A stretch of DNA of 33,849 bases from an uncultured Bacilli bacterium (GTDB lineage Bacteria; Bacillota_I; Bacilli_A; RF39; UBA660): assembly GCA_944363935.1 (NCBI GenBank), contig CALVVT010000020.1, forward strand, positions 1 to 33,849. The letters are read 5' to 3'. Within the stretch, counting starts at the first letter, position 1. The number at the start of each line of letters is the position of its first letter. The position numbers and the translations under genes are program-made. The notes below the pieces were generated by a model. It ran no database searches and was not told the origin of the DNA. It worked only from the letters and a program-made list of their open reading frames with translations. Below are positions 1 through 33,849 of the stretch, in pieces.

Positions 1-2
1 TC

Positions 3-737
3 GAAACATTTCAAAACTATGGAAGTCCAGAAGATTTAAGAGAATGCGCGAATAATTTAAAAAGTGTTAAAATAAACTATAAAAATATTTTAAAAGATGC
101 GAAAGAATATTTAGCTACTGTAACGTCTGGAAATTTGCGTCTAGGGAAATATCATTTAGATGATAATGAAATCGACATATTTTTTGATAAGGAAGGCGTT
201 TTAAGCCACGAATTTTTACATATGACATCGACAACCCCATTTAGTACTGGTTTTCAAACAACCATTAATGGTATTGAACTTGGACGCGGGCTTAATGAAG
301 GGATGACTGAATTATTAAATATTAGGATATTTAACCCTCAAACTAAAAAACATAGTTACCGAAAAAATGTTAAACTAGTTAGATTATTAGAAACTTTATT
401 TGATAATCCCAAAGAACTAGAACAAGCTTATTTTAAAGGTAATATTGACGAAGCTTTTCTACCATTTATAAAATATGGTACTAAAGATGAATTTTTTGAA
501 TTTTTAAATAGACTTGATAACTTTGCTTTGACGAATATTCCACTTAAAAGTGATATTGAATATATAAAAACCCAATTAGACCTTTATGATATTATCAAAA
601 GAACAAAAGATAAAAATAAAATAGAAAAAGCTGAAAGTATTTTAGATGAAAGTAAACTTATTAAATTACTTCGCACCCAAAAAATAAAATTAAAACCAAC
701 TAAAATTACTAATCCACAAACTTCACATATTAAATAA
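3..737 (+). CDS. Zinc metalloprotease-like protein, 5' end outside window
   Basis: The reading frame is open to the left edge of the window, so the gene starts upstream; the TTG at 135 is only the first possible start codon inside the window and is not a credible start. The visible part carries HEFLH (HExxH) near 207-221 and, about 30 residues later, NEGMTE, the arrangement in gluzincin-type zinc peptidases where the two His and the later Glu bind zinc and the HExxH Glu is catalytic. The rest is charged and probably helical, with a Lys-rich tail. No signal peptide can be judged because the N-terminus is missing. The substrate is unknown. It is separated from the ger operon by a terminator. 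The metalloprotease class is fairly well supported by motif; I do not recognise the family. Confidence 0.6.
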   Translation, partial: ETFQNYGSPEDLRECANNLKSVKINYKNILKDAKEYLATVTSGNLRLGKYHLDDNEIDIFFDKEGVLSHEFLHMTSTTPFSTGFQTTINGIELGRGLNEGMTELLNIRIFNPQTKKHSYRKNVKLVRLLETLFDNPKELEQAYFKGNIDEAFLPFIKYGTKDEFFEFLNRLDNFALTNIPLKSDIEYIKTQLDLYDIIKRTKDKNKIEKAESILDESKLIKLLRTQKIKLKPTKITNPQTSHIK

Positions 738-752
738 CTTGTGAGGTTTTTT
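720..752 (+). terminator. Rho-independent terminator of the metalloprotease-like gene
   Basis: An 8-bp stem ACTTCACA/TGTGAGGT (one G-U pair) is followed by a run of six T. The stop codon of the upstream gene (735-737) lies in the loop. Confidence 0.65.
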
Positions 753-782
753 GATTAATTTTTTTATTTTAAGCCCATAATA
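752..782 (+). promoter_or_regulatory. Candidate sigma-G (forespore) promoter of the ger operon
   Basis: TGATTA (752-757) and CATAATA (776-782) are separated by 18 bp. The -10 fits the sigma-G pattern CATWHTA fully and the -35 differs from TGAATA/gHATR by one base. GerA-type receptor operons are forespore genes under sigma-G in Bacillus, so site and context agree. It lies 23 bp upstream of the gerA start. Confidence 0.5.
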
Positions 783-804
783 ATATTAGCAAAGAAGGGA
801 TAAA

Positions 805-2268
805 ATGGTTATAGAAAAGAACGTTCAAAAGAATATTGAAAAAATAAAAAAAATATACGGTTATAGTACTGATATAAGTACAAGAATTATTAAACTTGGC
901 AAAGTAAATGTCGGAATAATTTTTTTAGAAAGTTCTTCGGCTGGTTTAACGGTTAGTGACAATGTTATTAAAAGTATTAATATGATTGATGATAATAAAG
1001 AAATATTTCAAAGTGTTTATGACAATTTAAAAAATCGTATTTTTAATAGCCAAATGACAACAACTAAAGATTTTAATAAATTTCCTTATTTTTTATCAGC
1101 TGGCTTTACCATTGTCTTAACTGATGATAGTGATGAAGCCATTGTTTTAGAAACCAGAATGCCTTTAGACCGAGGCGTTACTGAATCAAGTAGTGAACCA
1201 ATTTTAAGAGGACCTAAAGATAGCTTTACGGAAAGTCACGCTAAAAATTTAGGTTTAATTAGAAAAAGAATCAAAGATGAAAACTTATGGTTTGAAGATA
1301 TTACCATCGGTAGAAGAACTAAAACTAGAGTTAATATTGGATATATTAAAGATATTGCTAGTGACGAAGAAGTCACATATATTAAAGACAAACTAAAAAA
1401 AATAAATATCGATGGTATTTTAGATAGCGGCAATTTAAGAGAATACTTAATTAGCGAACCTTCAGCTTTTCCCCAAGTTCAAAGTACCGAAAGACCAGAC
1501 CTTGTTTCTTCGGCTTTATTAAACGGGAAAATAGTTATATTTGTCGAAAATTCCCCTATTGCTTTAGTATTGCCAGCTGTTTTTATCGATTTTATTCATA
1601 CACCTGAAGACTACTATCAAAAACCGCTAAACATTAGTATTACGAGAATTTTAAGATTCATTTCATTATTTATAACCCTATTTACTCCAGCTATCTATAT
1701 TGCGATAACTACCTTTGATCAAACCGTTGTCCCCAATGAACTTTTAATATCGTTAGCCATTCAAAGAGAGTCCGTCCCTTTTCCTACTGCAGTGGAAATA
1801 ATTTTTCTAATGACTATTTTTGAAATACTTCGGGAAAGTGATATCAGAATGCCTTCTAACATGGGAACTGCAATGAGTATTGTTGGCGCTTTAGTTTTAG
1901 GTTCCGCTGCTGTCGATGCAGGAATCGTTTCCCCTATCGCTGTTATTGTTGTCGCTTTTACTTCAATATGCAGTCTTATTTTTACTGATATTGATTTCAT
2001 GAATGGAATTAGATTCTGGCGATTTATTTTTATTATAAGTGCGAGTTTCTTTGGTTTAATTGGTATTGCTTTAGCATTCATCGTCTTTATTTTAAAACTT
2101 GCTTCTTTAGAAAACTTTGGAGTTAGTTATCTCGCGCCTTTTAGTCCATTTAACCCTTCGGCTTGGAAAGATGCGATTGTTAGATTTTCAATGCCCAAAA
2201 TCTTTAAAAGACCGAGCTATATAAAAATTAAAAACATTAGAAAGCAAGGTGAAGATAATGAAAGTTAA
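805..2268 (+). CDS. gerA: Spore germination receptor A subunit (GerA family)
   Basis: This is the A subunit of a germinant receptor in the spore inner membrane, which with B and C subunits senses nutrients and starts germination. The protein has 487 residues, the normal length for GerAA/GerKA (PF03323). It begins with a soluble N-terminal region of about 280 residues containing the family's RGP and TRVN(I)GYI segments, continues through the conserved SALLNGKIVIFVENSP stretch near residue 235, and ends with about five membrane segments from residue 285 to 430. Start at ATG 805 is preceded by AAGAAGGG. It is the first gene of a gerA-gerC-gerB operon with translationally coupled junctions; the order A-C-B differs from the A-B-C order of the B. 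subtilis gerA operon. The germinant cannot be told from sequence. Confidence 0.93.
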   Translation: MVIEKNVQKNIEKIKKIYGYSTDISTRIIKLGKVNVGIIFLESSSAGLTVSDNVIKSINMIDDNKEIFQSVYDNLKNRIFNSQMTTTKDFNKFPYFLSAGFTIVLTDDSDEAIVLETRMPLDRGVTESSSEPILRGPKDSFTESHAKNLGLIRKRIKDENLWFEDITIGRRTKTRVNIGYIKDIASDEEVTYIKDKLKKINIDGILDSGNLREYLISEPSAFPQVQSTERPDLVSSALLNGKIVIFVENSPIALVLPAVFIDFIHTPEDYYQKPLNISITRILRFISLFITLFTPAIYIAITTFDQTVVPNELLISLAIQRESVPFPTAVEIIFLMTIFEILRESDIRMPSNMGTAMSIVGALVLGSAAVDAGIVSPIAVIVVAFTSICSLIFTDIDFMNGIRFWRFIFIISASFFGLIGIALAFIVFILKLASLENFGVSYLAPFSPFNPSAWKDAIVRFSMPKIFKRPSYIKIKNIRKQGEDNES

Positions 2269-3427
2269 AATCATTTTATTATTATTTATTTGCTTAATTA
2301 TTACTGGATGTGGTAATTACCGCGAATTAAATCAAATTGCTATTATTACCGGAATTGGCATTGATAAAAATAAAGATAATTATGAAGTAAGTGTTTTAAT
2401 CGCTAATGCAGATAAAAATGAAACTAGTCCTAAAGAAGGGCAATCAGAGCCAACTGTCTACTTTGGAACTGGTAACAGTTTAACTAAAGCCCTTAAAGTA
2501 ATTGAACGAAAAACACCAAAACAACTTTATTTCGGTCATATTAACGTCGTTTTAATATCTGAAGATGTTGCTAAAGATGGTTTTTTAAAAGTGGCAGACT
2601 TTCTTTTAAGAAATCCCGAATCACGCAAAAAATTTTATTTAATTTTAGCTAGAGATAGTAAAGCTAAAGACGCTTTAGAAATAGTTTCTCCTTTAGATGC
2701 TTTTCCTTCCCAAAATATAGCTAGTTTAATGGGAACAAACTCACAAACTCAATCGATTACAAACTCTGTTACCTATAGTGATTTTATTAAAGCTATTTTA
2801 ACTCCCGGTAAAGAAGGCGTTTTACCTTCGATAAAAGTTAAAGGAAAGGAAAAGAATAAAGATAATTTAAATGAAATAAGTCCGAATACGTATTTAGAGT
2901 TAACGTCATTAGCTATTTTTAAAGACGATAAATTAGCGGGTTTTACTACTAATAATGAAAGTGCGGCTATTAATATTTTAAAAAATACAGTTAAGCAAAG
3001 TATTTTTGAAGTAAACTACAATAACGATATTGTAAGTATTACTACTAAAAATGTTTCTTCAAAAATCAAAATAAAAAGTCCAAATAAATTCGATATTAAA
3101 GTAACTGGTGAAGCTAGAATTGCCGAAATAAATAGTAATACTAATCTTAATAATAAAAAAGTAATTAAAAAAATTGAAAATAAATTAAATAAAAAGATTG
3201 AAAACCAAATTACAAAAGTTATTAAAAATATTCAGCAAAAATATCAAAGTGATATCTTTGGTTTTGGAAATTTAGTTTATCAAAATTATCCAAAAAACTT
3301 TAAAAAAATTGAAAATAAATGGAATGATGTTTATTTTCCTAAAATTGAAGTAAAGGTTAAAGCTAATACCGAATTAATTAGTACCGGTTCAATTGAAAAT
3401 ACTATCCGAAAGGAGAAAGCAAAATGA
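2258..3427 (+). CDS. gerC: Spore germination lipoprotein (Ger(x)C family)
   Basis: This is the C subunit of the germinant receptor, a lipoprotein anchored to the outer face of the spore inner membrane. A short signal peptide ends in the lipobox IITGC with Cys18 as lipidation site. The following GNYRELNQIAIITGIGID is the conserved N-terminus of mature Ger(x)C proteins. Length 389 residues is normal. The ATG at 2258 is used because AAGGTGA (2246-2252) sits 5 bases upstream; the in-frame GTG at 2249 lies inside that ribosome binding site and is not the start. The gene overlaps gerA by 11 bp and shares ATGA with gerB. Confidence 0.92.
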   Translation: MKVKIILLLFICLIITGCGNYRELNQIAIITGIGIDKNKDNYEVSVLIANADKNETSPKEGQSEPTVYFGTGNSLTKALKVIERKTPKQLYFGHINVVLISEDVAKDGFLKVADFLLRNPESRKKFYLILARDSKAKDALEIVSPLDAFPSQNIASLMGTNSQTQSITNSVTYSDFIKAILTPGKEGVLPSIKVKGKEKNKDNLNEISPNTYLELTSLAIFKDDKLAGFTTNNESAAINILKNTVKQSIFEVNYNNDIVSITTKNVSSKIKIKSPNKFDIKVTGEARIAEINSNTNLNNKKVIKKIENKLNKKIENQITKVIKNIQQKYQSDIFGFGNLVYQNYPKNFKKIENKWNDVYFPKIEVKVKANTELISTGSIENTIRKEKAK

Positions 3428-4524
3428 AAATAAGCCGTTTAGAATATAATAGTTTGGTTTGGTTTTTAATTAGAGGTTGTTTTGTCGGTGTAAGTTTAAA
3501 CAATGTTTTATTTATCTGTAAACAAGATAGTGCAATTGCCGTTATATTAGCTATTTTAATCGGTTTTATTCCTTTAGCTATTTACTTTTATATTAGAAAC
3601 TATGAACCAGATTTAGATATTGCTGAAAAAAATAAATTATTATTTGGTAAGTTTGGAACGGTCTTAAATTTAATAACTGCTTTACTGGGTTTTGCTTTCG
3701 CACTAATTATTTTAAGTGATTTAACCCATTTCGTAGGTTCCCAATTTTTATACTATACCCCATCGATTATTATTGCTATTATTTTTATGGTTTTAATTGT
3801 TTATGCTTTAAGTAAAGGAATTTATACAATTTCAAAAACAAGTTTAATCGTTTTCTATTTTGTAATTATTATTGCTTTCTTTATTATTTGCGGACTTATT
3901 ACTAATATCGACATTAATAATTTTAAACCTATTTTATATGAAGGAATAAATCCTGTTATTAAAAGTTCTTTAGTTGTTTTAACTTATAACGTTTTACCAA
4001 TTTTCTTTCTTTTAATTATTCCCAAAAATAAAGTTAACAAAGATAATACTAAATTAAATATTATTTTCTATTTAGTTTCGATGTTATCGATATTAAGTAT
4101 GGCCTTTATGACTATTGCTATATTCGGGGTTAATATGGCTCTTTTATACGAATACCCTGGGTTTCATTTGTTAAGACAAGTAAATATTGGCGAGTTTGTT
4201 GATAGAATTGAAATATTTCTCTCAATTGAATGGATTATTTCAATGTGTATTATGTTAATGATTTGTCTATACTATGTAAATAAAATATTAAAAAGAACAT
4301 TTAAATATAAGCCAAAATTTAATTTAATTGTTATAATTAGCGAAGCTATTATTTTAATTTTATTAGAGGTCTATATTATAAACCATTATATTGAGTCTTC
4401 AAGCCCAGAACACGATATTATTTTCTATATTATATTAAGTATTTTTAGTTTTATTTATTTAATTATCTTTATAAAAAGAGCTCTAGTTCATAACCATAAA
4501 AACTATAGCTCCAATAATAACTAA
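3424..4524 (+). CDS. gerB: Spore germination permease-like B subunit (GerB family)
   Basis: This is the integral membrane subunit of the germinant receptor, a member of the amino acid permease (APC-like) superfamily, family PF03845. It has 366 residues and about ten hydrophobic segments spread from residue 10 to 355, as expected. The N-terminal ISRLEYNSLVW and the RGCFVG region resemble GerB proteins. The start codon overlaps the gerC stop (ATGA), with AAAGGAG ahead of it. Its last 14 codons run past the stop of the opposite-strand gene, so the two 3' ends overlap by 42 bp. Confidence 0.9.
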   Translation: MKISRLEYNSLVWFLIRGCFVGVSLNNVLFICKQDSAIAVILAILIGFIPLAIYFYIRNYEPDLDIAEKNKLLFGKFGTVLNLITALLGFAFALIILSDLTHFVGSQFLYYTPSIIIAIIFMVLIVYALSKGIYTISKTSLIVFYFVIIIAFFIICGLITNIDINNFKPILYEGINPVIKSSLVVLTYNVLPIFFLLIIPKNKVNKDNTKLNIIFYLVSMLSILSMAFMTIAIFGVNMALLYEYPGFHLLRQVNIGEFVDRIEIFLSIEWIISMCIMLMICLYYVNKILKRTFKYKPKFNLIVIISEAIILILLEVYIINHYIESSSPEHDIIFYIILSIFSFIYLIIFIKRALVHNHKNYSSNNN

Positions 4525-5235
4525 AATAAGTAAAATAATAATTATTTTTGTAAAAATATGTTTAGAAGGTTTTTCACCATCGTCAAAATCTTTTTTCGAT
4601 AATTTTAAACTAGAAGTAAAAAACGAATTATCCATTGTATGGGTTTTTTGATTTTCTTCTTCCGCAATAATTTTTTTAACATCGTTAAGTTCACCAACAC
4701 TAGTATCTTCGCCAGTTAAATCTTTTAGAAAATCAGTAGCAAGTTCATTATTTCCCATTTTATTAAGCATACTAGTATTAGTAATTGTATGGATTAATTC
4801 TTTTAGTTCATCCTCTTCTTTTAAATCGTCTTCAACTGCTTCTTTTTTTAAATTTAAATCTTTTAAAATATCATAACTAGTATTTTTTAAAACCCGTTCT
4901 TTATCATCGGGTTTTTTATTTTCCCGAGCTTTGTTTAGAATATCCCGAATATCATAACTAGGTTCTTCGGTAACTTCAGTCTTGGGCGTTTCCTTAACTT
5001 CTCTAATCTCTGGTTCTTCGGTTAATTTTCGGTACTGTCTTGTTTTTTGATAATTTTCTCTATTTTGAAGCATTTCTTTTATTTTCGTAATATCTATTTC
5101 ATTAGCATTGTCGATTGAAGCAATTCCTTCAATGTTTGTATATTTAGCCTCCGAATATATATCACCATACAAGTTTTTATTGCGTTTGCTTCGGGTATTA
5201 TTTTCTTTATAATATCTATCCATTCGCGAGTTCAC
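4483..5235 (-). CDS. Tail-anchored membrane protein of unknown function
   Basis: A 250-residue protein, very rich in Lys, Glu and Asp, with no N-terminal signal. A single hydrophobic segment of about 20 residues (IIIILLILVIIGAIVFMV) sits at the extreme C-terminus, preceded by Lys, the layout of a tail-anchored protein with its body in the cytoplasm. The middle is low-complexity and probably coiled or disordered, with repeats of the type SYDI(R/L)(D)IL near residues 93 and 123. The start is GTG 5235, supported by GAGGTG five bases upstream; the ATG four codons later has no site at a good distance. A possible promoter (TTTAAA-17-TATGAT) lies upstream on the minus strand. Its 3' end overlaps gerB tail to tail. 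I do not recognise the family. Confidence 0.7.
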   Translation of the reverse strand: MNSRMDRYYKENNTRSKRNKNLYGDIYSEAKYTNIEGIASIDNANEIDITKIKEMLQNRENYQKTRQYRKLTEEPEIREVKETPKTEVTEEPSYDIRDILNKARENKKPDDKERVLKNTSYDILKDLNLKKEAVEDDLKEEDELKELIHTITNTSMLNKMGNNELATDFLKDLTGEDTSVGELNDVKKIIAEEENQKTHTMDNSFFTSSLKLSKKDFDDGEKPSKHIFTKIIIILLILVIIGAIVFMVMN

Positions 5236-5300
5236 ATTCTCACCTCTTATCGTATATACATAATCATACCATATTTTTTATCTTTTTTAAAGATGTCCTC

Positions 5301-5329
5301 TTGCTTTTTAAAATTTTTTTTCATATAAT
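5301..5329 (+). promoter_or_regulatory. Sigma-A promoter of the ferredoxin gene
   Basis: TTGCTT (5301-5306), a 17-bp spacer and TATAAT (5324-5329). Transcription would start near 5336, giving a very short leader that begins about at the AGGAGG ribosome binding site (5336-5341). Confidence 0.75.
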
Positions 5330-5352
5330 TGTGATAGGAGGCGAAACTTATT

Positions 5353-5556
5353 ATGGAAAAAGTTGAAATTGATAAAAATTTATGCATTGGCTGCGGAGCC
5401 TGCGCAGCAATATGTCCTAAAAACTTTGAAATTGGTGATGATGGACTTGCTGAAGTTACTAATGATAAAGTTACTGACGAAGTTAAGGAAGCAGCGGAAA
5501 ACTGCCCAACTGACGCCATTAAAATTAAAAAAGCTGATAAAAAAGAAGAGCTATAA
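5353..5556 (+). CDS. [4Fe-4S] ferredoxin
   Basis: A small electron carrier of 67 residues. Cys11, Cys14 and Cys17 (CIGCGAC) plus Cys51 (NCPTDAI) are the ligands of one [4Fe-4S] cluster as in monocluster ferredoxins. Cys21, which would bind a second cluster in dicluster ferredoxins, has no partner group here. AGGAGG lies 11 bases before the ATG. The gene is transcribed alone from its own promoter and ends in a bidirectional terminator shared with rluB. Such ferredoxins commonly serve pyruvate:ferredoxin oxidoreductase or radical enzymes in anaerobes; the partner is not visible here. Confidence 0.93.
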   Translation: MEKVEIDKNLCIGCGACAAICPKNFEIGDDGLAEVTNDKVTDEVKEAAENCPTDAIKIKKADKKEEL

Positions 5557-5580
5557 AAATTTTTATAACTCTTTTTATTT
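5546..5580. terminator. Bidirectional terminator between ferredoxin and rluB
   Basis: AAGAG and TATAAAAA pair with TTTTTATA and CTCTT around one mismatch, with T runs on both strands. It lies at the convergent 3' ends of the two genes. Confidence 0.6.
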
Positions 5581-6288
5581 TCCCAAACTATAAAGTTTTT
5601 TTACTTCTTTAATCGTTAATTTCCGGTATTTACCAGGCATAAGTCCATCTAAATTAAGAAAGGCAAACTCTTCTCTTTTTAACTTTGCCACTGTATAACC
5701 AATAGCAGCAAACATTTTCTTAACCTGGTGATTACGCCCTTCATGAATTGTTATTTTGACTAAAGAAGTATGATTCTTTTTATCAATTTTTAATATTTTG
5801 GTTTTCGCCGGAGCTGTTTTTATTCCATCTATATAAACACCTTTATCTAATAATTTTATTTTAGCCGGTACTACAATTTCATTAATTTTAGCAACATAAA
5901 CTTTATTAATTTTATTACTAGGATGCAGTAATTTATTAGTAAGATTTCCATCATTGGTAAGTAATAGTAATCCTGTTGTATCGTAATCTAACCGGCCAAC
6001 TGGATAAAGTCTATTTTTAGTTTCAATTAAATCAAGAACGGTTTTTCTACCCTTTTCGTCATGAGTAGTAGTAACAATACCTCTTGGTTTATAAAGTAAA
6101 ATATATTCTAATTTTTTATCCTTCAAACTATTTCCTTCAACTGTAATAACATCTTTCAAACTAGCTTTAGTTCCAAGTTTGGTAACTGTTTTTCCATTAA
6201 GCATAACTTTACCATTTAAAATTAAAGTTTCAGCTTTTCTTCTGGAACAATACCCACTATCGGCAATAATTTTTTGTAATCTTTCCAT
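5575..6288 (-). CDS. rluB: Ribosomal large subunit pseudouridine synthase B family (RluB/RsuA)
   Basis: The enzyme converts a specific uridine of rRNA to pseudouridine. Residues 1-60 form an S4 RNA-binding domain (MERLQKIIADSGYCSRRKAE is typical). The catalytic region contains GRLDYDTTGLLLLTNDG near residue 97, whose Asp is the catalytic nucleophile, and GRNHQVKKMF near residue 185. Length of 237 residues is normal. By resemblance it is RluB-like (23S rRNA) rather than RsuA, but that distinction is less sure. ATG 6288 has GGTGAT upstream. Confidence 0.9.
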   Translation of the reverse strand: MERLQKIIADSGYCSRRKAETLILNGKVMLNGKTVTKLGTKASLKDVITVEGNSLKDKKLEYILLYKPRGIVTTTHDEKGRKTVLDLIETKNRLYPVGRLDYDTTGLLLLTNDGNLTNKLLHPSNKINKVYVAKINEIVVPAKIKLLDKGVYIDGIKTAPAKTKILKIDKKNHTSLVKITIHEGRNHQVKKMFAAIGYTVAKLKREEFAFLNLDGLMPGKYRKLTIKEVKKLYSLGK

Positions 6289-6333
6289 AAAATCACCAAT
6301 TTAATTATATAGGAAAGTTTCTATTTTTACAAG

Positions 6334-7416
6334 TTATGATTTTCCGAGTACAAAATTTTTTATTTTATCCCAAAAAGTTAGTTCAGTCTTCTTCTCTTTA
6401 AAATAAATGTTTTCACTATGAACTTTTTTCTCCCCAATATAGATAATAGCTTCACCAACTTTATCGTTATTTTTAACGTTTCTTTTCTTTTCTAATTTAA
6501 ATTTTAAATTAATAACTTCTTTTTCGCTTTCAGTAAGGGGATAAGTAAAATCATTTTTATAATAAAGTTCGTTATCCTTATAATAAGTTTCTCCTAATAT
6601 ACTAACAGTTCCTTTATTTAATATTTGATAATTTTGATAGGTATTAAAGGCTTCTTCATATAAACTAACATGTTCTTTAAAATCATTACCATCGTTAATT
6701 GTAACAACTGTTAAATTTAAATTATCTTTAGAAGCAGAAGATACTAAAGTTCTTCTAGCTTTTTTTGTAAATCCGGTTTTTCCTCCTGTTGTATATTTAT
6801 AAGTAAAAAGTAATTTATTTTTATTTTTCCATTCATAAACATTTTTATTTGTTTTTAATTTATAATATTTTGTTTGCACTATTTCTTTAAAAGCATCTAT
6901 CTGCATTGCATAACTCATTAAAAGCGCCATATCATAAGCACTAGAATAATTACCTTCTTCGTCATCGTCAAGACCACTTGGATTATGAAAAGTAGTATCC
7001 GTCATCCCTATTTCTTTAGCTTTTTTATTCATTAAATTAACAAAATTTTCTACACTTCCCCCTACTTTAGTAGCTAAAGACACTGCAGCATCATTACCAC
7101 TCCTAAGCATTAATCCATAAAGTAAATCTTTTATTTTTAATTTTTCGCCCTCTTTTATATAAATTGCTGAACCATGGGCTTTTAATACTTCTTCACCTAT
7201 AGTTACTTCTTTTTCGATGTCACTATTTTCAATCACAACAACAGCAGTCATAATTTTAGATATCGAAGCTACACTACTAACATAATGAGGATTTTTCGAA
7301 TATAAAACTCTATTACTATCAGTATCCATTAATACTACACCTTTAGCTGAAGAAGAAAATGCATTTACTGATATTGGAATAAATAATAAAATTAAAACTA
7401 AAATGACTTTTTTCAT
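6334..7416 (-). CDS. dacF: D-alanyl-D-alanine carboxypeptidase (DacF/PBP5 type)
   Basis: A secreted penicillin-binding protein that removes the terminal D-Ala of peptidoglycan stem peptides. A signal peptide (residues 1-19, ending VNA) is followed by the three active-site motifs of the S11 family: SISK at residues 51-54 with the nucleophile Ser51, SGN near residue 106, and KTG in GGKTGF near residue 214. A C-terminal beta domain follows. Length is 360 residues. The start is ATG 7416 with AGGTGA five bases upstream; the in-frame GTG at 7425 is part of that site. Spore formers carry sporulation versions (dacF, dacB), and given the ger operon a sporulation role is possible but not shown. Confidence 0.9.
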   Translation of the reverse strand: MKKVILVLILLFIPISVNAFSSSAKGVVLMDTDSNRVLYSKNPHYVSSVASISKIMTAVVVIENSDIEKEVTIGEEVLKAHGSAIYIKEGEKLKIKDLLYGLMLRSGNDAAVSLATKVGGSVENFVNLMNKKAKEIGMTDTTFHNPSGLDDDEEGNYSSAYDMALLMSYAMQIDAFKEIVQTKYYKLKTNKNVYEWKNKNKLLFTYKYTTGGKTGFTKKARRTLVSSASKDNLNLTVVTINDGNDFKEHVSLYEEAFNTYQNYQILNKGTVSILGETYYKDNELYYKNDFTYPLTESEKEVINLKFKLEKKRNVKNNDKVGEAIIYIGEKKVHSENIYFKEKKTELTFWDKIKNFVLGKS

Positions 7417-7473
7417 TTCTTTCACCTAAAGAATTATATACAAAAAAAGAAGAGAATATTACTCTTGTCCGAT

Positions 7474-7614
7474 TTATATAAATTGTTTTTCTTCTTCTAC
7501 AATTTCAATAATATTATTTATAGCTTCTAAAAAAGAATCATAACTAATACTTCTAGCATAATAATTTTTTCTTTGATAGTTTTCAAAGTATTGTCTTAAT
7601 ACTAAACTAAATTT
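7474..7614 (-). pseudogene. Out-of-frame continuation of the AbiEi-like gene
   Basis: 46 codons from the Lys codon at 7614 down to the TAA at 7476-7474, one frame away from the 70-residue gene and overlapping its stop codon. The product (KFSLVLRQYF, then ISYDSFLEAINN, ending EEEKQFI) looks like real helical protein and has no start codon of its own before the upstream in-frame TGA. The simplest reading is a single frameshift in the run TTATTATAAAA. Confidence 0.4.
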
Positions 7615-7826
7615 TATAATAATTCCGTTAAATCATTTAATAAATAAAGCTTATTTCTTCTTTTAAAAGTATTGTAAATAGCTGGATATAATTTTTTCTT
7701 ATCTATGTCTTCTCTCATTAATCTAGTCAATGTAATTCTTGGAATATTTAAATTATTAACTTCTTTAGTTGTAACAGTATCACTATTATTTTTCATAAAA
7801 TTAATTATTTTATTTTCATTATTCAT
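7614..7826 (-). CDS. Small winged-helix protein, AbiEi-like N-terminal domain, probably truncated
   Basis: A 70-residue product whose pattern (IINFMKNNSDTVTTKEV, then IPRITLTRLMRED, then KKKLYPAIY) resembles the N-terminal winged helix of AbiEi-family type IV antitoxins, where the third element normally reads VxRGVY. A full AbiEi antitoxin is about 200 residues, so this is much too short. A strong AGGAGG lies before the ATG. Directly after the stop, another reading frame stays open for 46 codons with protein-like composition, which suggests a frameshifted remnant. No AbiEii toxin gene is adjacent. It could also be a genuine small DNA-binding protein. Confidence 0.45.
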   Translation of the reverse strand: MNNENKIINFMKNNSDTVTTKEVNNLNIPRITLTRLMREDIDKKKLYPAIYNTFKRRNKLYLLNDLTELL

Positions 7827-7934
7827 TTTGTTCCTCCTTCAAGGGGAAAAAAATTTTTTTCCTTCTTTTAGGAACGTTATAACATTTTTTCTAATTAAAT
7901 ACAACTTTTTCATTACACTAAAAAAAGAATATTT

Positions 7935-8633
7935 CTATCCTTTTTTAGTACCTTCTAATTTTTCTTTTACTTTACGTAGATTATTTTTTAGCCATATATT
8001 AGAAGCTTTTAAGTTTGGAAAAGCTTTAATAATTCTTCGGTTTAATATCGATTTACTAGCAAGTGTTTTTCTAACTATTTTAGTTATTTCTTCCGTACTA
8101 TCTTTTAAAGTTCCTAAATTAAGATTTTTAATACCTGTAATAATCTTAAGTGATACCGCAAAATCAAGTAAAAAGAAGAAAAGAATGATATAAGCTAAAA
8201 CATTTACTAATAAATGCGGAGCATTAGATAATAATTTTAAAAACATTGGATTTAAAACATAAATAATTATAACCCCTAAAATACCAAAACCAATAGATTC
8301 AAATAAAGAAACACGGCCATTTAAATTAAATCTTCGGTCACTATAATCCCACCATCTTGTTTTAAATATTTTTTCCATTACATAACTGGTAAAATATTCT
8401 AAAACAACGCAGAAAAACATTGCCATAACAAATAAAATAAACAAATTCTCTTTATATTCAGTTAATGTAAAAGTAATAATTAATGCCCCAACTCCATAAA
8501 TCGGACAGTAAGGTCCAATTAAAAAACCTCTATTAACAACTTTGCCATACAAAATATAAATATCAATTATTTCAACAATCCATCCTAAAAAAGAATAAAT
8601 TATAAATAATAAAAATATCTGTTCAATACTCAT
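7935..8633 (-). CDS. Membrane protein of the CmpB / putative ABC-transporter type IV family
   Basis: A multi-pass protein of about 232 residues with the family signatures (PF06541) near the N-terminus: FLGWIVE, VNRGFLIGPYCPIYG, LEYFTSYVMEK and RWWDYS followed by FNLNGRVSL. Five to six membrane segments are visible and the C-terminal 60 residues are basic and cytoplasmic. The biochemical role of this family is not established in my knowledge. The start is ATG 8633 with GGAGTG six bases before it; the GTG at 8642 lies in that site. The ACT-A/T-rich-AGT hairpin at 7917-7949, just behind the stop, may be its terminator. Confidence 0.8.
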   Translation of the reverse strand: MSIEQIFLLFIIYSFLGWIVEIIDIYILYGKVVNRGFLIGPYCPIYGVGALIITFTLTEYKENLFILFVMAMFFCVVLEYFTSYVMEKIFKTRWWDYSDRRFNLNGRVSLFESIGFGILGVIIIYVLNPMFLKLLSNAPHLLVNVLAYIILFFFLLDFAVSLKIITGIKNLNLGTLKDSTEEITKIVRKTLASKSILNRRIIKAFPNLKASNIWLKNNLRKVKEKLEGTKKG

Positions 8634-8684
8634 AAAACTCACTCCGCAACCATTTTACCATTTTATTTCAATATACGCAAATAA

Positions 8685-8713
8685 TTTACACACATTAGAA
8701 ATCTTGCTATAAT
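8685..8713 (+). promoter_or_regulatory. Sigma-A promoter of the M16 peptidase pair
   Basis: TTTACA (8685-8690), 17 bp, TATAAT (8708-8713); the ATG of the first gene follows 16 bp later, with GGTGAT as ribosome binding site. Confidence 0.7.
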
Positions 8714-8729
8714 AGGTTTGGTGATTTAA

Positions 8730-9980
8730 ATGTTTATAGAGAAAAAAAGAGGACCTTATTTTTTACAAAACAAACAGTTTGGAACTATTACAATTATTGT
8801 AAGTTTTCCTTATGAATATAAAGATGAAGATTTTATGAAATCTCGCTTAATTAAAGATGTTATTAATAGAAGTAATAATTACAAAGAAAAAAAAGATTTT
8901 AAAAAAGTTATTATCGATAATTATATAGTTAATTTATCATCTTACATTGATAGCACCGAAAACACTAGATATATGTTTTTTGAATTAACAATACCAAACC
9001 CTAAAAAATTATCTAAAGTATCTTTAGAAAAAACTATTAGTATTTTAGCTGATTATATATATAATCCTTATACGGAAAATGATGGACTTGAAAAGCTTTC
9101 GGTAGAAAAATTTATCAATCTTTATCATAAAAATATTAAAGAAAGAGAAAATGTAATCTCTGGCTACGCTAGTAGAAGACTATATGAAATATGTGCTCCT
9201 AATACTAAATTAAGTATGAATATGGCTAACCATGAATATTTATTAGATAAAGTAACTAGTAAAAATTTATACGAATTTTATCAAAAAAATATTATAGAAG
9301 GTAATCCTTTTGTCTTTGTTATGGGTGATGTTAACGAAGAAAAAATAACAAAACTAATAGAAAAATATATCTTTAAGAAAAAAGAAGAAATAATTAAAAT
9401 AAGTAAAATTCAAAATCATTTTTTAGAATCTAAAGAATTTCAAGCAATAACCGAAGAAAAAGATTTCTTTCAATCTTATATTACATTAGTCTATAAAGTC
9501 AAAAATATGAGGGAAAAAGACCGTTATACTTTAAGTGCTATTAATAAACTCTTAAGCTCCCAGTCTTCGGATATTTTACTGAAAAAAATGCGTTTAGAAA
9601 ATGATTTAGTTTATACGACAAGCTCCCATGTAATAAATCGCTATGGACTTCTAATTCTAACTGCTTTAATCGAGCGAAATTCCAAAGATAAAGCTATTCA
9701 AACATTAAAAGAAGTTATTGAACTTTTAAAAAATGAAGACTATATTAAACCTTTACTTAAAAAAATCAAAGAAAAAGAAAGAATTGAGCTTATTAAAGAC
9801 AAAGACCGAAAACGTACCCTTATCAATGATTTTATCGACGAGATTTTTGAGATATATAAAGGAAATGACGATTATTACAAAAAACTATGCAAGGTAACAA
9901 CTGGTGATATTGCTGATATCGCAAGCAGACTTGTTTTAGATACCGAGTATTTTGTAAGGGGGAATAAAAATGCCAAATAA
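8730..9980 (+). CDS. ymfF: M16 family peptidase homologue, inactive partner (YmfF-like)
   Basis: A 416-residue member of the insulinase/M16 fold that lacks the zinc motif HxxEH at the expected place, as the B. subtilis YmfF does. Such proteins pair with an active M16 subunit encoded next door, helping form the closed peptide chamber. M16-like segments include the VFVMGDV strand near residue 192 and SSDILLKKMRLENDLVYTTS near residue 280. Its stop lies inside the next gene, so the two are translationally coupled. The pairing with 9970-11232 is the main reason for the name. Confidence 0.75.
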   Translation: MFIEKKRGPYFLQNKQFGTITIIVSFPYEYKDEDFMKSRLIKDVINRSNNYKEKKDFKKVIIDNYIVNLSSYIDSTENTRYMFFELTIPNPKKLSKVSLEKTISILADYIYNPYTENDGLEKLSVEKFINLYHKNIKERENVISGYASRRLYEICAPNTKLSMNMANHEYLLDKVTSKNLYEFYQKNIIEGNPFVFVMGDVNEEKITKLIEKYIFKKKEEIIKISKIQNHFLESKEFQAITEEKDFFQSYITLVYKVKNMREKDRYTLSAINKLLSSQSSDILLKKMRLENDLVYTTSSHVINRYGLLILTALIERNSKDKAIQTLKEVIELLKNEDYIKPLLKKIKEKERIELIKDKDRKRTLINDFIDEIFEIYKGNDDYYKKLCKVTTGDIADIASRLVLDTEYFVRGNKNAK

Positions 9981-11232
9981 CTTAACTACTTATGTTTTAG
10001 AAAACGGACTAACTGTTTACTTTTACAACGATAATTCTAAACACACTATTCGTGCGGAACTTATAACTAAATATGGTGGTAGATATAAAGATTTTATTTT
10101 AGATGGCAAGGAATATCACACCTGCGATGGGGTCGCTCATCTAATAGAACATTTTCTATGTGAACATGGCAAGGCTGGTAATTATCTATCTATAGCTGGG
10201 GAAAAATTAATATCAAGTAATGCTCTAACATCTTTTAATATGACAAGATTTTATATTGATGGCGTTGAAAATATGGAAGAAACATTACTTGCAATGTTAA
10301 CAAATATATATAATCCCCTTTTTACTGAAGAAAATTTAAAAAAAGTTAAGAACGCTATTTACGAAGAAATTAGAAGAAAGAATGATCGAAAATTTTTCGA
10401 ATATAATGTTAAATTTAACGAAGGTTTATACCATAATATTAAAGTTAAAAGCGTTCTTGGAACAATTGAAGAAATAAAAAATTTAGATTTAGATACAGTT
10501 AAAGCTTGCTATAATGCCTTCTATAGACCCGGTAATCAGTTTTTAATTGTAGCTGGTAATTTTGACAAAGAAGAATTCTTAAAACAGATTAAAGACTTTT
10601 TTGACAAACAGCCTATAGAAAAACATGAAACTAAATTAATTGATTTAAAAGAACCAGTCACAGTTAAAAATAAATCTTTTAAAGTATATAAGTATACTAG
10701 TGATACTTATATAGATATTAGATATAAAATCAATATTAAAAAACTTTCTCCAAGGGAAAGACTTGATTTAGAAAGCGCTATAATTAATCACTTGGCTATA
10801 AACTTTGGCCACTTTTCTAAATTAAACGAACAATTAGAAAAGGAAAAAATAGTTGTTGGTGACATAAACTATTGGATAGAGTTTACCAAAGACTTTTTAA
10901 TCTGTTCTATTGGGGGCTACAATACAGATAGTAAAAAATTTATAGATAGTATTAACAATGTAATAAATAAAAAAGAATTTAATAAGGAATTATATGAGTT
11001 AGAAATTAAAGAAACTCTAACAAGGTTTATTTTAAGATTAGACTCTATTAATGCAATAATCGGTCCATTTATTGAAAATAATGTAATATATAATTATCCT
11101 TATTTAGATAAAGCTGAAGACTTTGATATTCCTTTTGAAAAATATAAAAAAATTATAAATAGTTTAGACTTTAGTAACTATACTATTGGCTATTTAATTA
11201 ATCCTGAAAATAAAGAAGATTGTAAAAATTAA
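9970..11232 (+). CDS. ymfH: M16 family zinc metallopeptidase, active partner (YmfH-like)
   Basis: A 420-residue peptidase with the inverted zinc motif HLIEH at residues 57-61 (His57 and His61 bind zinc, Glu60 is catalytic) and the downstream Glu in AIYEEIRRKND about 75 residues later as third ligand. It opens with VLENGLTVYF, typical of the family. No signal peptide is present, so it acts in the cytoplasm. It overlaps the inactive partner by 11 bp, and GGGGG precedes the ATG. The pair likely degrades or processes small peptides; the substrate is unknown. A terminator follows. Confidence 0.88.
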   Translation: MPNNLTTYVLENGLTVYFYNDNSKHTIRAELITKYGGRYKDFILDGKEYHTCDGVAHLIEHFLCEHGKAGNYLSIAGEKLISSNALTSFNMTRFYIDGVENMEETLLAMLTNIYNPLFTEENLKKVKNAIYEEIRRKNDRKFFEYNVKFNEGLYHNIKVKSVLGTIEEIKNLDLDTVKACYNAFYRPGNQFLIVAGNFDKEEFLKQIKDFFDKQPIEKHETKLIDLKEPVTVKNKSFKVYKYTSDTYIDIRYKINIKKLSPRERLDLESAIINHLAINFGHFSKLNEQLEKEKIVVGDINYWIEFTKDFLICSIGGYNTDSKKFIDSINNVINKKEFNKELYELEIKETLTRFILRLDSINAIIGPFIENNVIYNYPYLDKAEDFDIPFEKYKKIINSLDFSNYTIGYLINPENKEDCKN

Positions 11233-11251
11233 TTGTCTTCTTTATTTTTTT
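11212..11251 (+). terminator. Terminator of the M16 pair
   Basis: AAAGAAGA (11212-11219) pairs with TCTTCTTT (11236-11243) and is followed by TATTTTTTT. The stop codon lies in the loop. Confidence 0.65.
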
Positions 11252-11268
11252 GAAAATTTTGTCATTTT

Positions 11269-11295
11269 TTAGCACTTTCTCTTGACAAGTGCTAA
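11269..11295 (+). promoter_or_regulatory. CIRCE operator (HrcA binding site)
   Basis: TTAGCACTT, nine bases, AAGTGCTAA: a perfect 9-bp inverted repeat with the exact spacing of CIRCE. Compared with the consensus TTAGCACTC-N9-GAGTGCTAA the innermost C/G pair is changed to T/A on both arms, which keeps symmetry. It overlaps the -35 box, so HrcA would block transcription until heat stress. hrcA is not in this window. Confidence 0.92.
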
Positions 11296-11309
11296 AATAG
11301 TGGTATAAT
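11282..11309 (+). promoter_or_regulatory. Sigma-A promoter of hsp20
   Basis: TTGACA (11282-11287), 16 bp, TATAAT (11304-11309); the -35 lies within the CIRCE element. Confidence 0.85.
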
Positions 11310-11336
11310 TATAGTTGTGAAAGGATAGTGATAGAT

Positions 11337-11723
11337 ATGTTACCAAGTAGATTTTTTCTTGATAATATGGTAGATAATTTTTTTGCAGATAACGACAACA
11401 AAATGAAATGTGATATTTATGAAAAGGAAGGTATTTATCATGTCGAAATGGACTTACCTGGATTCAGTAAAGACGACATTAAAATTGAAGTAAATAATGG
11501 CAATTTAACCATTAGTGCTGAAAAAGACACCGAAAAAGAAGATAAGAACGAAGATAAAAAATATATTCGCCGTGAAAGAACTTACGGAAAATATTCTCGT
11601 TCATTCTATCTAGGTGATGTTAACGAAGAAGAAATTAATGCTGCCTTTAACAATGGTACATTAACAATATCCATTCCAAAATTAGAAGAAAAACAAACAA
11701 AAAAATATATCGACATTAATTAA
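11337..11723 (+). CDS. Small heat shock protein, Hsp20/alpha-crystallin family
   Basis: A 128-residue ATP-independent chaperone that holds unfolding proteins in a refoldable state. The alpha-crystallin domain runs from about residue 25 (CDIYEKEGIYHVEMDLPGFSK) to 120, with the signature FNNGTLTISIPK near its end and a charged EDKNEDKKY insertion. The start is taken at ATG 11337; AAAGGA ends 11 bases before it, while the in-frame GTG at 11328 lies only two bases behind that site. It is transcribed alone from a CIRCE-controlled promoter and ends in a strong terminator. Confidence 0.93.
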   Translation: MLPSRFFLDNMVDNFFADNDNKMKCDIYEKEGIYHVEMDLPGFSKDDIKIEVNNGNLTISAEKDTEKEDKNEDKKYIRRERTYGKYSRSFYLGDVNEEEINAAFNNGTLTISIPKLEEKQTKKYIDIN

Positions 11724-11726
11724 ATC

Positions 11727-11754
11727 AATTACCGCGCTTAGTGGTAATTTTTTT
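11727..11754 (+). terminator. Terminator of hsp20
   Basis: AATTACCGC/GTGGTAATT stem of 9 bp (one G-U pair), loop GCTTA, then seven T. Confidence 0.85.
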
Positions 11755-11803
11755 CTAAAACTATTTAAAAAATTTAATTTTTATGATAAAATTGATATGT
11801 ACT

Positions 11804-11877
11804 TGTCCCATAGCCAAGCGGTAAGGCAACGGACTCTGACTCCGTCAGCACTGGTTCGAATCCAGTTGGGACAGCCA
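11804..11877 (+). tRNA. tRNA-Gln, anticodon CTG
   Basis: Acceptor arms TGTCCCA and TGGGACA pair perfectly, followed by discriminator G and an encoded CCA. The D arm contains AAGCGGTAAGG, the anticodon stem is ACGGA/TCCGT with loop CTCTGAC (anticodon 11836-11838 CTG, reading CAG), and the T arm is CTGG-TTCGAAT-CCAG. It stands alone between two terminators. Confidence 0.95.
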
Positions 11878-11887
11878 TATAAAAATT

Positions 11888-11913
11888 AACCCTTGGATAC
11901 ACCGAGGGTTTTT
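11888..11913 (+). terminator. Terminator after tRNA-Gln
   Basis: AACCCTTGG/CCGAGGGTT (one G-U pair) with a 5-base loop, then five T. Confidence 0.8.
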
Positions 11914-12016
11914 GTGTGTGTTAAAAGTTTTTTATCTTGTTTTAGGCCCTATACTTAAATAGTTATTTATAAGTTTTTTAAGGTTTATATTACTTAAAAA
12001 GTTCGTAATTTTTACT

Positions 12017-12481
12017 CTAATTACCTACAAAATCATTATATTCTTGTTTATTCGCATAAGAGCTAAAAAGACGGCCACTTTTAAAATTAATACTAGGATA
12101 TTTATTTTTTAAATCATTTTCTGCATAACTTATACCACTACCACCAGAAGTTCCAAAAGGAATTACAGTTTTGCCATTAAAATCATAACTTTCTAAAAAA
12201 GTATTAATTATATTAGGGGCGATTCCCCACCAAATAGGAAAGCCTAAATAAATATTTTGATAAGCTTCTAAATTAACTTTATTTATAATAACAGGTCTAA
12301 TACTTGGATTATTTTTTTCCACAGTACTTCTACTATTACTATCATTCCAATTTAAATCTGCAGCTGTATAAGGTTCTTCTGGAATTATTTCAAATAAATC
12401 TCCATTACAAACTTCAGCTAAATTTTCAGCCACCTTTTTAGTTGTACCAGTAGCAGAAAAATAAACAACTAAATTTTTCAT
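12017..12481 (-). CDS. Flavodoxin family protein
   Basis: A 154-residue FMN-binding protein. The phosphate-binding loop is FSATGTTKKVAE at residues 8-19, and FPIWWGIAPN near residue 81 and GTSGGSG near residue 110 are the other two FMN-contact loops. It fits the flavodoxin_4 subgroup seen beside oxidoreductases rather than classical electron-transfer flavodoxins. ATG 12481 has GAAAGGATG upstream. It is a single-gene unit driven by a MerR-type promoter that matches the AdhR operator of B. subtilis, so induction by aldehydes or other electrophiles is likely. Its regulator is not in this window. Confidence 0.88.
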   Translation of the reverse strand: MKNLVVYFSATGTTKKVAENLAEVCNGDLFEIIPEEPYTAADLNWNDSNSRSTVEKNNPSIRPVIINKVNLEAYQNIYLGFPIWWGIAPNIINTFLESYDFNGKTVIPFGTSGGSGISYAENDLKNKYPSINFKSGRLFSSYANKQEYNDFVGN

Positions 12482-12502
12482 AACATCATCCTTTCTTATT
12501 TA

Positions 12503-12533
12503 ATTTTAACACTTAAAGTTTACTTTAAGTCAA
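12503..12533 (-). promoter_or_regulatory. MerR/AdhR-type promoter and operator of the flavodoxin gene
   Basis: On the minus strand TTGACT (12533-12528) and TAAAAT (12508-12503) are separated by 19 bp, the stretched spacer of MerR-regulated promoters. Filling the spacer is a perfect 8-bp inverted repeat ACTTAAAG-TAAA-CTTTAAGT (12511-12530). It contains CTTAAAG-N4-CTTTAAG, the operator described for the MerR-family regulator AdhR. Confidence 0.85.
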
Positions 12534-12551
12534 GAAAAAAGTATAATTTTT

Positions 12552-13385
12552 TTATACTTCTATTACTTTTCCTTTTAAATTACAAATGTAAGCTTTAGGT
12601 AATAATTTTTTTATTTCTTTTAACATCTTCTTATCTTGTTCATAACTTTTACCTACTAATACTCCTTCAATAAAACAAGAAGGAATTCCAAATAAAACAG
12701 CACTTTCTCTATCAGTAAAAAAAGCGTCTTTATTTTTTCTATCTATAACAAAGTATTCATAATATTTAGGATTAACAAACTCTTTAACATCTTTATCATT
12801 AATCTTATCAGTTAAAATATCGCCTTCTAAAAGTTTCTTTATTTCCTTACTTTGACCATTTATTATAATTCCTATTTGAATATTATTTTGGACCAAACTT
12901 GGCATAAATCTAGCTTCTTTTGTTTGTTCTAAATTCCATTTATGATATTCGTCTTTAAAAGAAATTATATCTAAAATATTAGGCATATCATCGTAACTAA
13001 TAACTGCTATTTCCTGCTTGTTTGGACCGGCAAATTTTATCGTTCCTCCACTATAAAAGTTAATATAATCTTTTAACAAATAATCTTTTTGTAAATTCCA
13101 TACACCTACACAGCAAGGATATTTTGAATTTCTTCCACCAATAAAAAATCCTGCTATTAATCCATTATTTACAATTTCTTTTAAACCTTCTATATTTTTA
13201 TAAGTACCATGTAACAATGTTCCTTTTTTCAAAAAAACATCATCACCAATATTATAATTATGTTTAATATTTTCTATAGTATTTTCTATTTCATAATAAT
13301 TTTCTATCTGTTTAATCATTATTTTTTTTGAAACCTTTTCCTTTAATTCTCTATTAGTAATTTTTATATAATCTTCTTTTATCAT
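12552..13385 (-). CDS. Unknown protein, possibly ADP-ribosyltransferase-like
   Basis: A 277-residue cytoplasmic protein without signal or membrane segments. I do not recognise it with certainty. The segment LLHGTYKNIEGLKEIVNNGL (about residues 57-76) has the shape of the first core motif of ADP-ribosyltransferase-like folds, where HGT contacts NAD and a GL follows after a helix. Near the C-terminus SCFIEGVLVG could place the third conserved residue (Glu) of the H-Y-E triad, and FYSGG in the middle could give the Tyr. This is inference from pattern only. Its start lies 4 bp behind the stop of the cyclophilin-like gene, so the two form one transcription unit. Confidence 0.4.
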   Translation of the reverse strand: MIKEDYIKITNRELKEKVSKKIMIKQIENYYEIENTIENIKHNYNIGDDVFLKKGTLLHGTYKNIEGLKEIVNNGLIAGFFIGGRNSKYPCCVGVWNLQKDYLLKDYINFYSGGTIKFAGPNKQEIAVISYDDMPNILDIISFKDEYHKWNLEQTKEARFMPSLVQNNIQIGIIINGQSKEIKKLLEGDILTDKINDKDVKEFVNPKYYEYFVIDRKNKDAFFTDRESAVLFGIPSCFIEGVLVGKSYEQDKKMLKEIKKLLPKAYICNLKGKVIEV

Positions 13386-13389
13386 AACA

Positions 13390-13884
13390 TCACTGACTAA
13401 TAGAAACTGTAACTTGCTGATTTAAAGCAATATCAGCTAAACCATTAGGATTATCAATCTTACCTATTTTCGTATAACTATAATCGGTTTCAAAACTTTC
13501 ATAAAAAATAACTAAACAATTATTACCATATAACATAATATCTCCGACTTCAACAGTCTCTACTTTTTTGGGATTAATAGGAAAACTGCCATCAAAATAA
13601 TAATATTTTTCATTATCATTCAAATCGTTCATTTCCATTGTTATCGGAAGTTTACTAATAAAATCACGAGTTGTTTCATTATCTTCTAAAGTGGCTGTAT
13701 AATTATTGCCATCAATACTAATATTTATTTTATCGATAAATTCTTCTTCTTTTTCCTTTTTCTTCTCTATTTTATTTTCTTTAGTATCAGTTTCCACACT
13801 TTCACTATCTGTTTGACTTGTTAAAACTAAACAAATAATAAGTATTAAAACTAATGCACCAACAATTATAATCCATTTTTTCAT
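13390..13884 (-). CDS. Membrane-anchored or secreted cyclophilin-like domain protein
   Basis: About 164 residues. A hydrophobic N-terminal segment (residues 3-21) acts as signal or anchor, followed by a Lys/Glu-rich linker to about residue 48. The rest is a cyclophilin-like fold domain: INISIDGNNYTATLEDNET, then a KLPITMEMNDLN segment, KYYYFDGS, VGDIMLYGNNCLVIFYESF and KIGKIDNPNGLA. These domains resemble the DUF4430/cyclophilin_like group and have no proven isomerase activity. The start is uncertain: ATG 13884 has AAAGGTG very close, whereas GTG 13890 sits five bases after AAGGA; the difference is two residues. It is first in a two-gene unit. Confidence 0.78.
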   Translation of the reverse strand: MKKWIIIVGALVLILIICLVLTSQTDSESVETDTKENKIEKKKEKEEEFIDKINISIDGNNYTATLEDNETTRDFISKLPITMEMNDLNDNEKYYYFDGSFPINPKKVETVEVGDIMLYGNNCLVIFYESFETDYSYTKIGKIDNPNGLADIALNQQVTVSISQ

Positions 13885-13960
13885 AAGCACCTTTATCCTT
13901 TCTATTAATATTTTACCAAATTTTTACTAATTTTAAAAGAAATTATCATTTAAAACCTAA

Positions 13961-14037
13961 AAATGCACAATATTTTAAAAACATTGTGCATTTTTTGCTA
14001 TTTTTCGACTGTTTTGCCCAATCATTGGGCATTTTTT
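13961..14037 (+). repeat. Two tandem hairpins of like design in a long intergenic region
   Basis: Hairpin 1: AAATGCACAAT (13961-13971) pairs with ATTGTGCATTT (13983-13993), then T run. Hairpin 2: TGCCCAA (14015-14021) pairs with TTGGGCA (14025-14031), then six T. Both have the form GCNCAA(T)...(A)TTGNGCA followed by T on the plus strand, but no plus-strand gene ends here. On the minus strand they would lie in the leader of the cyclophilin-like gene. The remaining 13891-14126 shows no gene. Confidence 0.6.
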
Positions 14038-14126
14038 ACATTTTTATAACTCAATTATAGTATATACAAAATAAAAAAAATTATCACTGTATTTAGACTC
14101 TTTTCGACCACACAATTTAAAATTAA

Positions 14127-14152
14127 TTAAAAAACGAACTATTTTTAGTTCG
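14127..14152 (-). terminator. Terminator of tmRNA
   Basis: CGAACTA/TAGTTCG stem with a 4-base loop, followed on the minus strand by six T. Confidence 0.85.
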
Positions 14153-14166
14153 AGTAATTATCAATA

Positions 14167-14520
14167 TGGTGGAGCCGAGGAGAATTGAACTCCTGTCCAA
14201 ATATACTTCAAAATAAACGTCTACAAGTTTAGTTAACTATTAAATGTCCTAATAAATAAAGTAGTTAACAACTAATTTATTAGTAAGCCTATAATATTCA
14301 TTACTATTTCTAGGCTAAATAGTAATATAGCCCGTTAAAGTGAGCCCTTATAAATTTCCACGGGCAAGAAATAAATAAGAGCGCTTTGCACATTTCCTAG
14401 GCAAAAGCTAATTGGCCATTATAGCCTTTTTCTTTTCCATTTATTATGATTTTGTACGTAACGTGCACACCCGACTTGCAGTTTAAATCACCATATACCT
14501 GTCGAAACCAAGACGGCCCC
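14167..14520 (-). ncRNA. ssrA: Transfer-messenger RNA (tmRNA)
   Basis: The 5' end GGGGCCG (14520-14514) pairs with CGGCTCC just before the encoded ACCA 3' end (14167), forming the tRNA-like acceptor stem. GTTCAATTC near the 3' end is the T loop. The inner reading frame runs from GGA at 14438 to TAG at 14399-14397 and encodes GKEKGYNGQLAFA, so with the charged alanine the tag is AGKEKGYNGQLAFA. The resume context ATAATAAAT-GGA-AAA parallels the B. subtilis one. Length is 354 nt. It releases stalled ribosomes together with SmpB, whose gene lies just upstream on the same strand. Confidence 0.95.
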
Positions 14521-14535
14521 AAATAAGTGCTTTAT

Positions 14536-14564
14536 ATTATAACACGCATATATATGTTTGTAAA
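14536..14564 (-). promoter_or_regulatory. Sigma-A promoter of ssrA
   Basis: On the minus strand TTTACA (14564-14559), 17 bp, TATAAT (14541-14536). Transcription would begin about 8 nt before the mature 5' end, consistent with RNase P processing. Confidence 0.85.
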
Positions 14565-14592
14565 TAGTTTTATTAAAGCTTGACATAAATTG

Positions 14593-15234
14593 TCATATCG
14601 TCTTAGGCGAATAATCAGTTATTTCAAGACAGCAAGCATTCTCTTCTTGATATTTAACAAGTTCAGTAGTAATTTCTGAAAGACTAATAAATGTATCGTG
14701 AAAACCAAATGTTTTAGAAATTTCTTCCATTTCTTTATAAAACTCTATAAAATCTCCTTTAGAATACATATAATATCTATCGTCTAATAATATTGTATAC
14801 ATTAAATCTACTAAATTATTTTTTAAAGAAAAATTTTCTAATTCTTCAATTTTTTCATTATATAAATTTACATATCTTTCTAAAATAAAATCAGCAAGTT
14901 TACTTGTTTTTTCATTTAAATAAAGTAAACTCAAATAATTAAGCTTTTCCTGAATTATTTCTATTATTTCTAGAACTTCAAGCATTTCTGTAGTTAAATA
15001 TTCTCTTACAGCTCTTCTAACCCAATTATTATCAAAATAATTTAAATCATGCTCTTTAAAACCTTGTTCTAGTTCTTCTACTTTTCTTTGATAATAACTA
15101 AAATAATTTTTCATATTTATATGGCCATTAGTTATTTTTCTGATTTTATTTAAAATAGCTTCTAAATTACCTTCAAAAATATTAGTTTTAGCTACAAATA
15201 AATTCTTTTCATCTCTATCTGTCCACTTTTCCAT
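14593..15234 (-). CDS. Helical protein of unknown function in the rnr-smpB-ssrA block
   Basis: About 213 residues, soluble, strongly acidic and predicted to be nearly all helix, with long Glu/Leu-rich stretches such as EMLEVLEIIEIIQEKLNYL. I see no catalytic motif and do not recognise the family. It begins straight behind the smpB stop: ATG 15240 abuts the TAG, but GAGG sits only 3 bases from it and 9 bases from ATG 15234, which I therefore prefer. Translation is probably coupled to smpB. Its position between smpB and ssrA suggests a link to ribosome rescue or RNA turnover, which is inference only. Confidence 0.65.
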   Translation of the reverse strand: MEKWTDRDEKNLFVAKTNIFEGNLEAILNKIRKITNGHINMKNYFSYYQRKVEELEQGFKEHDLNYFDNNWVRRAVREYLTTEMLEVLEIIEIIQEKLNYLSLLYLNEKTSKLADFILERYVNLYNEKIEELENFSLKNNLVDLMYTILLDDRYYMYSKGDFIEFYKEMEEISKTFGFHDTFISLSEITTELVKYQEENACCLEITDYSPKTI

Positions 15235-15240
15235 AACCAT

Positions 15241-15678
15241 CTACCTCAACTTAAAATTTTTAGCTAAATTTCTTTTTATGTCTCTTTCTTTAATACTTTC
15301 TCTTTTATCATAAACTTTTTTACCTTTAGCTACCCCAAGTAATATTTTAGCTTTACCTCTAACTAAATACATTTTTAAAGGAATTAAAGTATAACCTTCT
15401 AATCTTATTTTATCATGTAATTTTAATATTTCTTTTTTATGAAGTAAAAGCTTTCTTGTTCTAGTTTCTTCATGATTAAAATAATTTCCTTGTTCATAAG
15501 GAGAAATATGCATATTTAAGAGATAGCACTCACCATTTCTAATAACTGCATAACTATCTCTTAAATTAGCTTTCCCATTTCTAATAGATTTTATTTCTGT
15601 TCCTGTCAAAACTATGCCTGCCTCTATTTCGTCAAATATTTGATAATTAAATTTTGCTTGTCTATTGTTTATCTCCAT
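15241..15678 (-). CDS. smpB: SsrA-binding protein SmpB
   Basis: SmpB binds the tRNA-like part of tmRNA and delivers it to stalled ribosomes. The 145-residue product shows the usual order: [10 protein letters not shown] at the N-terminus, [21 protein letters not shown], then [28 protein letters not shown], and a basic tail with [14 protein letters not shown]. Start is ATG 15678 with AGGGTGA upstream; the frame is open 10 codons further but those have no homology. It overlaps the end of rnr by 17 bp. Confidence 0.97.
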
Positions 15679-17761
15679 TGCTATCACCCTTATATACTTC
15701 AAAATCAATATGACCTTTTTCTTTATCAGCTGCGATAACGATTACCTTTACTTTATCGCCAAGCATATATCTTTTTTTATGTCTTGTACCAATCAAGGCA
15801 AAACTATTTTCTTCAAAAAAGTAATAATCGTCGTCTAAAGAATCAACTTTAACCATTCCTTCTACTAAATTAGGAAGTTCAACATAAAAGCCATATCCTG
15901 TAACAGTATTAATCATTCCCTCGTAAACTTCACCAATATGTCCTTGCATATATTCAGCCATTTTCATATCGTCAACATCTCTTTCACAGTTAACACTTGC
16001 AGCTTCTCTTTCTGAAGAATGTTTAGCAATTTTTGGAAGTTCATTAGTATAATATCTAACAGTTTCATTATTAATATTATTTTTAAATAAATATGTCCGA
16101 AGTAACCGATGAACAGTTAAATCAGGAAAACGTCTAATTGGCGAAGTAAAGTGAGTATAATACTTACTAGCAAGACCAAAATGGCCAATATTATTAGAGT
16201 CATAAACTGCTTTTTGCATACTACGAAGCATTAACATTGATAAAATTGAAAACTCTTTTTTATCCTTTAACTGATTTAAAATATTTTGAACGGTTTTTGG
16301 CGTTATATTATTTAAATTAGCATTTACTTTATAACCTAAAACACTTAAAAATTTCAAAAAGCTATCTATTTTCTCTTCATTGGGCCGGCCATGGATACGG
16401 TAAATAAATGGTAAATCCATAAAAGCAATAGTACTAGCAACTGTTTCATTAGCTGCAATCATAAAGTCCTCGATTAATTTTTCTCCCATTCCGCGAATTC
16501 TTTTTTGAACATCAATTGCTTTACCTGTTTTATCAACTATTATCTTTGGTTCGTCAATTTCAAAATCAATATATCCTTTATTTATTTTATTTTTTCTAAT
16601 TATTTCAGATAATTCCTTCATTAATAATAAATCTTCTTTAAATTCTTCATAACCTTCTGGAACAATATCTTCTTCTAATATTTTATTAACACATTTATAA
16701 GTCATTTGTTTTCTTGATTTTATAACACTTTCAAAAATATCACTATCGATAACGTTTCCCTTTTCGTCAATTTCCATTTCACAAGAAATTGTAAGTCTAT
16801 CAACGCCAGGATTTAATGAACAAATTCCATTAGATAATGTATGAGGCAGCATTGGAATAACTGTATCTGCTAGATAAACACTTGTTCCTCTATTATAAGC
16901 TTCGTCCCCTAAAGCAGTTCCTTCTTTGACATAATAGGAAACATCAGCAATATGAACACCTAATTTATAATGATTATTTATTTTTTCGATACTAATAGCA
17001 TCGTCAATATCTTTAGTATCATCCCCATCAATTGTAAATATTACTTTATCTCTTAAATCTATTCTTCCTTTTAAGTCTTTTTCACTTACTTCTTCAGGAA
17101 TATCTTCAAGTTCTTCTATTACTTCTTCCGGATATAAATCTGTTATTTGATATTTAGCTGCTACTGATAAAATATCAACCCCAGGATCATTTTTATGACC
17201 TAGTATTCTAATAATTATTCCTTCATAATAATTAGTTTTAGATATTTTATTTTCAACTTTAACAACTACTTTATGGCCTTCTACTGCTCCACCAGCATCT
17301 TTTATTTCCACAATTATATTTAATTTATCGTCGTCTAATTTTACAAAGTTTTTACCATCTTTAACATAAAATTCACCAACTAATAAATCTTTTAAATTAC
17401 GTTCTTTTATGCTTCTAATAATAGCTTCTTTTCTTTGTTCATTAATAACACTAATAACTACGACATCTCCATTAATAGCGCCATTAATATGATCTGCAGA
17501 CACATAATAGTCTTTATCTTCTCCATCAACAACAACAAAACCAAATCCACGAGCATTAGTTACTAATGTTCCTATTTTCATTGTTTTATCGCTGAAAATT
17601 TCATATTTACCTTTATTAGTTACTCTTATTTTAAGATTTTGTTCTAGTTTAATTAAAGTTTCAGTTAATTTATCTCCATCATTTTCTAATTTAGAAAATA
17701 TTTCAGCATAAGTTAATGCTTTATCACTATTTTTTATAATTTCAAGGACTTTTTCTTCCAT
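15662..17761 (-). CDS. rnr: Ribonuclease R
   Basis: A 3'-to-5' processive exoribonuclease that degrades structured RNA and, with tmRNA-SmpB, non-stop mRNA. The order is a short helix-turn-helix-like N-terminus (residues 1-60), cold-shock domains (about 60-220), the RNB catalytic domain (about 235-560) with [13 protein letters not shown] holding the metal-binding Asp residues and HIADVSYYV, and an S1 domain (about 615-690). Length of 699 residues is typical. The gene overlaps smpB, as often in Bacillota. Confidence 0.96.
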
Positions 17762-17800
17762 AGTTTCACCTCTAATTTAATTTTACTATAAAATCAAATA

Positions 17801-17836
17801 AAAATACAGTATTTAAAAAGAAAAACACTGTATTTT
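17801..17836 (-). terminator. Likely terminator of the 1012-residue surface protein gene
   Basis: A 10-bp stem AAAATACAGT/ACTGTATTTT with a 16-base loop; on the minus strand it runs into TTTTTATTTGATTTT. Confidence 0.5.
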
Positions 17837-17853
17837 ACATATTTTTTATAAAG

Positions 17854-17899
17854 TACGGCTAGTCTTAAGAAAAACGACGAACAAAATAGACTAGCCGTA
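17854..17899. repeat. Perfect 12-bp inverted repeat with 22-base loop
   Basis: TACGGCTAGTCT (17854-17865) and AGACTAGCCGTA (17888-17899) are exact complements. The arms are GC-rich for this genome and no T run follows on either strand, so it is not a simple terminator. It lies 72 bp behind the stop of the surface protein gene and about 150 bp from its variable patch. Confidence 0.8.
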
Positions 17900-17970
17900 G
17901 TATTTATTAATATATACTATAATTATAGATACTATATACTAGTATTAAATACCTACTTATTATATTGATA

Positions 17971-20900
17971 TTACAATGTCAAAGTATATGGGTTATTTTG
18001 ACTCCCATTACCCCCAGTTATTTTAATATCTGATTTTAATGTTACTACAGGTCGGACGCCGCGCTCGTTGAACGCAGCGTTGCTGCCGAGGTTACCACCA
18101 CTATTCACGGTCCATATAAGGCGCGAAGAAACATTCGATAGCGGCGTCATTGTCCACCAATAACTTATGCTACTTGTATACATCCAGTTATGACTACTAC
18201 TATTACTATAACAACTACTTCCACTTATACTCATATATGCATATACGCTAGAACAAGATGTATTATTACTCGCTCTGACATATTCTGTTGCATCGACTAA
18301 TCCTATTTTCCCTTTCCATTTTGCGGCACTTACTTGTGTCATATCCGTGCTTGCTGTTTGACTACTTGTATAATATAATACTCCTACTTTATATATTGCA
18401 TCTTTCTTTATCATACTTTTCGCTTCCGCATTTAATCCATTATAGTATGTTACATTTAAATACGTATTTAATTCTGCTTCTTCTTCTGGTAAAGCATATT
18501 TGCTACCGCCTACTTGATGTGCTAATTCTGTTATTTTATTTATTCCACTAAAATCATATAACGTACTTTTACTCCCCCAAATATTACAACCAAACGTTTT
18601 TGACTCATTACAATACTCACTTGTTGCTCTATAACCAGGGCCATCATATTCCATATTTTCTAATGATGATATTCGCATTATCTTAATTGCATTATCACTG
18701 GTATTGGCACTTACTATTCTCCATAGTTCATTATTAAAGCTAACATAATTATTTGGGTTTGCTCCCCGATATGTGTACACATTCTCTTCTTGTGAGTCTT
18801 TATATAATCCATCACCAGTATTTACTACACCAGCCATATCTACTAGGTCACTACCAGCTGAAGCTATTTCTACTGAATATGTTGCTGTTTCAGTATTTGT
18901 TCCATCTGTTACTCTCGCTACTAATATTCCACTTTCAGTAAACTCTACTTGCTGACTTTGAGTAGCAGTAGTCCATGACCCATCATCTTTTTGATATTCA
19001 TAGGTTAATCCTGTTCCTTCTGGATATGTTATAGTTACGGTTTTTGCCTTGTCACCACTTTCACTAAACGTTGGTTTATCTAATTTCAATGTTCCAATAC
19101 CTTCCATAAGTTCGAATGGATTAGAAATATTTCCCTCTCCACCAGTAATTTTAACAGCTGAAGATAAAGTTACTACGGGATAGACTTGATAAGAATTACT
19201 GGCATAATAAGCATAAACTTGACCACTGCCATTAATATACCAAACATGATTAGAAACAGGCGTAGAAGCCGGCGACATTGTCCAATATGTAACACCATTT
19301 AAATACAGCCAATTATTTTTAGAACAAGGATATGGTGATTGTCTTGAAGAATAAATATTTATACATCCATTATCTGTACTAGCTTTTAAATACTCATTAA
19401 CATTTATTAAGGCAACACTGCCCTTCCATTTTACAGAATTAGCATAATTTACTTCTTGCATCAATGTATTGCTACTCAAATGGCTAACCACTCCAGCTTG
19501 ATAAACATTTTCAACTATCATCCTTCGCGCAGTTGCTGATAGTTGATTATAAAAAGTTGTATTTAAATATGTATTTAAATACGCATCACTTTTTGGTAAT
19601 TGATAAACATCATCACTATATCCGTCATAATATATATCAATAGCTTTAACTGATTCCATATTTCTATTGTATAAAGTATTATTACTTCCCCAAATATTAC
19701 AGCCATAATATGAATTAACATCACTTGCATAACAATAATCTGTAGAAACATCAGAAAATCTTATAATAGTATCTTTTTCACTTTCACTAGATGAAAAGTT
19801 TAAATCATATGACATATTTCCTAACGAATTATTTTTTAATATTTTTATTGTATTATTATCACCATCAATACTTATTATTCGCCATAGTTCATTGTTAAAA
19901 TTTACATAGTTATTTGGATTCGCTCCTCTATATGTATATATATTTTCTTCATACTTATCTTTATATAAGCCATCTCCACTAGAAACTACATTATCAGTTA
20001 AATTAAGTGATGCACTTAATTCTCCTTCAGCAGTTAAACCTATTCCATTAGTAACTCTCACACTTATCTCATAACCTGTATTTTGTGTTAAACCAGTAAA
20101 TATGTAAACATTATTAGTACCATTATCTATCCACTCATTATCATTTATTTTAAATTCATATTTACTTATTCCACTCTCTTCGTCACTGGCTGTTACTACT
20201 ACTGTTATACTATTAGTTGTTGAACTGGTACTGACATTTTCTATTACTGGAGGGGTATCGTCTGGTGATTTAAATATCGCATATAAAGTTACATCACTAG
20301 TTCCCATAGTAAGCTCTTTTAAACCTTCTTGAGCAGCTTTATTCGTATTCCAACCTATAAAGTCATATCCCTCTTTGGTAGCTGTATAACTTAAATTAAT
20401 ACTTTCTCCTTCATTTATATATTCATTTTCAGCAGTAGTACTACTTCCTCCATTGGTACTATAATCATATGTTACTAAATGATTCTTTTCTGGTTCTATT
20501 GTTCCCCCACTATTTTGAACAAAATCTAAATCTATTTTTGCTTCGCCACTTGTTCCTGATGCATCTCCTTCATAGGAAGAATTATATTCTATTTTTACTT
20601 TTAAAGTAGCAGTACTATTTTTATACAAAGTTTGACCTTTAGTTAGTCCTGAACTGGTTATTTTAACAGCTTCATTGTTACTATTAGTAATACCAATAGT
20701 TTCTAACTTCGCATCAAATGTTCCTTTATTTTCTACTATAATACTATATTCTACATAGTCTTCTTTTTCATATAAATTAGCTTCTAAACTAGCTGATAAA
20801 TCATTATAAGCATTTTTTACATTTTCTCCCGTTCCATTTGTATCAGTTACGTCCGCACTGATTATTTTTATATCCCAAGAACTACTAATATCGGTTGTAC

Positions 20901-21009
20901 CTGTTATATTAATACTGGTTTTAAAAGCAGCATAGCCTACTCCCATTAAACATAAAATACCTATTAGTATTAGAATAATAATTTTATTTCTTCTTTTTTC
21001 CCTATACAT
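17971..21009 (-). CDS. Modular surface protein with C-terminal variable C-type-lectin-like domain
   Basis: A 1012-residue exported protein. Visible order: a basic N-terminus and hydrophobic signal/anchor (residues 1-28, ending GVGYAAF, like SipW-type/TasA-like surface proteins); an Ig-like domain to about 170; a Listeria-Bacteroides repeat at about 180-245 (GYDFIGWNTNK, DVTLYAIF); an FN3-like domain at about 250-335; a first lectin-like domain at about 340-635; an Ig-like linker (KPTFSES to YSVEIASAGSDL); and a second lectin-like domain to the end. Both lectin-like copies start GDGLYK...NVYTYRGANPNNYV and end in PVVTL...KITGG, and resemble DUF6273-type domains. No sortase motif is seen. The last copy holds a GC-rich patch (18051-18155) that is a candidate hypervariable region. 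ATG 21009 has GGAGG upstream. A double-HTH regulator is divergent from it. Confidence 0.85.
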   Translation of the reverse strand: MYREKRRNKIIILILIGILCLMGVGYAAFKTSINITGTTDISSSWDIKIISADVTDTNGTGENVKNAYNDLSASLEANLYEKEDYVEYSIIVENKGTFDAKLETIGITNSNNEAVKITSSGLTKGQTLYKNSTATLKVKIEYNSSYEGDASGTSGEAKIDLDFVQNSGGTIEPEKNHLVTYDYSTNGGSSTTAENEYINEGESINLSYTATKEGYDFIGWNTNKAAQEGLKELTMGTSDVTLYAIFKSPDDTPPVIENVSTSSTTNSITVVVTASDEESGISKYEFKINDNEWIDNGTNNVYIFTGLTQNTGYEISVRVTNGIGLTAEGELSASLNLTDNVVSSGDGLYKDKYEENIYTYRGANPNNYVNFNNELWRIISIDGDNNTIKILKNNSLGNMSYDLNFSSSESEKDTIIRFSDVSTDYCYASDVNSYYGCNIWGSNNTLYNRNMESVKAIDIYYDGYSDDVYQLPKSDAYLNTYLNTTFYNQLSATARRMIVENVYQAGVVSHLSSNTLMQEVNYANSVKWKGSVALINVNEYLKASTDNGCINIYSSRQSPYPCSKNNWLYLNGVTYWTMSPASTPVSNHVWYINGSGQVYAYYASNSYQVYPVVTLSSAVKITGGEGNISNPFELMEGIGTLKLDKPTFSESGDKAKTVTITYPEGTGLTYEYQKDDGSWTTATQSQQVEFTESGILVARVTDGTNTETATYSVEIASAGSDLVDMAGVVNTGDGLYKDSQEENVYTYRGANPNNYVSFNNELWRIVSANTSDNAIKIMRISSLENMEYDGPGYRATSEYCNESKTFGCNIWGSKSTLYDFSGINKITELAHQVGGSKYALPEEEAELNTYLNVTYYNGLNAEAKSMIKKDAIYKVGVLYYTSSQTASTDMTQVSAAKWKGKIGLVDATEYVRASNNTSCSSVYAYMSISGSSCYSNSSSHNWMYTSSISYWWTMTPLSNVSSRLIWTVNSGGNLGSNAAFNERGVRPVVTLKSDIKITGGNGSQNNPYTLTL
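18051..18155 (-). other. Candidate hypervariable region (DGR-type VR) in the 1012-residue protein
   Basis: About 57 % GC by hand count inside a gene that is otherwise near 33 %. It encodes the stretch from WWTMTP to GVRP. Both borders, TATTGGTGGAC on the 5' side and GGCGTCCGNCCTGTAGTAACATTA on the 3' side, are shared with the paralogue at 32294-32400, while almost every codon between differs. Confidence 0.55.
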
Positions 21010-21062
21010 AGTTCCTCCATAAAATTATTATTCACGTCGCTTATTTTATTACTTTCAAACAT

Positions 21063-21071
21063 ATTATATCA
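21063..21071 (-). promoter_or_regulatory. Extended -10 promoter of the surface protein gene
   Basis: TGATATAAT on the minus strand (extended -10 TGnTATAAT) 54 bp before the start codon; no good -35 is visible, which would fit activator control. Confidence 0.5.
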
Positions 21072-21142
21072 TAATTGCTCGTATTTTTGCACGTTTTTCT
21101 ATAAAAATTTAAAAATATAGGAAAATTAAAACAGGTGATTAT

Positions 21143-21592
21143 ATGTTTAATAAATTATTATATATTCGAGAAGAGCACGAACTAACACAAAATGAATTAG
21201 CTAAATTACTTAAAGTTGATAGAAGCATTATCGCTAAATGGGAAAATGGACTTATTACTATCCCTTTAAAACATTTAAATGACTACGCTAATTACTTTAA
21301 CGTTAGTCTTGATTATTTAACAGGTTTAAGTAATAAAAAAGAAATTATTTTAACTAATAAAAATTTAGATAAAAATATTATTGGTCAAAGATTAAAAGAA
21401 ATTAGAAATGATAATAATTTAACTTTAAGAAGTTTAGCCAAAAAACTTAATACTACTTCTTCTACTATATCTGCTTATGAAACTGGTAAAACCTTAATTT
21501 TAACTGCTTTTGCTTATCAAATATGTAAAAAATATAATATTTCTTTAGATTATTTAACTGGTAAAACTAATAATAAATATATAAAAAGTTAG
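21143..21592 (+). CDS. Transcription regulator with two XRE-type HTH domains
   Basis: A 149-residue protein made of two Cro/CI-like helix-turn-helix domains in tandem: residues 4-62 (LTQNELAKLLKVDRSIIAKWENG) and 80-140 (LTLRSLAKKLNTTSSTISAYETG), each followed by the YFNVSLDYLTG-type closing helix. No effector domain is present. AGGTGA precedes the ATG. It is transcribed away from the surface protein gene and shares a 133-bp intergenic region with it, so it may control that gene or itself. A tandem double HTH could bind two adjacent half sites or act as a pseudo-dimer. Confidence 0.88.
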   Translation: MFNKLLYIREEHELTQNELAKLLKVDRSIIAKWENGLITIPLKHLNDYANYFNVSLDYLTGLSNKKEIILTNKNLDKNIIGQRLKEIRNDNNLTLRSLAKKLNTTSSTISAYETGKTLILTAFAYQICKKYNISLDYLTGKTNNKYIKS

Positions 21593-21625
21593 TCTAAAAT
21601 TATACTATTTTAAACTAACTTTTTA
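21585..21625. terminator. Bidirectional terminator between the XRE gene and the DUF2238-like gene
   Basis: AAAGTTAGT (21585-21593) pairs with ACTAACTTT (21614-21622), with further A/T pairing inside and a T run after it. Both stop codons (TAG) lie in the stem arms. Confidence 0.75.
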
Positions 21626-22166
21626 ATTTCCCTCTTAAACCAATAAATAAAGTAAAAACTAGACTACCAATAAAGGCTACTATAATATCAAGCATGGTAT
21701 CATTTACTCCTGTTTCAGCTACTTTTTGGGCATCTCCACCTACTAAAATATTACAAGTAAACTCAAATATTTCCCACATACCAGCGCATAAAAAGGTAAA
21801 AGAAATAATAAAAATTATATTTAATAAAGTATCATTACTTCTATTTTTTAAAAACATATAAGCAATATAAGCAGAAAGAACTCCTGATAAAGTATGTACT
21901 AGTTTATCATAAAATTCAAACTGATTATAAAATTTTTCAATAACCCCTAAATAATGAGCCATAAAAATAAAAACAATATATACAAAAGAAAGACCATTAC
22001 TAATTTTTACTTTAAAAATTTTACTAATTATATAAGTTAAATTAATAGTTAATATAATACTTAAATCTTTTAAAATAATAGCTAGAGGAGCATCTAACTC
22101 CCCTAGTACTTTTATAAGACTTAAAACAATAGTTATAATAATTAAAGAAATATTAATTTTCTTCAT
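21615..22166 (-). CDS. Membrane protein, DUF2238/YjdF-like
   Basis: A 183-residue protein with about five membrane segments. The pattern YDKLVHTLSGVLSA, then GMWEIFEFTCN, then ETGVNDTMLDII matches the conserved polar residues of the DUF2238 group, whose function is not known to me. It overlaps the 3' end of rmuC by 14 bp and is therefore the second gene of that unit. Confidence 0.72.
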   Translation of the reverse strand: MKKINISLIIITIVLSLIKVLGELDAPLAIILKDLSIILTINLTYIISKIFKVKISNGLSFVYIVFIFMAHYLGVIEKFYNQFEFYDKLVHTLSGVLSAYIAYMFLKNRSNDTLLNIIFIISFTFLCAGMWEIFEFTCNILVGGDAQKVAETGVNDTMLDIIVAFIGSLVFTLFIGLRGKLKS

Positions 22167-23217
22167 AATCTAATTTCTCCATTTCTACGCCATTAATTGC
22201 ATCAAATCTTTTAGTGATTTTATCAGTAGTTGTATGAATATCTTTAACATCTTTACTAACTGTATCAATACTTCTTGAAAGTTTATCCCAGCGAACTTTA
22301 TATCTCTTAAATTCTTCTGAAAGAAGGGCAAGTTCTTTTTGAATAACTTTCGCATACTTATCTCTTTCCATATTTTTAATAATAATCTGTAAAGTTGTTA
22401 AAGTACTGATTAAAGTTGTCGGCCCTGTAATCCAAACTCTTTTTTTATAAGCATAATCGATTATATCTGGATGATAAGCATTTACTTCAGCAAAAATAGC
22501 TTCAGCTGGTAAAAATAAAATAGCTTGGTCAGTAGTTTCCCCAGGAATAATATACTTACTAGCAATCGCATCAATATGTTTTTTCATGTCGCTTTTAAAT
22601 TTCTTTTCAGCAAGCGTTTTATCAGGATTTTGTTTATCAACCATAGCTTCGTAATTTTCTAATGGGAATTTAGAATCAATCGCTATTAACCCTAAAGGTT
22701 CTGGGGCAAATAAAACAGAGTCAGCAATAAATCCATTACTTAAAGTATACTGCATTTTATAAATATTATTCTTATTTTCACCAAAAACATTAGTTAAAAT
22801 ATGTTTTAAATTAACTTCTCCAAAGATACCTCTAGTTTTTTTATCAGTTAAAACAAGCTGAAGTGAAACTATATCATTAGATAAAGTATCAATTTTCTTT
22901 TGAGCTTCGTCTATCTTTGATAATCTTTCTAAAACTGAAGCAAATGTTTTATTAGTTTTTTCAAAATTTTGATCAAGTCTTTCATTTACTTTGTCATTTA
23001 TTTGTTCAAGTCTTTGCTCTATCTTTTCATTTAAATTATTAAAATTAGTATTAGTGTTAATTGTTAAATCATTTTTAAACTCACCGAGTTCTTTAACCAT
23101 TTCGGTTTCTAATTTTCCTAATCTTTCGGTTATATTAGACTCATTAACATTTTTAACTAAAGCTATAACACTAACAATTAAAATAATAATAAGTAAACCA
23201 ATTATTACATACTCCAT
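22153..23217 (-). CDS. rmuC: DNA recombination protein RmuC
   Basis: RmuC-family proteins carry a nuclease-like domain and limit inversions at short repeats in E. coli. The 354-residue product has one N-terminal membrane segment (residues 1-22), a long coiled coil (about 25-130, many Asn/Glu/Lys heptads), and the RmuC domain from about residue 140 with the signatures FGEVNLKHIL, IDSKFPLENYEAM, ILFLPAEAIFAEV and GPTTLISTLTTL. Start is ATG 23217 with AAGGTGA upstream; the frame extends 18 codons further but through the promoter region. It is first in an operon with the DUF2238-like gene. Confidence 0.93.
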   Translation of the reverse strand: MEYVIIGLLIIILIVSVIALVKNVNESNITERLGKLETEMVKELGEFKNDLTINTNTNFNNLNEKIEQRLEQINDKVNERLDQNFEKTNKTFASVLERLSKIDEAQKKIDTLSNDIVSLQLVLTDKKTRGIFGEVNLKHILTNVFGENKNNIYKMQYTLSNGFIADSVLFAPEPLGLIAIDSKFPLENYEAMVDKQNPDKTLAEKKFKSDMKKHIDAIASKYIIPGETTDQAILFLPAEAIFAEVNAYHPDIIDYAYKKRVWITGPTTLISTLTTLQIIIKNMERDKYAKVIQKELALLSEEFKRYKVRWDKLSRSIDTVSKDVKDIHTTTDKITKRFDAINGVEMEKLDYEEN

Positions 23218-23242
23218 AAAGTCACCTTCCATCTTATTTGTC

Positions 23243-23271
23243 AGTATATCATGCAAACAAACGTATGTCAA
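23243..23271 (-). promoter_or_regulatory. Promoter of rmuC with overlapping palindrome
   Basis: On the minus strand TTGACA (23271-23266), 17 bp, TATACT (23248-23243). The imperfect 12-bp palindrome ACAAACGTATGT (23257-23268) covers the -35 edge and could be an operator; it does not match the Gram-positive LexA box well. Confidence 0.7.
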
Positions 23272-23280
23272 TATATTAAA

Positions 23281-23305
23281 AGAAAAAAGTCAGAAAAACT
23301 GACTT
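23281..23305 (-). terminator. Terminator of the nrd operon
   Basis: AAGTCAG/CTGACTT stem, 5-base loop, followed on the minus strand by TTTTTTCTTTT. The nrdG stop codon sits at its foot. Confidence 0.8.
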
Positions 23306-23855
23306 AAATATAGACATTTTGCGGACGATAAATCTTATTAGTCACAATTCTTTCATCCTTATATTTGGGAATAACAATAGCCCTTTTTTCTTCTAAAGAT
23401 TTAGGAACATCGATAACTCTTTGATTTCTTGAACCTCGAAAATCGACATTATAACTTTTTTCTTTTAAGATAAAAGGTCCATCGACTAAAACATCAACAT
23501 ACTTTAATAAGTCTAAAGCTTTTTCATTTTTAAGTAAAGCTTCGAACGTAAAACCAGTATAACACCAAACATCAAGGCCTATTTCCTTGGCATGTTTAGC
23601 AATAAGTGTGCAGGCTTCAGGCTGAAATAAAGGGTCGCCACCTGATAAAGTAATTCCTTGTTGCCCAGTTAACTTATCTAACTCGCTATTAATCTTTTCT
23701 GTAGTAGTTTTAAAACCACCATTAAAATCCCAAGTACATTCGTTATGACACCCTTTACAATGATGTTTACAGCCCTGCGTCCAAACAACAGTCCTAATTC
23801 CTTCTCCATCGACAATACTGTCAGGTTGAAGGGGACTTGCTAACGTTATTTCCAT
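23304..23855 (-). CDS. nrdG: Anaerobic ribonucleotide reductase activating protein NrdG
   Basis: A radical SAM enzyme that makes the glycyl radical on NrdD. The [4Fe-4S] motif CxxxCxxC is at Cys29, Cys33 and Cys36 (CKHHCKGC), followed by the family-specific WDFNGG and the SAM-binding GGDPLFQ near residue 73. Length of 183 residues is slightly longer than average and ends in a basic tail. The start overlaps the stop of the small glycyl-radical gene (TAATG), so translation of activator and glycyl-radical polypeptide is coupled. Confidence 0.96.
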   Translation of the reverse strand: MEITLASPLQPDSIVDGEGIRTVVWTQGCKHHCKGCHNECTWDFNGGFKTTTEKINSELDKLTGQQGITLSGGDPLFQPEACTLIAKHAKEIGLDVWCYTGFTFEALLKNEKALDLLKYVDVLVDGPFILKEKSYNVDFRGSRNQRVIDVPKSLEEKRAIVIPKYKDERIVTNKIYRPQNVYI

Positions 23856-24010
23856 TATTTTTTCTCGTTAAAAGTATGTTTTACACGATCGTGTTCTTCA
23901 GAGCGTTTAGCATTATTAAATCTATCAGTTGTACCAACTAAATAACCAGTAATTCTTCTAATTCTTTCGAATTTTACTCCTTCACCTATAACTTTTTCTT
24001 CTGCTTTCAT
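23855..24010 (-). CDS. Separate glycyl-radical domain of anaerobic ribonucleotide reductase (split NrdD C-terminus)
   Basis: A 51-residue product. Its core, GEGVKFERIRRITGYLVG followed by RFNNAKRSEEHDRVKH, is the C-terminal glycyl-radical segment normally fused to NrdD; Gly22 in RITGYL is the residue that carries the radical. The gene has its own ATG at 24010, with AGGA five bases before it, begins 8 bp after the nrdD stop in another frame, and ends in a TAATG overlap with nrdG. The neighbouring NrdD ends without this motif, so the two should act as one enzyme assembled from two chains, like the spare glycyl-radical domain GrcA/YfiD for pyruvate formate-lyase. The alternative is a frameshift or damaged gene, but the good ribosome binding site and coupling argue against it. 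Confidence 0.85.
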   Translation of the reverse strand: MKAEEKVIGEGVKFERIRRITGYLVGTTDRFNNAKRSEEHDRVKHTFNEKK

Positions 24011-24017
24011 AAATATC

Positions 24018-26315
24018 CTACCTTCCTAAATTTGTTAAATTAGCGTTTTTTATTCTTTCCATCGGCACGCCTTCGCCTTCTTTTCGGCCGCAGCCTGGAC
24101 AATAATCACCAATAACACCGGTATAACCACAAACTGGATCTCTGTCTACTGGATGGTTAATTGCCCCATAACCAATATTATTATCATGCATCATTCTAAC
24201 TATTTTTTCAAAGGCTTCAGTGTTCATTGCTGTATCACCATCAAGTTCAACATAACTAATGTGTCCACCATTAGTAAGTTCATGATAAGGGCCTTCTATT
24301 TCTAGTTTTTTTGCAATACTAATATTGTAATAAACTGGTACATGGAAAGAGTTTGTATAATAATCTCTATCCGTTACTCCTTTTATTTTCCCATAAATTG
24401 CTTTATCTAAATTAGTAAATCTTCCAGATAACCCTTCAGCTGGAGTAGCAATTAAAGAGAAATTTAAATTATATTTTTCGGCATATTCGTCAGTCTTTTG
24501 CCGCATAAATTTAACTATTTTATAACCAAGTTTTCTCGCTTCTTCACTTTCAGCATGATGCTTACCAATTAAAGCTTTTAAACATTCAGCAAGGCCTATA
24601 AAGCCAATAGTTAAAGTACCATGTTTTAAAACTTTTCGAAGTCTATCTGTTGGTTTCAATCTCTCACTATCAATCCATACTCCTTGACCAAGTAAGAATG
24701 GAAAATTGTAAATCCTTTTATTACACTGAATTTCAAACCTTTCAAGTAATTGATCTTTAACTAAATCTAATTTTTCTTCAAGTTCGGCAAAGAAACCATC
24801 TAAATCAGTTTCGCCACTAACTATTCCATGTTTACTACCAAGTCTTGGTAAATTAATAGAGGTAAATGATAAATTACCACGTCCTGGTGTAATTGCTTTA
24901 TTAGGGTCAACAACATTACTCATAACCCTTGTTCTACAGCCCATATAGCCAACTTCAGTCCTATAGTCGTCTGGATTATAGTTAGCTAAATTAAAACTGG
25001 AATCGATAAATGAAAAGTTAGGGAATAATCTTTTAGCGGAAACTTTACAAGCTAACTTAAATAAATCATAGTTAGGGTCTTCTTCATTATAATTAACCCC
25101 TTCTTTAACTTTAAAAATTGAAATTGGAAATATTGGAGTTTCCCCATGTCCAAGACCAGCATCAGTGGCTAATAAATAATTTTTCATAACCATTCGGCCT
25201 TCAGCTGATACATCAGTCCCAAAATTAATTGACGAAAATGGAACCTGGGCTCCAGCCCTAGAATGCATAGTATTTAAATTATGAATAAAAGCTTCCATTG
25301 CTTGATAAGTAATTCTATCTGTTTTTGCTAAAGCTTTATCGTAAGCTAATTTAAATAATCTTTTTACTTCTGCACTTTCTTTAGCATAACCATCAAAAAT
25401 ATCTAAATCAATTTCAATACTTTTTAATTTATCAATATCTTTAGCGATTCTTTCCATGTTGATAAAATGACCAAACTCGGAATAATCAAGAAAATCACTA
25501 ATTTCTTGTTTAAATTGTTTTTTAAACGTTTTAAGTACTCCTGGAGCGAGATAATAATCAAAAGCGGGAATACTTTGACCACCATGTTGATCGTTTTGAT
25601 TAGACTGAATAGCGATAGCCGCTAAAGCAGAATAACTCATAATATCATTTGGTTCTCTTAAATGACCATGACCAGTAGAAAAGCCACCAGCAAATAATTT
25701 TTGTAAATCAATCTGACAGCAAGTAGTGGTCCCCATTGGCATAAAATCCATATCGTGAATATGAATATCCCCATTTTCATGAGCTTCAGCAAATTTTGAT
25801 TTCATTAAATAGGCTTTAGCAAACTCTTTAGAAACTGTACTTCCGTACTGAAGCATTGTTCCCATTGGGGTATCACCATCAACATTGGCATTTTCTCTTT
25901 TAGCATCTTCTTCTAAAGCTGATTTTAATCCAAGACCTTCAATTGATTTTAAAAACTTATGTTGCTTTTTTTCGCCAAAAAAAATCTGTCTTGAAACATT
26001 TCGGCGTTCACGATAATCAGAAAATGATTGATAAACATCGTCATAACCTTGTTTCATTAATTCGGCTTCAATTAAATCTTGAATTGTTTCTATTTTTATT
26101 TTACCTTCATCGGCATATTTTTTTTCAACAGTTTTTACAACAGCATTATATACTTTATTAACGTCTTCTTCTTTATATTTATACTCTTCGTTTTCAGTTA
26201 TACTGTCAAAACCTTTTTTTATGGCAATCGCAACTTTAGTTCCATCCCAAGCTACTTTCTTACCATTACGTTTGATAACTATTAAATTTTCTAGTTTATC
26301 TGCTACATCAACCAT
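24018..26315 (-). CDS. nrdD: Anaerobic ribonucleoside-triphosphate reductase large chain, lacking the glycyl-radical segment
   Basis: Class III reductase that makes deoxyribonucleotides without oxygen. Residues 10-100 form an ATP-cone regulatory domain (IVIKRNGKKVAWDGTKV). The barrel follows, with GTTTCCQIDL, NDQHGGQS, GRGNLSFTSINLPRLG and LIATPAEGLSGRF. Near the end VCGYTGVIGDYCPGCGRK is the zinc site, but only three Cys are seen; the position before PVC is Asp (DRDPVC). The chain then stops after GEGVPMERIKNANLTNLGR, before the RxTGYL motif, which is supplied by the 51-residue gene immediately downstream. Start is ATG 26315 (AGGAGG upstream), giving 765 residues; the longer frame reads through the leader. 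First gene of nrdD-glycyl gene-nrdG. Confidence 0.95.
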   Translation of the reverse strand: MVDVADKLENLIVIKRNGKKVAWDGTKVAIAIKKGFDSITENEEYKYKEEDVNKVYNAVVKTVEKKYADEGKIKIETIQDLIEAELMKQGYDDVYQSFSDYRERRNVSRQIFFGEKKQHKFLKSIEGLGLKSALEEDAKRENANVDGDTPMGTMLQYGSTVSKEFAKAYLMKSKFAEAHENGDIHIHDMDFMPMGTTTCCQIDLQKLFAGGFSTGHGHLREPNDIMSYSALAAIAIQSNQNDQHGGQSIPAFDYYLAPGVLKTFKKQFKQEISDFLDYSEFGHFINMERIAKDIDKLKSIEIDLDIFDGYAKESAEVKRLFKLAYDKALAKTDRITYQAMEAFIHNLNTMHSRAGAQVPFSSINFGTDVSAEGRMVMKNYLLATDAGLGHGETPIFPISIFKVKEGVNYNEEDPNYDLFKLACKVSAKRLFPNFSFIDSSFNLANYNPDDYRTEVGYMGCRTRVMSNVVDPNKAITPGRGNLSFTSINLPRLGSKHGIVSGETDLDGFFAELEEKLDLVKDQLLERFEIQCNKRIYNFPFLLGQGVWIDSERLKPTDRLRKVLKHGTLTIGFIGLAECLKALIGKHHAESEEARKLGYKIVKFMRQKTDEYAEKYNLNFSLIATPAEGLSGRFTNLDKAIYGKIKGVTDRDYYTNSFHVPVYYNISIAKKLEIEGPYHELTNGGHISYVELDGDTAMNTEAFEKIVRMMHDNNIGYGAINHPVDRDPVCGYTGVIGDYCPGCGRKEGEGVPMERIKNANLTNLGR

Positions 26316-26389
26316 AATTAACCCTCCTATTTTCATTATCATTATCGCACAGTATTTAGAAAAGGTCAAGAGAAAATGTTCGTTTTTTT

Positions 26390-26690
26390 TAACTTTTTTT
26401 AAGAGCCTTTATTTTCTGCGGTTTTTCGTAAAAATTAAGTTTTCACAATTTTACGCTTTTTACATTTTTCTTGTTTTTTACTTTTTTATTTTTTTCAAAA
26501 AAATGGTTTTTTTCTTTATTTTTCAAGGGTTTTACGTTTTTTTTGTTTTTGTGCTTTTTTGTTTTTTTAGAAAAATCACTTTTTTTCATTTTTTTATTTT
26601 TATTATTTTTGGACAAAATTACCTTTTAACTTTTATCTGTATTAAAGACGTAAATGTTCGCTTTTTTTGTTCGTATAAATATCTAATTTA
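26390..26690. other. T-rich low-complexity intergenic region between nrdD and pdaC-like gene
   Basis: About 300 bases between divergent genes, made of T runs on the plus strand (for example near 26377-26399, 26493-26525 and 26533-26590) broken by short words. It holds no gene I would accept, although a plus-strand frame is open through part of it because the T bias gives Phe codons. I see no clear NrdR box. On the minus strand it is the A-rich leader of nrdD. Confidence 0.6.
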
Positions 26691-26716
26691 AACATATAAT
26701 TAGTTAGGTGGACTAT

Positions 26717-27934
26717 ATGAAAAAAATTATTATTTTAAGTTTATTATTTTTTCTATTAACTGGTTGCTCTTCTGAAAACGACGTTGTCAGTATCATTGAA
26801 AAAAAACACAGTAAAATTGCCGTTAATTATCCAGTTACAAGTAACAATACATTAAACAATGAAATAAGTAGTTATGTTAATAAAATTTATCAAGAATTTA
26901 AAAATGAAGAAAAAAATTATCAAAATCCCGAATTAAATATATCTTATACTTACAAAGATGTTAATAAAGATATTATTTGCGTTGGTTTAATAACCGAAAT
27001 ATATACTGATAAAGAAATAAATAAAATTAAAACTTTCACTTTTGATAAAAAGAATAATAAATTTTTAACAATGGAAGACGTTGTTAAAGATGTAAGTGCT
27101 TTAGATTATGTCATTAAAAAAGTTTTACTAGAAAAATATCGGGAAGCTGATATGGATTTTTTAGCTAATATCAATTATGATTATTTCACTATTGATAATG
27201 AAAATTTAACTCTTTATTTTAGTCCAGCTGAACTGAAAAACGATAATAAGGAAATTATTTATTTAGATATTCCTTTAAATTCTTTAAAATTATTAATCGA
27301 TATTGATAAAGAAAAAAACGACAATACTTATATTTCCATTAAAAAGAAAAACATTGATTATAATAAAAAGGTCGTCGCTTTAACATTTGACGATGGACCT
27401 AGTAAATATACCAAAAAAATACTCGATATTCTAAAAGAAGAAGAGGCCTGCGCCACTTTCTTTATCGTTGGCAATAAAGCTTTATTTTATAAAGAAGAAC
27501 TTCAAAGAATGATAAAAGAAGGTAGTGAAATTGGTAACCATTCTTACAGTCATAAATGGTTAAATAGATTAAGTGAAAATGAATTTAAAGAAGAAATAAA
27601 TAAAACTCAAAAAGTTATTGAAGATATAACTGGTTTTACGCCTAAAATTTTTAGACCAACTTATGGTGGTTATAGTGATAAATTAAAAACTTATACTGAT
27701 TTAAATTTTATTTTATGGAATGTCGACTCTGAAGATTGGAAAGTAAAAAATACTAATAAAATTCTCAATAATATTTTTAAATCTGTTAAAGACGAAAGTA
27801 TTATTTTAATGCATGACAATCACGAATACAGTGTTAAAGCTTTAAAAGAAATAATTGATAATTTAAAAAACGATGGTTATCAATTTGTAACAGTAAGTGA
27901 ATTATTAGAAATTCAAAATTTAAGGAATAATTAA
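26717..27934 (+). CDS. pdaC: PdaC-like polysaccharide deacetylase lipoprotein
   Basis: A cell-surface enzyme of the carbohydrate esterase 4 family that removes acetyl groups from peptidoglycan sugars. The lipobox LLTGC places the lipidated Cys at residue 17. Residues about 25-200 resemble the DUF4163/DUF3298 region of B. subtilis PdaC. The NodB domain from about residue 220 has TFDDGP, ATFF, the metal-binding HSYSH, RPTYGG (usually RPPYG) and LMHD. Length is 405 residues. Start is ATG 26717 with AGGTGG five bases upstream; the GTG at 26708 lies in that site. First of a four-gene run, coupled to the next by a TAATG overlap. Confidence 0.87.
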   Translation: MKKIIILSLLFFLLTGCSSENDVVSIIEKKHSKIAVNYPVTSNNTLNNEISSYVNKIYQEFKNEEKNYQNPELNISYTYKDVNKDIICVGLITEIYTDKEINKIKTFTFDKKNNKFLTMEDVVKDVSALDYVIKKVLLEKYREADMDFLANINYDYFTIDNENLTLYFSPAELKNDNKEIIYLDIPLNSLKLLIDIDKEKNDNTYISIKKKNIDYNKKVVALTFDDGPSKYTKKILDILKEEEACATFFIVGNKALFYKEELQRMIKEGSEIGNHSYSHKWLNRLSENEFKEEINKTQKVIEDITGFTPKIFRPTYGGYSDKLKTYTDLNFILWNVDSEDWKVKNTNKILNNIFKSVKDESIILMHDNHEYSVKALKEIIDNLKNDGYQFVTVSELLEIQNLRNN

Positions 27935-28308
27935 TGAGTAATTATAATTTAAATCAAACAACCTTATTTTATTTACAAATACTATTATCTTTACTATTCA
28001 TAATTACTTTGATTATTTCGATTACTTTATCTTATAATGAAATATTAAAGGCTAAAAACAAAGACGTTTTATATACTGAAGATTTAGAAAAAAACATTTT
28101 AATTTTTAACCGCAGTTTAGCCGTTTTAATTAATATTGGTTTTCTTGCAATTAATATTATTGATAAAAAAGTTAATACTAATCAAGATAAATACGCTAAT
28201 TTACAAATAGATGCGAGTCTTTTAACTTTTATTTCCAGCTTAATTGTTTTATATATTGCTATCGATAATTTAAAAAGTAAAAACGAAAATTCCGAAATTG
28301 TTTTATAG
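27934..28308 (+). CDS. Small membrane protein of unknown function
   Basis: 124 residues with three hydrophobic segments (about 10-32, 56-74 and 92-108) separated by charged loops. I do not recognise it. Its ATG overlaps the pdaC-like stop, and it is followed 8 bp later by another small membrane protein, so it belongs to the same operon. Confidence 0.65.
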   Translation: MSNYNLNQTTLFYLQILLSLLFIITLIISITLSYNEILKAKNKDVLYTEDLEKNILIFNRSLAVLINIGFLAINIIDKKVNTNQDKYANLQIDASLLTFISSLIVLYIAIDNLKSKNENSEIVL

Positions 28309-28316
28309 GTGATAAT

Positions 28317-28565
28317 ATGTTTATACGAATATTTGGTTTTTTAGTTGGTTTTGGTTTTAGTGTTGTTGGTTTTGTATATATAATAAGTTATTTAAATTTA
28401 CTATCTTTAGGGTATAATTTTAAAGAATATGTTCATTTTATTATTAGTAGTCCAGCTTGTTTAATTGGACCTATTGGTTTTTTAATTATTACTTTAGCAA
28501 TCTTTTTACCGAAAGGAGATAATAATGACTTACATATACGATATTCTCTTAAATTTCCAAGATAA
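28317..28565 (+). CDS. Small two-segment membrane protein
   Basis: 82 residues with two membrane segments (about 5-28 and 44-64) and conserved-looking GFGFSVVGFVYIISYLNLL. AGGTGA precedes the ATG. Its last 41 bp overlap the next gene in another frame. Function unknown; similar short proteins occur in Bacilli as far as I recall. Confidence 0.65.
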   Translation: MFIRIFGFLVGFGFSVVGFVYIISYLNLLSLGYNFKEYVHFIISSPACLIGPIGFLIITLAIFLPKGDNNDLHIRYSLKFPR

Positions 28566-29166
28566 TTATTATGATTTTTTCGAATGGAATAACAATGATA
28601 AAATAACGCATATTAAAAGAATGCCCCTTATTAAAATAAAGGACAGTGATTTTCAAAATATTAAAAATTCATTAGTTATTTTTGATAATGATTTTTTAGC
28701 TACTATTCGCTGTAAAACTCAAATATTTAAAAAGTGCGAAGCTAATACTTTACCTTATATCTGTACTTTATGCACTGATACTGAAACAATGGGAATTAAA
28801 ATTAATAAAAATGGAAAAATAATTGGAAAAAGTTCTCTTCTTTTAGACGAAAGTGACGAAGCTATAGAACTAGCTAACAATTTAAAAGTTTATCCTATTA
28901 ATTACAGTATTAAACAAACTTACAATATACCTCTTTGGCAAACAAGAAAAGATATAACTGAAAGTAAACTTGTTTTAAAGAATATTAACGAGTTATTTAA
29001 AAACAAGGAATATTCAAAATTAAATTACTTATTTTTTGAATGTTTTGGTTATGAAGATAAAAATATTAACAATGTTTTTTTGAAAATTAAAAATGAAATT
29101 AATAATTTTACTGATAACTATTACAAAGTAAGAGATATTTTAAAATTAATAAATACCCAAAAATAA
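28525..29166 (+). CDS. DUF3603-like protein
   Basis: 213 residues, soluble. The N-terminus MTYIYDILLNFQDNYYDFFE followed by a DKITHIKRMPL segment is characteristic of the DUF3603 group of Bacilli, whose function is not known. The middle has a GIKINKNGKIIGKSSLLLDE stretch and the end a KLNYLFFECFGYED stretch, also group-like. GGAGAT lies upstream of the ATG. It ends the pdaC-like operon and converges with the gene at 29179-30072, with a weak AAATAC/GTATTT hairpin and T run between them. Confidence 0.65.
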   Translation: MTYIYDILLNFQDNYYDFFEWNNNDKITHIKRMPLIKIKDSDFQNIKNSLVIFDNDFLATIRCKTQIFKKCEANTLPYICTLCTDTETMGIKINKNGKIIGKSSLLLDESDEAIELANNLKVYPINYSIKQTYNIPLWQTRKDITESKLVLKNINELFKNKEYSKLNYLFFECFGYEDKNINNVFLKIKNEINNFTDNYYKVRDILKLINTQK

Positions 29167-29178
29167 GCTTTGTATTTT

Positions 29179-30072
29179 TTATTTTACCTTTTTTTCTGTA
29201 AATTTAATCCACTCATAATCTGTTGGAACTTTATTTATTATTTCACAAATATCATTAGCTAAATTTTCTTTTTCAGTTACGAATGAACCAAAAGCAAAAG
29301 AATCACCTTCTTTTACTTTTGTAATTCCTCTTATATCTTTAAACATTTCTGCATCTAATACTTTAGGAATAAAGTAATAAACACCCATTTCATGGTCATT
29401 TTTACTTTCAGTTTCAAACTGTAAAGCATGGCCTCTATCTCTTATAGTAATTAATATTTTATCTTCGTCTACTTGAATAATATCGGTTGTTCCAATTAAA
29501 TCAATACTTAAATAATCGTATATTTCTCTACCTAAAGGGCTATCTATCCCTCTTAAAGTTACTGAACCATCTAAATCATTTTTTTCGCTTATCATGGGAA
29601 CTTTTCTTAAAAAATCTAAATTATTTGTAATATAAGCATGCATAAAATGAAGTAATTCGTTAAAAGAAGTACATTTTTCTAAAAGCCACTCTCTAGTATC
29701 TTCTTCTAAATATATCATAGAATCACCATATATATTTTTTCTAATTTCGGTTAAAAATTCACTAGACATCGACGCAAAATAAGTATTATAAATATTTTTT
29801 AAATCAGCAGCACTATAATCTGTATTTACTATTCTATCATTAACTTTACTAATAAAATTATCAATAAAATTTATTATATCATCGGGTAAATCAAAGATAG
29901 TACACATTTTTAAAAATTTATTCTTAAGACTACTAACTCCATCGTAAAGTTTATCTGAATATTTAACTGCTTTGTTATAATCTAAATCTTCGTAATTTAA
30001 ATCATATATTCGTTTTTTTATTTCTAAATCTAAAGTAAAAAAATGGGAATATTTTTGTAATTCGTTTTCCAT
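29179..30072 (-). CDS. Unknown protein, third gene of the deoC-tyrS operon
   Basis: 297 residues, soluble and helical in the first half with no signal or membrane segment. The second half has more beta character (GTTDIIQVDEDKILITIRDRGHALQFETES). I see no catalytic motif I can name. Its ATG overlaps the tyrS stop, so it is co-translated with tyrS and falls under the same tyrosine T-box. Confidence 0.65.
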   Translation of the reverse strand: MENELQKYSHFFTLDLEIKKRIYDLNYEDLDYNKAVKYSDKLYDGVSSLKNKFLKMCTIFDLPDDIINFIDNFISKVNDRIVNTDYSAADLKNIYNTYFASMSSEFLTEIRKNIYGDSMIYLEEDTREWLLEKCTSFNELLHFMHAYITNNLDFLRKVPMISEKNDLDGSVTLRGIDSPLGREIYDYLSIDLIGTTDIIQVDEDKILITIRDRGHALQFETESKNDHEMGVYYFIPKVLDAEMFKDIRGITKVKEGDSFAFGSFVTEKENLANDICEIINKVPTDYEWIKFTEKKVK

Positions 30073-31298
30073 TATTTTATCCGTCCAATAAAGTATTTCT
30101 TTTTACCACGTCTTACAACTAGTATTTCATTATCGATAGCTTTTTCTTTAGTTATTAAATAATCTTCAGTGGTTATTTTTTCTTCATTTATCGTAATACT
30201 TCCAGCATTTATAAATTCCCGAGCTTCTCTTTTACTACTAGCTATTTTACTTTCGGTAAGCAGATTAACAATATTTACATTATTTTCAGTATTAAAATTA
30301 GGTACTCCTTTAAAAATATCTTCTATTTCTTCTTTGGTTAATTCTTTTACTTTGCCACTGAATAAAGCTTCACTCATTTTAATAGCTTTTAAAGCTTCAG
30401 CTTCACCATGAAGAAAAGTAACTATATCTTTAGCTAATATTTTTTGAGCAGTTCTTAATTCTGGTTTTTCATGATGTTTTTGCATAATATCTTCTATTTC
30501 TTCTTTAGTTAAAAAGGTATAAACTTTTAAATAATTTTCAACCATTTCGTCTTCGGCATTTAAGAAATACTGATATACTTCATAACTAGAAGTTTTATTT
30601 TTATCAATCCAAATAGCATTACCTTCACTTTTACCAAACTTTTTACCACTTTTATCAGTAACTAAAGGCATAGTAAATCCATAAGCTTCTTTACCAGTTT
30701 TTTTTCTAATTAAATCAATACCAGCAGTTATATTACCCCACTGATCAGAACCAGCAGCCTGCATGATGCAGTTTTTATTTTCAAAAAGCCACAAGAAATC
30801 TAATGCTTGCATTATCATATAAGAAAATTCTGTATAAGTTATTCCTGTATCAAGCCTTCTTCTAATTATATCTTTATCAAGCATATAATTAACATTAAAA
30901 TATTTACCATAATCTCTTAAATAATCGATAAAATTAATATCTTTAGACCAATCATAGTTATTAACTATTTCATAACCAAATAGATTATGTATTTGATTAT
31001 ATAAACCTTGATAATTATTTAAAACTGCTTCTTTCGATATCATAGCTCTTTCAGTAATTGGCCTAGGGTCACCAATAAGACCAGTTGCTCCACCTATTAA
31101 AATAATTGGATGGTGTCCACCAATTTCTAATCTTTTTGCTGTTAAAAGGCTAGACAAATGACCAACATGCAGACTATCAGCTGATGGATCAGTTCCTAAA
31201 TAAAAAGTTATTCCCCCTTTATTGATTATTTCTTCTAAATTTTCTCCAGCTTCGTCTTTAATAAGACCCCGCCATTTTAAATCTTCATATAATGTCAT
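30072..31298 (-). CDS. tyrS: Tyrosyl-tRNA synthetase
   Basis: A class I aminoacyl-tRNA synthetase charging tRNA-Tyr. The HIGH-type motif is HVGH near residue 42, the KMSKS-type motif is KFGKS near residue 227, and an S4 RNA-binding domain fills the last 65 residues (SKREAREFINAGSITIN). Length of 408 residues is normal for the bacterial TyrS. Start and stop overlap both neighbours by one base. Controlled by the T-box at 31962-32164. Confidence 0.97.
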   Translation of the reverse strand: MTLYEDLKWRGLIKDEAGENLEEIINKGGITFYLGTDPSADSLHVGHLSSLLTAKRLEIGGHHPIILIGGATGLIGDPRPITERAMISKEAVLNNYQGLYNQIHNLFGYEIVNNYDWSKDINFIDYLRDYGKYFNVNYMLDKDIIRRRLDTGITYTEFSYMIMQALDFLWLFENKNCIMQAAGSDQWGNITAGIDLIRKKTGKEAYGFTMPLVTDKSGKKFGKSEGNAIWIDKNKTSSYEVYQYFLNAEDEMVENYLKVYTFLTKEEIEDIMQKHHEKPELRTAQKILAKDIVTFLHGEAEALKAIKMSEALFSGKVKELTKEEIEDIFKGVPNFNTENNVNIVNLLTESKIASSKREAREFINAGSITINEEKITTEDYLITKEKAIDNEILVVRRGKKKYFIGRIK

Positions 31299-31954
31299 TA
31301 TTTCTCCTCCTTCATATTTGTTACTATTTGAACTCCATTACTAGTTCCAATTCTAGTGGCCCCAGCTTTTATTAATTCGTCCATTTGTTTAAAGGTTTTA
31401 ATACCTCCACTAGCTTTTATTTCTAATATTTCGTCTTTATGTTCATTAATTAACTGAACATCATGAAGGGTTACACCTCTAGAACCAAAACCAGTATTGG
31501 TTTTAATAAAATTGACAAAGGTTTCGTTACATATTTCTGTCATTTTTATTATTTCTTCGTCAGTAAGTAAAGATGTTTCAATTATTACTTTTAAAATTTT
31601 TCCATCAATACTATCACGAACTAATTCTATTTCTTCTTTAATATAGTCATAATCTTTATCTTTTAATGCGCCTACATTAATAACCATATCAATTTCACTA
31701 GCTCCCATTTCAACAGCATCAATAGCTTCAAATGATTTTGTTTTTGGGGTGTTCATTCCAAGCGGAAAACCAACTACTGTACAAACTTCAATATTAGTGT
31801 CTTTAAGTAGTTCTTTAGCTAATGATACATAATAAGGATGAACACAAACTGTCATAAAATTATATTCTATTGCTTCTTTACATAATTTAGCAATATCTTT
31901 TTCTGTGGCATCCATTTTTAAATTAGTATAATCAATATATTTACCTATTTCCAT
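31298..31954 (-). CDS. deoC: Deoxyribose-phosphate aldolase
   Basis: Cleaves 2-deoxyribose 5-phosphate to glyceraldehyde 3-phosphate and acetaldehyde. The 218-residue barrel shows VNVGALKDKDYDYI, KVIIETSLLTDEEI with an active-site Lys, FIKTNTGF with the Schiff-base Lys, and IKASGGIKTFKQ followed by GATRIGTSNG. AGGAGGTAG precedes ATG 31954 and directly follows the T-box terminator. It is the first gene of a tyrosine-responsive operon, an unexpected place for a nucleoside-catabolism gene. Confidence 0.95.
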   Translation of the reverse strand: MEIGKYIDYTNLKMDATEKDIAKLCKEAIEYNFMTVCVHPYYVSLAKELLKDTNIEVCTVVGFPLGMNTPKTKSFEAIDAVEMGASEIDMVINVGALKDKDYDYIKEEIELVRDSIDGKILKVIIETSLLTDEEIIKMTEICNETFVNFIKTNTGFGSRGVTLHDVQLINEHKDEILEIKASGGIKTFKQMDELIKAGATRIGTSNGVQIVTNMKEEK

Positions 31955-31961
31955 AACTACC

Positions 31962-32164
31962 TCCTAAAAAAATACTATGAAATATAGGGACGAAAATTCG
32001 CGGTACCACCCTATTTCATAGTATTCTATGCTCTTATTTCTTTAACGCAGATATACGATTTGACTCCAAATATGTATTTCATTATTTAATCTTGATTAAC
32101 TTACACCTACCGTTAATTCTCTAATTACCAATTAAATAACTACTTAAATTCTTCTCTGTCAATT
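31962..32164 (-). promoter_or_regulatory. T-box riboswitch (tyrosine) upstream of deoC-tyrS
   Basis: The T-box sequence AGGGTGGTACCGCG is at 32012-31999 on the minus strand. A terminator follows, formed by ATACTATGAAATA pairing with TATTTCATAGTAT and ending in seven T (31972-31966). In the stem I region GAAATACATA offers UAC (32076-32074) as specifier codon, matching Tyr and the tyrS gene downstream. Uncharged tRNA-Tyr would stabilise the antiterminator and allow transcription. Confidence 0.93.
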
Positions 32165-32170
32165 ACTAAA

Positions 32171-32199
32171 ACTATAACATATAACTTATATTTTGTAAA
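32171..32199 (-). promoter_or_regulatory. Sigma-A promoter of the T-box operon
   Basis: On the minus strand TTTACA (32199-32194), 17 bp, TATAGT (32176-32171), placing the start of transcription near 32164. Confidence 0.75.
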
Positions 32200-32214
32200 T
32201 AGTTTATAAGTAAT

Positions 32215-33849
32215 TTATAACGATAATTGATAGCTATTGGTAGAACTTCCGTATCCTCCAGTTATTTTAACATCTGGTTTTAATGTTACTACAGGGCGGA
32301 CGCCGTACGAGTGGTAAGCGAAGCTGATGCTGAAGTTGCCGTCATTGTCCACACGCCACACATCGTACGAGTAGCCGCTAGAATTCGGCGACAAGGTCCA
32401 CCAATAATCACTATTGAACATCCAATTGCTATTTTTACATGGTGCACTACTTTGATATCCTTGATATACACTTGTACAACTACTATATGTACTGGCTCTG
32501 ACATATTCTGTTGCATCGATTAATGCTACTTTTCCTTTCCATTTCGCTGCGTTTACTTGTTCTATATCTTGACTCATACTTGTATTATTATTATATAATA
32601 CTCCTACTTTATACACTGCATCTTCTTTTACCATACTTTTTGCTGTCGCATTTAACCCGTTATAGTATTCTCCATTTAAATACGTATTTAATGGGGCTTC
32701 GGCTGTTGGTAATGTGTATTTTGTTCCATTATACTTTCTTCCAAGTGTCGTTATTGGACTTAAATTACTATCAAACAAGGTACTACTACTTCCCCAGATA
32801 TTACAGCCCCAATCATTATCGTTACAATATCCACTACTTCTTTGATATCTTCCGCTTGGCGTATCAAATTGTCTATCTGATAACACTCCATTTCGCATTA
32901 TTTTAATAGTATTATCACTTGTATTAACACTGATTATTCTCCATTGTTCACCATTAAATGTAACATAGTTATTTGGATTGGCTCCTCTATATGTATACAC
33001 ATTCTCTTCATAACTATCTGCATATAATCCATCTCCACTGGTTACAACCCCGGCTTGGTCTACTAAATCACTTCCTGCACTAGCTATTTCTACACTATAG
33101 GTTGCTGTCTCTTCATTTGTTCCATCTGTTACTCTTGCTACTAATGTACCACTTTCACTAAATAATACTTGTTGTGATTGAGTTGCGGTTGTCCAGTTTC
33201 CACTATCTTTTTGATACTCATATGTTAAACCTTCGCCTTCTGGATATGTTATAGTTACGGTTTTACCATTATCTCTTTCTTCTTCACTAAATGTTGGTTT
33301 ATCTAATACACTGGTACTTGCTTGTTTTTCTTCACTTTCTACTTGTAAATTGTCTCTATTTGTTACTCTTACCTTTATTGTATGACTTGTATTTTGAGTT
33401 AGTCCTGTAAAGGTATATGTATTACTTCCTTCTACATATTCATTATTATCTATTTTATATTCATATTTTGTTATTTCTCCATCTTCATCAGTAGCTGTGG
33501 TTACTACTGTTATACTATTGGTCGTACTGGTTGTACTTACATTATCTATCACCGGTGGCGTCGTATCTATTTTTCTAAATATCGCATATAGTGTTGTATT
33601 ATTTGCTGGCATTGTATAACTTTCTAATCCTGTTACGGCATCTTTATCTGTATTCCAGCCCATAAATTCATAACCAGCTTTACTAGCTGTATACTCTAGA
33701 TTAACATTACTTCCTTCAGCTGCATAATCATTTATAGCATTACTACTTTCTCCTCCATTTGTACTATAATCATAAGTTACATAATAATCATTTGCTGGTA
33801 ATGGATTATCACTATCTTGAGCTACATCTATACTTACATCTAAATCTAC
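32215..33849 (-). CDS. Surface protein paralogue with variable C-terminal lectin-like domain, 5' end outside window
   Basis: The frame is open to the right edge of the window, so the ATG at 33663 is internal (it falls inside the repeat EFMGWNTDK) and the true start lies beyond. Visible order from the edge: the end of an Ig-like domain, a Listeria-Bacteroides repeat (TYDYSTNGGESS to TTLYAIF), an FN3-like domain, an Ig-like linker (KPTFSEEE to YSVEIASAGSDL) and one lectin-like domain (GDGLYADSYEENVYTYRG to KITGG). Sequence and order match the 1012-residue protein at 17971-21009 closely, but this one has a single lectin-like domain in the visible part. Its C-terminal patch at 32294-32400 is GC-rich and differs from the other copy. 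The stop lies only about 16 bp before the -35 of the deoC operon on the same strand; no terminator is evident between them. Confidence 0.85.
   Translation of the reverse strand, partial: VDLDVSIDVAQDSDNPLPANDYYVTYDYSTNGGESSNAINDYAAEGSNVNLEYTASKAGYEFMGWNTDKDAVTGLESYTMPANNTTLYAIFRKIDTTPPVIDNVSTTSTTNSITVVTTATDEDGEITKYEYKIDNNEYVEGSNTYTFTGLTQNTSHTIKVRVTNRDNLQVESEEKQASTSVLDKPTFSEEERDNGKTVTITYPEGEGLTYEYQKDSGNWTTATQSQQVLFSESGTLVARVTDGTNEETATYSVEIASAGSDLVDQAGVVTSGDGLYADSYEENVYTYRGANPNNYVTFNGEQWRIISVNTSDNTIKIMRNGVLSDRQFDTPSGRYQRSSGYCNDNDWGCNIWGSSSTLFDSNLSPITTLGRKYNGTKYTLPTAEAPLNTYLNGEYYNGLNATAKSMVKEDAVYKVGVLYNNNTSMSQDIEQVNAAKWKGKVALIDATEYVRASTYSSCTSVYQGYQSSAPCKNSNWMFNSDYWWTLSPNSSGYSYDVWRVDNDGNFSISFAYHSYGVRPVVTLKPDVKITGGYGSSTNSYQLSL
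32294..32400 (-). other. Candidate hypervariable region (DGR-type VR) in the second surface protein
   Basis: About 58 % GC by hand count in AT-rich surroundings, encoding WTLSP through GVRP. Codons such as AAC, AGC, TAC, GAC, CAC, TCG and GGC dominate, the usual products of randomising A in AAC/AAT-rich templates. Borders are identical to those of the patch at 18051-18155. Confidence 0.55.

Follow-up and report, generated by a model that had tools for sequence, protein, structure and literature searches.

The flavodoxin gene and its neighbours

The window, which is the whole stretch of 33,849 nucleotides that was analysed, comes from an uncultured Bacilli bacterium and has a G+C content of 27%. 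Its minus strand carries a gene for a flavodoxin of 154 amino acids, and the gene is preceded by a promoter-like arrangement with an internal dyad (Table 1). The protein passes the cut-offs of both Flavodoxin_4 (203.8 bits, cut-off 24) and PRK07116 (NF005501; 215.9 bits, cut-off 198). Downstream, the flavodoxin gene points toward a tRNA-Gln gene on the opposite strand, and it therefore looks monocistronic. Upstream on the same strand, a gene for a 277-residue protein reaches its stop codon 18 bp ahead of the flavodoxin -35 box; no match to this protein was found in Pfam or NCBIfam (E 0.001) or in PADLOC (E 0.01). Close to the flavodoxin gene there is also a gene for a Cyclophil_like2 protein; a search of 113 other loci with a flavodoxin found homologues of it in 11, and the two proteins may work together. 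A tmRNA gene lies further along, and the end of its predicted tag peptide looks unusual.

Table 1. Features of the window and promoter-bearing loci elsewhere in the genome.
Feature	Position	Strand	Content or basis
-35 element TTGACT	12528..12533	-	sequence; same in all four genome promoters
19-bp spacer	12509..12527	-	sequence
20-bp operator dyad ACTTAAAG-TAAA-CTTTAAGT	12511..12530	-	8/8 pairs, 8-4-8 layout
-10 element TAAAAT	12503..12508	-	sequence; 19 bp off the -35 element
Shine-Dalgarno-like AAAGGA	12489..12494	-	sequence
Flavodoxin gene, 154 aa	12017..12481	-	Flavodoxin_4 (PF12682), E 1.3e-60; NCBIfam PRK07116
277-aa protein gene	12552-13385	-	no profile match
Cyclophil_like2 protein gene	13390-13890	-	PF18050, E 1.2e-32; hydrophobic N-terminal segment
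tmRNA gene	14167-14520	-	ARAGORN; tag peptide AHFNGLYYYLA
Site 1	contig C20		the window's flavodoxin
Site 2	contig C40		CMD gene, then membrane-anchored flavodoxin
Site 3	contig C34		larC1, then DUF362, then P-type cation ATPase
Site 4	contig C90		nmlR (118-aa MerR)
nmlR, 118 aa	C90:49246-49599		NmlR/AdhR-like MerR with own-type promoter

A very probable MerR-type promoter ahead of the flavodoxin

Read on the minus strand from 12533 to 12503, the region has the form TTGACT-19-TAAAAT, and its -10 box ends 21 nt ahead of the flavodoxin ATG at 12481. A dyad placed between -35 and -10 elements that are 19 bp apart is the geometry of a MerR-type promoter; such promoters have spacers of 19-20 bp according to excerpts of a published account (PMC9909328). 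The initial annotation had proposed a promoter of this kind, and the geometry, the perfect dyad and the presence of four copies in the genome all bear the proposal out, so the site is very probably genuine. Its picture of a spacer fully occupied by the dyad needs amending, since the dyad takes in 17 of the 19 spacer bases plus the final 3 of the -35 box. The switch type itself is already known; the content of the regulon, above all the larC1-DUF362 pair, is new.

Four promoters and a candidate regulator encoded in trans

The assembly (G000) comprises 1.27 Mb in 95 contigs, with 94.6% completeness and 3.5% contamination. A search for the full promoter with at most 3 mismatches returned four sites, as against none for a reversed-pattern control; the pattern detects own-type half-sites only, and promoters with other half-sites are missed. 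Besides the flavodoxin gene of the window, these sites precede three further units (Table 1). On C40, a 108-residue protein of the carboxymuconolactone-decarboxylase family (CMD) is followed, with an overlap of 4 nt, by a gene for a 196-residue protein with a hydrophobic N-terminal segment and a Flavodoxin_4 domain. The first gene on C34 encodes a 266-residue protein that corresponds to the N-terminal half of LarC. The word lone, which the initial annotation used for the flavodoxin, fits the transcript that the sequence suggests, yet the gene belongs to a putative regulon of four units.

The fourth site belongs to a candidate regulator. Two MerR_1 proteins were found in the genome, on C90 and C84, and the operator core lies 26 nt ahead of the ATG of the C90 gene, nmlR. 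The C90 protein combines a MerR helix-turn-helix with a cysteine at position 52, which places it in the NmlR/AdhR clade. Its best NCBIfam match is NmlR (NF041849), at 123.9 bits and thus below the curated cut-off of 175; in the PDB its best match is 3gp4 (E 3.7e-29), which is without the cysteine, and HI_0186 (5e01) is matched at E 6.4e-17. Cys52 is present in all 10 NmlR-clade rows of the alignment (9 distinct sequences). In the excerpts consulted of PMC4776306, Cys52 of B. subtilis AdhR is the residue conserved in the NmlR clade, no adhA transcript is made in response to formaldehyde when AdhR carries C52A, and the CMD protein yraC is among the AdhR targets. An AdhR-type regulator acting in trans had been anticipated, together with a genome scan for the same operator and for an AdhR-like MerR protein, whose absence would have spoken against it. 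The scan yielded the four promoters and the C90 gene, which lies on another contig and bears the same operator ahead of itself. Action in trans is thus well supported; the AdhR-type assignment holds for the clade but does not extend to strict membership of the NmlR family. For CTTAAAG-N4-CTTTAAG, given in the initial annotation as the known AdhR operator, the papers searched include none that mentions the CTTAAAG half-site together with AdhR. Upstream of nmlR on C90 (L005 1523-2034), a frame with an aminoacyl-tRNA editing domain (PF04073) overlaps a frame of 79 amino acids; a split gene or a fault in the assembly may lie behind this.

Because the window is so poor in G+C, a chance origin of the palindrome in AT-rich DNA was tested, and this explanation is almost certainly wrong. 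In its favour, operator cores with 3 mismatches allowed occur 6 times in the window against a shuffle mean of 7.1, which is chance level, and a core with 1 mismatch lies within gyrB (C27). The gyrB core does not match the full promoter and is taken as chance. Since loosened cores are at chance level, the exact site, whose core occurs once in the window, and the full promoter alone were used as evidence. The combination of TTGAC, a 19/20-bp spacer, a -10 box and a dyad of 8/8 pairs appeared in none of 120 windows resampled at first order (4.06 Mb in all, searched on both strands); relaxing the dyad gave 2 sites at 7/8 pairs or more and 12 at 6/8 or more. A filter of 6/8 dyad pairs with 4/5 in TTGAC admitted many spurious sites and was hence tightened. 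For the exact full promoter, the Markov expectation is 6e-6 per 1.27 Mb genome. Together with the genome count against its control and the promoter at the regulator's own gene, these results rule chance out. As the sole other MerR_1 protein found in the genome, the C84 protein might work the site in place of the C90 protein. This is very unlikely: it has leucine at the sensor position, for which it was rejected as the regulator, its score against the NmlR model is 24.4 bits, and its contig carries none of the four promoters.

Conservation of the promoter and its genes in the family

The C90 protein is matched in 38 of 193 family genomes (E <= 1e-8). Thirty MerR loci were taken, 10 of the NmlR clade and 20 of other MerR types, with two loci lacking a MerR reading frame left out. 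A TTGACTT promoter with a 19-bp spacer, 1-4 mismatches away from the own pattern, lies upstream of the gene for each of the eight closest NmlR proteins (51-100% identity, the own protein among them), and its half-sites drift between species (e.g. CTTAGAG, CTTAGAC, CTTGGAG). Retention of the nmlR promoter while the half-site drifts is as predicted by co-evolution of an autoregulatory site. For the next two NmlR relatives (47-48%), no site was found within 200 nt, and among the 20 loci of other MerR types such a site is present in some and absent in most.

The own-type promoter, at 2 mismatches or fewer, occurs in 10 of the 193 genomes, own included. Of the 13 non-own loci, 12 have Flavodoxin_4, CMD, DUF362 or merR as their first downstream genes, as identified by reading and in most cases confirmed by BLAST; at the thirteenth (L022) the site points to a different gene, with the MerR gene divergent. 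One locus (L023) has a gene after the flavodoxin that was named an aldo-keto reductase by reading. Four of these loci (L024, L025, L027 and L028), from other genera of the family, belong to a different MerR type, roughly 145 amino acids long and with a stop inside the L027 copy; it has near-identical promoters and heads groups with Flavodoxin_4 or alpha/beta-hydrolase-like genes.

The one congener searched, G067, has a single contig on which nmlR and its site, CMD, larC1, a cupin, two more frames, a flavodoxin and DUF362 all point the same way. Identities are 63% for larC1, 80% for DUF362 and 34% for the flavodoxin, which, judged by its sequence, is not a strict orthologue. As the same gene families are clustered there, the four separate sites of G000 give the impression of a cluster that has been dispersed. 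In G068, G001 and G148, nmlR adjoins CMD and DUF362. An NmlR-clade protein above 90 bits is found in ten genomes, eight of which have DUF362, and seven of those eight show a linkage of DUF362 with nmlR or a site (G000, G067, G054, G068, G001, G148 and G142; the G054 gene is broken). The link in G190 is weak, its site having failed the tightened filter. Among named flavodoxin relatives, 3 of 79 have a site within 300 nt upstream, compared with 10 of 1580 random stretches (one of 80 loci was dropped, its upstream part being too short). Control of Flavodoxin_4 genes by such a promoter is therefore lineage-limited, and conservation of the site ahead of flavodoxins in general was not used as main evidence.

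The LarC1-DUF362 pair

The larC1 product passes the NCBIfam LarC cut-off (178.6 bits, cut-off 90). The gene occurs in 3 of the 193 family genomes and always with DUF362, adjacent in G000 and G111 and in the same cluster in G067. G111 yielded neither a site (in the part of it that was read, L249) nor a C90-like protein (at E 1e-8), a result that argues against strict coupling of larC1-DUF362 with NmlR. DUF362 is present in 125 of the 193 genomes; being far commoner than LarC1, it works in most of them without LarC. Searches of G000 gave no LarA at E 0.01 and only sub-cut-off matches for LarE.

The regulon DUF362 protein is predicted to have the LarA fold. Its AlphaFold model (pLDDT 93.9) was built on an alignment of 37 sequences, these being the usable ones from 39 loci. 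The first 17 Foldseek rows for this model are LarA-family structures (TM-score 0.38-0.49 on the query), as are the first 12 rows from VIA-align (Z 12.9-14.8, with the next row at 4.8); 4nar, which is titled by protein code only, is counted among these entries. His80, His139, Lys149 and His165 are invariant in all 37 sequences, and the 139-149-165 spacings are those of LarA His174-Lys184-His200, with His174 as given in PMC11770544. Sequence comparison shows no more than a faint link: with the LarA-like 9q2u (E 0.22), the invariant lysine is aligned to a lysine. Lar family membership was rejected, as the match to Lar_N (PF09861) is 12.8 bits with a gathering cut-off of 23.3; DUF362 is instead a sister family. 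Excerpts of PMC11770544 place DUF362 and DUF2088 in one Pfam clan (CL0471); this is also the paper found to mention DUF362 along with lactate racemase, LarC or the nickel-pincer cofactor, and in those excerpts DUF362 merely serves as the outgroup.

In the wider class, DUF362 adjoins larC in 4 of 16 larC loci from 15 other genomes (L258, L259, a fragment, L262 and L263, in two families), and all four have larE-like and whole or partial larB-like genes, assigned by motif and reading rather than by profile. No LarA-like motif outside DUF362 was found in nine wider stretches, namely these four and five others. LarA was equally unseen near the lar clusters without DUF362 included there (L272, L273, L275), so a missing LarA alone is no proof that DUF362 replaces it. 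In L268, L269 and L270, from other families of the class, DUF362 lies directly 5' of larC in clusters that also hold a larE-like and a larB-like gene, the latter incomplete in L269.

For DUF362 as a LarA-like enzyme, the case from the modelled fold is good and that from gene neighbourhood suggestive, while cofactor and reaction are putative. It is a bold and rather unlikely proposal that DUF362 includes 2-hydroxyacid (or related) enzymes that depend on the nickel-pincer cofactor and work with LarC in the manner of LarA, the LarC1-DUF362 pair having been brought in this bacterial family, along with flavodoxins, under the control of an electrophile sensor of the NmlR/AdhR type. If true, it would make this a carbonyl- or redox-stress regulon employing a LarA-like enzyme. 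DUF362, a common family of unknown function, is in any case tied here to LarC and the LarA fold.

Proposed mechanism and inducer

The site is best explained, with a probability of roughly 0.85, as the operator-promoter of the trans-encoded NmlR/AdhR-clade MerR protein of C90, an electrophile or oxidant switch acting through Cys52 by which the four units would be co-induced. This reading draws on the promoter geometry, the four copies, the regulator with the same site, the conserved cysteine, the drift of the site with the regulator and the clustering in the congener. The C90 dimer would sit on the 8-4-8 dyad within the 19-bp spacer, and the over-long spacer would hold transcription low. Once an electrophile or oxidant had modified Cys52, at the sensor position, the dimer would, by analogy with the MerR family, distort the DNA and thereby make the promoter usable for RNA polymerase. 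The set made together would comprise the flavodoxin, CMD with the membrane-anchored flavodoxin, larC1-DUF362 and the regulator itself. The flavodoxin would give electrons for repair or reduction, and the set may have a detoxifying or redox-repair role.

The inducer would be an electrophile or oxidant, with aldehydes a possible case. The initial annotation had named aldehydes and related electrophiles; a gene for an AdhR-like regulator is indeed present, but aldehydes specifically are not borne out, as no alcohol dehydrogenase (adh) gene was found after any of the four own-type sites. With a dehydrogenase missing there, quinone or oxidative stress is nearly as likely as aldehydes. A variant within the best explanation accordingly keeps the same regulator and operator, takes a quinone, disulfide or oxidative/nitrosative stress as the natural signal and sees the regulon as a redox-repair set of flavodoxins and CMD. 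The recurrence of flavodoxin and CMD genes under the promoter in relatives fits this variant, whereas the Cys52 sensor and the CMD target are common to the carbonyl-responsive AdhR regulon of B. subtilis in the excerpts of PMC4776306, and the aldo-keto reductase at L023 hints at carbonyls. On balance its chances fall a little short of even.

Starting from one operator, a small regulon can be read from its four copies, the matching sensor gene and the congener cluster. The NmlR/AdhR type is extended to a family of small AT-rich genomes in which the usual dehydrogenase is not under the operator, and a Flavodoxin_4 protein gains a testable context.

Comparison with known systems

The closest parallel is the AdhR (YraB) regulon of B. 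subtilis, which, as described in excerpts of PMC4776306 and PMC11577753, shares the NmlR-clade MerR protein with Cys52, a CMD target (yraC there) and the electrophile logic. It differs in that here neither adhA nor yraA is under the operator, their place being taken by two flavodoxins, larC1 and DUF362, and in that the targets lie on separate contigs with the regulator in trans. The NmlR regulons of Haemophilus, Neisseria and Streptococcus are alike in regulator clade and in the position of the sensor cysteine (Cys54 in H. influenzae, according to excerpts of PMC4776306), whereas here adhC-estD is not under the sites and the NmlR model reaches 124 of 175 bits. Unlike the lactate racemase (Lar) nickel-pincer system, the present genome has the N-terminal half of LarC only, no LarA at E 0.01 and sub-cut-off LarE matches; what it shares with that system is a larC1 product above the LarC cut-off and a DUF362 protein whose model resembles the LarA fold, within Pfam clan CL0471 (excerpts of PMC11770544).

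Follow-up and report, generated by a model that had tools for sequence, protein, structure and literature searches.

Surface-protein genes and GC-rich patches in the window

The window, i.e., the whole stretch of DNA analysed (33,849 nucleotides), is the complete contig C20 of a 1.27-Mb Bacilli MAG assembled in 95 contigs, with a completeness of 94.6%. A gene on the minus strand (32215-33849) runs into the contig end, which removes its 5' end, so the N-terminus of the protein is not seen. Its product has a List_Bact_rpt/InlB-B repeat, a region weakly matching Fn3 and, at the C-terminus, a DUF6273 domain (PF19789, 38.1 bits, above the gathering cut-off of 23.5). The GC-rich patch (about 58%) described in the initial annotation was located within the last 60 codons: read on the minus strand, the 90-base stretch richest in G+C reaches 58%, against 25-38% in the adjoining 120-base windows of the gene. 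Its codons are mostly NNC or NNT, set among fixed TCT, TCG, GTG, TGG and GGC.

The stretch homologous to the template repeat (TR) of a diversity-generating retroelement (DGR), here called the variable repeat (VR), covers 32294-32392 on the minus strand and matches the template of G020, a different genome from this genus, without gaps. Read from 32392 to 32294, its first part is GTCGCCG AAT TCT AGC GGC TAC TCG TAC GAT GTG TGG CGT GTG and its remainder is GAC AAT GAC GGC AAC TTC AGC ATC AGC TTC GCT TAC CAC TCG TAC GGCGTCCGCCC. The 3' border GGCGTCCGCCC (32294-32304, minus strand) recurs in nearly all VRs of sibling genes and in the templates of G020 and of contig C73 of the source genome, and from this sequence it is presumed to be the candidate initiation-of-mutagenic-homing (IMH) side. 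The 5' border TTGTCGCCG (32386-32394, minus strand) consists of GC-rich codons common to the siblings, and the G020 template carries TTGTTTGGTCGCCG at this place. Just past the 3' end of the gene there is a T-box leader (Rfam RF00230; 31983-32165, minus strand), upstream of a DeoC-family aldolase gene and then a tyrosyl-tRNA synthetase-like gene.

A paralogous surface protein is encoded at 17971-21009 (minus strand); it has a hydrophobic segment at its N-terminus and combines List_Bact_rpt and Fn3 with two domains of the DUF6273 type. Its patch (18048-18126, minus strand) was compared with the G020 template and differs from it at 16/27 A and 10/52 non-A positions. The 3' border GGCGTCCG.CC is in common with the VR at 32294-32392, and the skeleton has drifted. 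The two patches had been proposed to have the same borders, which holds for the right (3') side and only in part for the left (5') side. The patch is probably an older VR; the 10/52 non-A differences indicate that it is either older or differently templated. Pairing the two patches, as the initial annotation did, is thus correct as to their kind but not in the details.

A structure model of 32218-33030 (minus strand), comprising DUF6273 and an N-terminal extension, was built from a 38-sequence alignment. The model is confident (pLDDT 96.7), and VIA-align matched it to 9qa6 (Z 17.3), Lcl 8q4e (Z 6.3), TvpA 2y3c (Z 5.7) and many C-type lectin domains, the Z-scores other than that of 9qa6 being middling and thus supporting the fold class only. 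The model bears out the C-type-lectin-like domain expected in the initial annotation, and the VR lies at the C-terminus of a target with this fold, as in DGRs. In the model, the varied residues are predicted to sit in the C-terminal hairpins of the domain; a published DUF6273 model likewise has the VR on a surface hairpin (PMC10743442). The match to 9qa6 spans residues 37-304, the N-terminal part of an IgA peptidase of Thomasclavelia ramosa.

Variation among sibling genes and template adenines

The C-terminal DUF6273 domain has 52 matches in the source genome, several of them at contig ends. Comparison of the gene ends, the check proposed in the initial annotation, revealed that one A-rich skeleton explains 13 genes with VRs of equal length, which align codon for codon and differ at NNC/NNT positions; two more (C45 and C4:42201) match the skeleton with length or local changes. 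Many other copies (e.g., on C28, C24 and C95) have AT-rich codons and no trace of the template, so diversified and undiversified paralogues coexist, and most other DUF6273 genes of the genome are outside the reach of this template type. Judged from the sequences, 14 or more surface-protein genes dispersed over the genome appear to have been served by one template type. The suggestion of one mutagenic system serving several receptors is in this way upheld for the 13 genes, and the 18-kb paralogue fits it poorly, only in part. The VR of the window is identical to the skeleton of its 12 siblings at 60/66 constant columns, a resemblance that is not due to chance; four of the six exceptions fall where the skeleton base is A, and relative to the siblings there are two G-to-A changes.

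The mean minor-base frequencies at the first, second and third codon positions are.286,.207 and.043 in the VR and.056,.077 and.278 in the adjacent conserved block. Pairwise identity of the VRs is uncorrelated with that of the adjacent block (Spearman rho -0.05). Fixed third codon positions and the absence of a kinship signal are the reverse of ordinary divergence.

The template form implied by the VRs (~TCGCCGAATTCTAACAGCAACTCGAACAATGTGTGGAATGTGAACAGTAGCGGCAACNTCAACAACAACAACGCTAACAACTCGAACGGCGTCCGCCC) was written down and used as a search query. In the source assembly (95 contigs, 94.6% complete) only VRs were matched, with 75-85% identity, and the exact template was not found; nor was an intact match found in 44 genomes of the genus, or the exact pattern in viral contigs. 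The nearest sequence was a non-coding stretch of G020 (C50:993-1093, 91% match), after which come ORFs resembling MutS_I and bAvd and then an RT. Because this template is real and comes from another genome, it provides an independent test of the A pattern. By column, 33/34 A of the template vary among the 13 VRs and 58/62 non-A are constant (P-value = 3.7e-20); conversely, the template has A at 33/37 variable columns and non-A at 58/59 constant columns. By position, the 13 VRs differ from it at 244/442 A and 99/806 non-A (OR 8.8, P-value = 3.7e-58). The VR on C54 differs at 18/34 A and one of the 62 other positions, and that of the window at 18/34 A and 9/62 non-A (96-base codon alignment). 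Tree-like divergence over the patch and lack of any link to template A, which the initial annotation had named as evidence against its proposal, were thus both contradicted by the data.

About eight of the non-A differences from the G020 template are fixed in the VR class of the window, for which a second (or older) template version is assumed to be the writer. Within G020 itself, two VRs (L093 and L095) have the window-class skeleton, and two others (L097 and L098) are nearer to the G020 template. An AAC-rich 59-codon ORF at C7:3486-3650 (G000, L060) was a candidate for the missing template but was discarded: it is without the 5' half, differs from the C22 template at 14/51 non-A positions and continues into a gene tail. 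This sequence, in which the tail of a DUF6273 gene is joined to a 3' half resembling a template, lies 3' of a tyrosine-recombinase-like gene, and the left flank before the template on G004:C74 is very similar to its own. It may be a mobile template or a chimeric assembly.

RT cassettes and possible template turnover

An RT search of the source genome identified three DGR cassettes, on C73, C79 and C22; on C20 there was no RT match, so no DGR machinery was seen in the window. The order is target, TR, bAvd, a 214-codon ORF and RT on C73; two targets, a small ORF, TR, a small ORF, bAvd and RT on C79; and TR, MutS_I, bAvd and an RT split by a frameshift on C22. A MutS-like accessory, MSL, has reportedly been described in an earlier survey. 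The C73 TR and its local VR differ at 15/30 A and 0/80 non-A positions, the pattern by which DGRs are recognised, and those of C79 at 15/31 A and 3/70 non-A positions. The RTs of C73 and C79 are intact. In the PDB, the C73 RT is most closely related to 8ub7 (E 3e-27), titled 'Reverse transcriptase', which we take to be the Bordetella phage bRT. All three cassettes encode the (I/V/L)GxxxSQ motif (IGNETSQ, IGGLTSQ and IGNMTSQ), which defines DGR RTs (PMC3521204). The Avd accessory family PF22296 was matched on C73, C79 and C22 with 47.8, 38.4 and 34.8 bits, the cut-off of 40 bits being exceeded only on C73. DnaB, used to check C22 as a contaminant, is single copy in the genome. With regard to phage origin, no phage record encodes the DUF6273 domain, and identity to viral RTs is no more than 24-35%. 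In the genus, DUF6273 was found in 41/44 genomes and bAvd matches in 27/44.

The C22 RT (L048, about 1556-1565) and the RT of a second cassette, L108 (G006:C8), are both split at the same run of ten A, which may reflect a pseudogene mutation common to both or slippage during transcription. In eight cassettes (alignment A4), a strongly conserved TTATGAAC..GTCATAA inside CTCTCT..AGAGAA lies about 65 bases beyond the template. RNAalifold predicted a hairpin in this region with little covariation; the element is probably a hairpin of the template RNA, its variation being too small for proof by covariation.

The two cassettes L048 and L108 show no difference in the 2.1 kb that follow the template and one in about 4.4 kb of cassette, yet 25 differences fall at L048 12-115, which takes in the 5' portion of the template and the bases immediately preceding it. 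An assembly fault is possible in this pair, because the template on C22 is located at the end of its contig. In one cassette pair, template identity is 80% against a cassette identity of 100%, and in G002/G019 the cassette is 95.8% and the template 84.8% identical. If real, these comparisons suggest that templates change faster than the cassette machinery, the less expected result. It is conceivable, though somewhat doubtful, that templates of the genus are rewritten fast (codons inserted, lost or replaced) with the cassette constant, in which case the VR copies would record successive template versions and the DGR would explore scaffolds as well as residues.

Origin of the patch and related systems

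We consider it very probable that a DGR wrote the patch as the VR of one of its target genes, from an A-rich template elsewhere in the genome. Such a TR would lie beside MutS_I-like, bAvd-like and DGR-type RT genes. Reverse transcription of an RNA copy of it would insert random bases opposite the adenines of the template, and the cDNA would replace the 3' end of any DUF6273 gene with the shared borders, leaving NNC/NNT codons that vary between fixed TCT, TCG, GTG, TGG and GGC. The changed residues, in lectin hairpins of secreted or anchored proteins, would presumably alter what these proteins bind.

Ordinary positive selection on the binding site of a duplicated lectin family would also place varied residues in the C-terminal hairpins of the lectin fold, where selection would act. 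However, third codon positions of the VR are almost fixed, in contrast to the adjacent block, VR identity is independent of kinship in that block, and the coincidence of variable columns with A of an independent natural template refutes such selection, which is hardly credible as the source of the patch. Without any mutagenic template, gene conversion or the shuffling of cassettes could spread a GC-rich skeleton through the many DUF6273 paralogues with common borders. Shuffling, however, would draw on variants that are already present. The VRs instead vary independently of one another at almost all template-A columns and scarcely anywhere else; the 13 aligned VRs are not mosaic-like in appearance, and TR-VR pairs beside RT genes give the same A-specific pattern. 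We regard this origin as highly improbable.

The gene may instead be a former target, its VR written by a DGR whose template and RT have since been lost in the species, so that the VRs are fossils. The assembly has no matching template, the RT on C22 is frameshifted and the VR of the 18-kb paralogue has drifted, all as expected from such a loss. On the other hand, 13 genes have kept their skeleton columns almost free of mutations, a sign of recent copying, and the other two cassettes keep intact RTs; moreover, with a completeness of 94.6% and many targets at contig ends, the template was likely lost in assembly. Fossil VRs are thus an unlikely explanation; the DGR that wrote the patch may be active at present.

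Several known systems resemble the present one. DUF6273 has already been reported as a DGR target whose VR is C-terminal (PMC11792537), and DGRs of Faecalibacterium prophages and gut phages likewise combine a DUF6273 target, A-specific variation and a lectin-like fold (PMC11792537, PMC10743442). Those phage DGRs have one or two targets, whereas the present genome is cellular and contains 14 or more remote targets as well as accessory genes. In cyanobacteria, including Trichodesmium with its 18 TR/VR-homologous loci, one DGR serves many scattered C-type-lectin paralogues, as here (PMC7517822, PMC8867640). The cyanobacterial variable proteins are mostly predicted to be cytosolic (PMC7517822, PMC8867640), whereas the paralogue in the window has a hydrophobic N-terminal segment and surface-protein repeats, and the present genome, at 1.27 Mb, is a further difference. 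DGRs with the MSL accessory (MutS-like, PF01624) also have a MutS_I gene beside Avd and RT (PMC10053308), although the order found here, TR, MutS_I, bAvd and RT, is unlike theirs. TvpA of Treponema denticola (2y3c) is a DGR variable protein with a C-type-lectin fold that matches our model, but its sequence identity is low (9%) and its overall domain is different. DUF6273 targets, MutS_I accessories and remote VRs have therefore all been published already, and what is unusual is the number of targets; no published account of this genus was found in the literature.

In this near-minimal, host-associated gut bacterium, dozens of surface genes appear to be given over to a single diversification system within the genome. 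Such a natural many-target DGR makes the products of one template comparable over more than a dozen scaffolds, and offers a way to test the evolution of the templates themselves.
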